Positions 1 to 64,000 of a DNA stretch of 64,000 nucleotides are shown here, in pieces. The notes beneath the pieces are model-generated. The model worked only from the letters and a program-made list of their open reading frames with translations. It did not search any database and was not told the DNA's origin. The position numbers and the translations under genes are program-made. Location: assembly GCF_025143825.1 (NCBI RefSeq), contig NZ_CP083560.1, forward strand, positions 1,302,001-1,366,000, given 5' to 3'. How positions within the stretch are numbered: position 1 is the first letter of the stretch; each line of letters begins with the position of its first letter. The stretch comes from Sulfitobacter sp. S223. GTDB lineage: Bacteria > Pseudomonadota > Alphaproteobacteria > Rhodobacterales > Rhodobacteraceae.

Positions 1-12
1 CGCAAGCGGATC

Positions 13-3000
13 ATGCGCGGTATCCGAGCGTTTAAAGGCGAGCCCGTCCCATCGACGACACATCAGGCGTCGCCGGATTTTGCGTCAGAGGCCGAGCGGC
101 GGCACCTTACGGTGATGTTCGTTGACTTGGTGGGCTCTACCCAGATAGCGAGCGAAATTGACCCCGAAGAGATGCGTGACCTGATCCGCGCCTACCAGAA
201 TGCCGTCGCCGGTGAGGTGCTGCGCTTTGGCGGTTACGTCGCTAAATTCATGGGCGACGGTGTGCTTTGCTACTTTGGTTTTCCTGCCGCCAACGAAGAC
301 GACCCGGAGCGCGCGATCATGGCGGCGAGGGCCATCATCAAGGCGACAGCTCTTATCAGTACGACCAGCGGCAATTTTGCAGGGGTCCGGACTGGGATCG
401 CATCGGGTATCGTCGTCGTGGGAGAGATTGTCGGAGAGGCGGAGGCGCGCGAACGCGACGTTGTCGGAGAAACGCCCAACATCGCGGCGCGGCTGCAATC
501 AATTGCTGAACCCGGTCAGATTGTGATCGCACAGACGACCCAGCAGCTTGTGCGTCAGGTCTTCCGCACCACAGAAATCGCGCTGCCGGACCTCAAGGGG
601 ATTTCTGGTGATCTGCGCGCCTTTCTGGTTGATGACCCCCTGACGGCGGAAGACCGCTTTGCCGCCACGACCGGTGCCGAAAAGGCACCGATTGTCGGCA
701 GGAAAGCAGAGATGGACAGGCTGTATCACGGGTGGACACAGGTCGCAGGCGGGAAGGCCGTAGCGGTCATCCTAACAGGTGAGCCGGGCATCGGTAAATC
801 AAGGCTGGTACATGCGTTTTACGACCGTGTCGGCGATGGTGACCACGCGCGGACGGTGCTGTTCTGCTCGCCTCATCATACGCAAACGGCGCTGTATCCG
901 ATCATTTTCCAGCTTGAAAAAGATGCAGGCATTCTTCCGGAAGACGCTGACGAGATTGCCTTTGAGAAACTCAGAAGCCTGTTGCCAGAATTACTGGAGA
1001 AAGACCCGGCCAACGGCAGGCTCTTTGCCAACCTGCTTGGGCGTAAGTTCGATGCGCATCTGGGGGCTCTCGAAATGGCCCCGAAACAAATGCGCGCGCG
1101 AACAATCGAACTTTTGACAAGCTACCTATTGATGCGACCGAACGGGGCCCCGAGCCTCATTATTGTTGAAGACATTCATTGGATAGATCAGACGACAATC
1201 GAAGTGCTGCTCGCCTGCCTGTCTTTGCCCGACGCCCGCAAGACCTTTTTCCTGATGGTGGGCCGGTCCGATGGAACCCCTGCGGCCTTAAGCGCTGTAA
1301 TAGATGACCAGATAAATCTGACGCGTCTCGACAAAGTATCGGCACACGCCATCGTCATGGAGTTAACGAAAGGGAAGGGGCTTCCAGATCGGTTGTTTGA
1401 CGAGATATTCCGCAAGACCGATGGCGTACCTCTCTTTGTTCAGGAACTTACAAAGATGATCATTGAATCGGACAAGATTGAAGAGACCGACACTGAATAC
1501 CGGCTGACCGGGCCGATCAGCAGCCTTGCGATCCCGTCCAGTCTGCATGATTCACTGATGGCGAGACTTGACCGTCTGGAACACGCGAAGAAGACGGCGC
1601 AGATTGCCGCATGTATCGGACGCACGTTTGATTTTGATATTCTGTCGGACCTCACATTACAGAGCCCTGCGGAAATGAAACATTCATTAAATGAGTTGAT
1701 CGAGGCAGAGCTGGTAGCGACGCCCGAAGCAGGCTCTTCAATCTACAGCTTTTGCCATGCGCTGGTTTGTGATGCTGCCTACGAGAGCCTGTTGAAGTCC
1801 CAGCGCCGGAGGATACATGCCAGAGTGGCCGAACATATGGAACGGCAGTCTGCCTCGCTCGAAACGCTGGCCTATCACCACGAAGCGGCGGGTCATTTCA
1901 TGTCGGCTGCGAAGTGCCTTTTGGGCGCGGGCCGCAACGCACTGCGCATCAGTGCTGCTGTCGAGGCAATAGACCGGTTCCAAAAGGGCATTGATTTGCT
2001 GGAAACCTTGCCATCGACAGGCGAGACGAAGCATCTTGAAATGCTGCTTTTGGGGATGTTGGGCATAGGCTTTATGCAGACCAAGAGCTGGGGCGCTGTC
2101 GAAGTCGATCAGGCTTACTCCAAAGCGCTAAAGCTGGTTGATGAAACCGACAACGTCACCGAACGTATTTGGGTGATTTGGGGGGCATGGGTGTATCAGC
2201 AGGTCCACGGGCAGATCGGCGAAAGCCAAAGCAAAGCGCGGCGGGCCATGGAAATTGCACAGGAGGGTGGCAGTGATGATGCCCTGCTTGTAGCCCATGT
2301 CATGTTGCTCCAGGCAGCGTTCTACGAAGGGCGCTGGAAGGACGCGTTAGAGCATGGCGCGCAGATCGAACGCTTCTACGATGCTGAGAGACACGGGCCC
2401 CTCCGGGATGCATATTCTTTGGACCTGATGGTGGTCTGGTATGTTCATGGCTGTCAGGCCCATTGGATGCTGGGAAATTTTCAACAAGCCGATGAGATGC
2501 GGGCAAGGGCGCGCGCCTTTTCCGAAGAAATCGATCATATGTATTCACGCCTGTGGGTTTCGGTCTGGTCTGCAAATCTGGACCTTTTGAACGGGGATTT
2601 CGCACATATCCAAAAGACTGTTCCCGCAGCGATCCAGAGCAGTGAAACACATGGGTTTGATTATACCGCGCGGCTGGGCAATCTGATATTGACCGCCGGA
2701 CAGTTGAACAGCGTGTCCGACATTGAAGAACTTGATCAGGCGATAAAGAACTTTCAGGTCACTGGCGCAGGCATATCCATCCCTTATTTTCTGGCGTTGA
2801 AGGCACAGGCGCTTTTAAGGACCAATGACACCGCACAGGCGCGGACTGTCTGTGAGGATGCAATCGCGATCATTGACAAAAACGGTGAACGCTGGCCGGA
2901 ACCGCTGGCCTATTGCATTTTGGGCGACATTCTGGCCTCGCCTGCGATCAATGACAAAAGTGGCGCTGAATCGGCCTATCGGCGATCGGCAGAGCGGGCG

Positions 3001-3201
3001 CGGCACGATCACGCAATTGTGTGGCAGGCTCAGGCGGAATTGGGTATTCTGAGAATACATGTTGCGAACGGTGATCAGGCGCTTGCGCACAGCTCGCGAC
3101 AGAATTTGGAACAAAGCCGCTCAGAACTCGAACGGTCGGCATCTTCGGGCCACAGCAGAACGATCGCGAAGTTGATCGCTGAATTGAACCGTAACGACTG
3201 A
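13..3201 (+). CDS. Class III adenylate/guanylate cyclase fused to AAA ATPase and TPR-like region
   Basis: The N-terminal domain (about residues 28-205) is a class III cyclase that would make cAMP or cGMP from the NTP. The two metal-binding aspartates sit in FVDLVGST (D38) and KFMGDG (D82), with K78 as a purine-selecting lysine and N157/R160 in the transition-state segment PNIAAR. An ATPase module follows, with Walker A GEPGIGKS (256-263) and Walker B LIIVEDIHW (382-390). The remaining half is helical and TPR-like. No membrane segment is seen, so it is probably a cytoplasmic signalling protein whose ATPase/TPR part senses an unknown partner. The frame is open back to base 1 and relatives often carry an N-terminal zinc ribbon or SAM-type domain, so the true start may lie outside the window. 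The family is clear; the signal is unknown. Confidence 0.88.
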   Translation: MRGIRAFKGEPVPSTTHQASPDFASEAERRHLTVMFVDLVGSTQIASEIDPEEMRDLIRAYQNAVAGEVLRFGGYVAKFMGDGVLCYFGFPAANEDDPERAIMAARAIIKATALISTTSGNFAGVRTGIASGIVVVGEIVGEAEARERDVVGETPNIAARLQSIAEPGQIVIAQTTQQLVRQVFRTTEIALPDLKGISGDLRAFLVDDPLTAEDRFAATTGAEKAPIVGRKAEMDRLYHGWTQVAGGKAVAVILTGEPGIGKSRLVHAFYDRVGDGDHARTVLFCSPHHTQTALYPIIFQLEKDAGILPEDADEIAFEKLRSLLPELLEKDPANGRLFANLLGRKFDAHLGALEMAPKQMRARTIELLTSYLLMRPNGAPSLIIVEDIHWIDQTTIEVLLACLSLPDARKTFFLMVGRSDGTPAALSAVIDDQINLTRLDKVSAHAIVMELTKGKGLPDRLFDEIFRKTDGVPLFVQELTKMIIESDKIEETDTEYRLTGPISSLAIPSSLHDSLMARLDRLEHAKKTAQIAACIGRTFDFDILSDLTLQSPAEMKHSLNELIEAELVATPEAGSSIYSFCHALVCDAAYESLLKSQRRRIHARVAEHMERQSASLETLAYHHEAAGHFMSAAKCLLGAGRNALRISAAVEAIDRFQKGIDLLETLPSTGETKHLEMLLLGMLGIGFMQTKSWGAVEVDQAYSKALKLVDETDNVTERIWVIWGAWVYQQVHGQIGESQSKARRAMEIAQEGGSDDALLVAHVMLLQAAFYEGRWKDALEHGAQIERFYDAERHGPLRDAYSLDLMVVWYVHGCQAHWMLGNFQQADEMRARARAFSEEIDHMYSRLWVSVWSANLDLLNGDFAHIQKTVPAAIQSSETHGFDYTARLGNLILTAGQLNSVSDIEELDQAIKNFQVTGAGISIPYFLALKAQALLRTNDTAQARTVCEDAIAIIDKNGERWPEPLAYCILGDILASPAINDKSGAESAYRRSAERARHDHAIVWQAQAELGILRIHVANGDQALAHSSRQNLEQSRSELERSASSGHSRTIAKLIAELNRND

Positions 3202-3278
3202 CCGGGCTGGTAGAGGACACTGCCAGCTTTGAATGGTTCAAGTGGCTTTTTCTTAAGGTAGGAAGGGAAGGTTTTACC

Positions 3279-4499
3279 ATGTTTGATGCAATTATAGTTG
3301 GGGGCCGGTGTGCCGGTGCTTCGCTTGCGATGCTCTTGGGCCGACAGGATTTGAAGGTCCTTCTTCTGGATGCGGCCGAGTTCCCGAGCGACAAGGTCAC
3401 TTCCACACATTTTATATGGCAGTCAGGTACTGCGTGCCTCAAACGTTGGGGGTTGCTGGACAAGCTCGAAGCGACAAACTGTCCCTCCCACCAGAACTAT
3501 GTACTCGATCTTGGCGGTCTGGAACTGCGCGGTAGTGTCCGCGCCAATGAAGATGGCATGAGTACCAGCTATGCGCCACGCCGCCATGTCATTGACAATC
3601 TGCTAGTTGAAGAAGCGAAGGCCGCAGGCGTCGAATTCAAGCATGGCTGCAAGGTTCTGGGGCTGCTGACCGAGGATGACCGCATCGTCGGGCTGCGGTA
3701 TCGCAACATGCAGGGCGATACCGTAGAAGCGCATGCAAAAATTGTAGTCGGCGCAGACGGCATCAATTCCACCATCGCCGAGTTGACCGAGGCGGAGACA
3801 TATAATCACCACGACAAAAGCCAGCAGATCTTCTTTTCGTATTTCAAGGGAGCAGAATTCCCCGATGTCGAGTTCTATTCCCGGCCCGGACGCATGGGCT
3901 TTGCTTGGGCAACCAACGACGGTGAGGTTGTTGCCGGTTTCTGCTGCCGTGGTGCCGACGCCAAGACCATGACCGGCGACATTGACGGGCACTACTGGAA
4001 AGAATTGGAGGCCATGTCGCCGACTTTCCACGCGCGGCTAAAATCAGCAACGCAAACCGTTCCGGTGCGCACCGGCGGGACCCCGTCGTTTATGCGCACG
4101 GCCGGTGGCAAAGGCTGGGCATTGATCGGGGATGCGGGGCTGAACATGGATCCGGTAACTGCGTCGGGCATTTCCAACGCCTTTATTCAGGCGGAAATGT
4201 TGGCAGAGGCGATTGCATCTGGTCTGAAAGACAGCGATCTGGATCAGAAAGTAAGCGCGTTCGGCGAAGCCCGCGATGCGCGGTTCGGTCCCTATTTCGC
4301 CTTCACCGCCGATCTGGCCCGGCTAGACCCGGAGGTGCCGGAAGAAGTAATGCAACTGTTCATGTCGCTTCCCGGTCAGCAGGATGACATCGACGCCTAC
4401 TTCGGCGTTTTTGCCCAGACGGTGCCGGTGATGGAGTTTTTCGACCCCGCCAATGTAACGCGCATCATTACAAACGCAGCAACGCCCATTGATGCCTGA
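3279..4499 (+). CDS. FAD-dependent oxidoreductase (geranylgeranyl reductase / PHBH-like family)
   Basis: The 406-residue flavoprotein begins with a Rossmann dinucleotide motif, IIVGGRCAGASLAMLL (residues 5-20). It has a second FAD signature around residues 285-300 (LIGDAGLNMDPVTASG), typical of the para-hydroxybenzoate hydroxylase and geranylgeranyl reductase superfamily. An internal VVGADGINS (about 155-163) is the usual DG motif that binds both FAD and NAD(P)H. A purine-rich ribosome site (AGGAAGGGAAGG) precedes the ATG. It stands alone on the plus strand, 78 bases after the cyclase and converging on the amine oxidase operon. The substrate cannot be read from sequence; it could hydroxylate an aromatic compound or reduce an isoprenoid. 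Confidence 0.82.
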   Translation: MFDAIIVGGRCAGASLAMLLGRQDLKVLLLDAAEFPSDKVTSTHFIWQSGTACLKRWGLLDKLEATNCPSHQNYVLDLGGLELRGSVRANEDGMSTSYAPRRHVIDNLLVEEAKAAGVEFKHGCKVLGLLTEDDRIVGLRYRNMQGDTVEAHAKIVVGADGINSTIAELTEAETYNHHDKSQQIFFSYFKGAEFPDVEFYSRPGRMGFAWATNDGEVVAGFCCRGADAKTMTGDIDGHYWKELEAMSPTFHARLKSATQTVPVRTGGTPSFMRTAGGKGWALIGDAGLNMDPVTASGISNAFIQAEMLAEAIASGLKDSDLDQKVSAFGEARDARFGPYFAFTADLARLDPEVPEEVMQLFMSLPGQQDDIDAYFGVFAQTVPVMEFFDPANVTRIITNAATPIDA

Positions 4500-4560
4500 T
4501 ATCGCAACCTGCCCGAAACCACGGGGCTTCGGGCAGGGTGCATGATCCAAAGGCCTGCCC

Positions 4561-5028
4561 CTAGCCGCCGTGCGGAGGGGGAGGGGTGGCCATCATCGAT
4601 TCCGTGAGTTGGACGATCACGTTCTCTGGCCCCCGAAAGTAGACCGTTTGGGATTCGAAACCTTCTGCGGTCACCACATCACTCAGGAATTCATACCCCC
4701 CTGATTTGAGCTGCGATACCTTGGCCGCGATATCCTCGACCAGAAAACCGAAATGTCGCAGGCCCTTGCGGTTAAGTTGGGAAACATCGGGGTTGTTGAT
4801 CGGTTCGGGGTTGATGAATTTCAGGATCGCAATCCGTGTCGCAGTGCCTTGGCAGACGGCCGGGAGATAGTAGACCTTGCAATTTTTCATCTGCGCCAGT
4901 TCATCTGCCCACGCGCCCTCAATGGTCCGCCTTTCACCGATCTCGCAATCAAAATAGGTGCGCAGGAAGTTGGCAACGCCTTCCTGATCATCGGTGACCC
5001 AGGCGATATGGTTCATCATCGGCTGCAT
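4561..5028 (-). CDS. VOC (glyoxalase/dioxygenase fold) family protein
   Basis: This 155-residue protein has two beta-alpha-beta-beta-beta modules of the vicinal oxygen chelate superfamily. NHIAWVTDD opens the first, and the second begins near GLRHFGFLVED with a late QTVYFRGPENVIVQL strand. H7 and the histidine in LRHFGF, with a glutamine or glutamate in the last strand, are plausible metal ligands. It is the last gene of a three-gene minus-strand unit, 36 bases after the flavin amine oxidase, so it probably works on that pathway's product. A proline- and glycine-rich tail (PPPPHGG) is disordered. Substrate and reaction (isomerase, lyase or dioxygenase) are unknown. Confidence 0.8.
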   Translation of the reverse strand: MQPMMNHIAWVTDDQEGVANFLRTYFDCEIGERRTIEGAWADELAQMKNCKVYYLPAVCQGTATRIAILKFINPEPINNPDVSQLNRKGLRHFGFLVEDIAAKVSQLKSGGYEFLSDVVTAEGFESQTVYFRGPENVIVQLTESMMATPPPPHGG

Positions 5029-5064
5029 TGTTTTTCCACTTCTTGTTAAATGACTTTGGATTAA

Positions 5065-6711
5065 TCAGTCCTGACTTTCCCAGGTTGGCGGCATCAGCCC
5101 CAGATGGTGCTGCAGCATGTCTTCGGCGGTGGCCAGTGCCCCTTCGACCCATCCTTGGGCATGCGAATAGGATTCGCCGCATATGAAGACGGGCGTGTTC
5201 TTAACCGGCTGAACGATGTCGCGGCTGACCTCGTGACTGCGCACGCCGACACGCCAGAAATTAGCACCACCGCCATACGGGTCATCCCCCCAGTCCTGAT
5301 AGGATGCGGCGTAGGGTGCGGGGATTTCCGGCATTTCGGTCACGCCGTGCATTTCCATGATCTGTCGATGCACCTCGTCGACCATACGTTTGGGGGCCGG
5401 AAAATCACTCCAGGCCGGCAATCCGTCTCCGGGTGCGTCGCCGCCTTCACCCTTGAAGGTCACTTCCTGACTGCGCAGACCCGCCCAGTAGGATAGTGCC
5501 AGGCCGTCGTCATAGATCAGCACCACGGCCTTGCCGGTCTCCGGGTCCTTGTCCCAATAGTAGAGCTGCCGCACGGGCAGATCCGTTACGGATTCACCTT
5601 CGGTAATTTTCGCCATGACCGGTTTTCCATCGCTGCCCAAGACCTTTACCGGCGGCAGCGTTTCCCACCATGCGTAACTGTAGCAAAGCGCCAGTTTGAA
5701 CAGCGGTATTGGCGTGACTGCTTCCATAAGGTTGCGCACAGACTTATTGTCGGGTGCCATGACCGATCCGGTCGGCGTCAAAAGCTCCAGCGCGCGCCGT
5801 GGCATGGCCAAGATCAGGTTGCGCGCCTTGCGGACAATCAGATCGTCTCCGTGTTGGAGGGTCAGTTCCACACCCGTGCTTCCGTCCGCCATCCGGGTTG
5901 TGTCAAAGCTGACAAGGCGGTGTTCCTTGTGAATTTTCCCGTCTGCCGCCTCAAAACCGGATGCGCATTTGAGCGGCACCTCCTGATACCCTTCGGCAAG
6001 ACGGGAATAGGTGATCGATTTGCCAAAATCGGCAAGGTTCCAGGGGAACCCGTCCGCTCCGTTCCACGTGTAGAGGATGCTGTCGTAACCGCTTGAATCA
6101 ACCGCAAAATTGTAAGCCTCATGGCTGATCTCGCGTTGCATGAGATACCGTAGCGGCAGATCCCCGATGTTGTTGCCTTCGAATTCGACAGTTCGCGCAA
6201 TGTCGAGCCAGTTCACTGTGGCCAGATCGATGTTCTTGCCAGTCATCGTGCGCAACAACCGTTCGGCGGCAACGACGGTGAAGCCTTTGGACAGCGTGGT
6301 CTTTGAACTCTCGTCTTCCATGAGGTTGTAGGGCAGCTTGGACGCGTCGTCCAAATCCTGCATGCGCAATCGCGTGTTGCGCAGATAGGCTATGTTCTGG
6401 GGTTTGCTGACGGGGAAGGGCACTGGTGTGAGACCAAATAGCCCGACAAGTCCGATCACGTGCTTATGCTCGGATGTGTAGCGCATGCCGCCGACCTCGA
6501 CGCGCGTGTTGGGCACACCGGGCGGTTGCAACGACAACAGGCGCCCGCCTATCCGGTTGGATTGTTCAAAGACGCAGACGTTCAGCTTGCCCTGCGGCAG
6601 CGGCGAATTCTCGGTGCGCTTGGAACCCATAAGACGCATTGCGCTGTAGACACCGCTCACCCCACCGCCCACAATTGCGACGTCGAGTTCGCATTGATCT
6701 TCTTTGGTCAT
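5065..6711 (-). CDS. Flavin-containing amine oxidase (monoamine / L-amino acid oxidase type)
   Basis: The 548-residue flavoprotein would oxidise an amine or amino acid to an imine with release of hydrogen peroxide. The FAD-binding motif VAIVGGGVSGVYSA lies at about residues 10-23, and RIGGRLLSL (about 54-62) is the usual second GG motif. The C-terminal FAD motif VFICGESYSHAQGWVEGAL (near 508) is characteristic of amine oxidases and tryptophan 2-monooxygenase relatives. No signal peptide is visible, so it is cytoplasmic. It lies 42 bases downstream of a ThDP-dependent enzyme and 36 bases upstream of the VOC gene, on the same strand. That order suggests an oxidase whose 2-oxoacid or aldehyde product is handled by the ThDP enzyme, which is inference only. 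Confidence 0.85.
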   Translation of the reverse strand: MTKEDQCELDVAIVGGGVSGVYSAMRLMGSKRTENSPLPQGKLNVCVFEQSNRIGGRLLSLQPPGVPNTRVEVGGMRYTSEHKHVIGLVGLFGLTPVPFPVSKPQNIAYLRNTRLRMQDLDDASKLPYNLMEDESSKTTLSKGFTVVAAERLLRTMTGKNIDLATVNWLDIARTVEFEGNNIGDLPLRYLMQREISHEAYNFAVDSSGYDSILYTWNGADGFPWNLADFGKSITYSRLAEGYQEVPLKCASGFEAADGKIHKEHRLVSFDTTRMADGSTGVELTLQHGDDLIVRKARNLILAMPRRALELLTPTGSVMAPDNKSVRNLMEAVTPIPLFKLALCYSYAWWETLPPVKVLGSDGKPVMAKITEGESVTDLPVRQLYYWDKDPETGKAVVLIYDDGLALSYWAGLRSQEVTFKGEGGDAPGDGLPAWSDFPAPKRMVDEVHRQIMEMHGVTEMPEIPAPYAASYQDWGDDPYGGGANFWRVGVRSHEVSRDIVQPVKNTPVFICGESYSHAQGWVEGALATAEDMLQHHLGLMPPTWESQD

Positions 6712-6753
6712 CTTGAATATCCCTGTATCAGCAGAAATTCGGTGCCTGCCATT

Positions 6754-8622
6754 TCACGCGTCACAATCGGCTTGTGGCAGCGGGTTGGGCCAGCCGTATT
6801 TGGGCATCGGTTTGGTGTCGATATGCAGGACCACAACCTGCGGTTGGTTGTCGGTGCGGGCACGGTTCAGCGCCATCGACAATTCCCGCTTCATGTCGTC
6901 CGGCCCCTGTTCCTGAGTGATTTCGACGGCATATGCGCCCAAACCTTCAGAGTATTTCACCAGATCCGGCGCACCCAGTTTATAGTAGTCGTCCCACTCG
7001 TCTTCGGGCGGGAACAGAACACCCATTCCCTGGCTGACCATCGCCAGATCGTTGTCATTAAGAACGATCCAGATCGCGCCAACCCGATTTTGCGCCGCGG
7101 TCGATATTTCGGAGCCATGCATCATGAAAGCACCGTCACCGACGATGGCAACGCAATCCTTGTCCGGTGCACCGATCTTGCCGCCCACGACCGCACCCAC
7201 GGCAAAGCCCATCGGCCCCATCCCAAGGGCGATGTGAAACTGATTTGGCGGATCAATCACCATGTTGTTGAGCGACCAGCCGACACAGTTACCGGCATCA
7301 ATAAAGATATGACCGTCCGTAACCAATTCGTTGACGATACGCATTGCGGCAGCAGGGTGCAGCGGCGTGGCGTTGCCCGCACGTTCCGTAGGGAACTCGA
7401 ACGGCGTGGAATTCTTGATCGACATCACCATCTCGCGCCGGGCATCGGTGTCTCCGGACGGCTTGGCATTGACTGCATGGTCGATAAGCTGATCAATTGC
7501 CGCACCTGCGTCACCGACAACGCCGAGCGTGATGGGGAAAGATCTGCCTATGACGCTTTGATCCAGGTCGATTTGCATGCAGTGGTGTTTGGGTACAAGC
7601 ATCTTGTCGTAATGCAGCATCGCTGAGGGCGACGTGGCCAGTTCACCCAAACTGGATCCGATGACCAGTAGGGCGTCATAGTGATCGGCGTCGTCCCTTT
7701 CCTTCATATAGAGTGCGGGCCACAGGCAAGGTGTCATGCCGTAATTGCGCAAGGACATCGGATGACTTTCCGGAAAGATCCCCTTGCCGTCGGGCGTGGT
7801 CATCACCGGTATTGCAAAGTGATCGGCAAGGGCCTTCAGCTTTTCCAGGCGCCTTGGATCGCGCAAAGCAGCACGTGCGCCGTTGCCCAGAAAGATCAGT
7901 GGCTTTTTGGCCGCTGCCAGCGCCGCGAACACCTGTTCCATCCGCGCGGGATCAGCGCCGCTTGGCTCCGTGCGGTAGTTCTCGGGCGACTTGGGAAAGG
8001 GCAGCCCCACATTTTTTGATTTCGGGGTGGCTTTCGGTACAACGCATGTGCCTGCGACATTGTTGGGAATGCTCACATGTGCGGCGCGGCGCGGGCGCGA
8101 CATCGCATTTCTAAGCGCTTGTTCAATGAGCGTCTGAAAGCTGGATGCAGATGGGATCATAGCGCTGGATTGAACGGCGTTCTTGTAGATCGCGTTCACA
8201 TCCAGATGCGCATCGACACCTTCCTGTAGATATCCCTGACCGAAATATTGCTCGGGCACCTCTCCGGTGATGGTCAGAACGGCAGAATTTCCAGCCTCGG
8301 CGTTCATGGATCCGGTCAGCGCATTGATGCCAGAAGGTCCCGCCGTGGTCAGAACCACGCCCAGCTTGCCAGTCACCCGGTGATATCCGTCGGCCATGTA
8401 GGCCGCGCCGGTTTCATGTCGGCAAATAATGAAATCGAACTGATCGCGTTGACGCCTGAGTTCATCCGCGATGTAAATTACCGCCCCGCCGGGTATTCCG
8501 AAAACCTTTTCCACATCCTCAAGCTTGAGATACTCCAACAACAGTTTTGCTACAGTCATGTTTTGGACATGGTTTTCAAGATATTCAGCGTGGATGCTGC
8601 GACCGATTGAATCGTTTTTCAT
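6754..8622 (-). CDS. ThDP-dependent enzyme of the acetolactate synthase / oxoacid decarboxylase superfamily
   Basis: The protein has the three-domain layout of acetolactate synthase-like enzymes. The N-terminal PYR domain contains FGIPGGA and the catalytic glutamate in ICRHETGAAYMADGY. A central domain follows, and a C-terminal PP domain has the ThDP/Mg motif GDGAF followed by LNDND about 26 residues later. At 622 residues it is longer than usual acetolactate synthases (about 560-590) because of an extended N terminus and internal insertions. No regulatory ilvN-type subunit is adjacent, so a biosynthetic acetolactate synthase role is unlikely. It heads an operon with an amine oxidase and a VOC protein. 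Decarboxylation or carboligation of a 2-oxoacid is the natural guess; the substrate is unknown. Confidence 0.82.
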   Translation of the reverse strand: MKNDSIGRSIHAEYLENHVQNMTVAKLLLEYLKLEDVEKVFGIPGGAVIYIADELRRQRDQFDFIICRHETGAAYMADGYHRVTGKLGVVLTTAGPSGINALTGSMNAEAGNSAVLTITGEVPEQYFGQGYLQEGVDAHLDVNAIYKNAVQSSAMIPSASSFQTLIEQALRNAMSRPRRAAHVSIPNNVAGTCVVPKATPKSKNVGLPFPKSPENYRTEPSGADPARMEQVFAALAAAKKPLIFLGNGARAALRDPRRLEKLKALADHFAIPVMTTPDGKGIFPESHPMSLRNYGMTPCLWPALYMKERDDADHYDALLVIGSSLGELATSPSAMLHYDKMLVPKHHCMQIDLDQSVIGRSFPITLGVVGDAGAAIDQLIDHAVNAKPSGDTDARREMVMSIKNSTPFEFPTERAGNATPLHPAAAMRIVNELVTDGHIFIDAGNCVGWSLNNMVIDPPNQFHIALGMGPMGFAVGAVVGGKIGAPDKDCVAIVGDGAFMMHGSEISTAAQNRVGAIWIVLNDNDLAMVSQGMGVLFPPEDEWDDYYKLGAPDLVKYSEGLGAYAVEITQEQGPDDMKRELSMALNRARTDNQPQVVVLHIDTKPMPKYGWPNPLPQADCDA

Positions 8623-8760
8623 AAATGCTCCGTCATTAAAAAGTTGATGAAATAACTAGTTAATAACTGCGCCGTTGGAGCTTTGCCGCCAAGCACAAGG
8701 CAGTAAAAGCAGGCAGGGTGGCACCCCCTAATGTCTAATCATTAACACAATTAACCTTTG

Positions 8761-8786
8761 CGCGCACCAATTGGTTTCGGTGCGCG
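8761..8786 (-). terminator. Hairpin just after the ABC-cNMP gene
   Basis: An 8-bp perfect stem (CGCGCACC / GGTGCGCG) with a 10-base loop begins two bases after the stop codon of the ABC-cNMP gene. There is no clear U-tract after it on the minus strand, so it may be a weak or factor-assisted terminator, or an mRNA 3-prime stabiliser. Confidence 0.4.
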
Positions 8787-8787
8787 A

Positions 8788-11712
8788 TCAGACGTAGCTG
8801 GCGATAACCTGCAGCAGCTTGTATGCTGTGGGGCCGTCGTTCTTGACCACGGCAAGGAAATCTTCCGCACTGATACGCAGGCAGGTCAGATCGGTTGACG
8901 CCCGCATGTCGAGCGCGCGCGGAACGCCCCGGATCAACCCCAGTTCCCCGACCAGATCGCCCGGTTCTGAAATGGTGATGACGCGGTGGTCGTTGTCTTG
9001 GTGGGGGTCCAGCAATTCTGCCGTTCCTTCCCAGAGCAGAAACGCCCCGATGGACGGATCATCGCCCTGTCGAAAGACATAGTCACCTTCGGCGGCATGA
9101 TACCAACGCGCACCAAAGGCCAGAAGACGCAATTGTTTGCGCGCGAGACCCGAGAACAGTTCGGCGCTTTCGAGAATGCGCATCTTTCGTGCCAAATCTG
9201 CGCTGACGGTCTGATCACCACTTGCCAGAACATCGCTGACCACTCCGGACAATCGCCCGTGCTGCATCACGAACTGATGATCGAAACTTTCTGGCGCTGC
9301 AAAGTCAGGGGCCAGACAAATGATCGTGACATCGGGCAGAAGTTTGCGGATCTGGGTGTGAATCCCCTCACGAACGGTAACGTCAAAACTTGCCAGTGGT
9401 CGATCAAGGATCAGGATATCAGGCCGTTTGACTGCCGCACGGCCAAATGCCACCGCTTCTGACAGCGTTGCAGGCAGATTGCTGCCCCCCAATGTCACGG
9501 GCAGATCAAACAATTGGTGAAGTATGCCGCCCTCCAGCCCCGCTGCGCGCAGCCGCTCGCCAACAAGGGCACGCAGGGCGTCCGCATTCACGCCGTCCCT
9601 TATCTTGCCGAACAAGGCATTCTCCAACGCGGAGAGCCCTGCTATCGGCGCCTCGCGAGAAAGCGGCGCGAACAAGGTTTGCGTAGTTTCCTGCAGCGCC
9701 GGAGCATGAGCCTGACGTATCTGCATTACCCGCGTGACGATTTCGGCAGGGAATGCCGGGCCGATCTTTTCTGCCGGTATAACAAAGGGAACGGCAAGCA
9801 ATTCGGCCTTTTGCCGGAGTGAAAGGCGGGCGCCCCGGTGGTGCGCGGGCAGAACGGAAAGCGCTGCTTCAAAGGCCGTGGTTTCCAGACCAAGCTTGCG
9901 GAACAGTGGATGATCTGTGCCGTCGACGCCAAAGATCTGGCGCAAGAGATTAACGATATCTGCGGCCAGTTGCAGCAAGTCGCGTTCAAGGTCCAGTTTG
10001 CTCAAGAACGACAAAAAAGACGGATGATCAATCAGTATCTGCGCTGTTATCGGCATCAGCGGCATAGCAAAGATCAGGTTTTCCGCCACGGGAAGGGTTG
10101 GATTATACGTGCTTTCGTCGAAAAAGCTGACCTGATCGGCAAGGCCCGCAGCGTCGACCGCCTTGGCGATATCCGTGCGCAGATCGACCAGCGCCCTGGC
10201 AAGTTCGGGGTGCCGTGTCGGGGCCAGCTTTTGTTCCATAGCGCGCGCGAAAAGAGGGGCTGTCAGTCCCATACTGGCAATCAGCTCAATCCACCAATCC
10301 TGCAATTCGGCCACGCTCATAACGTCTGCCGCGCCTGGATCAAGCCATGCCACGTCTACGGGATCGGTGCTGTTGCCGGTGCGCGCGCTTTCCGCCGGGA
10401 TTGCCGGGTCAGGCGCACTAAGCTGCGGGCAGGTGCGCAATGCAATGTTGATGTTTTCTCCCAGCAACCCTTCAAACAAAACCGGCGAAGAATCGACATA
10501 TCCGATGCGGCTGGCGACTGTCACCTGATGCAGCGCGCCAAGATCTTGGCCGGCGATGGTCACTGCGCCATGTGACGGCACCAGTTCGCGGGTCAGCAAC
10601 TTTGTAAATGCGTGCCGGTCCTCTTCACTTGAAGCGGTGATCGCAATCGAGCTGGCCGCCGGGAAAGTCACATTCAAATCGTCCAGAATGGTCGTGCCTG
10701 CCGCATCCTCAACGCTTACGCCATGCAGCTCTATGTCTCCGGTCAGGCGCGGGTTCTGATCCGGCGTGCCGTCAAACAGGGCTGCGTCAACCATCCCCTG
10801 CGGCGCAAAACGCTCGGTGATGGTCTCCCAGCGCAAGGCCATATCTTGGGTCTGGTTGTAGTAGGTGAGCAGCTCTTTCCACGGACTGGAAAGGTCCTTG
10901 TAGGCTGCCAGTGCGGCGACCAGAGCGCCTACCGAGATCTCTCCTTTGATGGTCAGGTAGCCACCAATCGCGTAGAAAAAGAACGGCGTTAGCTGTCCGA
11001 TGAAGTTGTTGATGAACTTCATCAGGAACTTCTTTTGGTAAATCTGGAACCGGACTTGATATAGCTTTCCGAGGCGGGCGGATATTATCGCCAGACGGTA
11101 GCGCCAGCCGCGGTTCATCCTCAGCGTTGCCGCACCTGCCGCACTTTCTCCAATTTCGGCAGCCAGTGCGCGCACTTCGATGACGCGTGCCTTGTTCAGC
11201 AGATTGATCTGGCGTTGCATCTTTGGAATGATCCAGGCTTGTAATGGGATCAAGGCACAAGCGGCGAAACCGAAGGCGACGCTCTGCATAAAGAGGAAGC
11301 CCAGAATTGTCAGCATCTGCCCCGCCTGCAGGACCGGCTGCGCGATCGCATCACCCATCAACCCGCCCATGGGTTCGGCCTCGGAGGTGACCATGCTGAC
11401 CAACTCCCCTTGACTGGTGCGTTCAAAATAGGGTGCCGGGAACCGCAAAATTCTTGCAATCAGCGTATAGCGCAACCGCCGCAGCAGGCGCTCTGCCAGA
11501 ACGCCTTTCATTGTATTGATGCGCATTTTCATCGCACCGTGGATCAGGACGGACAGCACAAACAGACCGCACAGTATCATCAGAAACGTGATCTGCCCGA
11601 CCTCGGTGCCAAACAGGGTGACTGTGCCACCCTCCGCGCCGATGGCATCATTGACTATCCGTTTGGGCAATTCGAGGGTCAGATACAGCAGCGGAAAAAG
11701 CACCAGCGTCAC
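8788..11712 (-). CDS. ABC-exporter-like membrane protein with degenerate ATPase and C-terminal cNMP-binding domain
   Basis: The N-terminal ~300 residues are an ABC exporter transmembrane domain, with membrane segments near 1-15, 40-60, 130-165 and 230-275. The nucleotide-binding domain (about 325-835) is split by a ~300-residue helical insertion and has lost its catalytic motifs. The Walker A position reads ASSEEDRHA (about 360), the signature reads NLPATLS (about 745), the residue after Walker B LILD is R771 instead of glutamate, and the switch histidine is missing (IICLAPDF). Residues 850-974 form a cyclic-nucleotide-binding domain with the phosphate cassette GEL (922-924) and R932. ATP-driven transport is therefore doubtful and a cNMP-regulated scaffold is more likely. 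The GTG used here cuts into the first helix; the reading frame continues upstream with sequence typical of such exporters but no ATG, so the start is unresolved. Confidence 0.82.
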   Translation of the reverse strand: MTLVLFPLLYLTLELPKRIVNDAIGAEGGTVTLFGTEVGQITFLMILCGLFVLSVLIHGAMKMRINTMKGVLAERLLRRLRYTLIARILRFPAPYFERTSQGELVSMVTSEAEPMGGLMGDAIAQPVLQAGQMLTILGFLFMQSVAFGFAACALIPLQAWIIPKMQRQINLLNKARVIEVRALAAEIGESAAGAATLRMNRGWRYRLAIISARLGKLYQVRFQIYQKKFLMKFINNFIGQLTPFFFYAIGGYLTIKGEISVGALVAALAAYKDLSSPWKELLTYYNQTQDMALRWETITERFAPQGMVDAALFDGTPDQNPRLTGDIELHGVSVEDAAGTTILDDLNVTFPAASSIAITASSEEDRHAFTKLLTRELVPSHGAVTIAGQDLGALHQVTVASRIGYVDSSPVLFEGLLGENINIALRTCPQLSAPDPAIPAESARTGNSTDPVDVAWLDPGAADVMSVAELQDWWIELIASMGLTAPLFARAMEQKLAPTRHPELARALVDLRTDIAKAVDAAGLADQVSFFDESTYNPTLPVAENLIFAMPLMPITAQILIDHPSFLSFLSKLDLERDLLQLAADIVNLLRQIFGVDGTDHPLFRKLGLETTAFEAALSVLPAHHRGARLSLRQKAELLAVPFVIPAEKIGPAFPAEIVTRVMQIRQAHAPALQETTQTLFAPLSREAPIAGLSALENALFGKIRDGVNADALRALVGERLRAAGLEGGILHQLFDLPVTLGGSNLPATLSEAVAFGRAAVKRPDILILDRPLASFDVTVREGIHTQIRKLLPDVTIICLAPDFAAPESFDHQFVMQHGRLSGVVSDVLASGDQTVSADLARKMRILESAELFSGLARKQLRLLAFGARWYHAAEGDYVFRQGDDPSIGAFLLWEGTAELLDPHQDNDHRVITISEPGDLVGELGLIRGVPRALDMRASTDLTCLRISAEDFLAVVKNDGPTAYKLLQVIASYV

Positions 11713-11821
11713 CGCAAGCAGTTTCAGCTGATCGCGCTTGGAATACTTCCAGATAAATCCGAATAGCGTGCGTTCGATGACGTGTCCGTTCGAGAAAATG
11801 CGGCGGTTGTGTCTCGCTCAT

Positions 11822-12267
11822 CTTATGGGGGACTGTTGCGATAATCCAGTTTCGCGCGATTGCTCTCTATAAAAACGGCGACGATCTCCTATTCGCGTTC
11901 GGCAAACGCGGCTCTCTTAGGGCTTGTTTTTCCACTTCCGGCACTGTTGCGTTAGTTGTGTGATGTGGCCCGTTTCGGGATTTTGAGGGTCAACGTCTGC
12001 GACAGAGTTGAGCGCGGGCCCAGAAAACTTGTGATCATTCAACGTGCTGAAGCGGGTGCGAGTCTTGCTTATGTCTAAGCTGTGACAGGTTAAGGTGCAG
12101 AACTGGTGTTGTATTCTCGTGCAAAAGCAAATCGGGAACAGCTATCTGTTCAGGAGCTCCAAGAAGAGAAGAAGAACAGAACGATGGTTGGGATCAGACG
12201 TTGAGGGACAGTCAAGATCAACTGGATGCTCTCACAGCGACAAATCTGTTAGATAACCAATTCTAAG
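11822..12267. other. Gene-poor stretch between the ABC-cNMP gene and tRNA-Tyr
   Basis: No convincing open reading frame or RNA gene is seen. A segment at 11940-11953 (GGCACTGTTGCGTT) resembles the terminal repeat of IS6-family insertion sequences, but no transposase fragment accompanies it. The segment next to the ABC gene must hold that gene's promoter and perhaps its real start. Confidence 0.4.
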
Positions 12268-12351
12268 TGGTGGGCGACCCTGGAATCGAACCAGGCGTGC
12301 GTCTCCGCGAGGGAGTTACAGTCCCCTGCCACACCTTGCGGCCTGTCGCCC
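12268..12351 (-). tRNA. tRNA-Tyr (GTA anticodon)
   Basis: Read on the minus strand, the 7-bp acceptor stem GGGCGAC pairs with GTCGCCC, followed by discriminator A and an encoded CCA. The anticodon loop is CTGTAAC, giving anticodon GTA. There is a long variable arm (type II) as expected for bacterial tRNA-Tyr, and the T-loop TTCGATT lies in its normal place. The length is 84 nt including CCA. Confidence 0.95.
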
Positions 12352-12537
12352 ACTGGCGCGGTGATTACCTGTGGGTCTGGGGGGCGTCAACCTTTATTCG
12401 GCAGATTCTTCAGGATTTCGCAGAGGTTCTGGTATGCGGTGTGGCCGCGCGATTTTGCGGCGCTGTCGGGCAAGGCTTGGCGCGCGCGGCGCAAAGGGGT
12501 AGACCGACCTAAACGCGCGCAATCTTAGGGGGCGGCA

Positions 12538-13314
12538 ATGAAGAAACCCAAATGGGTCGTAGAAAAAGAGCAAGGCAAAAAGCAGGAGGCGCGTGAGACG
12601 CTTTGGCTTTTTGGTCTGCATGCGGTGCGTGATGCGCTGGTGAATCCCAAACGCGAAAAGCTGACGCTGATGGTTACGCCAAACGCGCTGGCCAAGCTGG
12701 AAGAGGCCGTGGCCGTAAGCGGGATAACACCGGAGGTTGTCGATCCGCGTAAATTCCGCCCGCCGATTGATGCGGGGTCCGTGCATCAGGGGGCTGTTCT
12801 TGAGGTCAAGCCGCTGGATTGGGGCCGGATGGCTGATGTCTGCATCGGAGATGCTGCACCACGTGTTATCCTGCTTGATCGCGTGACCGACCCGCATAAC
12901 GTGGGGGCGATTCTACGCTCTGCCGAGGTTCTGGGCGCATCCGCTGTGATCGGGACGCGGCACCACTCCGCCCCTGAAACCGGTGCTTTGGCTAAAACCG
13001 CGTCTGGCGCGCTTGAGCGGCAACCCTACCTACGCATCCGCAATCTGGCGGACGGGATACGCGAGCTTCAGAATATGGGTTATCTGGTGTTGGGTTTGGA
13101 TGGTGAGGCCGAAGTTACCATCGAGACTGCGGTTGAAGGTAAACGAGACCGCCCCGTGGCGTTGGTTTTGGGTGCCGAGGGGCCGGGCCTGCGCGAAAAG
13201 ACCCGTGAAACGGTGGATGCTCTGGTGCGAATTGACGCAGGTGGCGACTTTGGCTCGCTCAACGTCTCAAATGCTGCTGCAATCGGATTATATGCTACGC
13301 GTGAGCATAAATAG
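12538..13314 (+). CDS. rlmB: TrmH/SpoU-family 23S rRNA 2'-O-ribose methyltransferase (RlmB-type)
   Basis: The 258-residue SPOUT methyltransferase has a basic lysine-rich N terminus and an L30e-like substrate-binding domain (about 18-95). The catalytic domain contains the three SpoU motifs: DPHNVGAILRSAE (about 118-130), LVLGAEGPGL (about 209-218) and GSLNVSNAAAIGLY (about 239-252). The family methylates the 2-prime oxygen of G2251 in the 23S rRNA peptidyl-transferase loop using S-adenosylmethionine and a trefoil-knot dimer. The start sits 9 bases after AGGGGGCGG. The tRNA-Tyr gene lies divergently upstream. Assignment to RlmB rather than another SpoU methylase is likely but not certain. Confidence 0.85.
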   Translation: MKKPKWVVEKEQGKKQEARETLWLFGLHAVRDALVNPKREKLTLMVTPNALAKLEEAVAVSGITPEVVDPRKFRPPIDAGSVHQGAVLEVKPLDWGRMADVCIGDAAPRVILLDRVTDPHNVGAILRSAEVLGASAVIGTRHHSAPETGALAKTASGALERQPYLRIRNLADGIRELQNMGYLVLGLDGEAEVTIETAVEGKRDRPVALVLGAEGPGLREKTRETVDALVRIDAGGDFGSLNVSNAAAIGLYATREHK

Positions 13315-13325
13315 GGACCAGCGCC

Positions 13326-13613
13326 ATCGCCCATCCAACAAAAATAGCGACCTGCTGCCATTGCGGTACGCGGGCGCTGTTGCGCCTTGATGCAGGTCAC
13401 CACACCCTGACGTGTGGTGCCTGTGGTGCACCGCTTCAACAACTCAAGTTGCTTCCGGTTGCTGCGGCACCCGTCCGGCCTGCAATCAGCCACCAGCCAC
13501 GCGTGCGCAAACTGCCAAAAGCGAAGCCCACAAAACCGGTGAAGCGCCGAAAGAGCCTGTTTCGCAAGCTGGCAGAAGAAGCCTTTGATTTGGTTGAGGA
13601 TATCTTTGACTAA
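13326..13613 (+). CDS. Small zinc-ribbon protein, apparent ATC start
   Basis: This small protein has two CxxC pairs (the first in TCCHCGT, the second in TCGACGA) that would bind one zinc. A basic proline/lysine linker follows, then a C-terminal acidic helix ending EEAFDLVEDIFD. The first cysteine pair is encoded upstream of the first conventional start codon in the frame (TTG at 13380). Between the in-frame stop at 13308 and that TTG there is no ATG, GTG or TTG. An AGGGA ribosome site at 13313-13317 lies 8 bases before ATC at 13326, which makes ATC the best start and gives 95 residues. Function unknown; nucleic-acid binding is possible. Confidence 0.6.
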   Translation: MAHPTKIATCCHCGTRALLRLDAGHHTLTCGACGAPLQQLKLLPVAAAPVRPAISHQPRVRKLPKAKPTKPVKRRKSLFRKLAEEAFDLVEDIFD

Positions 13614-13767
13614 GTCGAAGGCCATCGGCGGTTTTCTGCACAAAAAAGAAGTGTGCACCCTTTATGCGTGCGCCCCCCTTTTTTCGGCAGAAGTAGCGCT
13701 TACCTATGTAACAGCGGATCGGCTTGGAACGCCCGACTCGTGTTTTTGTCCCTGTTCCGACTTTCAA

Positions 13768-13796
13768 CCTCCCGGTACTATCCGGGAGGTTTTTTT
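13768..13796 (+). terminator. Rho-independent terminator
   Basis: A perfect 8-bp stem (CCTCCCGG / CCGGGAGG) with a 6-base loop is followed by seven T residues. It lies 155 bases beyond the zinc-ribbon gene and 29 bases before the CoA-binding gene, so it ends either the zinc-ribbon mRNA or an independent small transcript from 13614-13767. Confidence 0.85.
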
Positions 13797-13824
13797 ATGC
13801 GCGCAAGGTAAGTAGGATCAAAAC

Positions 13825-14292
13825 ATGAGCTATTCTGATGCATTCTTGAAAGACATTCTGACACGTACAAAGCGGGTAGCGATCGTGGGGGTCTCTGATA
13901 ACCCTGTTCGGGCCAGCTATTTCGTGGCGCGTTATCTGTCGCTTAAGGGATACAAAATTGTACCTGTAAATCCGATGATAGCAGGCAAGACCTTGTTTGG
14001 TGCCCCCGTCCTATCTTCACTGGCCGAAATTGAAGGCCCTGTCGATATGGTGGATATTTTCCGCCGCTCTGATGCCGTGCCCGAGATTGTCGATGAGGCG
14101 CTTGAGCATGTGGAGGGGCTGCGCACGATCTGGATGCAGATCGGAGTAGAGCACGCAGAGGCGACTGCGAAGGCTGAAGCGCGCGGCGTTGATGTGATCC
14201 AGAACCGTTGCCCCAAGATCGAGTATCAGCGCCTTTTCGGAGAACTGCGCATGGGTGGGTTTGCCACCGGTGTGATTTCAAGCAAGCTTTAG
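13825..14292 (+). CDS. CoA-binding domain protein (YccU-like)
   Basis: The 155-residue protein is a single Rossmann-type CoA-binding domain of the YccU/acyl-CoA-synthetase-domain family. The glycine-rich nucleotide motif VAIVGVSDNPVRASYFV lies at about residues 14-30. VNPMIAGKTLFGAPV and the late VIQNRCPKIEYQRL are conserved family segments. It follows a terminator, so it should have its own promoter, and it converges on hisE. No enzymatic activity is established for the family beyond CoA binding. Confidence 0.82.
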   Translation: MSYSDAFLKDILTRTKRVAIVGVSDNPVRASYFVARYLSLKGYKIVPVNPMIAGKTLFGAPVLSSLAEIEGPVDMVDIFRRSDAVPEIVDEALEHVEGLRTIWMQIGVEHAEATAKAEARGVDVIQNRCPKIEYQRLFGELRMGGFATGVISSKL

Positions 14293-14308
14293 AGAAACGG
14301 GTAGGGGG

Positions 14309-14614
14309 TCAGCGCGCCGCTTTTTCCGCAATGCCAGATTGCGACTGGCGGCGAGAGAGTTCGGCCATTACGTCTTCTAGCGGAATGTCGCGCGCAGCAA
14401 GCATAACCAGCAGGTGATAGAGAACATCGGCCGCTTCACTGGTCAAAGCTGTCTTGTCGTCCTTGACCGCTTCTATGATCGCTTCAATGGCCTCTTCGCC
14501 GAATTTCTCGGCGCATTTCTCTGGCCCCTTGGCAAGTAGTTGCGCTGTCCAGCTAGAGGTTGGATCAGAAGTCTTGCGCGCAAGAATGGTCACGTAAAGA
14601 TCATCAAGGGTCAT
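14309..14614 (-). CDS. hisE: Phosphoribosyl-ATP pyrophosphatase
   Basis: HisE hydrolyses PR-ATP to PR-AMP and pyrophosphate, the second step of histidine synthesis. The 101-residue all-alpha MazG-like fold is recognisable from the acidic metal-binding helices [14 protein letters not shown] (about 40-53) and [13 protein letters not shown] (about 60-72). Its ATG overlaps the hisF stop by four bases (ATGA), so translation is coupled. It is the last gene of hisA-hisF-hisE. Confidence 0.93.
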
Positions 14615-15372
14615 GTCAGCCTCATCGGGATACCTGCATCTGCCATGTGCTGTTTGGCTTGCTGGATGGTGTATTCGCCAAAGTGGAAGATCGAAGCGGC
14701 CAGAACCGCAGAGGCGCCACCCTTCAAAACGCCGTCCACAAGGTGATCAAGGTTGCCCACACCGCCAGAGGCAATAACGGGCATCGTCACAGCATCGGAA
14801 ATGGCGCGCGTCAGCGGCAGGTTAAACCCCTGTTTCGTACCATCACGATCCATAGAGGTCAGCAGGATTTCACCTGCGCCTTTTTCCATCATCGTTATCG
14901 CGAATTCGACCGCATCTATGCCGGTGGATTTGCGCCCACCATGGGTGAAGATTTCCCATTTTCCGGGGGAGACAGTCTTGGCATCAATCGCGGCAACGAT
15001 GCACTGGCTTCCGAATTGGTCGGCAGCTTCGGCGACCACGTCAGGGTTGGCCACGGCGGCGGAGTTAAAGCTGACCTTATCGGCGCCCGCAAGAAGCAAG
15101 GCGCGGACATCGGCTGCTGTGCGCACACCGCCCCCCACTGTCAGTGGAATGTAGCAATGCTCGGCCGTGCGGCGCACCATGTCGAACATGGTGCCGCGGT
15201 TTTCATGGGTGGCGTGGATATCCAGAAAGCACAGTTCGTCCGCGCCGGCGGCATCATAGGCGATGGCGGCATCCACAGGATCACCCGCATCGCGCAGACC
15301 AACAAAGTTGACGCCTTTGACCACGCGGCCATCAGCGACATCGAGACAGGGAATGATGCGGGTTTTAAGCAT
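14611..15372 (-). CDS. hisF: Imidazole glycerol phosphate synthase, cyclase subunit
   Basis: HisF pairs with HisH to turn PRFAR and ammonia into imidazole glycerol phosphate and AICAR. The 253-residue TIM barrel shows the catalytic aspartate in [10 protein letters not shown] (D11) and the second one in VAAIDAKT (about D130). Phosphate-binding loops are GGGVRTAAD and [10 protein letters not shown]. It lies 19 bases after hisA and overlaps hisE by 4 bases. Confidence 0.96.
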
Positions 15373-15391
15373 GGGCAGAGCCTACTGTGAG

Positions 15392-16111
15392 TTAGTTGCG
15401 CAAAGCGGTCAAGGCAGCTGCCAGATCGATTGCTCCGTCATACAGAGCGCGACCAGAGATGGCACCACTGATGACATTCGTTGCTTTGAGAGCTTGAAGA
15501 TCGGCCAAAGATGACACGCCGCCAGAGGCGATCACGGGGATATCAACAGCGCGCGCAAGCGCCGCCGTGGCATCAATGTTAGGGCCACCCATCGCGCCGT
15601 CGCGCATGATGTCTGTGTAGATAATTGCCGCAACACCGGCGTCTTCAAATGATTTGGCAAGGTCTGTGACCATCACATCCGTCTCTTCGGCCCAGCCTTT
15701 TGTGGCCACGCGGCCATTGCGGGCGTCGATGCCAACGGCAACTTTTCCGGGGAAGGCGCGGGCGGCTTCGCGGACCAGATCGGGGTTTTCAACAGCCACA
15801 GTGCCAAGGATGACGCGGGCCAGGCCTTTGTCGAGCCATGCCTCGATTGTCGCCATATCGCGGATACCACCGCCCAGCTGTGCGGGCACTTTGCATTGCT
15901 TCAGGATCGCTTCGACAGGGGCTGCGTTTACCGGAGTGCCGGCGAATGCGCCATTGAGATCAACAAGATGCAGCCACGTACAGCCTGCATCCACAAAGGC
16001 CTGCGCCTGTGCGGCCGGGTCGTCGTTGAACACAGTGGAGCGGTCCATATCACCATGGACAAGACGAACGGCCTGACCGTCTTTGAGATCAATCGCTGGG
16101 TAGAGGATCAT
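15392..16111 (-). CDS. hisA: ProFAR isomerase
   Basis: HisA catalyses the Amadori rearrangement of ProFAR to PRFAR. The 239-residue TIM barrel begins with [15 protein letters not shown], containing catalytic D8. The second acid lies in [15 protein letters not shown] (about D127). Half-barrel repeats and phosphate loops (GGGIRD, ASGGVSS) are intact. It begins the hisA-F-E run, separated from hisB-hisH by the oppositely oriented DUF2147 gene. Confidence 0.95.
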
Positions 16112-16247
16112 GGGCTATGGCACCTTTCATCTGTTCTGATCGGGGTTTTGCATGGAACGGCCTGCTATGCAACGCGACCTCACGTCAGCCTTGCCGAATA
16201 GTGGCTGTCTGCGCAACACTCCGCAGCAGTTCTAGGGAGGAGCTTTT

Positions 16248-16631
16248 ATGAGGATGATGGTAGCAGCTGCTGTAGCAGCGTTTGGTTTTGCAGGGGCGGC
16301 CTTTGCCGATCCCGCAGTCGGTACTTGGAAAACGCAAGTGGACGATGGTGCCTATGCACATGTGAAAGTCAGCAAATGCGGCGCGGCCCTTTGCGGCACA
16401 ATCGCCCGGACATTCAACGACACAGGCGAATACAAGTCCAAGAACATTGGCAAAAGGTTGGTCTGGGACATGCAGCCTTCCGGTGGCGGGGCGTATAAGA
16501 ACGGCCAGATATGGCAGCCTTCTACAGGCAAGACGTTCAAGTCCAAGATGGCATTGTCCGGCAACACGCTGAAGGTATCAGGATGCGTTGGCCCTATCTG
16601 CAAAAAACAGACTTGGAGCCGCGTCAAGTAA
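16248..16631 (+). CDS. DUF2147 exported protein
   Basis: The 127-residue protein has a cleavable signal peptide (MRMMVAAAVAAFGFAGAAFA, cleavage near residue 20). The mature domain has the DUF2147 pattern GTWKTQVDDG...KCGAALCGTIA and a C-terminal cysteine pair (CVGPICKKQTWSR). The cysteines probably form disulfides in the periplasm. A strong ribosome site (GGGAGGAG) precedes the ATG. It lies between hisA and hisH on the opposite strand, so it needs its own promoter in 16112-16247. Function unknown. Confidence 0.85.
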   Translation: MRMMVAAAVAAFGFAGAAFADPAVGTWKTQVDDGAYAHVKVSKCGAALCGTIARTFNDTGEYKSKNIGKRLVWDMQPSGGGAYKNGQIWQPSTGKTFKSKMALSGNTLKVSGCVGPICKKQTWSRVK

Positions 16632-16715
16632 TCAACCACCAAGCGTATGCTGAATTAAAAAGGCGCGGGAGCATGATGCTCCTGCGCCTATGTTTTGTGC
16701 TGTTTGCCGAAGCGG

Positions 16716-17354
16716 TTACGGTGTCCATTTCAGAAAGTTGGTGATCATTCGGAGGCCGGTCGTCTGGCTTTTCTCCGGATGGAACTGCATTCCGATCATG
16801 TTATCGCGACCAATTACAGCGGTGACTTCGCTGGCATAATCTACATGTGCCAGACGCTCGGCAGGGTTCTTTACCACCATGTGGTAGCTGTGCACAAAAT
16901 AGGTGTGGTCACCGGTTTTGATCCCGTCGAAAACAGGGTGCGGGGCGTCAAGAACCAGATCATTCCAGCCCATATGCGGGACTTTCAGCTTGGGGTCGGA
17001 CGGCGTGATACGCGTGACCTCACCTGCGATCCAGTCAAGACCACGGGTGTCTTCATACTCTCGGCCCCACGTGGCCATCAGCTGCATCCCGACACAAATA
17101 CCAAGAAAGGGACGGCCTTTCTGCTCGACCGCCTCAATCATGGCGGCGTAGATGCCGCTTTTGCCTTTGAGGGCGCCCATACAAGAGGGGAACGCACCAT
17201 CACCGGGCAGAACGATCCGGTCAGCGCCAGCAATGACATCGGCATCGGCAGTGACGACAACCTCGCCCGCATCCGCTTCGCGCGCCATCCGTTCGAACGC
17301 CTTGTGCGCCGAATGCAGATTACCGCTTTCGTAATCAATAATCGCGGTTAGCAT
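16716..17354 (-). CDS. hisH: Imidazole glycerol phosphate synthase, glutaminase subunit
   Basis: HisH releases ammonia from glutamine for HisF. The 212-residue class I amidotransferase has the nucleophile elbow FLGICVGMQLM (cysteine about 83) and the catalytic His/Glu pair in MQFHPEKSQ near residue 195. Its ATG directly abuts the hisB stop with no gap, indicating translational coupling. HisF is encoded about 1.3 kb downstream, beyond the DUF2147 gene and hisA. Confidence 0.95.
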   Translation of the reverse strand: MLTAIIDYESGNLHSAHKAFERMAREADAGEVVVTADADVIAGADRIVLPGDGAFPSCMGALKGKSGIYAAMIEAVEQKGRPFLGICVGMQLMATWGREYEDTRGLDWIAGEVTRITPSDPKLKVPHMGWNDLVLDAPHPVFDGIKTGDHTYFVHSYHMVVKNPAERLAHVDYASEVTAVIGRDNMIGMQFHPEKSQTTGLRMITNFLKWTP

Positions 17355-17942
17355 TCAAAGCATGCCTTTTGTCGAGGGAATTGCGTCAGCTTTGCGCGGA
17401 TCGCTTTCCAGCGCATCTCGCAATGCGCGGGCCACAGCCTTGAACGCGGCTTCAGCGATGTGGTGGCTGTTGAAACCGTGCAATTGATCCACGTGAAGGG
17501 TGATGCCGCCGTGGGTCGAAAATGCCTGAAAAAATTCGCGCACAAGCTCGGTATCGAATGCACCGATTTTTGCCGTCGGCAGATCAACGTTCCAGATCAA
17601 GAATGGCCGCGCGGATAGATCAAGTGCCGCGCGCACCAATGCGTCATCCATCGGCAGCAGGCAGGAGCCGTAGCGCACGATGCCGCGCTTGTCGCCGACA
17701 GCCTTGGTCAGCGCCTGACCCAGCGCAATGCCGACGTCTTCGACGGTGTGGTGATCGTCAATGTGCAGATCGCCAGAACAGCGCACTGTCATGTCAATCA
17801 GCGCATGGCGCGACAGCTGGTCCAGCATATGGTCAAAAAACCCCACGCCGGTCTGGTTGTCGTAAATGCCTGTGCCGTCGAGGTTAATCTCGACACTGAT
17901 ATCGGTTTCGGCGGTGGTGCGGGTAATCTTGGCCGTGCGCAT
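17355..17942 (-). CDS. hisB: Imidazoleglycerol-phosphate dehydratase
   Basis: The monofunctional 195-residue HisB dehydrates imidazole glycerol phosphate to imidazole acetol phosphate. It contains the two manganese-binding repeats [16 protein letters not shown] (about 66-81) and [13 protein letters not shown] (about 163-175). The N-terminal phosphatase domain of the E. coli bifunctional enzyme is absent, as usual in alphaproteobacteria. It heads the his run; a divergent promoter shared with the Lrp-domain gene lies in 17943-18070. Confidence 0.96.
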
Positions 17943-18070
17943 GAGGGGCCTCCGTTGGCTGGTCTGCGTCCTTATACCACCGCCGCGCCGCGCGCCAAGT
18001 CCCGATCAGGGATTGCGGCGCTTGCTGCTTCGTGCCAGCCTATCACCAACACCGATTTCAGGAGCCGCCC

Positions 18071-18310
18071 GTGAGTACATGCGTTTTCATCCAGATCCGT
18101 TGTCGGCCCGGCAGCACCTACCGCGTTGCCGAGGCGATTGCCCTGCGCGAGATTCATTCGGAATTATATTCCACTTCGGGCGACTATGATCTGTTGATGA
18201 AGCTTTATGTCCCCGCAGGCGAGGATGTGGGCGTCTATATCAATGACAACCTATTGGACATTGACGGGATCGAGCGGTCGCTGACTACCATGACCTTCAA
18301 GGTATTTTGA
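18071..18310 (+). CDS. Stand-alone Lrp/AsnC ligand-binding (RAM) domain protein
   Basis: This protein of about 79 residues consists only of the C-terminal effector-binding domain of Lrp/AsnC regulators. It lacks any helix-turn-helix. The segment RVAEAIALREIHSELYSTS is followed by GDYDLLMKLYV, the conserved GxYDL core of the RAM domain. The GTG at 18071 is preferred because AGGAG at 18060-18064 lies 6 bases upstream, although the frame continues a little further. Such proteins assemble with full Lrp-type regulators or bind amino acids themselves. It overlaps the next gene by one base. Confidence 0.8.
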   Translation: MSTCVFIQIRCRPGSTYRVAEAIALREIHSELYSTSGDYDLLMKLYVPAGEDVGVYINDNLLDIDGIERSLTTMTFKVF

Positions 18311-18642
18311 TGCGCTCGCTCGCATTTGCTTTGCTGATGGTCGCATTGCCTGCGGATGCAGCCCAGCGTGTCTATGAAGGGGATGAGGCCGCCGCGATCC
18401 GCTGCGCCAATATGATGGCGATGACGGGGGTGACGCTATTTCGGGCAGGTTTGATGGGGGAGCCGGAAAAGGATATACTGATTGGCATATCGGTGCTTAT
18501 CCTTGAACGGCACGTAAGCGGGAACTGGACCGAGAAAAAGCGCGCCATGGAAGTGATGCGCGACCGCCGTGATCTGGAAACCACACTGGAAGATTACCAG
18601 CGTCACGCGCCACTATGCCTAGAGCGGTTTCCGATCAATTAA
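18310..18642 (+). CDS. Small exported hypothetical protein
   Basis: The ATG at 18310 overlaps the stop of the Lrp-domain gene (TGATG), so the two are translationally coupled. The 110-residue product begins with a signal peptide (MRSLAFALLMVALPADA, cleavage near 18). The mature part is mostly helical with two cysteines (RCANMM and APLCLERF), possibly disulfide-linked in the periplasm. No family is recognised. It converges with, and slightly overlaps, the racemase-like gene on the minus strand. Confidence 0.72.
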   Translation: MRSLAFALLMVALPADAAQRVYEGDEAAAIRCANMMAMTGVTLFRAGLMGEPEKDILIGISVLILERHVSGNWTEKKRAMEVMRDRRDLETTLEDYQRHAPLCLERFPIN

Positions 18643-19303
18643 ATCGCGGATCGACGGCGCCGGGGCAGGCAGCCTCAACCATAGTCAAAATATCTGTTAC
18701 CGGCAGGCCGGTGGCCGCTTTGATTGCGGCACGGTAGGGCGGCAGATTGGTACATTCCAAAAGGATATGCTGGTGCTCTTGGGTTTGTTGTTGCGTCATG
18801 AGGTCGGTGACCTCTTTGCGTGCTGCTGCTTCATCAAGCGTATCTAAATTCTGGCTGATAACCTGTCGCAGGTGGTGCGTCGGCAGCAGTCCAAGGATGC
18901 TGTGTACATAGATCGGGTACCGTCCAAAGTGTGCGGCGTTCAGGCGGTTGGCATCAAAAGTCAGGATTTGCAGCGCCTCTGGCGGAATGACGGCTGCAAG
19001 CTGCTCTAGCGCCACGAGCGAAGAGCTGATGAAGGGTCTGTCACAAAGCTTTGCCAGATGATCCTGCCAATATGAGAGAAACCCACAAGAGGTCACTATG
19101 ATATCGCCCTCGGCATGGTACATGGCTTCGGCGAAAGGCGTGATGTCGATGTTTTGCGGCGTGTCGGTAACGATGCTGCCGACGGATGCTCCGGATATCT
19201 TGATGATCTGCGGCGGTCGCGCATAGCTGTCAGGGCATCCCACATCTCCCGCAATGCGAGGGAAGCTGGTGTCGAGCTGCAGGACTGTCACACGCGGCGT
19301 CAT
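18635..19303 (-). CDS. Asp/Glu racemase superfamily protein
   Basis: The 222-residue protein carries both cysteines expected of the two-base racemase and maleate-isomerase-like superfamily: one in IIVTSCGFLSYW (about residue 73) and one in ILLECTNLPPYRA (about 183). These would act as paired acid/base residues on a small amino or hydroxy acid. Its ATG overlaps the dctM stop by 4 bases, so it is coupled to the TRAP transporter and probably acts on its cargo. Substrate unknown; a D/L-amino acid, hydantoin or maleate-type compound would fit. Confidence 0.75.
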   Translation of the reverse strand: MTPRVTVLQLDTSFPRIAGDVGCPDSYARPPQIIKISGASVGSIVTDTPQNIDITPFAEAMYHAEGDIIVTSCGFLSYWQDHLAKLCDRPFISSSLVALEQLAAVIPPEALQILTFDANRLNAAHFGRYPIYVHSILGLLPTHHLRQVISQNLDTLDEAAARKEVTDLMTQQQTQEHQHILLECTNLPPYRAAIKAATGLPVTDILTMVEAACPGAVDPRFN

Positions 19304-20613
19304 CTTATCTGATTTGCGCTGATCTTATCAGGCAGCCATGTGGCTATTTCGGGGAAGACAACAAGGATGACGACCATCAACAGCATCAAGCCGACCATGG
19401 GCAGGGCGACTTTCGAGATGTAGGAGATCTCGTGTTTGGTCATGCCTTGCAGCACGAACAGGTTAAAGCCGATAGGCGGTGTCACTTGCGCCATTTCCAC
19501 GACAACCACGATGAAAATGCCGAACCAGATCACGTCAATGCCTGCCTGCCGGATCATCGGCTCTACGATCGCCATGGTCAGCACCACCGAGGAAATCCCG
19601 TCAAGGAACATGCCGAGGATGATGTAAAATACCGTCAAAGCAGCGATTAGCACGATGGGAGACAACTGCAATTCGTCGATCCATGCCGCCAGTGCGCGCG
19701 GCAGACCGGTAAAGCCCATGGACAGAGACAAAAACGCTGCACCCATCAGGATCAATGCAATCATCGCAGACGTGCGCGTGGCCCCCATCAAACTTTCGAG
19801 GAAGGTGTTGAAGCTGAGCGAACCTTGAAAAAGCGCAAGCGTCAATGAGCCAAGCACACCCACGGCTGCAGCCTCTGTCGCCGTGGCCCAGCCGAAATAC
19901 ATCGACCCGATAACAGCAAAGACCAACAGCAGAACGGGGATGAGAAAACGGCTCTCGGCGAGCATTGTGCCGACGGACATATGTGGTTCTGGTGGCGGGC
20001 GTTCGCCGGGGCGAAAGAAATGCCAGACCACGATATAGCTCATAAACAGTCCGGCAAGGACCAGACCGGGCACAATGCCGGCCATGAACAGCTTGATAAT
20101 GCTCTCGTTGATCGAAACGCCATAGACGATAAGCGTGAGTGATGGCGGGATCATGAGGCCCAAGGTGGCGGCCCCCGCGAGTGTACCGATGATCATGTAT
20201 TCAGGGTAGCCGCGTTTGCGCAGCTCGGGGATGCTCATCTTGCCAACTGTGGTTAACGTCGCAGCAGAAGATCCTGAAACAGCGGCAAAAATCGTGCAGC
20301 CTGCGATGTTTGTGTGCAGCAAACCACCGGGGAGCCAGCGCATCCACGGGGCCAGCCCGCGAAACATATCCTGAGACAGACGCGTGCGGTACAGGATCTC
20401 TCCCATCCATATGAACAGCGGCAGCGCGGTCAATGTCCAGCTGCTGCTTGACGTCCAGATGGTGGTGATCATCGCGTCACCGGCAGGGCGGGTAGTGAAC
20501 AGCTCAAGCCCGACCCACGCCACGCCCATCAGGGCAAGACCGATCCAGATCGAAGAGGCCAACAACCCAAACAGGACGCATAGAAAGACAACGGTTGCAT
20601 AGGCTTCGATCAT
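19300..20613 (-). CDS. TRAP transporter large permease (DctM family)
   Basis: The 437-residue membrane protein has about 12-13 hydrophobic segments and the DctM landmarks AAVSGSSAATLTTVGKM and GMFLDGISSVVLTMAI. It forms the sodium-driven channel of a tripartite TRAP importer. ATG at 20613 is preferred over a longer frame because it overlaps the dctQ stop by four bases (ATGA). Cargo is not predictable from this subunit. Confidence 0.9.
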   Translation of the reverse strand: MIEAYATVVFLCVLFGLLASSIWIGLALMGVAWVGLELFTTRPAGDAMITTIWTSSSSWTLTALPLFIWMGEILYRTRLSQDMFRGLAPWMRWLPGGLLHTNIAGCTIFAAVSGSSAATLTTVGKMSIPELRKRGYPEYMIIGTLAGAATLGLMIPPSLTLIVYGVSINESIIKLFMAGIVPGLVLAGLFMSYIVVWHFFRPGERPPPEPHMSVGTMLAESRFLIPVLLLVFAVIGSMYFGWATATEAAAVGVLGSLTLALFQGSLSFNTFLESLMGATRTSAMIALILMGAAFLSLSMGFTGLPRALAAWIDELQLSPIVLIAALTVFYIILGMFLDGISSVVLTMAIVEPMIRQAGIDVIWFGIFIVVVVEMAQVTPPIGFNLFVLQGMTKHEISYISKVALPMVGLMLLMVVILVVFPEIATWLPDKISANQIR

Positions 20614-21323
20614 TCTACGACCTCCGATACGATGGGGTTCCGGCCCGTGATGATGGTGCGGTAAAGCGTATCCCAAAGCGCGATTGCCAGCAGGATTGCG
20701 CCGGCCGACATGGCCAGTTGCGGTATCCAGACAGGGGTGAATACCAGTTCAGAAGAGGCGCCGGATATGGCGTCCCCCCAGTCGCTCAGCGGCGTCGCAG
20801 GAAGTGACAGCCACGTGATCACCCACTCAGGGATTTGGTCCTGTCCTTGTGTGCGGTCATTAAGCATTTCGGAGAAGATGTTCGTCTTGACCGCGAAGCG
20901 TGCGAAATAGGTGGCAATGATCGCCGCTGCGGTTACCGCAAAGATGTCGAGCCAACGAGAGGTGAAGCGGTTCCAGTTGAGCACGATTGACACACGAATA
21001 TGCGCGCCGCGTGTCAGCGCATGGCACAGGGCGAAAAAGGATGTGGCGGCCATTGCGTAGCCCGCGAATTCGGTTGTGCCCGGTAGTGCCACGCCGGTCC
21101 AGCGTGCGACCATCTGCGCCACGATCAGGCAGAGAATGGTCACCATGAAAAACGCAGCAATTGCGCCACTGGCAAAATAAACGCCATCCAGAAACCGCCA
21201 TACTGGCCGCAAACGCCTTTCTAAAGGCGCTTTGGCGAAAAAGCACAGCACACCAAAAAGGCAAGGGATCACGAAAAGCCATACCCACAAGGGTAGACCC
21301 AGCACCGGCGACCAGTCGCGCAT
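20610..21323 (-). CDS. TRAP transporter small permease (DctQ family)
   Basis: The 237-residue membrane protein has the four-helix DctQ core plus an extended N-terminal helix pair. The motif TEFAGYAMAATSFFALCHAL followed by RGAHIRVSI is the usual DctQ signature. It couples the binding protein to DctM. It lies 60 bases after the binding-protein gene and overlaps dctM by 4 bases. Confidence 0.88.
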   Translation of the reverse strand: MRDWSPVLGLPLWVWLFVIPCLFGVLCFFAKAPLERRLRPVWRFLDGVYFASGAIAAFFMVTILCLIVAQMVARWTGVALPGTTEFAGYAMAATSFFALCHALTRGAHIRVSIVLNWNRFTSRWLDIFAVTAAAIIATYFARFAVKTNIFSEMLNDRTQGQDQIPEWVITWLSLPATPLSDWGDAISGASSELVFTPVWIPQLAMSAGAILLAIALWDTLYRTIITGRNPIVSEVVE

Positions 21324-21383
21324 GTCTGAATTCCTTAAAGTTTGGACGCGCCCGCCGTTTGGGGGCAGGCGCGCTAGAAGGGC

Positions 21384-22373
21384 TTAGTTTGCTGCTTTGT
21401 AAGCGTCGATGATGGCTTGGCCATTGTCGCCTGCTGTTTCCAGCCATTCGGCCGTCATCTTCGCACCGATCACTTCAAGCTCTGCCAGAAACTCTGGTGA
21501 AGCATCGGTGACGGTCATGCCGTTCTTTTCAAGCTCTGCAAAATAGAAATCCGACAGCTCTTCGGATTTGGCAGCGCAAGAAGCAGCAGTTTCGTCTGCG
21601 GCTTTCATGATACCTGCCTGAACGTCCGCATCCAGACCGTCCCACGCCTGTTTGTTGGCAACAACGTAGTTGCGCGGCAACCATGCGTTGACTTTGTAAT
21701 AATGGGTCAGATGCTCCCATACTTTCTGGTCGTAACCGGTTGATCCGGAAGAGATGAATGAGGAAGCAACACCAGTGGCCAGCGCTTGCGCCAATTCCGC
21801 AGCTTCGATCTGGACGGGGATCATGCCCAGTTCTTCGGCAAACGTTGCCGTAGCAGAGTTATAGGACCGGAATTTTACGCCCTGGGTATCGGCAGATGAG
21901 TTCACTTCTTTTGCGAAATAGAAACCCTGACCTGGCCATGGGCAGGTATAAAGCGCGACCATGTTCAGGTCGGATAGCTGTGCATTAACCGTGTCTTTTG
22001 CCACAGCCCAGAGTTTGGCGTTGTCCGCATAGGACGTCGCGAGGAAGGGCAGGTTGTCCCAGCCCAGCAGCGGGGCCTCATTCGCGTGCGCGGACATGAA
22101 ACGCTCTCCGATGTTGACCTGACCGGTCTGAACCGCGCGTTTGATATCACCGCCACCGAAGAGGGAACCACCCGGATGTACGGTAATGTCGATCGCGCCA
22201 TCGGTGTATTCGCGCACCTTGTCAGCAAAAACCACACCTTGTTCGGAATGATAATTTGTGGCGGCATAGGCCATCGGCATATCCCATTTTTGTGCGTGTC
22301 CACCGGCCATGGCACCGCCTGAAACCAGCGCTGCTGCAGCGGCTGTCAGGCTCAATTTTGTAAATGTATTCAT
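21384..22373 (-). CDS. TRAP transporter substrate-binding protein (DctP family)
   Basis: The 329-residue periplasmic protein has a signal peptide (LSLTAAAAALVSGGAMA, cleavage near 24). ATG at 22373 is chosen because GGGAG lies 6 bases upstream and the signal peptide begins there. The DctP fold is visible from VHPGGSLFGGGDIKRAVQTG and VKFRSYNSATATFAEELG, where the family's ligand arginine sits (R in KFRSYN). The neighbouring DadA-like oxidase and racemase-like protein suggest an amino or imino acid cargo, which is inference. Confidence 0.9.
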   Translation of the reverse strand: MNTFTKLSLTAAAAALVSGGAMAGGHAQKWDMPMAYAATNYHSEQGVVFADKVREYTDGAIDITVHPGGSLFGGGDIKRAVQTGQVNIGERFMSAHANEAPLLGWDNLPFLATSYADNAKLWAVAKDTVNAQLSDLNMVALYTCPWPGQGFYFAKEVNSSADTQGVKFRSYNSATATFAEELGMIPVQIEAAELAQALATGVASSFISSGSTGYDQKVWEHLTHYYKVNAWLPRNYVVANKQAWDGLDADVQAGIMKAADETAASCAAKSEELSDFYFAELEKNGMTVTDASPEFLAELEVIGAKMTAEWLETAGDNGQAIIDAYKAAN

Positions 22374-22398
22374 TGTAATCTCCCAGTGAATGACGGCT

Positions 22399-23640
22399 CT
22401 AGCGGCCGATGTATTTGGCGGGGTCGAAGGCACGCATATCCATGTTGGGAGCGCTACCGGAAATCAACTCCGCGATCACACGACCCGTTTTTGGACCGCC
22501 TGTCAATCCAACGTGCTGGTGGCCGAAGGCGCTATAACTGCGGCCTTGGGGGTCGTTTGCGCCGATCAGTGGCAGGCTGTCAGCAGGGGCAGGACGGTGA
22601 CCCATCCACTCCACTACGTCGTCGTAGGTTACATCGGGCAGCAGTTTTTTTACCTGCCTGCGCAGCATGTCCAATGGTGCGCGCGAAGGGCCAGCCTTGA
22701 GGCCGCCGAATTCGACCACCCCTGCTGCGCGTATGCGTCCGTCCATCGGGGTAATAACAAATTTTCCGGACGCGACCATCATCGGCGCACGCGGCATGGA
22801 AGAGGGATTGGTAAGCTCTATGTGATAGCCACGCTCGCTTTCGAAGGGGACTTTGACCCCTAGTTTATGGGCAATCTCGCGCGACCAAGGGCCCATGGCG
22901 AAGACGATCTTGTCCGCACGCATCGGGCCATCGGCCGTAATGAGCGCTGTGACGCCGCCCTGAGACATTTCGATATCCTGAATGTCTGTAATCTCAAGCG
23001 TGCCGCCTTGTGCCACAAAGTGATCTGCCAGCGCTTTAACATAGGCACCTGGATCGCTGATCCTGCCATGGTTTTTGCAGCGGACCACGGTCTGGAAGGC
23101 AGAGCCGAAGATAGGGTCAAAGGCGGCATAGTCCTCACCACTCACTACCTCGTAGCGCACGCCCTGTGCGTCCCGTTTGCCCCAGCCATACCTATCAGCG
23201 TCAAAGTCGGCGTGAGAGGCATAGCCAAAGCAATAATCTTCGGTTGTGATGAATTTTGCAGCAGGTGTGTCTGCGGCAAGGGCCTGATGTTGCTCTACTG
23301 TGTCGTGCAGTAGGGCTGACATGGCTGTGCCGTAGTGGTCCACATGCGCATCGGTTGCGTAGGACATGTAGTTGCGCAGAAACGGCAGCAGTCGGGGCAA
23401 GTAGGACCAGCGCAAAAACAACGGTGCATTGCGGTTCATCAGCATGGCGGGCGCTTTTGCCAACAGGCCGGGGGTGGTCACAGGGATCACTGCACCTGCG
23501 GCCAAAACCCCTGCGTTGCCATGACTGGTACCACTTGCGGGCCCCGCGCGGTCAACCACGGTGACCTGATGGCCTGCACGTTGCAGCCATATGGCTGTCG
23601 AGATACCCACAATCCCGGCGCCTGCGACCAATATCTGCAT
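22399..23640 (-). CDS. D-amino acid dehydrogenase-like FAD oxidoreductase (DadA family)
   Basis: The 413-residue flavoprotein begins with the Rossmann motif VAGAGIVGISTAIWLQ (about 4-19). It ends with the DAO-family segment AFGHQHVGLTGGPKTGRV near 375-392. The family dehydrogenates D-amino acids or proline-like imino acids and passes electrons to quinones, usually on the inner face of the membrane. It is the first gene of the minus-strand unit with the TRAP genes and racemase-like gene, only 25 bases upstream of dctP. Function is strong at family level; the D-amino acid is unknown. Confidence 0.85.
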   Translation of the reverse strand: MQILVAGAGIVGISTAIWLQRAGHQVTVVDRAGPASGTSHGNAGVLAAGAVIPVTTPGLLAKAPAMLMNRNAPLFLRWSYLPRLLPFLRNYMSYATDAHVDHYGTAMSALLHDTVEQHQALAADTPAAKFITTEDYCFGYASHADFDADRYGWGKRDAQGVRYEVVSGEDYAAFDPIFGSAFQTVVRCKNHGRISDPGAYVKALADHFVAQGGTLEITDIQDIEMSQGGVTALITADGPMRADKIVFAMGPWSREIAHKLGVKVPFESERGYHIELTNPSSMPRAPMMVASGKFVITPMDGRIRAAGVVEFGGLKAGPSRAPLDMLRRQVKKLLPDVTYDDVVEWMGHRPAPADSLPLIGANDPQGRSYSAFGHQHVGLTGGPKTGRVIAELISGSAPNMDMRAFDPAKYIGR

Positions 23641-23714
23641 TCTGTTCCCTGTCCTTGCATTGAGTGTTCAATGGTAGCCTGCACAGCGACGCAAGAATTG
23701 TCACGTCCGGAAAT

Positions 23715-24617
23715 CTAAAGCAGCAAACCTCCGAGGGTGATGCCATGGGCAGCGGCCAGATCGATTTCGGATTGCGTTGTTGGCAGATAGGAAACGAATT
23801 CGCTGTGACTACACCGCGGCAGACCCAGCGCTGCAATCAGATCAGCGTCATAGTGACCAGACAAAAGCAGTAGCCCTTCGTGGGCCAGATGGTCACGTGT
23901 GCCCTTGCCGCCGTCCGCGCGGATGCGCCGCATGAAATCATGCTGCTGGGCCACGGCCTCCACCACGTCGCGGGAGATAGGGCGGCCCTGAACCTCGCGG
24001 AAAAGAGCGGCCATCCGGTGATTGCCTGCACGTCCGCGAAAGATGCGGGATACAGCCTCGGGCGGCACTGTGCGCCAGAAGTTCGGCGGGTAGGGGTGGT
24101 CGCGCAGAAGCCACAGGATATGCGTAAACCCTTCTGCGCTGATCGACCGTTTTGCGTCCTTGTTCTGTCCAGCAGTCAGATACTCAGGGCGCGCCACGAC
24201 CAGCCCCAAATAGCACAAAGCGCGCGCCTCATCAGCGGCGACAAGGATGCAGGGCGCATCAATTGCTTCTGTCGGGATCATCCAGTTCGCGCCCATGGTG
24301 TTCTTGATGTCAACGTCATGGCCTTGAATGACGCAATCCAGACGGCCCTTTTCCAAGTCAAGCAGCGCGCGCAATTCGATCTCGACGCGGGTGCCGATAT
24401 AGGTCTTTTCCGTTTTCTCAAGCTCTTCATAGGCGCGGCGGCCTGTTTTCGGCGTCATGATCACGTCATCAACATACGCGCGCAACATCGCGGCAAAGCT
24501 GCTGGCCAACGATTGCTCGCCGACAGTCCGCGCGGTTATCTCTGAGGCAAGCGCGCTGAGCAGGGCATGATCGGGGTGTCCTTGAGAGACGCTGCTATAA
24601 TGAACATGCTGTTTCAT
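23715..24617 (-). CDS. NaeI-type (type IIE-like) restriction endonuclease
   Basis: The 300-residue protein matches the NaeI endonuclease family. Remembered NaeI catalytic residues (E70, D86, D95, K97) align with E79, D94, D103 and K105 here, with the same spacing between the last three. The segment EKTEKTYIGTRVEIELR before them is also characteristic. The C-terminal half, with NHRMAALFREVQGRPISRDVVEAVAQQHDFMRR broken by no insertion, fits the CAP-like effector DNA-binding domain of NaeI. Recognition may be GCCGGC, untested. The gene begins 9 bases after its methyltransferase on the same strand. Nothing visible inactivates it, although the methyltransferase carries a stop codon. Confidence 0.82.
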   Translation of the reverse strand: MKQHVHYSSVSQGHPDHALLSALASEITARTVGEQSLASSFAAMLRAYVDDVIMTPKTGRRAYEELEKTEKTYIGTRVEIELRALLDLEKGRLDCVIQGHDVDIKNTMGANWMIPTEAIDAPCILVAADEARALCYLGLVVARPEYLTAGQNKDAKRSISAEGFTHILWLLRDHPYPPNFWRTVPPEAVSRIFRGRAGNHRMAALFREVQGRPISRDVVEAVAQQHDFMRRIRADGGKGTRDHLAHEGLLLLSGHYDADLIAALGLPRCSHSEFVSYLPTTQSEIDLAAAHGITLGGLLL

Positions 24618-24626
24618 GGTCGAGCG

Positions 24627-25586
24627 TCAACCGGTCACGCTGTGCAACACACGTTTGCGCAGCGCAGGGGCGATCTGGGCAAAAACCGCCTGCGCGATCG
24701 GTGGCGGAAATGCGCTACCGACCTGACGGTAGGCATTCGTTTTGGCGCCGGTAAAGTGCCAGTCATCGGGGAAACCCTGTATCCGCGCCACCATTGGCAC
24801 AGTTAGGCGCGGCATACCGTTGTGAAACGGATCGGGGGCCTCCGGCGCAACGGTGCGTCCTTCGACACCCAGCGTGGCCCATGCCGCGCGCGCGCGGGTG
24901 GGGCCAAGGTCTGGCCCGCCATGCTTTTTGGAGCCGCCGACGACGGTTGGCGCAATCTCGTCTGCTTTGTCGGCCCAATCATCTGCGCCGCGCCAGCCGC
25001 GTTCGGCCATCATGTCGCGCAATGTCTCGCCTACAGTGGGTGGATTATGAGGGTTGGGATCAGGCCAGTCAAAATGATCTGCCCGGTTCTTCTGTACAGC
25101 CACGATCACCACACGCGGTCGCAACTGCGGCACGCCGAAATCTGAGGCGTTTAGAAGGCGCCAGTCCGTGCGGTATCCAAGTTTGTCGAGCTGTGTTTAC
25201 GAGCGTTCGCGGTAGTCTTGAAAGACAACACCAAGAAAGCCACGCACGTTTTCGATCATCACAGCACGCGGTTGGGCATCCGCGATAATGTCGATGGCGT
25301 CGTTGAACAGGTTACGTTCATCCTGCTCGCCCAGTTGTTTGCCCGCGACGGAGAATGGCGGACAGGGAAGGCCACCTGCAAACAGATCGATGCCGCGGTA
25401 ATCGGCACTGCGCTCTTTGAACACGCGCATGTCTTCTTGAAGTACATTCCACGCGGGGCGGTTGTGGCGCAGGGTGGCGCAGCAATGTTTGTCAATTTCA
25501 ACAAGGGCAGTATGGGCAAAGCCAGCCTTTTCCAGCCCCAGCGCCTGACCGCCGGCACCAGCACATACTTCGATAGATGTCAGCAT
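24627..25586 (-). pseudogene. DNA (cytosine-5) methyltransferase interrupted by an in-frame TAA
   Basis: A single 320-codon frame encodes a C5-cytosine methyltransferase: motif I AGAGGQALGLEKAGF, catalytic GGLPCPPFS (motif IV), ENVRGF (VI), PQLRPRVVIVAV (VIII), IQGFPDDW (IX) and QVGSAFPPP (X). Codon 130 is TAA (25197-25199). The reading resumes in the same frame as TQLDKLGYRTDWRLLNA, exactly what the family needs, so this is a nonsense codon and not a frameshift. The stop falls between motifs VI and VIII, so the first 129 residues cannot work alone. A GTG at 25133 could start a second polypeptide, and naturally split methyltransferases are known. Otherwise it is dead, read through, or a sequence error. 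Confidence 0.85.
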
Positions 25587-25710
25587 TTGCCTGCTCCCGT
25601 TTCGCGCATTAGGCCTGTTGGAGGGCGCAAGTTCAACAGCGCTTTTGCTGTCGCCCCGTCAGTTCTGTTTTTGTTCTTAAGTGTCGGCGCAAGCAAAGGC
25701 AATGGAGCCA

Positions 25711-26736
25711 TCAGGCTGTTTTTGCGGGTCCGAGTGATTCACGGATCTCCACGGATATGCCCAGCTCGACCGGTGGTCCGGCCGGACCACCTTCGACGAG
25801 GCCAATAAGGGTTGCCGCTGCTTTTGTTCCCATCTCCCGGTGCGGGACATGAACGGTTGTTAGCGTCGGCGTCACAAACCGTGCAAGTTCTATATCGTCA
25901 AATCCGGTGACCGAGATATCTTCGGGCACAGCCAGCCCCATCGCCTTGGCTGCACGCAACGCGCCTGCGGCGAGCACATCGTTGCCGCACATGACAACTG
26001 TTGGCGGCTGCTGGCCCTGCATAAGCTTGTTCATCGCATCAGCGCCCGTCTCAATGCCATAGGGCGTTTCCACCACATAAAGATGGTCTGACGGTATTCC
26101 CAAAGCCTTTGCAGCGTCCTTGATCCCTTCAAGCCGCTCTGACGCGCGATCGTTACCTTTGACAATAGCCGAGATCACGCCGATCCTTTTGTGGCCGCGC
26201 GCAATGACCTCTTCGGCAAGCAGGCGCATGGCGGCGCGATTGTCGAATCCTATGGCGGGCTGGCTGATATGAGGGGCATAGGCCCATGCGATCAGCGCAG
26301 GCACTGCCTGTCGCTCAAGGTATCGGTAAAGCGCGGGATCGCGGTCATGTCCGATCAACAGAAGCCCGTCCGCGCCACGTGCCACCAACGCGCGGATCTG
26401 CTTCTCTTCGGCCTCGGGCCGGTAGGCCGTGCTAGAGACCAGAAGGGTATAGCCTCGGGTATCCAGCGCTTCCTGAAATGCTTGTAAGCCGCGGGCAAAA
26501 ATTGAGTTTTCCATCGTCGGAACGATTGCACCAATGGTAAAGGTCCGCTTGGCCGCCATAACCCGCGCGCCGAAATTGGGTGTATACCCCAGCGAATCCA
26601 CCGCTTTCATCACCCGCTTGCGCGTTGATTGCACCACCCGCTCGGGCGAATTGAGGCACCGTGAAACGGTTGCAGTCGAAACGCCTGCCTTTTTGGCAAC
26701 ATCGTCCAGGGTTGGAATGGATCGGGTAGCGCGCAT
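25711..26736 (-). CDS. LacI-family transcriptional regulator
   Basis: The 341-residue repressor has an N-terminal helix-turn-helix and hinge (TLDDVAKKAGVSTATVSRCL at about 9-28, then the LacI minor-groove helix region). A periplasmic-binding-protein-like sugar/effector domain fills the rest (IGAIVPTMENSIFARGLQAF; VTGFDDIELARFVTPTLTTV). It is divergent from the DHPS operon. A LacI-type palindrome lies midway in the shared 152-base promoter region. It probably represses the sulfonate operon and itself until DHPS or a derivative binds. Confidence 0.92.
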   Translation of the reverse strand: MRATRSIPTLDDVAKKAGVSTATVSRCLNSPERVVQSTRKRVMKAVDSLGYTPNFGARVMAAKRTFTIGAIVPTMENSIFARGLQAFQEALDTRGYTLLVSSTAYRPEAEEKQIRALVARGADGLLLIGHDRDPALYRYLERQAVPALIAWAYAPHISQPAIGFDNRAAMRLLAEEVIARGHKRIGVISAIVKGNDRASERLEGIKDAAKALGIPSDHLYVVETPYGIETGADAMNKLMQGQQPPTVVMCGNDVLAAGALRAAKAMGLAVPEDISVTGFDDIELARFVTPTLTTVHVPHREMGTKAAATLIGLVEGGPAGPPVELGISVEIRESLGPAKTA

Positions 26737-26812
26737 CAGGATCTCTTATTTTTCGGTCCAATAGGCGTCAGGATACTGGAAAACGATTTAGAATCCGAGC
26801 GCTATAAATTAA

Positions 26813-26832
26813 AAATGTAAGCGCTTGCATTT
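26813..26832. promoter_or_regulatory. LacI-family operator between regulator and DHPS operon
   Basis: A 20-base near-perfect palindrome, AAATGTAAGCGCTTGCATTT, has a single mismatched pair and the central AAGCGCTT core typical of LacI/GalR-family operators. It lies 77 bases from the lacI-type start and 57 bases from the first gene of the divergent operon, placing it over or near both promoters. Confidence 0.75.
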
Positions 26833-26888
26833 GAAGCCGATGGTCGCTTAGGCTTGGAGGGTGAACATAGCCACTTGGGAGGGTCCTC

Positions 26889-27074
26889 ATGTTCCTTGCA
26901 GCGTCCGTCATCGTCTTTGCCGTGTATTTCGGGAATGTCGCGCTGGGCGCTTTTGCGGGAGCCGCGTTTCTAGGCGATGTAGGGGAGATGTTGGTGTTGT
27001 TCGGGGCGACGGTTTTGTTCGTAGTCGCCATTCTGCAAAAAGAAGCTGACCGCACGGATAAAAACGGCAGCTGA
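26889..27074 (+). CDS. Small two-helix membrane protein leading the DHPS operon
   Basis: The 61-residue protein has two hydrophobic helices (about 2-25 and 33-50) and a charged lysine/aspartate-rich tail, so it should sit in the inner membrane. GGGAGG lies 7 bases before its ATG. It is 22 bases upstream of the TRAP binding-protein gene and clearly cotranscribed. Its role is unknown; assisting the transporter is plausible from position only. Confidence 0.65.
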   Translation: MFLAASVIVFAVYFGNVALGAFAGAAFLGDVGEMLVLFGATVLFVVAILQKEADRTDKNGS

Positions 27075-27096
27075 CCGTCAACCGGGAGGAGACACC

Positions 27097-28245
27097 ATGA
27101 CAAACGACCGAGAGGAACTGGCATCAGCCGAGCGCCGCAATTTCCTGAAACTGACAGCGACTGGCGGGTTCACCGCTGCTATGGTTGCAGGCGGGGCAGG
27201 GGTTTTGTGGTCGTCGCAAGCCGCAGCACAAACAGCCAACGAAGAGCGTGACCGCGAGAAGGCGGCGGAACACGTAATGACAATCGGCACAGCTTATGTC
27301 CTTGGGGCTTCGCGCAGCTATCCCATCATGCAACTGGACCTTAAAGAAAACATCCAGAACGCAACCAACGGCAAAGTCTACGTCAAGCTGGCGCCCGGCG
27401 GGCAGTTGGGGTCAGGCGGTAATCTGGTCCAGAAAGTGCAAGGCGGTACCATTCAGGCGGCGCAACATTCGCTGTCCAACTTCGCACCTTTTGCTTCAAC
27501 GGTTGATCTGATCAACATGCCCTATCTCTGTGGCTCGAACCAGCGCTTTACCAACCTTGTGAATTCCGATTTCTGGAACAGCGAAGTGCATCCGAAGGTC
27601 GAAGCAGCCGGTTTCAAATCGCTGTTTTATGTTAACATCGACCCGCGTGTGGTTGCTGTGCGTAAGGGCGGTGCGGGGGCGGTATTGTCGCCATCCGATC
27701 TGTCTGGCGTCAAGTTCCGCGTGCCCGGGTCAAAAATGCTGCAACAGTATTACCGGATGGTCGGTGCAAATCCGACACCTGTTGCTTGGGGAGAGACACC
27801 CTCCGCGATCAAACAGGGCGTGGCGGACGCGCTCGATCCTTCCGTTGGCGCGCTTTATGTCTTCGGGTTCAAGGATATCCTGTCGCACGTCACGTTCACG
27901 CAAGCTGTACCAGATAGCCAAGTCTATTCGTGCAACCTTGAATGGTTCAATTCCATGCCTGCGGATGTGCAGGAAGGGATCATGTGGGGCTCTGAGATGA
28001 CGGCCCACCAAAACCTTTCGAAAGTCCCCTCGGCCCGTGCCTATGCAATGGCCGAACTGGCCAAGGCAGGGGTGGAGTTCCACAGTCTGTCTGATGACCA
28101 GTTGGCTGAATGGAAGGCCGCTGGTGGTTACCAGTTGGCAGAGTGGGATAGCTTCAAGACAGAGCTTGCAGGGTCGATGGATAACTTTGCCAAGATGGAA
28201 GAGGCAGCTGGCACGCAGGGCAAATACTACGTCCACGACGCCTGA
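27097..28245 (+). CDS. hpsK: TRAP transporter substrate-binding protein, probable DHPS binding (HpsK-like)
   Basis: The 382-residue protein has a twin-arginine signal (AERRNFLKLTATGGF, residues 10-24, then a hydrophobic stretch ending AAAQT), unusual for TRAP binding proteins but known in some. The DctP domain follows, with the ligand region LSGVKFRVPGSKMLQQYYR. GGGAGGAG precedes the ATG. Its linkage to DctQ, DctM, HpsN, HpsO, HpsP and ComDE points to 2,3-dihydroxypropane-1-sulfonate as cargo. The gene name rests on context. Confidence 0.8.
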   Translation: MTNDREELASAERRNFLKLTATGGFTAAMVAGGAGVLWSSQAAAQTANEERDREKAAEHVMTIGTAYVLGASRSYPIMQLDLKENIQNATNGKVYVKLAPGGQLGSGGNLVQKVQGGTIQAAQHSLSNFAPFASTVDLINMPYLCGSNQRFTNLVNSDFWNSEVHPKVEAAGFKSLFYVNIDPRVVAVRKGGAGAVLSPSDLSGVKFRVPGSKMLQQYYRMVGANPTPVAWGETPSAIKQGVADALDPSVGALYVFGFKDILSHVTFTQAVPDSQVYSCNLEWFNSMPADVQEGIMWGSEMTAHQNLSKVPSARAYAMAELAKAGVEFHSLSDDQLAEWKAAGGYQLAEWDSFKTELAGSMDNFAKMEEAAGTQGKYYVHDA

Positions 28246-28357
28246 GCCTGCGGGCGGGCGTGACAGCGCGCCCGTCCGTTCCTTTTGCTGATCCGGCGTG
28301 GTTGGCGGATGCCTTTGCACCTTTGCCGCGTCTTCATGCCCTTTGATCGGATGCCGT

Positions 28358-28870
28358 ATGGATATTTTGCGCAGAATTGATCGAGATGCCGAACGCTGGT
28401 TGCTGCTGACATTCTACGTCATGCTGGTGGCGACAATGGCCGTAGAGGTGATCCGCCGCGAACTGTTCTCTTATTCCTCCATCTGGGGAGAGGAGATTGT
28501 CCGCTATTCCTTTATCTATCTGGCTTGGATCGGCGCTGCGGCAGCGGTGAAAGAACGCGCGCACATCCGCATTGATGTGATCATGCATTACCTGCCACCA
28601 CGGGCCAAGGCGCTGCTGTATATCTTCGGTGATCTGGTGATGCTCGCGGTCGCCATCATCGCGCTTTATTGGTCATTCGAGACGGTGCATGTCTCGGCCA
28701 AATTCGGATCGGTCACGGATGGTTTGCGAGTCTCGAAGGTCTGGTTCCTGATGGCGGTGCCAGTCGGATTCACCTTGATCATCTGGCGACTCTTGCAATC
28801 TTTTATGCGTGATCTGCGCAGCCTGAGGGATGGCACGCCTGTCTTTCAGGGCGACACCTTGTTTGATTGA
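28358..28870 (+). CDS. hpsL: TRAP transporter small permease (HpsL-like)
   Basis: This 170-residue four-helix DctQ protein has the motif SIWGEEIVRYSFIYLAWIG followed by KERAHIRIDVI, the standard small-permease signature. ATG at 28358 is chosen over an earlier in-frame start because the protein then begins MDILRRIDRDAERW, normal for the family. It sits between the binding protein and the large permease, 10 bases before the latter. Confidence 0.82.
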   Translation: MDILRRIDRDAERWLLLTFYVMLVATMAVEVIRRELFSYSSIWGEEIVRYSFIYLAWIGAAAAVKERAHIRIDVIMHYLPPRAKALLYIFGDLVMLAVAIIALYWSFETVHVSAKFGSVTDGLRVSKVWFLMAVPVGFTLIIWRLLQSFMRDLRSLRDGTPVFQGDTLFD

Positions 28871-28880
28871 GGGGTAGATC

Positions 28881-30209
28881 ATGCTTTGGAACCAGGTCGC
28901 GCAAACGGTTGAGTTGGGGTGGGATTTCTACCTGCCGGTGTTGCTCTTTGTGGCGCTTATCGCTTTGGCTGTGCCTGTCTGGGCTGCCATCGGCGCTGCA
29001 GCAATCACTATGCTGTGGATGTCGGGCGACCTGCCACTTAGCCTTGTGGGAGAAAGCCTGTTCGCGGGCATCGACGCTTTCGCGCTGACGGCGGTGCCGT
29101 TGTTTATCCTGACCGGTGATGTGTTGGTACGTACCGGGCTTTCGCGCAAGTTTCTGGACGTGGCCGAAGCGCTGACCAATTTCGCTAAGGGCGGTTTCGG
29201 CTCTGCCACCGTGCTGGTCTGTGGCATGTTCGCGGCCATCTCCGGCTCGGACGCGGCGGGCGCGGCGGCGGTGGGCCGCATGACCATCGCCCGACTAGTC
29301 GAGAGCGGCTACCCGCGCCCTTATGCCTGCGCGTTGGTGGCGGCAGGGGCCTGTACCGGCATCCTGATCCCGCCATCTATCGCTTATATCATCATCGGTC
29401 TGGTATTGGGCATCTCTGCCTCGACGCTATTTCTAGCAGCGCTTATCCCCGGCCTTGCCATCCTGATCTCCATTCTGGTGACAAATCTGATCGTCAACCG
29501 CATCCACGGCTATGAGGGCGGCGGCAACATCTCTGCCTCGGAGTGGGCTGCCAATCTGGGGCGTGCGCTTAAATCCGGCTGGTATGCGTTTATTGTGCCA
29601 GGTATCATCTTTTACGGCATCTTCTCAGGCCGTCTGACACCAACAGAGGCAGGCGCCACTGCTGTTGTCGTCACCATCATCATGGGCTTCATCCTTGGCA
29701 CGCTCAAGCTTGCAGATTTTCCCGCAATGCTGGTCAGCTCGGCCAAGGTGAACGGGGTGATCCTGCCGATCATCGCCTTCTCGGCGCCCCTTGCCGAAGC
29801 GCTGGCGATCATGGGGGTGCCGCAGGGGTTTGTGACCTCTGTGACGCAGCTTACGAACGAGCCTTGGCTGCTGATCCTGCTGATGATCGGTATTCTCATC
29901 GCGGCTGGCTGCGTGATGGAGACCACGCCGAACATCGTGATCCTTGCCCCGATCCTCAAGCCGCTTGCTGATAATATAGGCATGAACGAAATTCAGTTCT
30001 GCATTATGATGATCACAGCGTTGGGGGTGGGTTTCATTACGCCGCCGCTGGGGCTTAACCTGTTCGTCGTCTCCGGCATAACGGGCGAGTCGATCCTCAA
30101 GATCGCAGCGCGCGCTATTCCCTTCGTATTGTGCATGTTTGTTGTGGTTTTGCTGATCGCCTACGTGCCAGCGCTTTCAACAACCTTGCTGCCCGAGATC
30201 TATAAGTAG
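28881..30209 (+). CDS. hpsM: TRAP transporter large permease (HpsM-like)
   Basis: The 442-residue DctM protein has about 12 transmembrane helices. Landmarks are FAAISGSDAAGAAAVGRM and the C-terminal ITPPLGLNLFVVSGITGESI. It would form the ion-coupled channel for DHPS with the preceding small permease and binding protein. It is 10 bases after the small permease and 10 bases before hpsN, so a single transcript is likely. Confidence 0.85.
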   Translation: MLWNQVAQTVELGWDFYLPVLLFVALIALAVPVWAAIGAAAITMLWMSGDLPLSLVGESLFAGIDAFALTAVPLFILTGDVLVRTGLSRKFLDVAEALTNFAKGGFGSATVLVCGMFAAISGSDAAGAAAVGRMTIARLVESGYPRPYACALVAAGACTGILIPPSIAYIIIGLVLGISASTLFLAALIPGLAILISILVTNLIVNRIHGYEGGGNISASEWAANLGRALKSGWYAFIVPGIIFYGIFSGRLTPTEAGATAVVVTIIMGFILGTLKLADFPAMLVSSAKVNGVILPIIAFSAPLAEALAIMGVPQGFVTSVTQLTNEPWLLILLMIGILIAAGCVMETTPNIVILAPILKPLADNIGMNEIQFCIMMITALGVGFITPPLGLNLFVVSGITGESILKIAARAIPFVLCMFVVVLLIAYVPALSTTLLPEIYK

Positions 30210-30219
30210 GACCAATCCC

Positions 30220-31527
30220 ATGACACGTGAATACCTTAAGAAAGCGACGCTCACTGCAGAATCCGGTGCATCCAAGACCCATGAGATTGTGACCAAGATC
30301 CTTGGTGATATCGAAGCGGGCGGTGATGCAACCGCCTTGGAATACGCCAAGAAATTTGATGGCTATGACGGCAATGTGCTGTTGAATGCGGACGATATCG
30401 CGGCCGCGTGTGCGCTGGTGCCTGAAAAGCTGAAAGCCGATATCAGGTTTTCGCACGATAACGTAAAGCGGTTTGCAGAGGCGCAAAAGGCGACCGTTTC
30501 GGATGTGCAGCTTGAGGTCGTGCCGGGGCTGATTGCCGGTCAGAAGGCGATTCCGGTGGATGCGGCCGGTTGCTATGTGCCGGGTGGGCGCTATAGCCAT
30601 ATCGCCTCTGCGATCATGACTGTCACCACAGCCAAAGTTGCAGGTTGCCGTCATATCACCGCATGCTCACCACCACGCCCCGATCAAGGCATCAATCCGG
30701 CCATTGTCTACGCAGCCCATATCTGTGGCGCGGACAAGATCATGGCGATGGGTGGCGTGCAGGGCGTGGCTGCAATGACGTTTGGTCTGTTCGGCCTGCC
30801 AGAGGCCAACATACTTGTCGGGCCGGGCAACCAGTTTGTGGCAGAGGCAAAGCGCATCCTGTTTGGCCGTGTCGGGATCGACATGATTGCGGGCCCGACT
30901 GATAGTCTTGTTCTTGCTGACAAAGGCGCGGACCCGCATATCGTTGCGACGGATTTGGTATCTCAGGCCGAGCATGGCTATAATTCGCCGGTCTGGCTGG
31001 TGACAGATGACCGGGCGTTGGCTGAAACGGTTATGGGGATGGTGCCTGATTTGATTGCCGATTTACCTGAATTGAACCGCGAGAACGCCTTTGCTGCTTG
31101 GCGCGACTATGCGGAGGTAATCCTTTGCGCTGATCGCGAAGAGATGGCCGCATGCTCGGATGACTATGCGCCAGAACACCTGACCGTGCAGGCTGAGGAT
31201 CTTGATTGGTGGCTGGATCGCTTGACCTGCTATGGCTCGCTGTTCCTCGGAGAGGAAACCACGGTTTCTTTCGGTGATAAGGCATCAGGCACAAACCATG
31301 TTCTGCCGACTTCGGGTGCGGCGGGGTATACAGGCGGCTTGTCGGTGCATAAGTACATGAAGATCGTCACATGGCAGCGGTCGACGCGGGAAGGCTCGAA
31401 AAAAGTCGCGCAAGCCACGGCACGTATCAGCCGTTTGGAAGGGATGGAGGGCCATGCCCGCGCAGCTGATGTACGGCTTGCCAAATACTTTCCCGATGAG
31501 ACGTTTGATCTGACCGCAGATGGCTGA
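30220..31527 (+). CDS. hpsN: Sulfopropanediol 3-dehydrogenase (HpsN), a histidinol dehydrogenase homologue
   Basis: HpsN oxidises (R)-2,3-dihydroxypropane-1-sulfonate to (R)-sulfolactate using two NAD+. The 435-residue protein is a member of the zinc-dependent HisD family and keeps its key residues: zinc ligands Q and H in SQAEHG, D in GDKASGTNHVLP and H in EGMEGHARA, and the catalytic pair in APEHLTV. The call as HpsN and not HisD rests on the operon (TRAP importer, HpsO/HpsP-like dehydrogenases, ComDE); the his genes of this window are 13 kb away. It overlaps hpsO by 8 bases. Confidence 0.85.
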   Translation: MTREYLKKATLTAESGASKTHEIVTKILGDIEAGGDATALEYAKKFDGYDGNVLLNADDIAAACALVPEKLKADIRFSHDNVKRFAEAQKATVSDVQLEVVPGLIAGQKAIPVDAAGCYVPGGRYSHIASAIMTVTTAKVAGCRHITACSPPRPDQGINPAIVYAAHICGADKIMAMGGVQGVAAMTFGLFGLPEANILVGPGNQFVAEAKRILFGRVGIDMIAGPTDSLVLADKGADPHIVATDLVSQAEHGYNSPVWLVTDDRALAETVMGMVPDLIADLPELNRENAFAAWRDYAEVILCADREEMAACSDDYAPEHLTVQAEDLDWWLDRLTCYGSLFLGEETTVSFGDKASGTNHVLPTSGAAGYTGGLSVHKYMKIVTWQRSTREGSKKVAQATARISRLEGMEGHARAADVRLAKYFPDETFDLTADG

Positions 31528-32275
31528 CCCGGCCGCGCTCTTTGACCTAAGCGGGCGGGTGGCCTGTGTGACGGGTGCCAGTTCCGGCCTTGGGCGGCGT
31601 GCTGCGGTGGCGCTGGCTGCGGCGGGTGCACAGGTGGTGGGGGTTGCACGGCGCGATGATGCATTGGCCGCACTTGAAGCTGAAACCGGCGGCGCAAGCG
31701 TGGTCGCGGATGTCGCCGACCGCGCAAGGATAGCAGATCTTGCGGCGGCAATCTCAGCCCCATTTGGTGCGCCCGACATCTTGGTTCACGCGGCCGGCGT
31801 GAACACGCGTCAGGCAGCAGATGACGTCACGCCTGACGGATGGGATGTTACTCTGGCCCTTAATCTGTCCGCCCCGTTCTTTCTGTCACAAGCACTTGTG
31901 CCTGACATGCGCGAAAAAGGCTGGGGCCGGATTGTGAATTTCGCCTCGCTCCAGACCACACGCGCCTTTCCGGGCGGCATTGCATATGGGGCAAGCAAGG
32001 CAGGCATCGCCCAACTGACCCGCGCAATGGCCGAAGCATGGTCGCGGCACGGGATCACCGCCAATGCCATCGGGCCGGGTTTTTTTCCGACCGAACTGAC
32101 CGAGGCTGTCTTTCGTGATCCGGAGCGTGCCGCGCGTAATGCGGCGCAGACCTGCATGGGGCGTAATGGCCGTCTTGAAGATCTGGATGGGCCGCTTCTT
32201 TTCCTGTGCTCAGACGCATCATCCTACGTGACAGGGCAGGTGCTGATGGTGGACGGAGGGTTTACCGCAAAATGA
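31520..32275 (+). CDS. hpsO: Short-chain dehydrogenase, probable DHPS 2-dehydrogenase (HpsO-like)
   Basis: The 251-residue classical SDR has the NAD(P) motif TGASSGLGRRAA (about 13-24), the catalytic serine in NFASLQ, and YGASK as the YxxxK motif. In DHPS degraders, HpsO and HpsP interconvert the two DHPS enantiomers through the 2-keto compound, so that all substrate reaches HpsN as the R form. The start overlaps hpsN by 8 bases and the stop overlaps hpsP (ATGA). The function is inferred from context and family. Confidence 0.8.
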   Translation: MADPAALFDLSGRVACVTGASSGLGRRAAVALAAAGAQVVGVARRDDALAALEAETGGASVVADVADRARIADLAAAISAPFGAPDILVHAAGVNTRQAADDVTPDGWDVTLALNLSAPFFLSQALVPDMREKGWGRIVNFASLQTTRAFPGGIAYGASKAGIAQLTRAMAEAWSRHGITANAIGPGFFPTELTEAVFRDPERAARNAAQTCMGRNGRLEDLDGPLLFLCSDASSYVTGQVLMVDGGFTAK

Positions 32276-33249
32276 AAGCGTTGGTGTATGAAGGGGTTGA
32301 AGTGCTTGGCTACCGCGATGTGCCTGACGCCGTAGCGGAGCAGGGAGAGCACCTGATCCGCGTTGAGGCCGTTGGTATTTGTGGCTCTGACATGCATGCC
32401 TATCTGGGTCATGATGCGCGCCGTCCTGCGCCGCTGATCCTTGGACATGAGGCGGCTGGCGTGGTTGTCGGCGGGGAGATGGATGGTCGGCGCGTTACGG
32501 TCAACCCATTGGTAACCTGTGGTATGTGTCCAGCCTGTGCCTCGGCACGTGAAAATCTTTGCCCCGACCGGCAGATCATCTCGATGCCGCCACGTGAAGG
32601 GGCCTTTGCCCAGTATATTGCGATGCCCAATAGAAATCTGGTGACCGTACCGGATGATATACCCCTTGCGCGTGCCGCTCTGGCCGAGCCGTTGGCGGTA
32701 AGTTGGCACGCGGTCCGGCTGGCGTTGGCCGCACGTCATCCCACCGACGAAAGGCGCGCGCTGGTGATCGGGGGCGGGGCCATTGGGCTGGCCGCCGCCC
32801 TTGCTTTGCGTGCCATGGGTGTGAGCAATGTCACGATAGTCGAGCCAAACGCAGCACGCCGCGACTTTCTTGCGGCGCTGGGCGAGCGGACAGTGAGCAA
32901 AGCAGAAGGGCAATATCCAGTGTTGATTGACGCTGTTGGCTATGCTGCGACGCGCGCAGCCGCGTCCGCACTGGCATCACCCGGTGGTGTCATCGCCCAT
33001 GTAGGGCTGGGAGAAGACGCAGGTGGGCTGGATGTGCGGCGTATGACATTGCAAGAGATCACTTTTATCGGCACCTACACGTACACAGCCCAAGATTTTC
33101 GCGACACGGCAGCGGCGATATTTGACGGCAGTCTGGGTGCGCTTGACTGGTGTCTACATATGCCTCTTTCGGAGGGGGCAGCCGCATTTGCGGCACTGAG
33201 ACAAGGAGAAGTCGCAGAGCCCAAGATCATTCTGGATCCGTGGACCTGA
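32272..33249 (+). CDS. hpsP: Zinc alcohol dehydrogenase, probable DHPS 2-dehydrogenase (HpsP-like)
   Basis: The 325-residue medium-chain dehydrogenase has the catalytic zinc site (GICGSDMHAYLGH and LILGHEAAG) and the four-cysteine structural zinc lobe (CGMCPACASARENLC, about 82-96). The NAD-binding motif is VIGGGAIGLAAALAL. ATG at 32272 overlaps the hpsO stop by 4 bases, which fixes the start against a longer in-frame reading. Together with HpsO it should racemise DHPS through the ketone. It could alternatively act on another polyol. Confidence 0.8.
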   Translation: MKALVYEGVEVLGYRDVPDAVAEQGEHLIRVEAVGICGSDMHAYLGHDARRPAPLILGHEAAGVVVGGEMDGRRVTVNPLVTCGMCPACASARENLCPDRQIISMPPREGAFAQYIAMPNRNLVTVPDDIPLARAALAEPLAVSWHAVRLALAARHPTDERRALVIGGGAIGLAAALALRAMGVSNVTIVEPNAARRDFLAALGERTVSKAEGQYPVLIDAVGYAATRAAASALASPGGVIAHVGLGEDAGGLDVRRMTLQEITFIGTYTYTAQDFRDTAAAIFDGSLGALDWCLHMPLSEGAAAFAALRQGEVAEPKIILDPWT

Positions 33250-33267
33250 GACAAAGGAGCAAAACAA

Positions 33268-33681
33268 ATGTATCATAAGATTCTGGTTCCCATGGCGCTG
33301 AACCACGGCCTGTCCGCTGACACGCTGGCCATTGCAGAAGCGCTTCGTGCGGCGGGGGGCACAATCATTGCTTTACACGTATATGAATTGCCACAAGGGT
33401 CTGTCAGCGCCTATCTGGACGCCGATGTGGTCAAGGCGGGGTATGAGGATGCGCGCGCGCAATTAACGGCAAAAACGAAAGACATCCCCCATGTCACGCC
33501 TGAACTGATCAAGGGTCACACATCGCGTGCGATCATCGATTTTGCCAATGAGCATGAGATCGATCTCATCGTCATCGGCTCTCATAACCCGGGGCTCGGA
33601 CGCTTCTTGCTCGGCTCGACCGCCGCGCGGGTCGTGCGCCATGCCAATTGTGCGGTGCATGTGTGCCGCCAACCCGATTAA
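33268..33681 (+). CDS. Universal stress protein (UspA family)
   Basis: The 137-residue single-domain Usp has the nucleotide-binding signature IGSHNPGLGRFLLGSTA (about 107-123), the G-2x-G-9x-G(S/T) pattern of ATP-binding members. It lies 18 bases after hpsP and 31 bases before comD, inside the sulfonate operon, which is not required by the pathway. It may buffer stress from sulfite or aldehyde intermediates, but this is conjecture. Confidence 0.85.
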   Translation: MYHKILVPMALNHGLSADTLAIAEALRAAGGTIIALHVYELPQGSVSAYLDADVVKAGYEDARAQLTAKTKDIPHVTPELIKGHTSRAIIDFANEHEIDLIVIGSHNPGLGRFLLGSTAARVVRHANCAVHVCRQPD

Positions 33682-33712
33682 TCCCATTAAACTCTGGAAA
33701 GGCTCACACAAG

Positions 33713-34219
33713 ATGAACATCGACAAGAAGATCACGGATGATCTTGTCGCCAATGGCATCTCATTTGTCACCACCGTCCCCTGCAAGCAGCTGGCCGGTG
33801 TGATCGAAGAGATCGACGCGCGCGACGAAATCTTTCACATACCCTCCAATAAGGAAGACGAAGGTATGGGCCTGTGCGCCGGTGCTTTCATGGGGGGCAA
33901 ACGCCCTGCGATCATCATGCAGAATACCGCCATAGGCGTGACGATCAATACGCTGGCAACGCTGATCCAATACTACCGCATGCCTCTGCCGATGCTGATC
34001 AGCTACCGGGGTGAACTGCGCGAACCTGTGGCCTGTCAGGTCGAGATGGCCGTGCACACAAAGGCACTGCTGGCAGAAATGAAAATTCCAACCTACCACT
34101 TTCACCACCAAAAGGACGTGGAAGAGCTGGATGCAATTCTGAAATACACCTTCATGTGCAACAAGCCGGTCGCGATCCTGACCGATGCAAACTTTTGGGG
34201 AGGCTACGGAGATCAATGA
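33713..34219 (+). CDS. comD: Sulfopyruvate decarboxylase, alpha (PYR) subunit
   Basis: ComD is the PYR half of a two-subunit ThDP enzyme that decarboxylates 3-sulfopyruvate to sulfoacetaldehyde. The 168-residue protein has VTTVPCKQLAGVIE and the cofactor-activating glutamate in PSNKEDEGMGLCAGAF, shared with phosphonopyruvate decarboxylases. ATG at 33713 follows a GGAAAGG ribosome site; a longer reading would run into the Usp gene. The stop overlaps comE (ATGA), giving one-to-one coupling of subunits. Confidence 0.88.
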   Translation: MNIDKKITDDLVANGISFVTTVPCKQLAGVIEEIDARDEIFHIPSNKEDEGMGLCAGAFMGGKRPAIIMQNTAIGVTINTLATLIQYYRMPLPMLISYRGELREPVACQVEMAVHTKALLAEMKIPTYHFHHQKDVEELDAILKYTFMCNKPVAILTDANFWGGYGDQ

Positions 34220-34770
34220 TACGCTCTGAAATCCTGCGCGATATCGCGCCTATCATCCGCGACCACCTTGTCGTCTGCAATATCGGTTTACCGAGCCAAG
34301 AACTGCATATGATCGATGACCAACCAACCAACTTTTACATGTTGGGGACCATGGGGCTGTCTTCGTCCATTGGTCTGGGCCTTGCCTTGTCACAACCTAA
34401 AACGGTCATTTCGATCGATGGTGACGGTTCTGTTCTGACAAACCTTGGTACGCTGCCGACGATCGCAAACAATGTGGCGGATAATTACATCCTGCTCATC
34501 ATCGACAACGGCTCTTACGGATCGACCGGTGACCAGCCGACCTATGCGGGCAAAAAAACAAAGCTTGAAAAGGTGGCAGAGGCGTGCGGCTGCGAGAATG
34601 TCGTTGTGTGTAACGATGTAGACACCGGCAAGGTACTGCAAGATGCCATCGACAGCAAAAAGATGACCGTGATCGTGTGCAAATGCGACAGCGGCAACAT
34701 CAAATTGCCGGTCATTACGATGGACCCTGTGGTGATCCGCGACCGCTTTATGAAAGCTGTCGCTTCCTGA
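34216..34770 (+). CDS. comE: Sulfopyruvate decarboxylase, beta (PP) subunit
   Basis: ComE is the PP half, binding the ThDP diphosphate and magnesium through GDGSVLTNLGTL followed by IIDNGSYG about 28 residues later (about 79-112). The LGTMGLSSSIGLGLA segment is typical. The 184-residue product pairs with ComD. It is the last gene of the operon; sulfoacetaldehyde would then go to acetyl phosphate and sulfite by Xsc, which is not in the window. Confidence 0.88.
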   Translation: MIRSEILRDIAPIIRDHLVVCNIGLPSQELHMIDDQPTNFYMLGTMGLSSSIGLGLALSQPKTVISIDGDGSVLTNLGTLPTIANNVADNYILLIIDNGSYGSTGDQPTYAGKKTKLEKVAEACGCENVVVCNDVDTGKVLQDAIDSKKMTVIVCKCDSGNIKLPVITMDPVVIRDRFMKAVAS

Positions 34771-34974
34771 TCGAAACCTGTCAGGTCAGGTCCCTAAGCA
34801 ATGAGCCGTCGCGCATTCCTTCTCAATTGGATGGGCGGCGGTTCATCAAGTTTAGATCACGGAGATTCGGAATTTGTTCTTCTTTTACCGATGCTTGTGA
34901 TGGGGGGGCTGAAACGACGAAAGGCCGCCCGAAGGTGACCTTACCGTTTTCTGATCGGGGTGGATCAGACTAAC

Positions 34975-35049
34975 TGGAGCGGGCGAGGCGATTCGAACGC
35001 CCGACCCTAACCTTGGCAAGGTTATGCTCTACCCCTGAGCTACGCCCGC
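34975..35049 (-). tRNA. tRNA-Gly (GCC anticodon)
   Basis: Read on the minus strand, the acceptor stem GCGGGCG pairs with CGCCCGC, with discriminator T and an encoded CCA at the 3-prime end. The D-arm GTAGCTCAGGGGTAGAGC, anticodon loop TTGCCAA (anticodon GCC) and T-loop TTCGAAT are all canonical. The length is 75 nt including CCA. Confidence 0.95.
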
Positions 35050-35379
35050 ATCCGTTAGTGGGGGTGATTTAGCCCTACGCGCCGGATGCCGCAAGAGGTA
35101 ATTTCACCTCTTTTGCAAAAACTTTGCTTCGGGATCAAAAGTCGCTGATCAGGACAGCGATTGACCACCTCAATCTTGAAGCATTTAACCCTTGGGGCGG
35201 CATGACAGTGTTCGTCGGGAGGCTGGAGCGGGGTGTCACGGGACGTGACCCAGTCACGACCGGACCAAACACTCTGATTCAACGTCAGCAATCTGAAACC
35301 CAGCCCCACAAAGAATCGCGACGCCGGAATTTCCAGCGTCGCAAAACCGCTTGATACGGCGTGGGGGAGGGGCGGCTCT
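35050..35379. other. Intergenic stretch between tRNA-Gly and pyruvate carboxylase
   Basis: No gene is supported. A small hairpin (AAGAGGT / ACCTCTT, 35092-35110) followed by TT could be a plus-strand terminator-like element, and a stronger hairpin near 35318 faces pyruvate carboxylase. The rest shows no recognisable signal. Confidence 0.4.
35318..35342 (-). terminator. Hairpin downstream of pyruvate carboxylase
   Basis: A near-perfect inverted repeat (GCGACGC with GCGTCGC, extended to about 12 pairs including CTGGAA and TTCCGG) lies 38 bases after the pyruvate carboxylase stop. The minus-strand tail is only weakly T-rich (ATTCTTTG), so termination is probable and not proven. Confidence 0.55.
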
Positions 35380-38300
35380 TTATTCCAGCTCTACCAGCAG
35401 GTCCTTGGCGTCGATCTGTCCGCCAGGAACGACATGCACAGCTTTGACGACCGCATCACGTTCGGCATGCAGGCCTGTCTCCATCTTCATCGCTTCGATG
35501 GTTAGCAGCAAGTCGCCTGCTTTCACAGCAGCTCCGACTACGGCCCCGACAGACGCTACAACACCCGGCATCGGTGCACCGATGTGGTTGGGGTTGCCTG
35601 TTTCCGCTTTGGGGCGCTGTGCGGTGGTGGCTTTAACCAGACGGTTCGGCACGCGGATCACGCGTGGCTGACCGTTCAATTCAAAGAACACCTTCACTTC
35701 GCCATCCTCATTGGTATCGCCAATGGCCTGCAGGCGGATTTCCAGTGTCTTTCCGGGGTCGATTTCAGCAGAGATTTCTTGACTGGCTTCCATACCGTAG
35801 AAGAACGTTGGCGTCGGCAGCGTGCGCACGGGCCCATATGTGGCATGGCGGCTCATGTAATCGGTGTAGACCTTTGGATACATCAGGTAGCCTGCAAGAT
35901 CTTCGTCATCAATCACCGCGCCGTCAAATTGGGCCGACAGCTCCTCGCGCACTGATTCTAGATCAACAGGCGCCAAATGTGCGCCGGGGCGTTCCAGATT
36001 GGGTTTTTCGTCCTTAAGAACCTTTTTCACAATTGTATCGGGAAAGCCGCCGGGAGGTTGGCCCAGATTGCCGCGCATCATGTCGATGACAGAATCGGGG
36101 AAGGACACATCGGTAGCAGGGTCTTCGACCTGCGCGCGCGTCAGCCCTTGGGACACCATCATCAGCGCCATATCACCCACAACCTTCGAGCTTGGCGTTA
36201 CCTTAACGATATCGCCGAACATCTGGTTCACATCGCGGTAGGTGCGTGCCACTTCGGGCCAGCGGTCATCAAGGCCAAGGCTTGCGGCCTGCGCCTTGAG
36301 GTTGGTGAACTGCCCGCCTGGCATCTCGTGCAGATAAACCTCGGAGGAGGGCGCCTGCATGCCTGTCTCGAAAGCGGCGTACTGGTGGCGTACTTCTTCC
36401 CAATAGTCTGAAACTTCTCGGACAGCGGTCATATCAAGACCGGTGTCACGATCGGTGTGGCGCAGCGCCTCAACCACCGATCCCAGCGTCGCCTGAGACG
36501 TATTGCCCGAAAACGCATCCATCGCGCAGTCAACAGCGTCCACGCCTGCTTCGCTGGCCGCCAGAATTGTCGCGCAGGCAATGCCTGCTGTGTCATGGGT
36601 GTGGAAGTGCAGCGGCAATCCAACCTCTGACTTCAGCGCGGTTACAAGCTGGCGCGCCTGTGCGGGTTTTAAAAGACCTGCCATGTCCTTGAGGCCAAGC
36701 ACATGGGCGCCTGCCGCTTTCAGTTCCTTGCCCATCGCGACATAGTATTTCAGATCGTATTTGGCGCGGTCAGGATCGAAAATATCGCCAGTATAGCAGA
36801 TCGTGCCCTCACAGACTTTGCCTGCGTCAATCACGGCATCCATGGCTACACGCATGTTCTCCACCCAGTTGAGGCTGTCGAAAACGCGGAATACATCCAC
36901 GCCGGAAGTCGCGGCGGTTTTGACAAAGTGTTGGACCACATTGTCAGGGTAGTTGGTGTAGCCGACGCCGTTTGAGGCACGCAAAAGCATTTGCGTCATG
37001 ATGTTCGGCATCCGTTCGCGAATGTCGCGCAGGCGCTGCCACGGACATTCCTGCAAGAACCGGTAGGCCACGTCAAAGGTCGCGCCGCCCCAGCATTCGA
37101 CAGAAAACAGTGTGGGCAGATTGGCAGCGTAGGCAGGGGCAACCTTGATCATGTCGTGGCTACGCATACGGGTGGCAAGCAGGCTTTGGTGCCCGTCGCG
37201 CATGGTTGTGTCTGTGATCAAAAGCTGGCGCTGCTGGCTCATCCAGTCGGCCACAGCTTGCGGGCCTTTCTGCTCTAACAGGTTGCGGGTACCCATCATC
37301 GGCTCTGCGCGGCTTACGGGTGGTAGTGGCGCACGGGTTGCGTGGGCGGGCAGGGGTTTGTCTTTGGTCTCGGGGTGACCATTGACGGTAATATCGGCGA
37401 TGTAGGTCAACACCTTGGTGCCACGGTCCTTGCGCGCGGCGAACTGGAACAGCTCGGGCGTCTCGTCAATGAATTTGGTGTGGTAGGTGTTGTTCAGGAA
37501 CGTCGGGTGCTTCAACAGGTTCTCAACGAAGGCAATGTTCGTGCTAACGCCTCTGATGCGGAATTCGCGCAGAGCGCGGTCCATGCGTGCGATCGCCAGT
37601 TCGGGCGTTTGCGCCTTTGCCGTTACCTTGACCAACAGGCTGTCATAATAGCGCGTGATGACGCCGCCGGAATAGGCGGTGCCGCCGTCCAGACGGATGC
37701 CCATGCCGGTGGCCTCACGAAACGCAGTGATCCGGCCATAGTCGGGAATGAAGTTATTGAGCGGGTCTTCTGTGGTAATGCGGGTTTGCAGGGCGTGACC
37801 ATATAGCTGGACATCAGCCTGACTGGCCTTTCCGGTGGCCTCGGCAATTGTTTTGCCCTCGGAGATCAGGATTTGCGCCTGCACAATATCGATGCCAGTC
37901 ACCTCCTCGGTCACTGTGTGTTCAACCTGTACCCGCGGATTCACCTCGATGAAAAAGAACTCCTCGGTCTCCATATCCATCAGGAACTCTACGGTGCCGG
38001 CACATTCATAGCTGACATGGTCACAGATTTTGCGACCCAGCTCACAAACATGGGCGCGTTGCTCTTCGGTCAGGTAGGGGGCGGGCGCACGCTCCACCAC
38101 CTTCTGGTTGCGCCGCTGGACCGAGCAGTCACGCTCATACAGATGGTAGATATCGCCGTGACGGTCGCCAAGGATCTGTACCTCGACGTGCCGTGCCTTG
38201 AGGATCATCTTTTCAAGATAGCCCTCGCCGTTGCCAAAGGCGGCTTCGGCCTCGCGGCGGCCCTCACGAATTTTTTCTTCCAGTTCTTCCTCGTTGTAGA

Positions 38301-38820
38301 TCGGACGCATCCCGCGCCCGCCGCCGCCCCATGACGCCTTGAGCATCAGCGGATAGCCGACGTCTGCCGCTTCTTTCTTGATCGCGGCCATATCGTCGCC
38401 CAGAACCTCTGTGGCGGGGATAACGGGCACGCCAGCCTCTATCGCCACGCGCCGCGCCGAAGCCTTATCGCCAAGCGCGCGCATGGTTTCCGCCTTGGGG
38501 CCGATGAAGGTGATGCCGTTTTGAACGCAGGCATCGACGAAATCAGGATTCTCCGAAAGCAATCCATAACCGGGGTGAATAGCATCTGCGCCACAGTCTT
38601 TTGCCACGCGTATCATTTCGTCGATGCTAAGATAGGCTGCGACGGGGCCAAGCCCCGCACCGATGCGGTAAGCCTCATCTGCCTTGAAGCGGTGTAGCCC
38701 CAGTTTGTCTTCTTCAGCAAACACGGCGACGGTTGTTTTACCCATCTCATTGGCCGCACGCATGATGCGAATGGCGATCTCGCCACGGTTCGCGATGAGG
38801 ATTTTGCTGAATTCGGTCAT
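35380..38820 (-). CDS. pyc: Pyruvate carboxylase
   Basis: Pyc makes oxaloacetate from pyruvate, bicarbonate and ATP, an anaplerotic step. The 1146-residue protein has biotin carboxylase (KILIANRGEIAIRI at the start; ATP loop KASWGGGGRGM), a carboxyltransferase TIM barrel (TTMRDGHQSL at about 555), and a C-terminal biotinyl domain with LTIEAMKMETGL carrying the target lysine. All three domains are full length. ATG at 38820 is chosen because the protein then begins with the family's usual MTEFSKILIANRGE; a longer frame adds a cysteine-rich leader without support. Confidence 0.96.
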   Translation of the reverse strand: MTEFSKILIANRGEIAIRIMRAANEMGKTTVAVFAEEDKLGLHRFKADEAYRIGAGLGPVAAYLSIDEMIRVAKDCGADAIHPGYGLLSENPDFVDACVQNGITFIGPKAETMRALGDKASARRVAIEAGVPVIPATEVLGDDMAAIKKEAADVGYPLMLKASWGGGGRGMRPIYNEEELEEKIREGRREAEAAFGNGEGYLEKMILKARHVEVQILGDRHGDIYHLYERDCSVQRRNQKVVERAPAPYLTEEQRAHVCELGRKICDHVSYECAGTVEFLMDMETEEFFFIEVNPRVQVEHTVTEEVTGIDIVQAQILISEGKTIAEATGKASQADVQLYGHALQTRITTEDPLNNFIPDYGRITAFREATGMGIRLDGGTAYSGGVITRYYDSLLVKVTAKAQTPELAIARMDRALREFRIRGVSTNIAFVENLLKHPTFLNNTYHTKFIDETPELFQFAARKDRGTKVLTYIADITVNGHPETKDKPLPAHATRAPLPPVSRAEPMMGTRNLLEQKGPQAVADWMSQQRQLLITDTTMRDGHQSLLATRMRSHDMIKVAPAYAANLPTLFSVECWGGATFDVAYRFLQECPWQRLRDIRERMPNIMTQMLLRASNGVGYTNYPDNVVQHFVKTAATSGVDVFRVFDSLNWVENMRVAMDAVIDAGKVCEGTICYTGDIFDPDRAKYDLKYYVAMGKELKAAGAHVLGLKDMAGLLKPAQARQLVTALKSEVGLPLHFHTHDTAGIACATILAASEAGVDAVDCAMDAFSGNTSQATLGSVVEALRHTDRDTGLDMTAVREVSDYWEEVRHQYAAFETGMQAPSSEVYLHEMPGGQFTNLKAQAASLGLDDRWPEVARTYRDVNQMFGDIVKVTPSSKVVGDMALMMVSQGLTRAQVEDPATDVSFPDSVIDMMRGNLGQPPGGFPDTIVKKVLKDEKPNLERPGAHLAPVDLESVREELSAQFDGAVIDDEDLAGYLMYPKVYTDYMSRHATYGPVRTLPTPTFFYGMEASQEISAEIDPGKTLEIRLQAIGDTNEDGEVKVFFELNGQPRVIRVPNRLVKATTAQRPKAETGNPNHIGAPMPGVVASVGAVVGAAVKAGDLLLTIEAMKMETGLHAERDAVVKAVHVVPGGQIDAKDLLVELE

Positions 38821-39009
38821 GGAGAAGCCTTTGCAGTTGCGCATATCCGGCAATTTGTAGCCACAACCTTTGCAGTGCCGCAATGCGTGTCATTGGGTAG
38901 AAGCGGTATTTAGCTTCAGTTCCTCGTCAGAATTCCAAAAACGGCTGCAAAAGCGTCTTTTACGACTGTGGCAAGGATGCGTGGGCGACCCGATGCTCTC
39001 GAAATCGCG

Positions 39010-40152
39010 TCAATTCGAAAGCGAAATAGGCTCAGGCAGGTCTTTTAATGTGCGCGCGCCGATCTGGCCCATATTGGAGGCCATATCCTTGGCCAGAATG
39101 TCGATCAGGTGGTCAACACCTTTTGGCCCCAAGGCCCCTAACGCAAAGTGGAATGCGCGCCCCAGCATGACAAAGTCAGCGCCAAGCGCCAATGCGCGCA
39201 GAATGTCCAACCCGCCTTCGATCCCGCTATCAAAGACCAGCGGCAACTTGGTCGCGGCGCGGATGTCGGGCAATGCTTCTATCGCGGCGGGGGCGCCGTC
39301 AAACTGTCGGCCAGCGTGGTTAGAGACCCAAATACCGTCGGCGCCCAATGCTTCCAGCTTTGTGGCGTCTTCGGCGCGCAGCACGCCCTTTATCAAGAAA
39401 TTGCCGTCCCATTCGTCGCGCAGCCAGTTCACATATTCCCAGTCCGGCGCTGTGCGCAGCAGGTAGCCCACATGCGCGGTCGGCGACAGACCGTCTGTGG
39501 CCGCGTTTGCGTATTTGTCCAAGCCGCGCATATGCGGCATGCCGCGCTGGGCCATGCCCATGGCCCAAGCAGGACGCATCGCTACCTGCGCCAAAAGGCG
39601 CGGGGTCAGCCGTGGTGGATTGGTGAGCCCAGAGCGGACTTGTCGTTCGCGGCGGCTGGCGACGGGGACATCGACAGTAAGGATTAGCGTGGAAAACCCT
39701 GCTGCCTTCGCGCGTGCGAGCATATCGCGGCGGATTTCCGCATCACGGGGCGGATACATCTGGAACCATGCGTGTTCGCCCAGATGTGGTGCGATATCTT
39801 CGGGGCTTTGGGTGGCGACTGTGGATATGCTATAAGGTATGCCAGCGCGCGCACCCGCGCGGGCCAGATGGCCCTCTGCGTCGGGCCACATCAGGCCAGA
39901 CATGCCAATCGGCGCGATGCCAAAAGGCAGGGGCATGTCGTGCCCCAGAAAGTTTGTCGAAAGATCGGGCGTGAACTCACCGTGCAGGATCGAGGGCATC
40001 ATACCCAGTTTGTCCAAGCCGATGCGGTTACGAGTCTTCGTGGCTTCGTCACCTGTCCCACTGTCCAGATATTCCCAAACGAATTTGGGAATTCGCTTTT
40101 GCGCGCGGGTGCGCAAATCACTGAGGGCGGGGTATTTTGAATGCAGATCCAT
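39010..40152 (-). CDS. lldD: FMN-dependent L-lactate dehydrogenase / alpha-hydroxyacid oxidase family
   Basis: The 380-residue TIM-barrel flavoenzyme oxidises an L-2-hydroxy acid to the 2-oxo acid and usually passes electrons to the respiratory chain. The active-site segment reads SNHAGRQFDGAPAAIEAL with catalytic histidine and arginine; the usual second glycine of SNHGGRQ is alanine. FMN-phosphate loops (DSGIEGGLDILRAL, FVMLGRAF) and early FGIAPIGMSGLMWPDAE are intact. It neighbours pyruvate carboxylase, consistent with lactate feeding pyruvate. Specificity for lactate over glycolate is not provable here. Confidence 0.85.
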   Translation of the reverse strand: MDLHSKYPALSDLRTRAQKRIPKFVWEYLDSGTGDEATKTRNRIGLDKLGMMPSILHGEFTPDLSTNFLGHDMPLPFGIAPIGMSGLMWPDAEGHLARAGARAGIPYSISTVATQSPEDIAPHLGEHAWFQMYPPRDAEIRRDMLARAKAAGFSTLILTVDVPVASRRERQVRSGLTNPPRLTPRLLAQVAMRPAWAMGMAQRGMPHMRGLDKYANAATDGLSPTAHVGYLLRTAPDWEYVNWLRDEWDGNFLIKGVLRAEDATKLEALGADGIWVSNHAGRQFDGAPAAIEALPDIRAATKLPLVFDSGIEGGLDILRALALGADFVMLGRAFHFALGALGPKGVDHLIDILAKDMASNMGQIGARTLKDLPEPISLSN

Positions 40153-40371
40153 GACAGCATTTGGCGGTCAGCGCGATGCTTTGTCCAGCACCAGTTTGCC
40201 ACTTCGCGCACCTAATCCCACAGGTCAGGGAACGCACAAGCGTGGGCATGCCAATTTTGGGTGCGCATTTTCCCTGCCCAAGGCACACTAAACCTGCCTC
40301 ATGAAAATTGATGTAGAACATAGTGCGAACGTCTCTTTAATTCCGACGGCTTTCGGACTAGTTTACCCGGC

Positions 40372-42783
40372 ATGAGCAGTTTTGATGAAAATGCCGCCTT
40401 TGAAGGCGCCTCTTTGTCCGCGCGTGCAATGGCAGCGCGTCCACAACCGTATCTTGATGGTCTGAATCCCGCACAACGTGAAGCTGTGGAAAAAATGGAC
40501 GGTCCGGTTTTGATGCTGGCGGGGGCCGGCACGGGGAAAACACGTGCGCTGACCGCACGGATTGTACATCTGCTTAACACCGGTCGCGCGCGCCCGAACG
40601 AAATTCTGGCCGTGACGTTTACGAATAAAGCCGCGCGCGAGATGAAAAATCGCGTTGGGGCCATGCTTGGCCAACCGGTTGAAGGAATGCCATGGCTCGG
40701 CACTTTCCACGCGATTTGTGTAAAGCTGCTGCGCCGCCACGCCGAACTGGTAGGATTGAAATCAAACTTCACTATTTTGGATACTGATGACCAGCTTCGT
40801 CTGCTGAAACAGTTGGTAGCCGCCGAAGGCATTGATGACAAACGTTGGCCCGCAAGGATGCTGGCAGGCATCATTGACGACTGGAAGAACCGCGCATTGA
40901 CGCCGGACAAGATACCGGCGGCGGATGCCGGGGCCTATAATCATCGCGGCCCGGAAATTTACGCCGCCTACCAGAAACGTCTGTTGGAACTGAACGCCAC
41001 TGATTTTGGTGACCTGCTGTTGCATATGGTCACGATCTTCCAGACGCATGAAGACGTGTTGAACCAGTATCAACGCTGGTTCAAATACATCCTTGTTGAC
41101 GAATATCAGGATACCAACGTCGCACAGTATCTGTGGCTGCGCCTTCTTGCGGCAGGTCACAAGAATATCTGCTGCGTGGGCGATGACGACCAGTCGATCT
41201 ATGGTTGGCGCGGCGCCGAAGTTGGCAATATCCTGCGGTTTGAAAAGGATTTTCCGGGCTCGCACGTGGTGCGTCTTGAGCAGAACTACCGTTCCACCCC
41301 GCATATCCTTGCGGCTGCTTCCGGCGTGATTGCCGGTAACGCCGGACGCTTGGGCAAGACGTTGTGGACAGAGGCAACGGACGGAGAGAAACTCCGTCTG
41401 ATCGGCCATTGGGATGGCGCTGAAGAAGCCCGCTGGATCGGAGACGAGATCGAATCGATGCAGCGCGGCACACGCGGGCTGCGCCCCTTCAGCCTTGATC
41501 ACATGGCGATTCTCGTGCGTGCATCGCACCAGATGCGCGCGTTCGAAGACCGGTTCCTGACCATCGGTTTGCCGTATCGTGTGATTGGTGGCCCGCGGTT
41601 CTACGAACGGCTCGAGATCAGGGACGCGATGGCCTACTTCCGCGTTGTGACCTCTCCTGATGATGATCTTGCGTTTGAGCGGATTGTGAACACGCCCAAG
41701 CGCGGACTTGGGGATGTGGCCCAGAAGAAAATTCAAAGCGCGGCGCGGGAAAATGGCACCAATCTTGTTGAGGGTGCACGGATTTTGCTCTCTCAGAACG
41801 GCATTGGCGGGAAGGGCGGCGCGCAACTACGGCTGCTGATAGAGGGGATCGACCGTTGGTCATCCAAGCTGCGTGGCCCGCGGATCGAAGTGAATGACGA
41901 TAGCGTGTTGGACGACGGTGGACCGGTTCGAATGGACTTTGCCCCGCCAGAGATGAGCCATGTTGAACTGGCAGAGATGATTCTGGACGAAAGCGGCTAT
42001 ACCGGTCACTGGCAGAACGACAAAACGCCCGAAGCGGCGGGGCGTCTAGAGAACATCAAAGAGCTGGTTAAGGCGCTGGATCAATTCGAGAATTTGCAGG
42101 GATTCCTTGAGCATGTCAGCCTGATCATGGACAATGAGCAGGAAAGCGAAGGGGCCAAGGTTTCTATCATGACGCTGCACGCGGCAAAGGGGTTGGAATT
42201 TCCCGCCGTGTTCCTGCCCGGTTGGGAAGATGGGTTGTTCCCCTCGCAGCGGTCGATGGATGAAAGCGGACTGAAGGGTTTGGAGGAAGAGCGGCGGCTG
42301 GCCTACGTCGGCATCACCCGCGCAGAAGAGATTTGTACCATTTCGTTTGCGGCCAACCGACAGGTATTTGGCCAGTGGCAAAACGCGATGCCGTCCAGAT
42401 TTATTGATGAACTGCCCGAACAGCATGTGGACGTGCTGACACCTCCTGGCCTTTATGGAGGTGGATACGGCGCGGCCATGCCGCAAAGCACGCTGCACGA
42501 AGCCGCGTCCGAGGCGAATGTTTACAATTCTCCGGGGTGGCGGCGTTTGCAAGCGCGTGCAGGCACGCGCGGGATGAGCCAGCCAAGCGAATCCAAAAAC
42601 GTCACCATTGATATGACTGCAACCAGCAGCTTTGTTATGGGGGAGCGGGTGTTCCACCAGAAGTTCGGCTATGGCTCTATCATCGGGATTGAAGGTGATA
42701 AACTGGAAGTCGCCTTTGAAAAAGCGGGCGACAAGAAGGTCGTTGCGCGATTCTTGACAGCTGCGGATGATGTGCCCTTCTAA
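40372..42783 (+). CDS. UvrD/PcrA-type superfamily 1 DNA helicase
   Basis: The 803-residue 3-prime to 5-prime helicase for nucleotide-excision and mismatch repair carries SF1 motifs in order: Walker A LAGAGTGKTRAL (about 47-58), DEYQDTN (motif II, about 243), GDDDQSIYGWRGA (III), LEQNYRS (IV), TLHAAKGLEFPAVFLPGWEDG (V, read as two pieces) and VGITRAEE (VI). The C-terminal tudor-like FHQKFGYGSIIGIE marks UvrD/PcrA. It is divergent from lldD with a 219-base shared region. Choice between uvrD and pcrA names is conventional. Confidence 0.93.
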   Translation: MSSFDENAAFEGASLSARAMAARPQPYLDGLNPAQREAVEKMDGPVLMLAGAGTGKTRALTARIVHLLNTGRARPNEILAVTFTNKAAREMKNRVGAMLGQPVEGMPWLGTFHAICVKLLRRHAELVGLKSNFTILDTDDQLRLLKQLVAAEGIDDKRWPARMLAGIIDDWKNRALTPDKIPAADAGAYNHRGPEIYAAYQKRLLELNATDFGDLLLHMVTIFQTHEDVLNQYQRWFKYILVDEYQDTNVAQYLWLRLLAAGHKNICCVGDDDQSIYGWRGAEVGNILRFEKDFPGSHVVRLEQNYRSTPHILAAASGVIAGNAGRLGKTLWTEATDGEKLRLIGHWDGAEEARWIGDEIESMQRGTRGLRPFSLDHMAILVRASHQMRAFEDRFLTIGLPYRVIGGPRFYERLEIRDAMAYFRVVTSPDDDLAFERIVNTPKRGLGDVAQKKIQSAARENGTNLVEGARILLSQNGIGGKGGAQLRLLIEGIDRWSSKLRGPRIEVNDDSVLDDGGPVRMDFAPPEMSHVELAEMILDESGYTGHWQNDKTPEAAGRLENIKELVKALDQFENLQGFLEHVSLIMDNEQESEGAKVSIMTLHAAKGLEFPAVFLPGWEDGLFPSQRSMDESGLKGLEEERRLAYVGITRAEEICTISFAANRQVFGQWQNAMPSRFIDELPEQHVDVLTPPGLYGGGYGAAMPQSTLHEAASEANVYNSPGWRRLQARAGTRGMSQPSESKNVTIDMTATSSFVMGERVFHQKFGYGSIIGIEGDKLEVAFEKAGDKKVVARFLTAADDVPF

Positions 42784-42786
42784 GAG

Positions 42787-43413
42787 TTATGAGGGGGGCG
42801 TGTCCGGTGCCGAACTGTCTATGATTGTGCAGGTATAAAACTTGTCTTCAATCGCCTGTTTGCGCAAATCTACCTCAAGCTTGAGAAGGTTTGCCATGCT
42901 GCTGGCGTAACACTTTGTAAGTGCTGCTTCGATTGCCTCCTGAAGAGAGTCCCGCCGTGTGGCCCAGCCGAAAGCAGTATTGCCGGACACGGAAAATGCG
43001 CGGTGTCCTTCTGTCCTGCCTTGGTAAATCCCGAATTTTTCACTGGCGCGTTTGTTTAGCGTGTTCCGAGGGATATTTACGGTGTCCATATCCGCTGGAT
43101 AGGTCACGCCCGCTAATACACATTTTCCTTCATCGGCGTACTTGTCGCAAATACGACGCGCCAGTTCAAATGCGTCCTCAAGACGATTTGCACCAGTGAA
43201 AGAGCCCCAACCTGAACCGCCTTGCTCGATGAATATGGCACCGAAATAGCGGTTTCCCTCAGCGAATTTTTCCAATCCGGCGCGTTGGTTCTGTTTCAAA
43301 GCGCCGATGTTTTCGATTTGCGTGATACCTGCCGCTTCAAACAGATGCACATCTGCGTAGGAGGGGGCCGCAACAGAAAGCCAGAAAAGGGCACAAACAC
43401 GGATGATTTTCAT
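42787..43413 (-). CDS. Exported hypothetical protein with two DUF4189-like repeats
   Basis: With ATG at 43413 the 208-residue product has a signal peptide (MKIIRVCALFWLSVAAPSYA). The mature protein seems to hold two similar units, one around FGAIFIEQGGSGWGSFTG...CDKYADEGKCVLAG and one around AFSVSGNTAFGWATRR...KCYASS...YTCTII. This resembles DUF4189 proteins, with an aromatic-glycine strand followed by paired cysteines. It is probably periplasmic. The longer frame reaching 43605 lacks a plausible start and would bury the signal peptide. Function unknown. It ends three bases after the helicase stop on the other strand. Confidence 0.65.
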   Translation of the reverse strand: MKIIRVCALFWLSVAAPSYADVHLFEAAGITQIENIGALKQNQRAGLEKFAEGNRYFGAIFIEQGGSGWGSFTGANRLEDAFELARRICDKYADEGKCVLAGVTYPADMDTVNIPRNTLNKRASEKFGIYQGRTEGHRAFSVSGNTAFGWATRRDSLQEAIEAALTKCYASSMANLLKLEVDLRKQAIEDKFYTCTIIDSSAPDTPPS

Positions 43414-43517
43414 TGGATAGCCTGCCTTTTCGCAACGTTCCTTAAACAATGATCGAAAAAGGTGGCGATTTTCCGACAGGATATAGGTTATCGCGCGGAA
43501 GCAGTTATGCCGGAAAT

Positions 43518-43693
43518 GCAAAACGGCGGACCCCAGGGAGGTGGGGGCCGCCGCTCTATAAGGTGCACCCTTCCGAATGGGAGGAGGGAAAGATGCAGCT
43601 TTCACAGCGCGGGGTCATCAGGGAGGTGAGACTCTGCCGTGCCGTCATTCCCCTGCGGATCGATGGGAGGAAAGACCCGCAGGGAATAGGGAT
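43518..43693 (-). ncRNA. Four-hairpin CCUCCC-loop (cuckoo/CcsR-type) sRNA array downstream of DUF1127
   Basis: On the minus strand, directly after the DUF1127 stop, lie four successive stem-loops, each presenting CCTCCC in its loop: 43651-43684 (8-bp stem CCCTGCGG/CCGCAGGG, loop with TTTCCTCCC), 43603-43641 (weaker stem, loop CACCTCCC), 43564-43597 (11-bp stem with G-U pairs, loop CTCCTCCC) and 43525-43552 (GC-rich stem, loop ACCTCCC, followed by TTTT as a terminator). This is the layout of the CcsR1-4 RNAs downstream of the DUF1127 gene ccaF1 (RSP_6037) in Rhodobacter sphaeroides. The loops are anti-Shine-Dalgarno-like and would pair with purine-rich leaders. Processing sites are not predictable. 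Confidence 0.82.
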
Positions 43694-43912
43694 TTATTTA
43701 ACCATTTCAGCCGCTTCAAGGGACAGGCGACGGAAGTCACCGCGCGAGAAGCCCAGATCGGCCAGATCGCGTGCTGTGAGTGTGCACAGCTCATCATATG
43801 TCTGGCGGTAAACTTTGCGCTGGCGCATCTTCAGACCGATCGCATCGAACATTGCTGCAATGCGGCGTGGCTGTGTGGATACGGTTGCGGTTGTGTCTGT
43901 GAAGTATGCCAT
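43694..43912 (-). CDS. DUF1127 (YjiS-like) small protein, CcaF1-like
   Basis: The 72-residue protein ends with the DUF1127 helix-turn region TYDELCTLTARDLADLGFSRGDF, preceded by a basic, RNA-binding-like segment (MRQRKVYRQ). In Rhodobacter sphaeroides the equivalent protein, encoded just upstream of CCUCCUCCC-motif sRNAs, binds RNA and aids sRNA maturation. Here too a four-hairpin array follows the stop codon directly. A candidate RpoH promoter lies about 40-70 bases upstream. GAGAG before the ATG is a modest ribosome site. Confidence 0.85.
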   Translation of the reverse strand: MAYFTDTTATVSTQPRRIAAMFDAIGLKMRQRKVYRQTYDELCTLTARDLADLGFSRGDFRRLSLEAAEMVK

Positions 43913-43952
43913 TGGCTCTCTTTCATCTCGATTACGTCTTGTTGTGATCAGT

Positions 43953-43980
43953 ATTTAGGGATTTGACCATTTGGTTCAAG
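43953..43980 (-). promoter_or_regulatory. Candidate RpoH-type promoter for DUF1127 and its sRNA array
   Basis: On the minus strand CTTGAA is followed after 14 bases by CCCTAAAT, matching a heat-shock sigma factor promoter (CTTGAA and CCCxTAT-like boxes). It lies 41 bases before the DUF1127 start. The CcsR locus of Rhodobacter is RpoHI/RpoHII controlled, so this is the expected type. The start site is unmapped. Confidence 0.55.
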
Positions 43981-44103
43981 ACGTAATGCTGCAATGCGGC
44001 TATGCATTTTTTGCATATGCAGAAATTTTGGTATGCGGCTGTTTCTACGCAATAATACTGACAGATTCTCACGGTTCTGTGATCGCGCGCCGGGTGCTGG
44101 AAT

Positions 44104-44230
44104 AAAAAAATGGCGACGACATCAGGGAGGAGGAAGATGTCGCCGCCTTAAAGAAAAGAGATGCCCGGGAGGAGGATGGGAACCTCTTTGATATTCAAGA
44201 AAACCATCGGGAGGATTGCTTTCATGCATT
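44104..44230 (-). ncRNA. Second, three-hairpin CCUCCC-loop sRNA array upstream of DUF1127
   Basis: Minus-strand hairpins with CCTCCC loops lie at 44199-44223 (six pairs, loop AATCCTCCCGAT), 44155-44189 (about 11 pairs, loop ATCCTCCTCCC) and 44112-44147 (12-bp stem, loop TTCCTCCTCCCT). Seven T residues follow the last, making a strong intrinsic terminator that separates this array from the DUF1127 transcript. No small protein gene precedes it, so it is transcribed alone. A loose TTGTGC...CGCTAAAA pair near 44238-44262 may be its promoter. It is the same RNA type as the array after DUF1127. Confidence 0.78.
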
Positions 44231-44422
44231 TGTTTTAGCGCTAATTGCTGCGCTTGCACAATCTTTTTTTGCGCAATGCTGCCATGCGGCATGCGCATAT
44301 GTTGGTTGTTGCTTAATATTTGTGCACAGGATTTTGGGCGAAAGTGATGACATGCCGCAGCGCCGAGACTTGCGATTTCTGTCTGATCTGCGATGTCATG
44401 CGCTGTCACAAGGAGTAGTGCG

Positions 44423-45496
44423 ATGCCCGTCACCAAAGCAGATGTAGAAGCGGCCCTGAACAGGATCAACTTGCCTGACGGACGCAGCCTCATGGACCAC
44501 GATCTGGTCCGCGCTCTTTCGGTCGAAGACGGCGCTGTGCGTTTCGTGATCGAGGCACCAAATGCAGATGTTGCGCGGTCGATGGCGCCTTTGCGGGATG
44601 CTGCGGAAAAGCTTGTTTCGGAGATTGCAGGTGTAACGAAAGCAACTGTTGCGCTCACGGCGCACGGGCCTGCCGCCAAACCTGCCGCGCCACCCAGCCT
44701 CAAGATCGGCGGGCACCCCAAACCACAGGATGGCCCGACAAAGCCGAGTGGTGTTCAGCGCATCCTTGCAATCGGTTCGGGTAAGGGGGGCGTTGGTAAA
44801 TCCACCGTCAGCACCAACCTCGCCGTGGCACTGGCCAAGCAGGGCCGCAAGGTCGGATTGCTGGATGCAGACATCTACGGCCCCAGTATTCCGCGCATGA
44901 TGGGCGTGAGTAAACGTCCGGCCAGCCCAGATGGCAAAACCATCATCCCGCTGAAGGCTCACGGCGTTACGCTGATGTCTATCGGTTTCATGATGGAAGA
45001 GGGTAAGGCGACCATCTGGCGTGGTCCTATGCTGATGGGGGCCTTGCAGCAGATGTTGGGGCAGGTCGAGTGGGGGGAGCTTGATGTGCTTTTGGTGGAT
45101 CTGCCGCCTGGTACCGGCGATGTGCAGCTGACCCTGTGTACCAAGTCTGAACTGTCAGGCGCGATTGTCGTGAGTACACCGCAGGATGTGGCGCTGATCG
45201 ACGCGCGCAAGGCGCTCGATATGTTCGCGACGCTAAAGACCCCTGTGCTGGGCCTGATTGAAAACATGTCTATGTTTGTGTGCCCCGATTGTGGTTCAGA
45301 GCATGCGATCTTCGGGCAGGGCGGTGTGGCCGCAGAGGCGGCAGGCATGGACGTGCCGCTGCTGGGGACATTGCCGATTGACCTGGAGACGCGGCTTGCC
45401 GGGGATGGTGGCATGCCAGTGGCGGCTGGTGACGGACCGATGGCGCAAGCCTATGCACGCATTGCCGAGGGGCTGATAAAAGGCGGTATGGCCTGA
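44423..45496 (+). CDS. Mrp/ApbC/NBP35-family iron-sulfur carrier ATPase
   Basis: The 357-residue P-loop ATPase is thought to bind and transfer Fe-S clusters. An N-terminal MIP18/DUF59-like domain (about 1-80) is followed by a proline-rich linker and the deviant Walker A GSGKGGVGKSTVSTN (about 118-132). It ends with FVCPDCGSEHAIFG, the CxxC that holds a bridging 4Fe-4S cluster (about 287-290). ATG at 44423 follows AAGGAG by 8 bases, so an earlier in-frame GTG is not used. It faces the membrane-protein gene convergently. Confidence 0.92.
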   Translation: MPVTKADVEAALNRINLPDGRSLMDHDLVRALSVEDGAVRFVIEAPNADVARSMAPLRDAAEKLVSEIAGVTKATVALTAHGPAAKPAAPPSLKIGGHPKPQDGPTKPSGVQRILAIGSGKGGVGKSTVSTNLAVALAKQGRKVGLLDADIYGPSIPRMMGVSKRPASPDGKTIIPLKAHGVTLMSIGFMMEEGKATIWRGPMLMGALQQMLGQVEWGELDVLLVDLPPGTGDVQLTLCTKSELSGAIVVSTPQDVALIDARKALDMFATLKTPVLGLIENMSMFVCPDCGSEHAIFGQGGVAAEAAGMDVPLLGTLPIDLETRLAGDGGMPVAAGDGPMAQAYARIAEGLIKGGMA

Positions 45497-45501
45497 GCAG
45501 G

Positions 45502-46251
45502 TCAGGCTTTCTGGCGGGCCTGTAGGGAATAGAGCGTGGTCAGCACGCTGAAGATCAGCAGGCCTTGTGCGATGTAGATTGTCATCTCGATCGCCAACTG
45601 GTGGCCGGAGCTGTCCAAATCTATTAACGTAATAAAGCTGGTTGCCAAAGTATTCGCGAGCGCAAGAACCGCAGCGACACCCCAGAGCGGCCTGGAAACC
45701 GAGACTGTATAGCGCCAGCTTTTCGCCATCGAGATCGGTTTGCCCAAGGCGGCGGCAGGCAGGATCAGGCTGAGCCGGAGCGACAGCCAAAGTAGAAAAA
45801 GCTGTGTGATGAACGTCGATAGCAGAATCGATACCAGCGCAGGGGCAGCTGTGTCGGCGTCGTTTGATCTGATGCTCAGAATAAGCGGAATTATTAATGC
45901 GAAGTTAACCGCAATTTGTATCGCGGTTAAGGCAAGCGCACGCCAGATATAGCCAAACACCAGCCTCACTGTCATGGGGCGCTGCTCTCCCATGTCGTGA
46001 AGTGTATGGCGGTGCCACAGGATCGCCATCATGGCATAGCTGAGCACAAAGGCCGTCAAAACCACGAGAGATGAGCCGCCCGCGGCGGTTCCTTGCGCAC
46101 CCGACGTGAGGAAGCCGGGGGCAATTATGGCCGCCGCAAATCCTACAATCGCCATCAACACGAGCGCCGGAGCCAGCACAGTCACTGTTCTGAGAGGGTG
46201 CTTTGTAAGAAGACCAACGGCCCTTTGTAGCAAGTTGAGTGTCGTGATCAC
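45502..46251 (-). CDS. Multi-helix membrane protein of unknown function
   Basis: The 249-residue protein has about six hydrophobic segments (near 22-45, 62-82, 98-125, 135-160, 180-200 and 220-240) and no other domain. It begins TTLNLLQRAVGLLTKHPLRT, a basic amphipathic leader typical of such inner-membrane proteins. It stands alone on the minus strand, convergent with the ApbC gene and divergent from the dcw region. No family was recognised. Confidence 0.7.
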   Translation of the reverse strand: MITTLNLLQRAVGLLTKHPLRTVTVLAPALVLMAIVGFAAAIIAPGFLTSGAQGTAAGGSSLVVLTAFVLSYAMMAILWHRHTLHDMGEQRPMTVRLVFGYIWRALALTAIQIAVNFALIIPLILSIRSNDADTAAPALVSILLSTFITQLFLLWLSLRLSLILPAAALGKPISMAKSWRYTVSVSRPLWGVAAVLALANTLATSFITLIDLDSSGHQLAIEMTIYIAQGLLIFSVLTTLYSLQARQKA

Positions 46252-46529
46252 CGGGAGCGTGTCCTCGTTTGTGTGCTGTTCTTTTTGACCGTTTGGCAGG
46301 GGTTAAGCAAGGAGATCGCCTTAGAAGGCCGTGGCATGTGCGGAAAATGGGTCACAGGGCGCAGGGTCAGCGGGTTGTTCAAGCGTCCGATGCGGCTGAT
46401 GTGTGGGAAATGATGGGATTTTTGAATCCAGCTACGTTCTGCCATGGGAAATGATGGCCGGATTGAATGGTTTTGAGCGATTCGGATCGATAAATGGCAT
46501 TTACATAGGAACAAATGGGGAATACTTCC

Positions 46530-46538
46530 TGTGGATAA
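46530..46538 (-). promoter_or_regulatory. Perfect DnaA box
   Basis: TGTGGATAA is the exact complement of the 9-mer TTATCCACA. It lies 20 bases before the MraZ repeats. One copy alone is not an origin; it may let DnaA influence dcw transcription, or be chance. Confidence 0.45.
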
Positions 46539-46557
46539 CTTTGTGAGCAAAATTTTC

Positions 46558-46582
46558 TGGGAAATTATGGGAAATTTTGGGC
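46558..46582 (+). promoter_or_regulatory. MraZ-binding direct repeats (three TGGGN boxes)
   Basis: TGGGA (46558), TGGGA (46568) and TGGGC (46578) are separated by 5-base spacers, so they repeat every 10 bases on one helix face. This is the pattern that MraZ binds to repress the dcw promoter in E. coli. Two further pairs lie upstream at 46404/46414 and 46445/46455 (the last degenerate). They are about 545 bases before mraZ, so the promoter is likely here with a long leader, or there are several promoters. Confidence 0.75.
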
Positions 46583-47127
46583 CATCAGGAATTGGTCTAT
46601 ATGTTGTTGTTTGTCTCCCAAGTGGCGCTAATTGTACCCTAGATTTGGCAGATTTGGCCGCTAAATGTTGTTTTTCATGCCTGTGGGGAACTAAATGCGG
46701 TAGTCGAATTTGAAAATAATTGTAGACGCCCATGATTTCCCATGGCATCCCTTGTTTATCGGATGAGAGCGAGAACAGGGGCACCAAACGACCCCACGCA
46801 ACAATAAACTCTAGCAGGTTTCATACAGGCACCTCGATTTCATCAGACCAAGAGATCCGGCGCGCGAGCGAGCAGACATCCCCCCAGGTGGCGCGCGCAG
46901 TCGGACTTCCCCGCACAGCGGGATAAAGCGGCGGGTTGATCAGTGGCAGCAGATCAATCCGCCCTTTTTACTTTCGGCAAGACGCACAGCAAGTGCGCAC
47001 CGATTCTACAGGCTACCGCGCCAGGACATGCACCGACGGGTGCGCAGGCAGGCGAAAAAAAGACAGGCGCAAATTGCGCGACCAAGGACAAGGCCAAGCC
47101 AGCAGGGGCAGGCATTAAGGAAATCCA

Positions 47128-47631
47128 GTGAGCCGACGGTTCAGAGGCGAAAGCCAACACAAGGTCGATACGAAGGGGCGGGTTTCCATACCGGCCTCTT
47201 TTCGACGTGTGCTGGAAGCGTCCGATCCGAACTGGAAAAGCGGCGAGAATCCCGAACTTGTTATTGTCTACGGTGATCACCGCCGCAGCTATCTTGAGTG
47301 CTATACCATGGAAGCCATCGAAGAGGTGGACGCCAAGATTGATGCGTTGCCGCGCGGCTCAATGGAACGCAAAATGCTACAGGCCCTGTTCCACGGACAG
47401 TCGTTCCCTACGACTGTCGATGAAACCGGGCGTCTGGTTCTTCCCGCAAAGCTGCGCGGAAAAATCGACTTGGAAAAAGAAGCTTTCTTTATCGGGATGG
47501 GTGACACTTTCCAGATTTGGCAGCCCGAAACATATGACACCCAGGAACGCGCCAAGCAGGAAGCATGGCTCGACGAACTGCCAGAGGACTTCGATCCGAT
47601 GCAGTTCCTGGATGGCCCGGTCGGAGCGTAG
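47128..47631 (+). CDS. mraZ: Transcriptional regulator MraZ
   Basis: The 167-residue protein has two AbrB/SpoVT-like swapped-hairpin domains, the first with HKVDTKGRVSIPASFR and the second with TTVDETGRLVLPAKLRG. MraZ oligomers bind TGGGN repeats upstream and repress the division and cell-wall cluster. The start is GTG, preceded by AAGGAAA. It is slightly longer than the E. coli protein owing to an insertion and a short C-terminal extension. It is followed by rsmH 6 bases later. Confidence 0.94.
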   Translation: MSRRFRGESQHKVDTKGRVSIPASFRRVLEASDPNWKSGENPELVIVYGDHRRSYLECYTMEAIEEVDAKIDALPRGSMERKMLQALFHGQSFPTTVDETGRLVLPAKLRGKIDLEKEAFFIGMGDTFQIWQPETYDTQERAKQEAWLDELPEDFDPMQFLDGPVGA

Positions 47632-47637
47632 CGGGTC

Positions 47638-48621
47638 ATGGCTGCCAACCAGACCTCCCCCCATATACCGGTTCTGCTCCGTTCCATTCTGAAAGCTGTC
47701 GCGCCAGTGCAAGGCATCTGGCTGGATGGCACCTTTGGGGCGGGCGGCTATACACGCGGTCTTTTGGATGCAGGTGCTGAGCGCGTGATCGCGGTGGACC
47801 GCGATCCGTTGGCGTTCGAGATGGCGCAGCCTTGGGCGGACGAATACGGTGACCGGCTGGTGATGCAGCAGGGTGTGTTCTCGAAGATGGATGAATATGC
47901 CCAGAACCTTGACGGCGTTGTGCTGGATCTTGGTGTCTCCTCTATGCAGCTTGATCTTGCTGAACGTGGTTTTTCGTTCATGCGCGACGGGCCGCTGGAC
48001 ATGCGCATGTCGCAGGACGGTCCTTCGGCTGCGGATCTGGTTAATGAGGCCACAGAAGAAGAGCTGGCTAACATCATCTTTCTCTATGGTGAAGAACGCG
48101 CAAGCCGCCGGATCGCCAAGAAAATCGTGCTGGCCCGCGCCGACGCGCCCATCACCCGCACACTGGAGCTGGCGAAGCTGGTTGAAAGCTGTTTGCCGCG
48201 TCCCAAGCCGAACCAGAGCCATCCCGCAACACGGACATTTCAGGCACTGCGCATCGCGGTGAACGATGAATACGGTGAGCTGTGGGGCGGGCTGATGGCG
48301 GCTGAGCGCGCGCTTAAACCCGGCGGCCAACTGGCGGTTGTCACGTTCCATTCGGTCGAGGACAGGATGGTTAAACGCTTTTTGACGGCACGGGCCGGGG
48401 CGGGCGGCAACGCCAACCGCTTTGCGCCGCAGGCCGTGCAGGACGCACCACAGTTCACGCTGAAGTCGCGCAAGGCCATTGGGCCGGATGAACAGGAGCT
48501 GGAAGAAAACCCTCGCAGCCGCAGCGCCAAACTGCGCGTGGCCACGCGGACGGATGCACCAGCGGGCAGCATCGAGGCAAAGGCCATTGGCATGCCGATG
48601 ATGAAGGGGAAAAAGAAATGA
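47638..48621 (+). CDS. rsmH: 16S rRNA m4C1402 methyltransferase RsmH (MraW)
   Basis: RsmH N4-methylates C1402 of 16S rRNA in the ribosomal P site using S-adenosylmethionine. The 327-residue protein has the SAM motif [15 protein letters not shown] (about 29-43), the conserved [19 protein letters not shown], and the C-terminal [16 protein letters not shown]. The insertion domain (about 110-220) is intact. Its stop overlaps ftsL (ATGA). Confidence 0.95.
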
Positions 48622-48968
48622 GATCGGTTATTTACGTGTTGACTGCTCTGGGTGTGATCGGGCTGGCTTTTTGGGCCTACCGTGAAAATTACGCCACTCA
48701 GGCGGTGTTGAATAACACGGACCGGCTTCATGCCGAAACACGCGAGGCATACGCCCGTTTGGCTATTTTGCGCGCCGAGTGGGCGTTCCAGAACCGTCCT
48801 GACCGGCTGCGCGATCTGGCAGAGCTGAATTTCGAACGTCTCCAGCTTTTGCCGCTGCACCCGGACCAGTTCGGTCAGATGGACGAAGTGCAATACCCGA
48901 TCCCTGATTTACTCCCGATCACCAACTCGATTGATGTCTCCACGATGAACGCGGAGGATCCGCTATGA
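48618..48968 (+). CDS. ftsL: FtsL-like division protein
   Basis: The 116-residue bitopic protein has one N-terminal membrane segment (about 3-21), then a heptad-rich coiled coil ([21 protein letters not shown]) and a short conserved [12 protein letters not shown]. The position between rsmH and ftsI is the canonical place of ftsL. It would form the FtsLB complex with FtsB and recruit FtsW-FtsI to the septum. Both ends overlap their neighbours by four bases (ATGA). Confidence 0.82.
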
Positions 48969-50758
48969 TCCGTACTCCCCTGCGCCCGCTGGCGCGCATC
49001 CTTGAGGCGCGTGCCAACGGCGAAAATCCTGATGCGATCGAACACCAGAACCGTCGTATCCGGCACGAACAGATGCGCGACCGTGATCGCAACCGTGCCG
49101 AGGGCCGCCTGCTGGTGCTGGGCGTTTTCTTTTTCTGTGCTTTCGCTGTTGTGGGCGCACGGATGGGGCTGCTTGCTGTCTCCGATCCGGTTGAGCCACG
49201 CGCCCACGCGCCCGGGTCTGTGATCGCGAATACCCGCGCAGACATCGTAGATCGCAATGGCAATATTCTTGCGACCAATCTGGATACCCACGCACTTTAC
49301 GCCCAACCGCCACATATGGTGGACCGCGAAGGGGCCGCGCGCAAGCTGGCCAAAATATTCCCAGATCTGAACGAAGAACGCCTCATCAAAGACTTCACTG
49401 GTAAGCGTAAGTTCTTGTGGGTGAAAAAGAAAATCAGCCCTGAGCAGATGCAGGCCGTCCATGATATCGGTGACCCCGGTCTGCTGTTCGCACCCCGTGA
49501 TATGCGCCTTTATCCGAATGGAAAACTGGCTGCACACATCATGGGTGGCGCAAGCTTTGGCCGTGAAGGTGTGCGCGCAGCCGAAGTTATCGGTGTAGCC
49601 GGTGCAGAGAAATACTTTGACGATTACCTGCGCGATCCTGCCAATGCTGGAAAGCCGCTTGAGCTAAGCCTTGATCTAAGCGTTCAGGCCGCGTCAGAGC
49701 GGGTTCTGGACGGCGGCATGAAGCTGATGAACGCGAAGGGGGCGACCTCGATTTTGATGGATGCCCACACCGGCGAAGTCATCAGCGTCGTCTCCTTGCC
49801 AAGCTTTGATCCCAACAACCGGCCGCGCCCCGCGGTCGAAGGGGATGCCTCTGACAGCCCGCTGTTCAATCGCTCGGTCCAAGGTGTTTACGAGCTTGGT
49901 TCGACGTTCAAGATTTTCGCAGCCGCCCAGGCAATGGAGCTGGGGCTGGTGAATGCAAGCACGATGATAAATACAGCCGGACCGATGAAAGTGGGCGGTC
50001 ACCGCATCGGTGAATTCCACAACAAGAACTACGGCACGATCAGCGTAAGCCAGATCATTGAAAAGTCGTCTAACCGGGGCACCGGTCGCCTGGCGCTTAT
50101 GATCGGTAAAGAACGCCAGCAAGAATTTCTGCGCAGTCTTGGTCTTTTTGATAAGTCGTCCTTTGAAATCATCGAAGCTTCTGGCAGCACGCCGCTTTTG
50201 CCGTCGCGCTATACGGATTTGTCTGCGGTTACCATTTCCTACGGTCACGGCATTTCGACCACCGCCATGCATCTGGCGGCTGGTTATGCTGCTATTGCCA
50301 ATGGGGGACGGGCCGTAAAGCCGACGCTGCTCAAACAAAACGGTCCCGTAATGGGGGACCGTGTCATGCGCGCGGACGTGGCCGCCGCATCGCGCGAGAT
50401 GCTGCGCAGCGTTGTGGTCGGGGAGGACGGCACCGCCTCTTTTGGCGAAGTTCCGGGTTATTTCGTGGCAGGCAAGACGGGGACTGCGGACAAACCAAAG
50501 CCGCGCGGCGGCTATTATAAAGACAAGACGATCACGACCTTCGCCTCGATGTTCCCGGCGCATGATCCGCGCTATGTGCTGGTCGTAACACTTGATGAGC
50601 CGGTAGAAACCTCCAGCGGCAAACCGCGTCGGACCGCCGGTTGGACAGCTGTGCCAATCGCGGCCGAGATGATCCGCCGTGTTGCCCCTCTTTTGGGGAT
50701 GCGACCTGCCATTGAACCCGCAGAAGTCGCTGGTATAACGCTCACCAGCAGCAACTAA
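48965..50758 (+). CDS. ftsI: Septal peptidoglycan transpeptidase FtsI (PBP3)
   Basis: FtsI cross-links septal peptidoglycan. The 597-residue class B PBP has an N-terminal membrane anchor (about 52-75), a dimerisation/pedestal domain and the penicillin-binding domain. Active-site motifs are S313xxK in GSTFKIF, the SxN in KSSNRG (about 367) and KTGT in AGKTGTADK (about 503). The start overlaps ftsL (ATGA). It pairs with FtsW, encoded 8 kb downstream. Confidence 0.95.
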   Translation: MIRTPLRPLARILEARANGENPDAIEHQNRRIRHEQMRDRDRNRAEGRLLVLGVFFFCAFAVVGARMGLLAVSDPVEPRAHAPGSVIANTRADIVDRNGNILATNLDTHALYAQPPHMVDREGAARKLAKIFPDLNEERLIKDFTGKRKFLWVKKKISPEQMQAVHDIGDPGLLFAPRDMRLYPNGKLAAHIMGGASFGREGVRAAEVIGVAGAEKYFDDYLRDPANAGKPLELSLDLSVQAASERVLDGGMKLMNAKGATSILMDAHTGEVISVVSLPSFDPNNRPRPAVEGDASDSPLFNRSVQGVYELGSTFKIFAAAQAMELGLVNASTMINTAGPMKVGGHRIGEFHNKNYGTISVSQIIEKSSNRGTGRLALMIGKERQQEFLRSLGLFDKSSFEIIEASGSTPLLPSRYTDLSAVTISYGHGISTTAMHLAAGYAAIANGGRAVKPTLLKQNGPVMGDRVMRADVAAASREMLRSVVVGEDGTASFGEVPGYFVAGKTGTADKPKPRGGYYKDKTITTFASMFPAHDPRYVLVVTLDEPVETSSGKPRRTAGWTAVPIAAEMIRRVAPLLGMRPAIEPAEVAGITLTSSN

Positions 50759-50774
50759 GCCGGAACTGGCCCCT

Positions 50775-52259
50775 ATGGCACACCCCATGAGCACCACCTT
50801 GAATTCACTGGGGCTTATGGCCGCAGGCGGAGAGAATCCCACCCTTACAAACCTTTGCGTAGACAGCCGCAAGGTTGAACCTGGCACTCTGTTCGCAGCG
50901 ATGCCCGGTTCGGTCGTCCATGGTGCCAGCTTTGTTGATGCGGCGCTTGAGCGTGGTGCCGTTGCCGTGTTGACCGATGCTCAGGGTGCGCAGCTTGCGG
51001 GGGATGCTGTTCGCGCAGCAGGGGCGGCTCTTGTCATCGCGGATGATCCGCGTGAGGCGCTGGCCCGCACAGCTGCTCTGTGGTTCGGTGCCCAGCCAAA
51101 GACGATGATCGCGGTAACGGGCACAAATGGTAAAACATCGGTCAGCACCTTTGTCCGCCAAATCTGGATCGAGATGGGGCTTGCCGCCATTAACCTTGGC
51201 ACGACTGGTGTTGAGGGGGCGTGGACCGCGCCGCTTGCCCATACCACGCCAGAGCCGATAACCCTGCACAGCACCCTTTCGGATGCCGCCAAAAACGGCA
51301 TAACCCATGCCGCGATGGAGGCATCCAGCCACGGGCTTGACCAGCGACGCCTTGATGGTGTGACGCTGACGGCTGCGGGTTTCACGAATTTCACGCAAGA
51401 CCATCTGGATTATCACGAAACCTTTGAGGCCTATTTCGACGCCAAGGCCGGTCTTTTTGCGCGCGTACTTCCGCAAGACGGAACTGCCGTGATCAACATT
51501 GATGATCCCAAGGGGGTTGATATGGCAGCGATCGCGTCTGCGCGCGGTTGCGACGTGATCACGGTGGGCCGTGACGGTGGCGATCTGCACCTCACTGCGC
51601 AGCGGTTTGATGCAACGGGTCAGGATTTGCGCTTTAGCTGGCGCGGTAAAGCCTATCAGAAGCGCCTTGAGTTGATCGGCGGCTTTCAGGCCGACAACGT
51701 GCTGCTGGCTGCGGCGCTTGTGATTGCTTGCGGCGCAGACCCGTCAGAGGTGTTCGACACGATCCCGCATCTAAGCACTGTGCGCGGACGCATGCAGTTG
51801 GCCGCAACACGTGACAACAGCGCAGCGGTTTTTGTTGACTATGCCCACACGCCTGATGCGGTAGCCACAGCACTTTCTGCGATGCGTCCCCATGTGATGG
51901 GGCGTCTAGTGGCGATTGTCGGTGCAGGCGGTGACCGTGACCGCGCAAAGCGTCCGTTGATGGGGGCGGCAGCGGCCAAGCACGCCGATCTGGTTTTCGT
52001 GACCGACGACAACCCCCGTTCCGAAGTACCCGCAAGTATCCGCGCTGCTGTCATGGCTGGCTGTCCGGATGCCACCGAAGTAGGGGACCGCGCCGAGGCT
52101 ATCTTGCGCGCGATTGATGTTCTGGGATCCGGGGACGCCCTGCTGATTGCAGGCAAGGGGCATGAGACAGGTCAGACCATCGGTGACGATGTGCTGCCCT
52201 TTGATGATGTGGAACAAGCCAGCGTGGCAGTGGCCGCACTCGACGGGAGACTGACATGA
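50775..52259 (+). CDS. murE: UDP-MurNAc-tripeptide synthetase MurE
   Basis: MurE adds meso-diaminopimelate to UDP-MurNAc-L-Ala-D-Glu. The 494-residue Mur ligase has the P-loop TGTNGKTSV (about 115-123) and the DAP-specificity motif DDNPRSE (about 411-417), so it is the meso-DAP and not the lysine form, as expected for Gram-negatives. A second in-frame ATG lies 12 bases into the gene and might be used. The stop overlaps murF. Confidence 0.95.
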   Translation: MAHPMSTTLNSLGLMAAGGENPTLTNLCVDSRKVEPGTLFAAMPGSVVHGASFVDAALERGAVAVLTDAQGAQLAGDAVRAAGAALVIADDPREALARTAALWFGAQPKTMIAVTGTNGKTSVSTFVRQIWIEMGLAAINLGTTGVEGAWTAPLAHTTPEPITLHSTLSDAAKNGITHAAMEASSHGLDQRRLDGVTLTAAGFTNFTQDHLDYHETFEAYFDAKAGLFARVLPQDGTAVINIDDPKGVDMAAIASARGCDVITVGRDGGDLHLTAQRFDATGQDLRFSWRGKAYQKRLELIGGFQADNVLLAAALVIACGADPSEVFDTIPHLSTVRGRMQLAATRDNSAAVFVDYAHTPDAVATALSAMRPHVMGRLVAIVGAGGDRDRAKRPLMGAAAAKHADLVFVTDDNPRSEVPASIRAAVMAGCPDATEVGDRAEAILRAIDVLGSGDALLIAGKGHETGQTIGDDVLPFDDVEQASVAVAALDGRLT

Positions 52260-53683
52260 CATTGTGGACAGCAGCAGAGGCACAGGCCGCAACCGGTGGC
52301 CGCGTACAGGGTGACTGGTCGGTTAACGGTGTATCGATTGATACGCGCACCATTGCAGCGGGCGATCTGTTTGTTGCGCTCAAGGATGTCAGGGACGGTC
52401 ACGACTTTGTAGCGCAGGCTTTGGCGAACGGAGCAGGGGCAGCATTGGTTTCTCGCATCCCTGATGGCGTAGGCGATGATGCCCCGTTGTTGATCGTCGA
52501 GGATGTACTCAAAGGCCTCGAAGCACTGGGGGCCGCGGCGCGTGGGCGCACACAGGCCAAAGTCATCGGCATTACAGGCTCAGTCGGCAAGACCTCTACC
52601 AAAGAGATGCTGTTGGCCATGCTCGCGCCGCAAGGGCGCACACATGCTTCTGTCGCCAGCTATAACAACCACTGGGGCGTGCCGCTAACTCTTGCGCGCA
52701 TGCCTGCGGATACGGAATACGCGATCATTGAGATGGGCATGAACCACCCCGGTGAGATCTTACCGCTGACCATGTTGGCACAACCCCATGCGGCACTGAT
52801 CACCACCGTCGCTGCTGCCCATCTTGAAGCCTTTGACGATATCGCGGGGATCGCTTTGGAAAAGGCGAGCATTTTTGAAAGCCTGCCGATCGGTGCACCC
52901 GCAGTATATAATGCAGATGTTGAGACCGCGGCGATCCTTGCGGCCAAGACCATAGACCGCCGCCTGAACGGCATCGCCTTCGGCGAACATGGCTATGAGT
53001 GGAGGCTCAAAGACCTGACCATTCAAGGCGACACGACAATTGTGCAGGCTCAAGTCGGCGATGAACCACTGTTGTTCAAGCTTGCCACACCCGGACGTCA
53101 CTTTGCGATGAATGCATTGGGCGCGCTTGCGATTGTGCAATCGATTGGTGCGGATTTGGGGCAGGCGGTCACTGAATTGGGTCGTTGGACACCTTACAAG
53201 GGGCGCGGGCAACGCGAAGTCATCCAGCTTGACCCGACCGAGCCGCGCGAAGCGCTATCGCTTATTGATGACAGCTATAATGCCAACCCGACGTCAATGG
53301 CCGCCTCGTTGGAGGTCTTGGCAGGGGCCACCACGACGGATGGGGTAGGGCGCCACGGCAAAGGCCGCCGCATCGCTTTCTTGGGTGACATGAAAGAGCT
53401 GGGACCGGATTCAGTCGCACTTCATGCAGGGCTGGCACATCTGGCGGCGACCAAGAAACTGGATGTAATCCATTGTGTCGGCCCGTTGATGCAATCGCTG
53501 TATGATTTGTTGCCCGAACATCAGCGCGGTGCATGGTTTGAGACGTCGGAAGAGATGTGCCAAGGGCTGCGCCACCGCATTGATGCAGGCGATGTGGTGC
53601 TGGCCAAAGGCTCTTTGAGTATGAAGTTGGGCCTTGTCGTTGACGCCATCCGCAAAATGGGCCATCCGGTGTCGGAAGAATAA
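52256..53683 (+). CDS. murF: UDP-MurNAc-tripeptide-D-Ala-D-Ala ligase MurF
   Basis: MurF adds D-Ala-D-Ala to complete UDP-MurNAc pentapeptide. The 475-residue ligase has the P-loop GITGSVGKTSTKEM (about 104-117) and the family segment LIDDSYNANPTSMAASL (about 340-356). The start overlaps murE (ATGA). A 76-base gap separates it from mraY. Confidence 0.95.
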   Translation: MTLWTAAEAQAATGGRVQGDWSVNGVSIDTRTIAAGDLFVALKDVRDGHDFVAQALANGAGAALVSRIPDGVGDDAPLLIVEDVLKGLEALGAAARGRTQAKVIGITGSVGKTSTKEMLLAMLAPQGRTHASVASYNNHWGVPLTLARMPADTEYAIIEMGMNHPGEILPLTMLAQPHAALITTVAAAHLEAFDDIAGIALEKASIFESLPIGAPAVYNADVETAAILAAKTIDRRLNGIAFGEHGYEWRLKDLTIQGDTTIVQAQVGDEPLLFKLATPGRHFAMNALGALAIVQSIGADLGQAVTELGRWTPYKGRGQREVIQLDPTEPREALSLIDDSYNANPTSMAASLEVLAGATTTDGVGRHGKGRRIAFLGDMKELGPDSVALHAGLAHLAATKKLDVIHCVGPLMQSLYDLLPEHQRGAWFETSEEMCQGLRHRIDAGDVVLAKGSLSMKLGLVVDAIRKMGHPVSEE

Positions 53684-53759
53684 CCCCTGTATTAAGGGCG
53701 CGCGGCAGTAACGGCCACCACATGTGGGGCCACTGCCTCTGATTAAGTAAGGACGATGT

Positions 53760-54842
53760 ATGCTGTATTGGTTGACCCTTCTCTCGGACGGTGGTGATTT
53801 TTTCAACCTTTTCCGCTACATCACCTTCCGGGCCGGCGGGGCGTTCTTGACAGCACTCGTCTTCGGGTTTCTCTTTGGTCGCCCGCTGATCAACATGTTG
53901 CGCCGGACCCAAGGCAAGGGGCAGCCGATCCGCGATGATGGCCCCGAGGGGCATTTTGCCAAGGCAGGCACTCCGACGATGGGCGGTTTGCTGATCGTCG
54001 GCGCGCTGCTGACGTCAACGCTTCTGTGGGCGCGGTTGGACAATCCGTTCATCTGGATGGTCCTGTTCGTCACGATGAGCTTTGCCGCCATTGGTTTTGC
54101 TGACGATTATGCAAAGGTCAGCAAGCAGACTGTGGCAGGCGTGTCTTCAAAGGTGCGGCTGCTGCTGGGCTTTGTGATTGCCGGGATTGCCGGCTATTGG
54201 GCCGCGCAATACCACCCTGAAACCTTGCAATACCAACTGGCACTGCCGGTATTCAAAGACACGCTTGTGAACCTAGGATTTCTGTTTGTGCCGTTTGCGA
54301 TGATCGTGATCGTCGGTGCGGCGAATGCGGTGAACCTCACGGACGGGCTCGACGGGCTGGCAATCATGCCGGTGATGATCGCGGCAGGCACGCTGGGCGT
54401 GATCGCCTACGCCGTTGGTCGTGTGGATTTCACCGAATACTTGGACGTGCACTATGTCCCCGGCACCGGCGAAATCCTGATCTTTACTGCCGGTCTGTTC
54501 GGCGGCGGCCTTGGCTTCTTGTGGTATAACGCGCCGCCAGCCGCGGTTTTCATGGGCGATACGGGCAGCCTTGCCTTGGGCGGCGCGCTTGGGGCCATCG
54601 CGGTTGCCACCAAGCACGAGTTGGTTCTGGGCATTGTCGGTGGTTTGTTTGTGGTGGAAGCGCTGAGCGTCATCATTCAGGTGCTTTACTTCAAACGCAC
54701 GGGTAAACGCGTTTTCCTGATGGCACCGATCCATCACCACTATGAGAAAAAGGGCTGGGCCGAGCCACAGATCGTGATCCGCTTCTGGATTATTTCCCTG
54801 ATCCTCGCGTTGATCGGACTGGCAACACTTAAAGTCCGCTAA
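53760..54842 (+). CDS. mraY: Phospho-MurNAc-pentapeptide transferase MraY
   Basis: MraY transfers phospho-MurNAc-pentapeptide to undecaprenyl phosphate, forming lipid I at the inner membrane. The 360-residue protein has about ten helices. Catalytic aspartates lie in the conserved cytoplasmic loops GFADDYAKV and [13 protein letters not shown], with [12 protein letters not shown] and the [13 protein letters not shown] histidine motif. AAGGAC lies 5 bases before the ATG. It has a hairpin (CCGCCAG/CTGGCGG near 54880-54899) after the stop, where it meets glutaminase. Confidence 0.95.
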
Positions 54843-54908
54843 ACAAATTTCCGGCAGGATCGGCTTTAAGGCCGGTCCGCCAGTACCCTCTGGCGGCGTG
54901 GGAAAAGG

Positions 54909-55823
54909 TCAGAAGATCGACCACCCCATTTGTCGCGCCAGAAGTGCCATGGCTTCGGTCCCCTTGAGGGAGTTGCCATAGCGGTTCAGGCCGGGCGACC
55001 AGACAGCAACACTGGCCACACCGGGAACTATGGCAAGGATGCCACCGCCGACCCCGGATTTCGCAGGCAGGCCAACCCGATAAGCGAAATCTCCTGACCC
55101 GTCATAGTGACCGCATGTCAGCATCAGCGCGTTCAGGCGTCTGATGCGCGGCGGCATAATCATGCGCGGCAGTTGCGGGCTATCTATCAGAAAGCGGCCT
55201 GCCATAGCCAACTGCCGCGCTGTCATCTCAATTGCGCAATGGTGGAAATAGGTTCCAAGGGTCTTTTCCGGCGCATTCTTGAGGTTGCCGGTAGAGGCGA
55301 GGAAGTGCGCCAGCGCATAGTTGCGGTGACCGTGGGCATTCTCTGATTCAGCAACACGCTGGTTGATGTGGATGTCTTCATCCTCGGCTGCGGTGCGCAC
55401 AAACTGGACGATCTCGCCCAGGGTTTCACGCGGGGCGCGACCAGCGAGCAATTCGTCGGTCACGACGATTGCTCCGGCATTGATGAACGGGTTGCGGGGG
55501 CGGCCTTCTTCCGCCTCCAACTGCACAATGGAGTTGAAGGCGCGGCCAGAAGGTTCACGGCCGACACGTTTCCACAACTGGTCACCCGAACGCCCAAGCG
55601 CGACAGCCAAGGTGAAAACTTTGGTCACAGACTGGACGGAGAACGGCGTTTCCGCGTCACCGGCGCTGTAGAGCTGGCCATCGGCGGTCGCAACGGCGAT
55701 CCCGAACTGGTCCGGTGCGATACCGGCAAGTTCCGGAATATACGCCGCAACTTCACCCCAGTCACTGTCACTGCGCATGTCCGCGTTGAGTTGAGACAGA
55801 ATCTCTGGCAAGTGAGATGGCAT
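54909..55823 (-). CDS. glsA: Glutaminase (GlsA family)
   Basis: This serine-dependent glutaminase hydrolyses glutamine to glutamate and ammonia. The 304-residue beta-lactamase-like fold has the SxxK motif in [10 protein letters not shown] (S about 66, K about 69) and family segments [13 protein letters not shown] and [15 protein letters not shown] at 55823 follows GGAGG by 6 bases; the frame runs further upstream inside murD but without relation to the family. It is transcribed against the dcw cluster, between mraY and murD, an unusual place that splits the cluster. Confidence 0.9.
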
Positions 55824-55878
55824 AAGGCCTCCGGGATCGGGGGTGTTCGGGTCAGGCACCGTTAACAGGAGACACAAG

Positions 55879-57276
55879 ATGATACCAGTACAGGGCATGC
55901 AGGGGCAGCGGGTGGCGATACTGGGCCTTGGGCGTTCGGGCCTGTCGGCGGCACGTGCACTAAAGGCGGGCGGGGCGGAACCGGTGTGCTGGGACGACAA
56001 CCCCCGCGCCCGCGAGGCTGCCGAGGCCGAAGGATTTGAATGTCTGGAGCTGACCCGCTCAGGTGCGTTCGATGGTGTTGCACGGCTAATCGTAAGCCCG
56101 GGCATTCCGCATCTGTATCCTGCGCCAAACCCTGTTGTGGCCGCAGCCTTGGAAGCCGGTGTGCCGGTGGACAATGACATCGGGTTGTTTTTCCAAAGCT
56201 TCGCCACCTCCGAGTGGAACAGTTTTGATGTGGCACCGCGGGTCATTGCGATCACAGGATCAAACGGTAAGTCGACAACCTCGGCGTTGATCCATCACAT
56301 TCTTGAGCATGCGGGCCGCAACAGCCAGTTGGCGGGCAACATCGGGCGCGGTGTTCTGGATATTGAACCTGCGCCGAATGGCGGTGTGGTGGTGTTGGAG
56401 CTGTCCAGCTATCAAACCGATCTGGCGCGTAGCCTGACGCCGGATATTGCGGTGTTCACGAACCTTAGCCCCGATCATCTTGACCGTCACGCAGGCATGG
56501 GTGGCTACTTTGCGGCCAAGCGTCGGCTGTTTGCAGAGGGTGGACCGGACCGCGCGGTGATCGGGGTTGACGAACAAGAAGGCGCCTTCCTGGCGGGGCA
56601 GCTAAGCGAGGGCGCGGTCGATGACCGCGTGATCCGCGTGAGTGTGGAGCGCAAGCTGACCGGACCGGGCTGGCAGGTCTTCGCACGCAAGGGCTTTCTA
56701 AGCGAATACCGGAATGGCAAACAGGCAGCTTCAATTGATCTGCGCGGGGTCTCCGGGCTACCGGGCGCGCATAACCACCAGAATGCATGCTGTGCTTATG
56801 CGGCCTGCCGCGCGATGGGGCTGGCGCCAAAAGTGATCGAGGCGGCATTCCACAGCTTTGGTGGCCTGCCACACCGCAGCCAGACCATCGGAGAGAAAAA
56901 CGGCGTGCGCTTTGTGAATGACAGTAAGGCCACAAATGTAGATTCCGCTGCGAAAGCCTTGCAGGCCTTTGATAACGTCCGCTGGATTTGTGGCGGTCTT
57001 GAAAAGGAGGGGGGGCTGGACGGCCTTGCCACCGCCTCAGGGTCGGTTCGAAAGGCCTATGTGATCGGGCGCGAAGCAGCAGGCTTTGCCATGCAGTTGA
57101 AAGTAACGGCAGAGGTTTGCACCACGATGGAAGTGGCCGTGGCCCGTGCCATTGCCGATGCCGAACCGGGCGATGTGGTTTTGCTGGCTCCGGCGGCGGC
57201 AAGCTTTGATCAATACGACAGTTTTGAAAAGCGCGGTGATGATTTTGTGCAGCTTGTGCAGGCACATCTGGACTGA
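55879..57276 (+). CDS. murD: UDP-MurNAc-L-Ala-D-Glu ligase MurD
   Basis: MurD adds D-glutamate to UDP-MurNAc-L-Ala. The 465-residue ligase has an N-terminal Rossmann domain ([16 protein letters not shown]), the P-loop [11 protein letters not shown] (about 126-136) and [19 protein letters not shown] lies 9 bases before the ATG, which sets the start. It restarts plus-strand dcw transcription after the opposite-strand glutaminase, so a promoter must lie in or near 55824-55878 or readthrough occurs. Confidence 0.94.
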
Positions 57277-57279
57277 GGA

Positions 57280-58458
57280 TCAGCGCGCCGAGTTCAGGTC
57301 AGCGGCAGCAGCCATGGCCGAGGACCACGCCCACTGGAAATTGTAGCCGCCAAGCCATCCTGTCACGTCGACCGCTTCGCCGATGAAGTAAAGATCGGGC
57401 TGCGTTTTGACCGCCATCGTGCGTGAGCTAAGCGCATCAGTGTCCACGCCGCCCAGCGTGACTTCGGCCGTGCGGTACCCTTCGGTGCCGCCGGGGAACA
57501 ATTCCCACTGGCGCAACCCGTCCACCAGCGCGCCCAGACGTTTGTCAGACCAATCAGCCAGATTACCGCTTAGATCGAACAGACCTGCCAGATGCTCCAC
57601 CAGTCGGGCGGGCATCAAGCGGGCAAGTTCAGTCGTCATGTTGCGGCGGCCGGCAAGGCTGCGCTGGCTACGCAGAGCCTCCAACATGCCTTCGGGTGCA
57701 ATGTCGAAAGTAACGGGCTGGCCGTCGGTCCAATAGGAAGACACCTGCAAAACGGCAGGGCCCGACAGGCCGCGGTGTGTGAAAAGCAGCGCTTCCTCGA
57801 ACACAGGTCCTTTTGCATGGGCTTTGGCTGGCGTCGAAACACCCGAGATTTCGGCAAAGCGGCTGTCAGGGAAGGTGAAGGGCACAAGTGCAGGCCGCGT
57901 GTCGGTTACTGGCAGGTTGAACTGCTGCGCGATGTCATAGGCAAAGCCGGTCGCGCCCATCTTGGGGATGGATTTGCCGCCTGTCGCAACGACGATCCGC
58001 CGCGCAGTGACGGCATGTGTCTTTCCTGCCGAATGCAGGGAAAGTGTATAACCGTTTGGCATCTTTTTTACATTGCTGACAGAGCTTTGCAGCCGCAATT
58101 CGACATCACGGGCATCCATCAGCTTGCGCAGCATGGCGATGATGTCTTTGGCGCTGTTATCGCAAAACAACTGACCCAACGTCTTTTCGTGCCACGCAAT
58201 ACCATGCGCCTCTACCAGCGCGATAAAGTCCCACTGGGTATAACGCGCCAAAGCGGATTTGGCGAAATGGGGATTGGCGCAGATAAAGGCCTGCGGATCA
58301 GTATAGAGATTCGTGAAATTGCATCGTCCGCCGCCAGAGATGCGGATCTTTTCACCCGGCGCTTTGGCGTGGTCAACCAGCAGGGTGCGCCCGTCCAGAT
58401 GGGCGGCACACATCATGCCAGCGGCACCGGCCCCTATGATAACTGTCTCGAATTCCAT
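57280..58458 (-). CDS. HI0933/BaiN-family flavoprotein
   Basis: The 392-residue NAD(P)/FAD-dependent oxidoreductase has the N-terminal motif VIIGAGAAGMMCAAHL (about 5-20). It also has the family hallmark RISGGGRCNFTNL (about 46-58), a C-terminal VTGWLGGYNFQWAWSSAM, and central TGGKSIPKMGATGFAYDIA. ATG at 58458 gives the usual N terminus; the longer frame to 58653 adds an unsupported leader. It lies 3 bases from the murD stop, convergent. Function is not established for the family. Confidence 0.88.
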   Translation of the reverse strand: MEFETVIIGAGAAGMMCAAHLDGRTLLVDHAKAPGEKIRISGGGRCNFTNLYTDPQAFICANPHFAKSALARYTQWDFIALVEAHGIAWHEKTLGQLFCDNSAKDIIAMLRKLMDARDVELRLQSSVSNVKKMPNGYTLSLHSAGKTHAVTARRIVVATGGKSIPKMGATGFAYDIAQQFNLPVTDTRPALVPFTFPDSRFAEISGVSTPAKAHAKGPVFEEALLFTHRGLSGPAVLQVSSYWTDGQPVTFDIAPEGMLEALRSQRSLAGRRNMTTELARLMPARLVEHLAGLFDLSGNLADWSDKRLGALVDGLRQWELFPGGTEGYRTAEVTLGGVDTDALSSRTMAVKTQPDLYFIGEAVDVTGWLGGYNFQWAWSSAMAAAADLNSAR

Positions 58459-58568
58459 AGCGAGGGGGGTGCCTGAGAGGACGGGTCTGGTCAAGCCTTT
58501 GTGACAAGGCTTGTCGGCGCGATTGCTATGCCTAGTTCCTATCAGGAAACAGATAAAGGATATGACCG

Positions 58569-59093
58569 ATGACAGCACTCCCCGCCGGAAGCACTTTTCC
58601 GAAAAACGATGTCTCCGCCCTTGGTGGCGGCACGTTGACCCTTGGCGCGCCACGCGGTGACCATGATTGGCAGCTCATTGTCGTGTACCGCGGGCTGCAT
58701 TGCCCGATCTGCAAATCCTATCTGGCACGTCTGCAAGAGCTTGAGCCGACGTTTAACGATTTAGGTGTCGATGTGGTTGCTGTCTCTGCCGATCCTGAAG
58801 AAAAGGCGCAGGCTTTCGCCGATGAAAAAGAACTGAAGCTGGCCATAGGCTACGGGCTTAGCGTGGCACAGATGAATAGCTTGGGTCTATATGTGTCTGA
58901 TCCGCGCAGCCCGCAAGAAACCGACCGCCCCTTTGCAGAGCCGGGCGTGTTCGTGGTCAACGCAGAAGGGGATATTCAGATCCTCGATGTCTCTAACGCG
59001 CCGTTTGTCCGACCGGACCTGCAAAGCCTTGCGAACGGGATCAAGTTCGTCCGCGGAAACGACTACCCAATTCGGGGCACCCACTCAGGGTGA
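58569..59093 (+). CDS. AhpC/TSA-family peroxiredoxin-like protein
   Basis: The 174-residue thioredoxin-fold protein has VYRGLHCPICKSYLARL, a CxxC at about residues 43-46. This is unlike the single peroxidatic cysteine of classical AhpC, and close to redoxin-domain proteins. It would reduce peroxides or act as a thiol oxidoreductase in the cytoplasm; no signal peptide is seen. It sits alone on the plus strand between the flavoprotein and ftsW. Confidence 0.82.
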   Translation: MTALPAGSTFPKNDVSALGGGTLTLGAPRGDHDWQLIVVYRGLHCPICKSYLARLQELEPTFNDLGVDVVAVSADPEEKAQAFADEKELKLAIGYGLSVAQMNSLGLYVSDPRSPQETDRPFAEPGVFVVNAEGDIQILDVSNAPFVRPDLQSLANGIKFVRGNDYPIRGTHSG

Positions 59094-59216
59094 TCCAGCC
59101 TCCTTGCCTGCGTGCGCAAAAGGGTTCAAAGACCCTAGCCGCGCAGGCAAATGCGCGTTATACTAAATGTAGACCTCCGCAAAGGAGGCGAGACAGGCAG
59201 TGTAAGGCACGTACCC

Positions 59217-60383
59217 ATGACAGAAATGGTCTATGGCGCGGTCCCGATGCGGGACGGCGAACCAATCCTACCCAAGTGGTGGAGAACGCTCGATAAATGG
59301 GCGTTGTCATGCATTCTGATGCTTTTTGGCGTCGGCATGTTGCTGGGCCTTGCTGCGTCTCCGCCCTTGGCTGAGAAGAACGGTTTCGAGCCGTTCCATT
59401 ACGTGCAAAGGCAAGCATTCTTTGGCGGTTTAGCGATGATTGCCATGATGCTGACTTCAATGATGACGCCCACAGTTGTGCGCAGACTTGCTGTGATCGG
59501 CTTCGCTCTGTCATTTTTCGCACTGATGATGCTGCCGTTTTTCGGAACGGATTTTGGTAAGGGCGCTGTGCGCTGGTACAGTCTTGGATTTGCTTCCGTC
59601 CAGCCATCCGAATTCCTCAAGCCCGGTTTTGTGGTTGTGGCCGCGTGGATGATGGCTGCAAGCCTTGAGATCAACGGCCCTCCGGGCAAGGCCTGGTCTT
59701 TCGGTATCTGTATCTCAATTGTTCTGATGCTGGCGCTGCAGCCTGACTTTGGTCAGGCCTGTCTGGTGTTGTTCGGCTGGGGTGTGATGTATTTCGTGGC
59801 TGGCGCGCCGATGGTGCTGCTGGTTGGTATGGCCGGAATGGTGGTTCTGGCTGGGACCTTAGCCTATTCAAGCTCCGAGCACTTTGCGCGCAGGATTGAC
59901 GGATTCCTAAGTGTGGATGTCGATCCGACAACGCAGCTGGGCTATGCCACCAACGCCATCCGCGAGGGCGGATTGTTCGGTGTTGGCGTGGGCGAGGGCG
60001 AAGTGAAATGGTCGCTACCCGATGCGCACACAGATTTCATTATCGCGGTCGCTGCCGAGGAATACGGGCTTGTTCTGGTGCTGTGCATCATCGCGCTTTA
60101 TTCCTTCGTTGTGGTTCGCTCACTGCTGCGCCTGATGCGCGAGCGTGACCCGTTTGTACGGCTTGCCGGTACAGGGCTTGCCTGTATGTTCGGCGTGCAA
60201 GCCATGATTAACATGGGTGTGGCTGTGCGTTTGTTGCCTGCAAAGGGCATGACGCTGCCTTTCGTCAGTTACGGCGGCAGCTCGGTCATTGCATCGGGCA
60301 TCGCTTTGGGCATGTTACTGGCCTTTACCCGCACCCGTCCACAGGGTGAAATCAGCGCATTGCTGTCACGAGGCCGAACGTGA
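59217..60383 (+). CDS. ftsW: Lipid II glycosyltransferase / division protein FtsW
   Basis: FtsW polymerises lipid II at the septum with FtsI. The 388-residue SEDS protein has about ten helices. Conserved elements include [21 protein letters not shown] (near 120-140), the LALQPDFGQ loop and the C-terminal [13 protein letters not shown] at 59217 is preferred; the longer frame begins inside the short intergenic region. Its GTGA overlap with murG couples the two. Confidence 0.95.
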
Positions 60384-61486
60384 GCGGCGCGCCTCTTTTG
60401 GTGATCGCGGCCGGTGGGACCGGTGGTCACATGTTTCCCGCGCAGGCGCTGGCGGAGGTGATGCTGGCGCGCGGCTGGCGGGTGAAGTTAAGCACCGATG
60501 CACGTGGCGCGCGCTATACAAGCGGGTTCCCCGAACCGGTAGAGGTCGAACAGATCGCAAGTGCAACATTCGCGCGCGGTGGCCTGCTTGCAAAAGCATT
60601 GGTGCCTTTCAGAATTCTAGGTGGCACAGTGAGTGCTGCGATCCGTATGTTGCGAGACCGGCCTGCGGTCGTTGTAGGCTTTGGCGGCTATCCGTCCATT
60701 CCCGCCTTGGGGGCCGCATGGATGCTGCGCCTGCCACGGATGATCCATGAACAAAACGGTGTGCTTGGCCGGGTGAACGAGGTGTTTGCAAAGCGGGTGG
60801 ATCGTGTGGCCTGTGGCACGTGGCCAACCACGCTGCCTGAAGGTATCGAAGGCTACCATGTCGGTAATCCGGTTCGTTCGGCTGTGCTGGAACGGGCAGG
60901 GGCCGGCTATATCGCGCCGGGCGATTACCCTATGGAGCTATTGGTCATGGGCGGCAGTCAGGGCGCGCGCATCCTAAGCGATGTTGTGCCTCCGGCAATT
61001 GCGGCATTACCGATGGATATGTTGCGCAACATCCGCGTGAGCCATCAGGCCCGCGACGAGGACTCCACCCGCGTCTCGGAATACTATGCAGAGAATGGCA
61101 TTGATGCTGACGTGCAGCCCTTCTTTCATGATGTGCCGCGCCGCATGTCCGAAGCGCAGCTGGTGATCAGCCGCTCTGGCGCATCATCGCTTGCCGATAT
61201 TTCCGTGATCGGTCGGCCGTCTATCTTGATCCCCTTTGCTGCTGCTGCGGGGGACCATCAGGTCGCCAACGCGCGCGGTCTGGTCGAGGCCGAAGCCGCC
61301 GTGATGATCCGTGAAGAAGCGGCAAACCCCGATACCCTGACTGAATTCATCCACACGATCCTGTCAAACGGTCCTGCCGCAACGTCAATGGCGAACCGTG
61401 CCTTGTCGCTTGGTAAGCCAGAAGCGGCACAAACGCTTGCCGATATGGTCGAAGAACTCACTACCCCCAAGGAGCCTGTTTCATGA
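60380..61486 (+). CDS. murG: UDP-GlcNAc:lipid I GlcNAc transferase MurG
   Basis: MurG makes lipid II at the inner face of the membrane. The 368-residue GT-B glycosyltransferase has the N-terminal [17 protein letters not shown] (about 10-26), the membrane-association region, and the C-domain UDP-binding [11 protein letters not shown] plus [17 protein letters not shown]. The start is GTG, overlapping the ftsW stop; the end overlaps murC (ATGA). Confidence 0.95.
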
Positions 61487-62898
61487 ACGCCGTAACCAAA
61501 CTGCCCGGAGACGTGGGCGCCATTCATTTCGTGGGCATCGGCGGTATCGGCATGTCTGGCATTGCGGAGGTATTGTTGAACCACGGCTATACGGTTCAGG
61601 GTTCTGACCTGAAAGCCACGCCAATCACCGACCGGCTGGCAGAGCTAGGCGCGACCATATTCGAAGGCCAAACCGCCGAGAACGTCGATAATGCACAGGT
61701 TGTGGTGATTTCCTCAGCGATTAAGCCGGGCAACCCGGAGCTTGACGCGGCACGTCTCAAGGGTTTGCCAATTGTGCGCCGTGCAGAAATGCTGGCCGAG
61801 TTGATGCGCCTCAAGTCCAACATCGCCATCGCAGGCACACACGGCAAAACAACCACGACGACGATGGTCGCGGCGCTGCTGGATGGCGGCGGCTTTGATC
61901 CCACTGTGGTTAACGGCGGTATCATCCACGCCTACGGCTCGAACGCGCGTAAGGGGGAGGGCGAGTGGATGGTCGTCGAGGCCGATGAAAGCGACGGGAC
62001 GTTCAACCGCCTTCCGGCTACCATTGCCATCGTCACCAACATTGACCCCGAGCATATGGATCACTGGGGCACGATCGAGAACCTGCGTCAGGGCTTTCTT
62101 GAATTTACGTCCAATATTCCATTCTACGGTGTGGCTGTCTGCTGCATCGACAACGCCGAGGTTCAGGCGCTTGTTGGCAAGATCACGGATCGCCGTGTGA
62201 TTTCCTACGGGTTCAATGCACAGGCTGATGTCCGCGCGGTTGGCCTGCACTACAAGGCAGGCGTGGCCCATTTTGATATTCACCTGCAAAACGAAGACAT
62301 CATCATAAAGGATTGCGCGCTGCCGATGCCGGGCGATCACAACGTCTCTAATGCGCTGTCTGCTGTAGCCGTTGCGCGGCATTTGGGGATGAAGGGTGAA
62401 GAAATCCGCGCGGCGCTGGCCAGCTTTGGTGGTGTGAACCGCCGGTTTACGCGCGTGGGCGAAGTCGACGGTGTCACGATCATTGACGATTACGGTCACC
62501 ACCCTGTCGAGATTGCCGCCGTGCTGAAAGCGGCGCGTCAGGCGACCGAGGGGCGCGTGATTGCCGTCCATCAACCGCACCGCTATTCGCGCCTGAGCCA
62601 TCACTTTGATGAATTCTGCGCCTGCTTTAATGACTGTGATGTCGTTGGGATCGCAGATGTTTATGCCGCTGGCGAAGACCCGATTGAGGGCGCGGACCGC
62701 GATAGTCTGGTGGCAGGATTGATCCAGCACGGTCACCGTCACGCCCGCCGCGTGGACGGGCCGGAAGATCTGGCCAAACTGGTGGCCGAACAGGCACGAC
62801 CCGGTGATATGGTGGTCTGCCTTGGGGCGGGCACAATCAGCAGTTGGGCCAATGGTCTTCCCGATGCCCTGCGCGCGCTCAAAGGGGCTGCAGCGTGA
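61483..62898 (+). CDS. murC: UDP-MurNAc-L-alanine ligase MurC
   Basis: MurC adds L-alanine to UDP-MurNAc, the first peptide step. The 471-residue ligase has the N-terminal [16 protein letters not shown], the P-loop [16 protein letters not shown] (about 117-132) and [15 protein letters not shown] in the C-domain. It overlaps murG and the next small gene (GTGA), so it is translated as part of the coupled run. Confidence 0.96.
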
Positions 62899-63146
62899 CG
62901 CTGATCTGGCTGTCCATAGGCTGGGTTTTCGCCTCCGCACTTGTCGCGACGCTGCCGATGCGTCACCAGTATTTTCCCGGTGTGGTCCTGTTACTGGCGG
63001 CCCCCGTGCTGATCGTACTCGCCGGGATCCAGTTTGGCTGGATCTTTGCGTTGTTGGGCCTTGCGGCGTTTGTATCCATGTTCCGTAATCCGCTCCGCTA
63101 TATCGTGGCGCGGCTGCGCGGAGAGCATCCGGAGATTCCAGAATGA
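62895..63146 (+). CDS. DUF2484-like small membrane protein (first copy)
   Basis: The 83-residue protein has two to three hydrophobic segments and no other domain; the core is [20 protein letters not shown] with basic C-terminal [22 protein letters not shown] at 62895 overlaps the murC stop and is the likely start. Small DUF2484 proteins are typical of Rhodobacteraceae between murC and murB. A role in cell-wall synthesis is suggested only by position. Confidence 0.75.
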
Positions 63147-63406
63147 TCAGCCTCTCACTCACTCTCGCATGCCTTTGGGCCGTGGTTGCCAATATATTGG
63201 CCATGACACCGAGCAAGGATTATCATTGGCGCAACGCCTATATCCTGATTGCGGTCGGAATTCCGATTGTCGGCTATGTGGTGATGCAGCACGGGCCATG
63301 GATCGGGTTACTGGTGCTTGCCGGTGGGTGTTCCGTCTTGCGCTGGCCTGTGATTTATTTGGGCCGCTGGGTGGGTCGCCGCGTTCGCACCACCCCTGCG
63401 GAGTGA
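63143..63406 (+). CDS. DUF2484-like small membrane protein (second copy)
   Basis: The 87-residue membrane protein resembles the preceding one: an N-terminal helix (SLTLACLWAVVANILAM), a basic/aromatic loop (PSKDYHWRNAYIL), two further helices and a basic tail (GRWVGRRVRTTPAE). The ATG overlaps the previous stop by 4 bases. The pair looks like an old tandem duplication. Function unknown. Confidence 0.75.
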   Translation: MISLSLTLACLWAVVANILAMTPSKDYHWRNAYILIAVGIPIVGYVVMQHGPWIGLLVLAGGCSVLRWPVIYLGRWVGRRVRTTPAE

Positions 63407-63413
63407 CGCTATA

Positions 63414-63692
63414 ATGCTCATGGTTCTGGTGGCAGGTCTGGCGATCTGGATGTTCGGCTGCGCATACGCCGGATATAAAAAGCGCTTCGGGCTCTTTGTG
63501 ATTGTTACACTGATAGGTATGGGGCTGAACACGGCTTGGATGTGGTTTGGTCTCGAGGCGATGCCGCTATCCCCGGCTGCACTAACAGCTCATGCCGCAG
63601 CACTTTTGTACGCATTCGGGGCACTGGGCGTCGGCTGGCTGATAGGCCGCATCGTTCGCAGCTTTCGCAGCAGTAAGGTAGACAAAACATGA
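63414..63692 (+). CDS. Small hypothetical membrane protein before murB
   Basis: The 92-residue protein has three predicted helices (about 2-20, 27-47 and 60-80) and a basic tail ending SSKVDKT. It begins 7 bases after the second DUF2484-like gene and overlaps murB by 4 bases (ATGA), so it is coexpressed with the dcw run. No family is recognised. Confidence 0.7.
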
Positions 63693-64000
63693 GCGGCATG
63701 CCGACCCCGCGGGGGAAATTGACCCCGAAACGCCCCCTGTCCGAGCTGACATGGCTGCGCGTTGGCGGACCTGCCGACTATCTGTTCCAGCCTGCTGATC
63801 TGGAGGATTTGCAAAGCTTCCTGCGGGAACTTCCAACTGATCGCGAAGTGTTTCCGATGGGCGTTGGTTCCAACCTCATCGTGCGCGACGGCGGATTAAG
63901 GGCCGCGGTAATCCGGCTTGGGCGTGGTTTTAACGGAATTGAAATTGACGGTGGTCAGGTCACCGCAGGTGCCGCCGCGCTGGATGCACATGTGGCGCGC
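63689..64000 (+). CDS. murB: UDP-N-acetylenolpyruvoylglucosamine reductase MurB (5-prime part)
   Basis: Only the first 104 codons are in the window. They encode the FAD-binding start of Mur[20 protein letters not shown] (about 20-38), then [21 protein letters not shown] (about 62-82), the family's GxGSNLLV motif. The enzyme reduces UDP-GlcNAc-enolpyruvate to UDP-MurNAc with NADPH. ATG at 63689 overlaps the preceding stop. The gene continues past base 64000. Confidence 0.94.

Follow-up and report, generated by a model that had tools for sequence, protein, structure and literature searches.

What kind of regulatory unit is formed by a small DUF1127 gene and the C-rich hairpins that surround it, and which regulator could act on it? 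The locus that raises this question lies on the minus strand of the window, that is, the whole 64-kb stretch of DNA analysed here, which comes from the 4.03-Mb genome of a marine bacterium in the Sulfitobacter group. A preliminary description had placed a DUF1127 gene with four CCUCCC-loop hairpins at 43518-43912 and had read it as a complete CcsR-like sRNA operon. These coordinates are sound for the gene and for the array downstream of it (array B), but they omit a second array of CCUCC(U)CC loops at 44233-44104 (array A). Read along the minus strand, the order of elements is box A, promoter A, array A, box B, promoter B, DUF1127 gene and array B, and of the 18 CCTCCC sites that the 64-kb window has on this strand, 7 fall within 700 nt at this locus. 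It is flanked by an ApbC/Mrp-type gene (44393, plus strand) and, on the other side, by a UvrD/PcrA-type helicase gene (40372-42783, plus strand). Between array B and the helicase gene, 3' of the array, lies a short gene (42787 to about 43413, minus strand), the start of which resembles a signal peptide; its match to DUF4189 is sub-threshold at 22.8 bits (cut-off 25).

We consider it probable that the locus is of the cuckoo or DUF1127 (CIN1) kind and consists of two sRNA units, both activated by a LysR-type regulator. The DUF1127 gene of unit B (43694-43912, minus strand) encodes a CcaF1-like protein of 72 residues that scores 36.1 bits against Pfam PF06568 (cut-off 23.3), and its orthologues are present across the genus. 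Upstream of it, the putative promoter B, CTTGAA-N14-CCCTAAAT, was found as previously described (43953-43980, minus strand; 43980-43953 in the direction of reading). It is RpoH-like as read from the letters, and control by RpoH is plausible. Array B starts directly 3' of the gene on the same strand and comprises four hairpins, namely B1 (43649-43686), B2 (43602-43647, with a long interrupted stem), B3 (43560-43601) and B4 (43519-43558, or 43515-43558 with its T run), all on the minus strand. B4 is followed by TTTT, giving a terminator-like end. When 43510-43693 (minus strand) is folded without constraints, the minimum-energy structure consists of exactly these four hairpins, with CCUCCC in every terminal loop; the open reading frame, the Pfam score and the fold thus agree with the gene and four hairpins first reported, and the TTTT is likewise seen in the sequence.

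The fold energy of array B is -82 kcal/mol (z -5.1) and none of 200 shuffles was equally good, while the chance of finding four CCTCCC within the 176-nt 3' region is about 0.003 under a first-order Markov model. Its hairpins are single units with a spacing of about 43 nt. The loop sequences are complementary to Shine-Dalgarno sequences, which bears out their earlier designation as anti-Shine-Dalgarno loops. The full nine-base motif CCUCCUCCC is found in the loop of B3 only, since B1, B2 and B4, with their CCUCCC loops, have six of its nine bases; in the genus, none of 22 loci carries the full motif in the fourth hairpin.

Unit A sits just 5' of the DUF1127 gene and has its own box, promoter and terminator. 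Promoter A, TTGTGC-N17-CTAAAA (44233-44261, minus strand), is again putative and read from the sequence, and its TTGTGC-N17 pattern is kept across the genus. Array A as a whole (44104-44233, minus strand; fold z -5.5) contains three CCUCC(U)CC-loop hairpins and, over 44108-44233, resembles the ar14 and CcsR1 sRNAs at scores below the Rfam gathering level. Its hairpin 1 (44199-44223) has a weak stem with CCUCCC in or near the loop, the motif being partly paired in the unconstrained fold. Hairpin 2 (44155-44189), recognised by fold and covariation, and hairpin 3 (44104-44147) both carry the full CCUCCUCCC in the loop. Hairpin 3 is followed by a run of seven T residues that makes it a terminator, and in an alignment of 28 loci 99% of its cells are paired.

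The arrangement is well conserved. CCTCCC repeats occur on both sides of the DUF1127 gene, at near-constant distances, in 28 of 30 genus loci, with one to five downstream repeats per locus; L025 and L028, amongst these first 30, are other DUF1127 genes and were excluded. When 80 named Rhodobacteraceae loci are considered, the gene is followed by two or more CCTCCC in 77. Upstream arrays, again of at least two, occur in 22 of the 80, nearly all of them from Sulfitobacter, and array A therefore appears to have been added in this clade.

The stems show compensatory exchange. For array B, 90 double-change cells were counted as compared to 26.8 in shuffles, and for array A 40 as compared to 12.9; in neither array did any of 500 shuffles reach the observed count. 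B1 has double changes in six of six aligned pairs, and 97% of the cells of B4 are paired (23 loci). On sliding the partner by 1-3 columns the signal was lost in both arrays, although these slid controls are biased towards the structures because the structures were derived from the same alignments. The invariant loops provide evidence that is independent of alignment-derived structures: in both arrays the loops stay constant while the stems vary with compensatory exchange.

To which RNA family do these arrays belong? A covariance search over 43500-44240 had been suggested as a check on the CcsR-like reading, with lack of a significant match counting against it. Significant matches were obtained, on account of the upstream array A, at E values of about 1e-8 for both CcsR1 and ar14: 51.7 bits over the full ar14 model (RF02344; gathering 58.8) and 41.8 bits at 44108-44194 for CcsR1 (RF02791; gathering 65.3). 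Array B matches ar14 weakly (28.7 bits, gathering 58.8), and a fragment of it reaches 14.3 bits with CcsR1 (gathering 65.3); the gathering score is reached by neither array with any model. The Rfam families STnc500, Scr3202 and snR67 also gave matches here, which we attribute to chance or to overlap of the motif and set aside.

The CcsR-like operon proposed earlier is hence retained in its architecture, that of ccaF1-CcsR, which is kept across Rhodobacteraceae, but not in the CcsR membership of the four hairpins, in view of the score of 14.3 bits, the three loops of four without the nine-base motif and the single-hairpin units. CcsR RNAs are described as having two stem-loops each (PMC3927594, for RS0680a). 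As array B departs from CcsR in two features, the full motif and the two-hairpin units, we class the locus as a variant, apparently ccaF1-CcsR-like in its working and of the DUF1127-cuckoo (CIN1) kind, in which the CcsR1-like unit is array A, upstream, and not array B. On scanning 149 genomes of the order with the CcsR1 model, 136 gave a match at E <=0.001 and four scored above gathering; the narrow Rfam cut-off conceals the greater part of the family among Rhodobacteraceae. The top genome (G149, 106 bits) has a ccaF1-type gene for 71 residues followed by a long array, in which 14 full CCUCCUCCC motifs are arranged in pairs.

The hairpin operon itself is of a known kind. Like the ccaF1-CcsR1-4 operon of Rhodobacter sphaeroides, it has a DUF1127 gene of about 71 codons followed by tandem hairpins with C-rich anti-Shine-Dalgarno loops, an RpoH-like promoter and a terminator at the end (PMC10253847). 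It differs in that the four hairpins of array B stand singly, mostly expose the short CCUCCC and lack a model match, and in that the CcsR1-like unit is a separate predicted transcription unit upstream. Array A, in turn, is similar to alpha-r14/NfeR1 of Sinorhizobium in its three hairpins, CCUCCUCCC-type loops, terminator and own promoter with a TGCA-N6-GCAT box; however, it stays below gathering, has a weak first hairpin with CCUCCC alone and adjoins a DUF1127 gene. The cuckoo RNA family, as reportedly defined by Reinkensmeier and Giegerich in 2015, comprises two to four adjacent hairpins with a constant C-rich loop and variable stems in alphaproteobacteria, and is said to have CCUCCUCCC in each loop. 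Both arrays resemble it with three (A) or four (B) neighbouring hairpins, constant C-rich loops and variable, compensated stems, whereas two of the three loops in A, and one of the four in B, carry the full CCUCCUCCC.

The preliminary description did not contain the LsrB/VtlR-type box that precedes both units. When the promoters of the two units are aligned, an extended box ATGCR-N5-YGCAT-RGC-N-GC-N-TTGC is common to them. Its two copies without mismatch, which we regard as candidate operators of the LsrB/VtlR type, are box A, ATGCGCATGCCGCATGGCAGCATTGC (44273-44298, minus strand), conserved ahead of array A throughout the genus, and box B, ATGCAAAAAATGCATAGCCGCATTGC (43991-44016, minus strand), which precedes the DUF1127 gene. 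The extended box contains the LsrB site of S. meliloti, TGCA-N6-GCAT (PMC10746234), which is exact at unit B and one base off at unit A. On the opposite strand it contains the VtlR motif of Brucella, CAATGCAGCCATGCA (PMC12595884), present with two mismatches at both window promoters (TGCATAGCCGCATTG and CGCATGGCAGCATTG).

Within 170 nt upstream of the gene, the published VtlR motif was found at up to three mismatches in 60 of 80 loci, as compared to 3 of 1600 block shuffles, a control that is approximate by the nature of such shuffles; at array A it occurs in all 22 loci possessing that array. The dyad of box B is present at up to one mismatch in 28 of 28 genus loci (1.4 expected), and in all 28 its distance to the TTG of the -35 element of unit B is 30 nt. 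At most SorX/SorY-type promoters the corresponding distance is 40-41 nt. On PnfeR1, LsrB occupies positions -72 to -57 (PMC10746234).

In the 4.03-Mb genome the exact extended box has two copies, both at the promoters of this locus, a perfect score with some circularity in it, since these two promoters supplied the pattern. The copies next in rank are free of this circularity. One, with a single mismatch, lies 121 nt upstream of a second DUF1127 gene coding for 72 residues (L066; G000 C1:952820-953038, minus strand), downstream of which no CCUCC hairpins were found; another, with two mismatches, lies between a LysR gene and an sRNA. At the DUF1127 genes C1:2003859 and C1:2830058, box and hairpins are both missing. 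Across 15 other genomes, a slightly relaxed form of the box gave 29 copies at up to one mismatch and the reversed-pattern control none, and 25 of the 29 precede DUF1127 genes or CCUCCC sRNAs. Sorted by position, 22 of the 29 fall at the ccaF1-type gene, at array A or at the sRNA next to the LysR gene, and three of the remaining seven precede DUF1127-type genes. The box also stands upstream of the ccaF1-type gene in G149, the genome with the best CcsR1 match, and the copy at L217 is exact.

The LysR gene brought up by the box scan (C1:1509303-1510202, minus strand; 1549-2448 of L084) encodes 300 residues. The known context of lsrB is beside trxB (PMC7486931, PMC11975290); a LysR gene adjoining trxB was looked for in the genome studied here and is absent. 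The protein is 50% identical to a trxB-adjacent LysR protein from another alphaproteobacterial family, the best match of which in our genome is this very protein (309 bits, next 134). Its best relative in the PDB is LsrB of A. tumefaciens (9HH1; 240 bits, next 102; E 2e-70), and its DNA-binding region is nearly unchanged among aligned relatives. All 29 Rhodobacteraceae tested have a single orthologue at E <1e-60, with 75-89% identity. By these comparisons, an orthologous regulator of the LsrB/VtlR type is present in the genome. LsrB has conserved redox cysteines at C144 and C273 (PMC11975290). The residues aligned to them are not cysteine in either case, and sensing would therefore differ from that of LsrB; the signal of this protein may be another one.

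Directly downstream of the LysR gene lies an sRNA of the SorX/SorY type (1365-1450 of L084, C1 near 1509200, minus strand), and a box dyad is located between the two. In 29 of 29 Rhodobacteraceae, as well as in our genome, the RNA at this place has ACCUCCCUGUUGGA as its core and carries a terminator. It scores 55.5 bits with the SorX model of Rfam (gathering 46.6) and below gathering with SorY; as SorX of R. sphaeroides derives from the 3' UTR of the response regulator gene RSP_0847 (PMC9438474), the RNA may by its position rather be SorY. In A. tumefaciens, abcR1 and abcR2 occupy the matching position (PMC7486931). Downstream of the trxB-adjacent LysR gene of the other alphaproteobacterial family (L249; G050 C4:160925-161803), CCTCCCTGTT and, after it, a hairpin were observed, likely an AbcR/SorY-like sRNA in the matching position.

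These features invite comparison with the VtlR/LsrB regulon of Rhizobiales, which includes DUF1127 genes, AbcR1/2, VrsA and NfeR1. There, VtlR activates DUF1127 genes (PMC12595884), and LsrB is an indispensable activator of NfeR1, a three-hairpin anti-Shine-Dalgarno sRNA that pairs with ntrB (PMC10746234). In common are the orthologous LysR protein, the matching box, DUF1127 genes and CCUCCC sRNAs as predicted targets, and an sRNA gene adjoining that of the regulator. The differences are the host, a member of Rhodobacteraceae, the regulator gene being away from trxB, its product without the redox cysteines, and a neighbouring sRNA that is SorX/SorY-like and not AbcR. A 2025 paper with few genomes sampled regarded LsrB as apparently unique to Rhizobiales (PMC11975290); our data argue against such uniqueness, and the shared box suggests that a regulator deemed rhizobial also runs this circuit in Rhodobacteraceae.

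We infer that DUF1127 proteins would be co-induced with the anti-Shine-Dalgarno sRNAs by one LysR regulator acting together with an RpoH-type sigma factor. From a site some 30 nt ahead of the -35 element, the LysR protein would activate both units in conjunction with an RpoH-type or the housekeeping sigma factor, the former most likely at unit B. It would likewise induce the second DUF1127 gene as well as the SorX/SorY-type sRNA that adjoins its gene. Unit B would be a single transcript, a CcaF1-like DUF1127 mRNA with four anti-Shine-Dalgarno hairpins as its 3' region. Array B would probably be freed from it by RNase E with the aid of the DUF1127 protein, by analogy with CcaF1, which binds RNA and influences the maturation of CcsR, and with CcaF1/RNase E processing (PMC10253847). 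Unit A would give rise to a CcsR1/ar14-like sRNA from its own promoter to its own terminator. Through base pairing with ribosome-binding sites of the GGGAGG type, the unpaired C-rich loops could then reduce translation from many mRNAs, and a transcript with several loops would offer more binding sites. DUF1127 proteins may also act through protein contacts, as CcaF1 complements an Agrobacterium DUF1127 mutant with a defect in PhoR signalling (PMC12501420).

Start sites of the form GGGAGG-N4-9-ATG number 143 in comparison to 25 for the reversed pattern, which is too common for specific targets to be named; those sampled belong to solute-binding proteins, acyl-CoA dehydrogenases and others. The full nine-base complement was checked at two places, one before a receiver-domain protein and the other without a reading frame, and is a weak indication.

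Could the same sRNA locus be driven solely by RpoHI/RpoHII, as described for R. sphaeroides, with the box serving another regulator or as a DNA-structure element? The RpoH-like promoter B would suit such control, but we think it unlikely, as the box fits two published LsrB/VtlR motifs, keeps a constant distance to the -35 element, is linked to DUF1127 genes and CCUCCC sRNAs in 15 genomes and recurs before the ccaF1-type gene of G149, which has the best CcsR1 match. The hairpins might also be conceived mainly as binding sites for the DUF1127 protein or Hfq, acting as a sponge or as an mRNA-stabilising 3' region instead of as mRNA-pairing sRNAs. The RNA binding of CcaF1 and its effect on CcsR maturation (PMC10253847) are in keeping with this, as is the joint encoding of DUF1127 protein and hairpins. 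However, it is the anti-Shine-Dalgarno sequence that is constant while the stems vary, and for the related NfeR1 loop pairing at an mRNA start has been shown (PMC10746234), which makes a mainly protein-binding function quite improbable. The two roles are mutually compatible.

That the arrays are a repeated intergenic element or a series of terminators devoid of regulatory function appears highly implausible. The last hairpin of each array does resemble a Rho-independent terminator, yet the loops are invariant and the stems covary, the order, spacing and promoters are kept over the genus, and the nine-base motif has no genome-wide excess.

Returning to joint activation by a LysR protein, we lean, with some reserve, towards an old alphaproteobacterial circuit that extends beyond Rhizobiales, in which one LsrB/VtlR-type regulator would jointly control DUF1127 proteins and anti-Shine-Dalgarno sRNAs (cuckoo/CcsR and SorX/SorY-type) throughout Rhodobacteraceae, R. 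sphaeroides probably included. This would connect the stress sRNAs of R. sphaeroides (CcsR, SorY, SorX) with the rhizobial VtlR/LsrB regulon (DUF1127, AbcR, NfeR1), two sets that are separate in the literature searched and for which a single regulator is predicted here, and would give a possible reason for the co-occurrence of DUF1127 proteins and anti-Shine-Dalgarno sRNAs. The locus further displays the two-array arrangement, of which no report was found in the freely accessible literature. Nor did that literature yield anything connecting an LsrB/VtlR-type regulator with CcaF1/CcsR or SorX/SorY, and the novelty of both is provisional.

A further occurrence of the box was observed at L312 (G103 C7 near 1409204), about 150 nt upstream of a DUF1127-type gene that has a TTGTGC-type promoter. 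A CCTCCC motif is present within 500 nt, and this is possibly another cuckoo-type locus.
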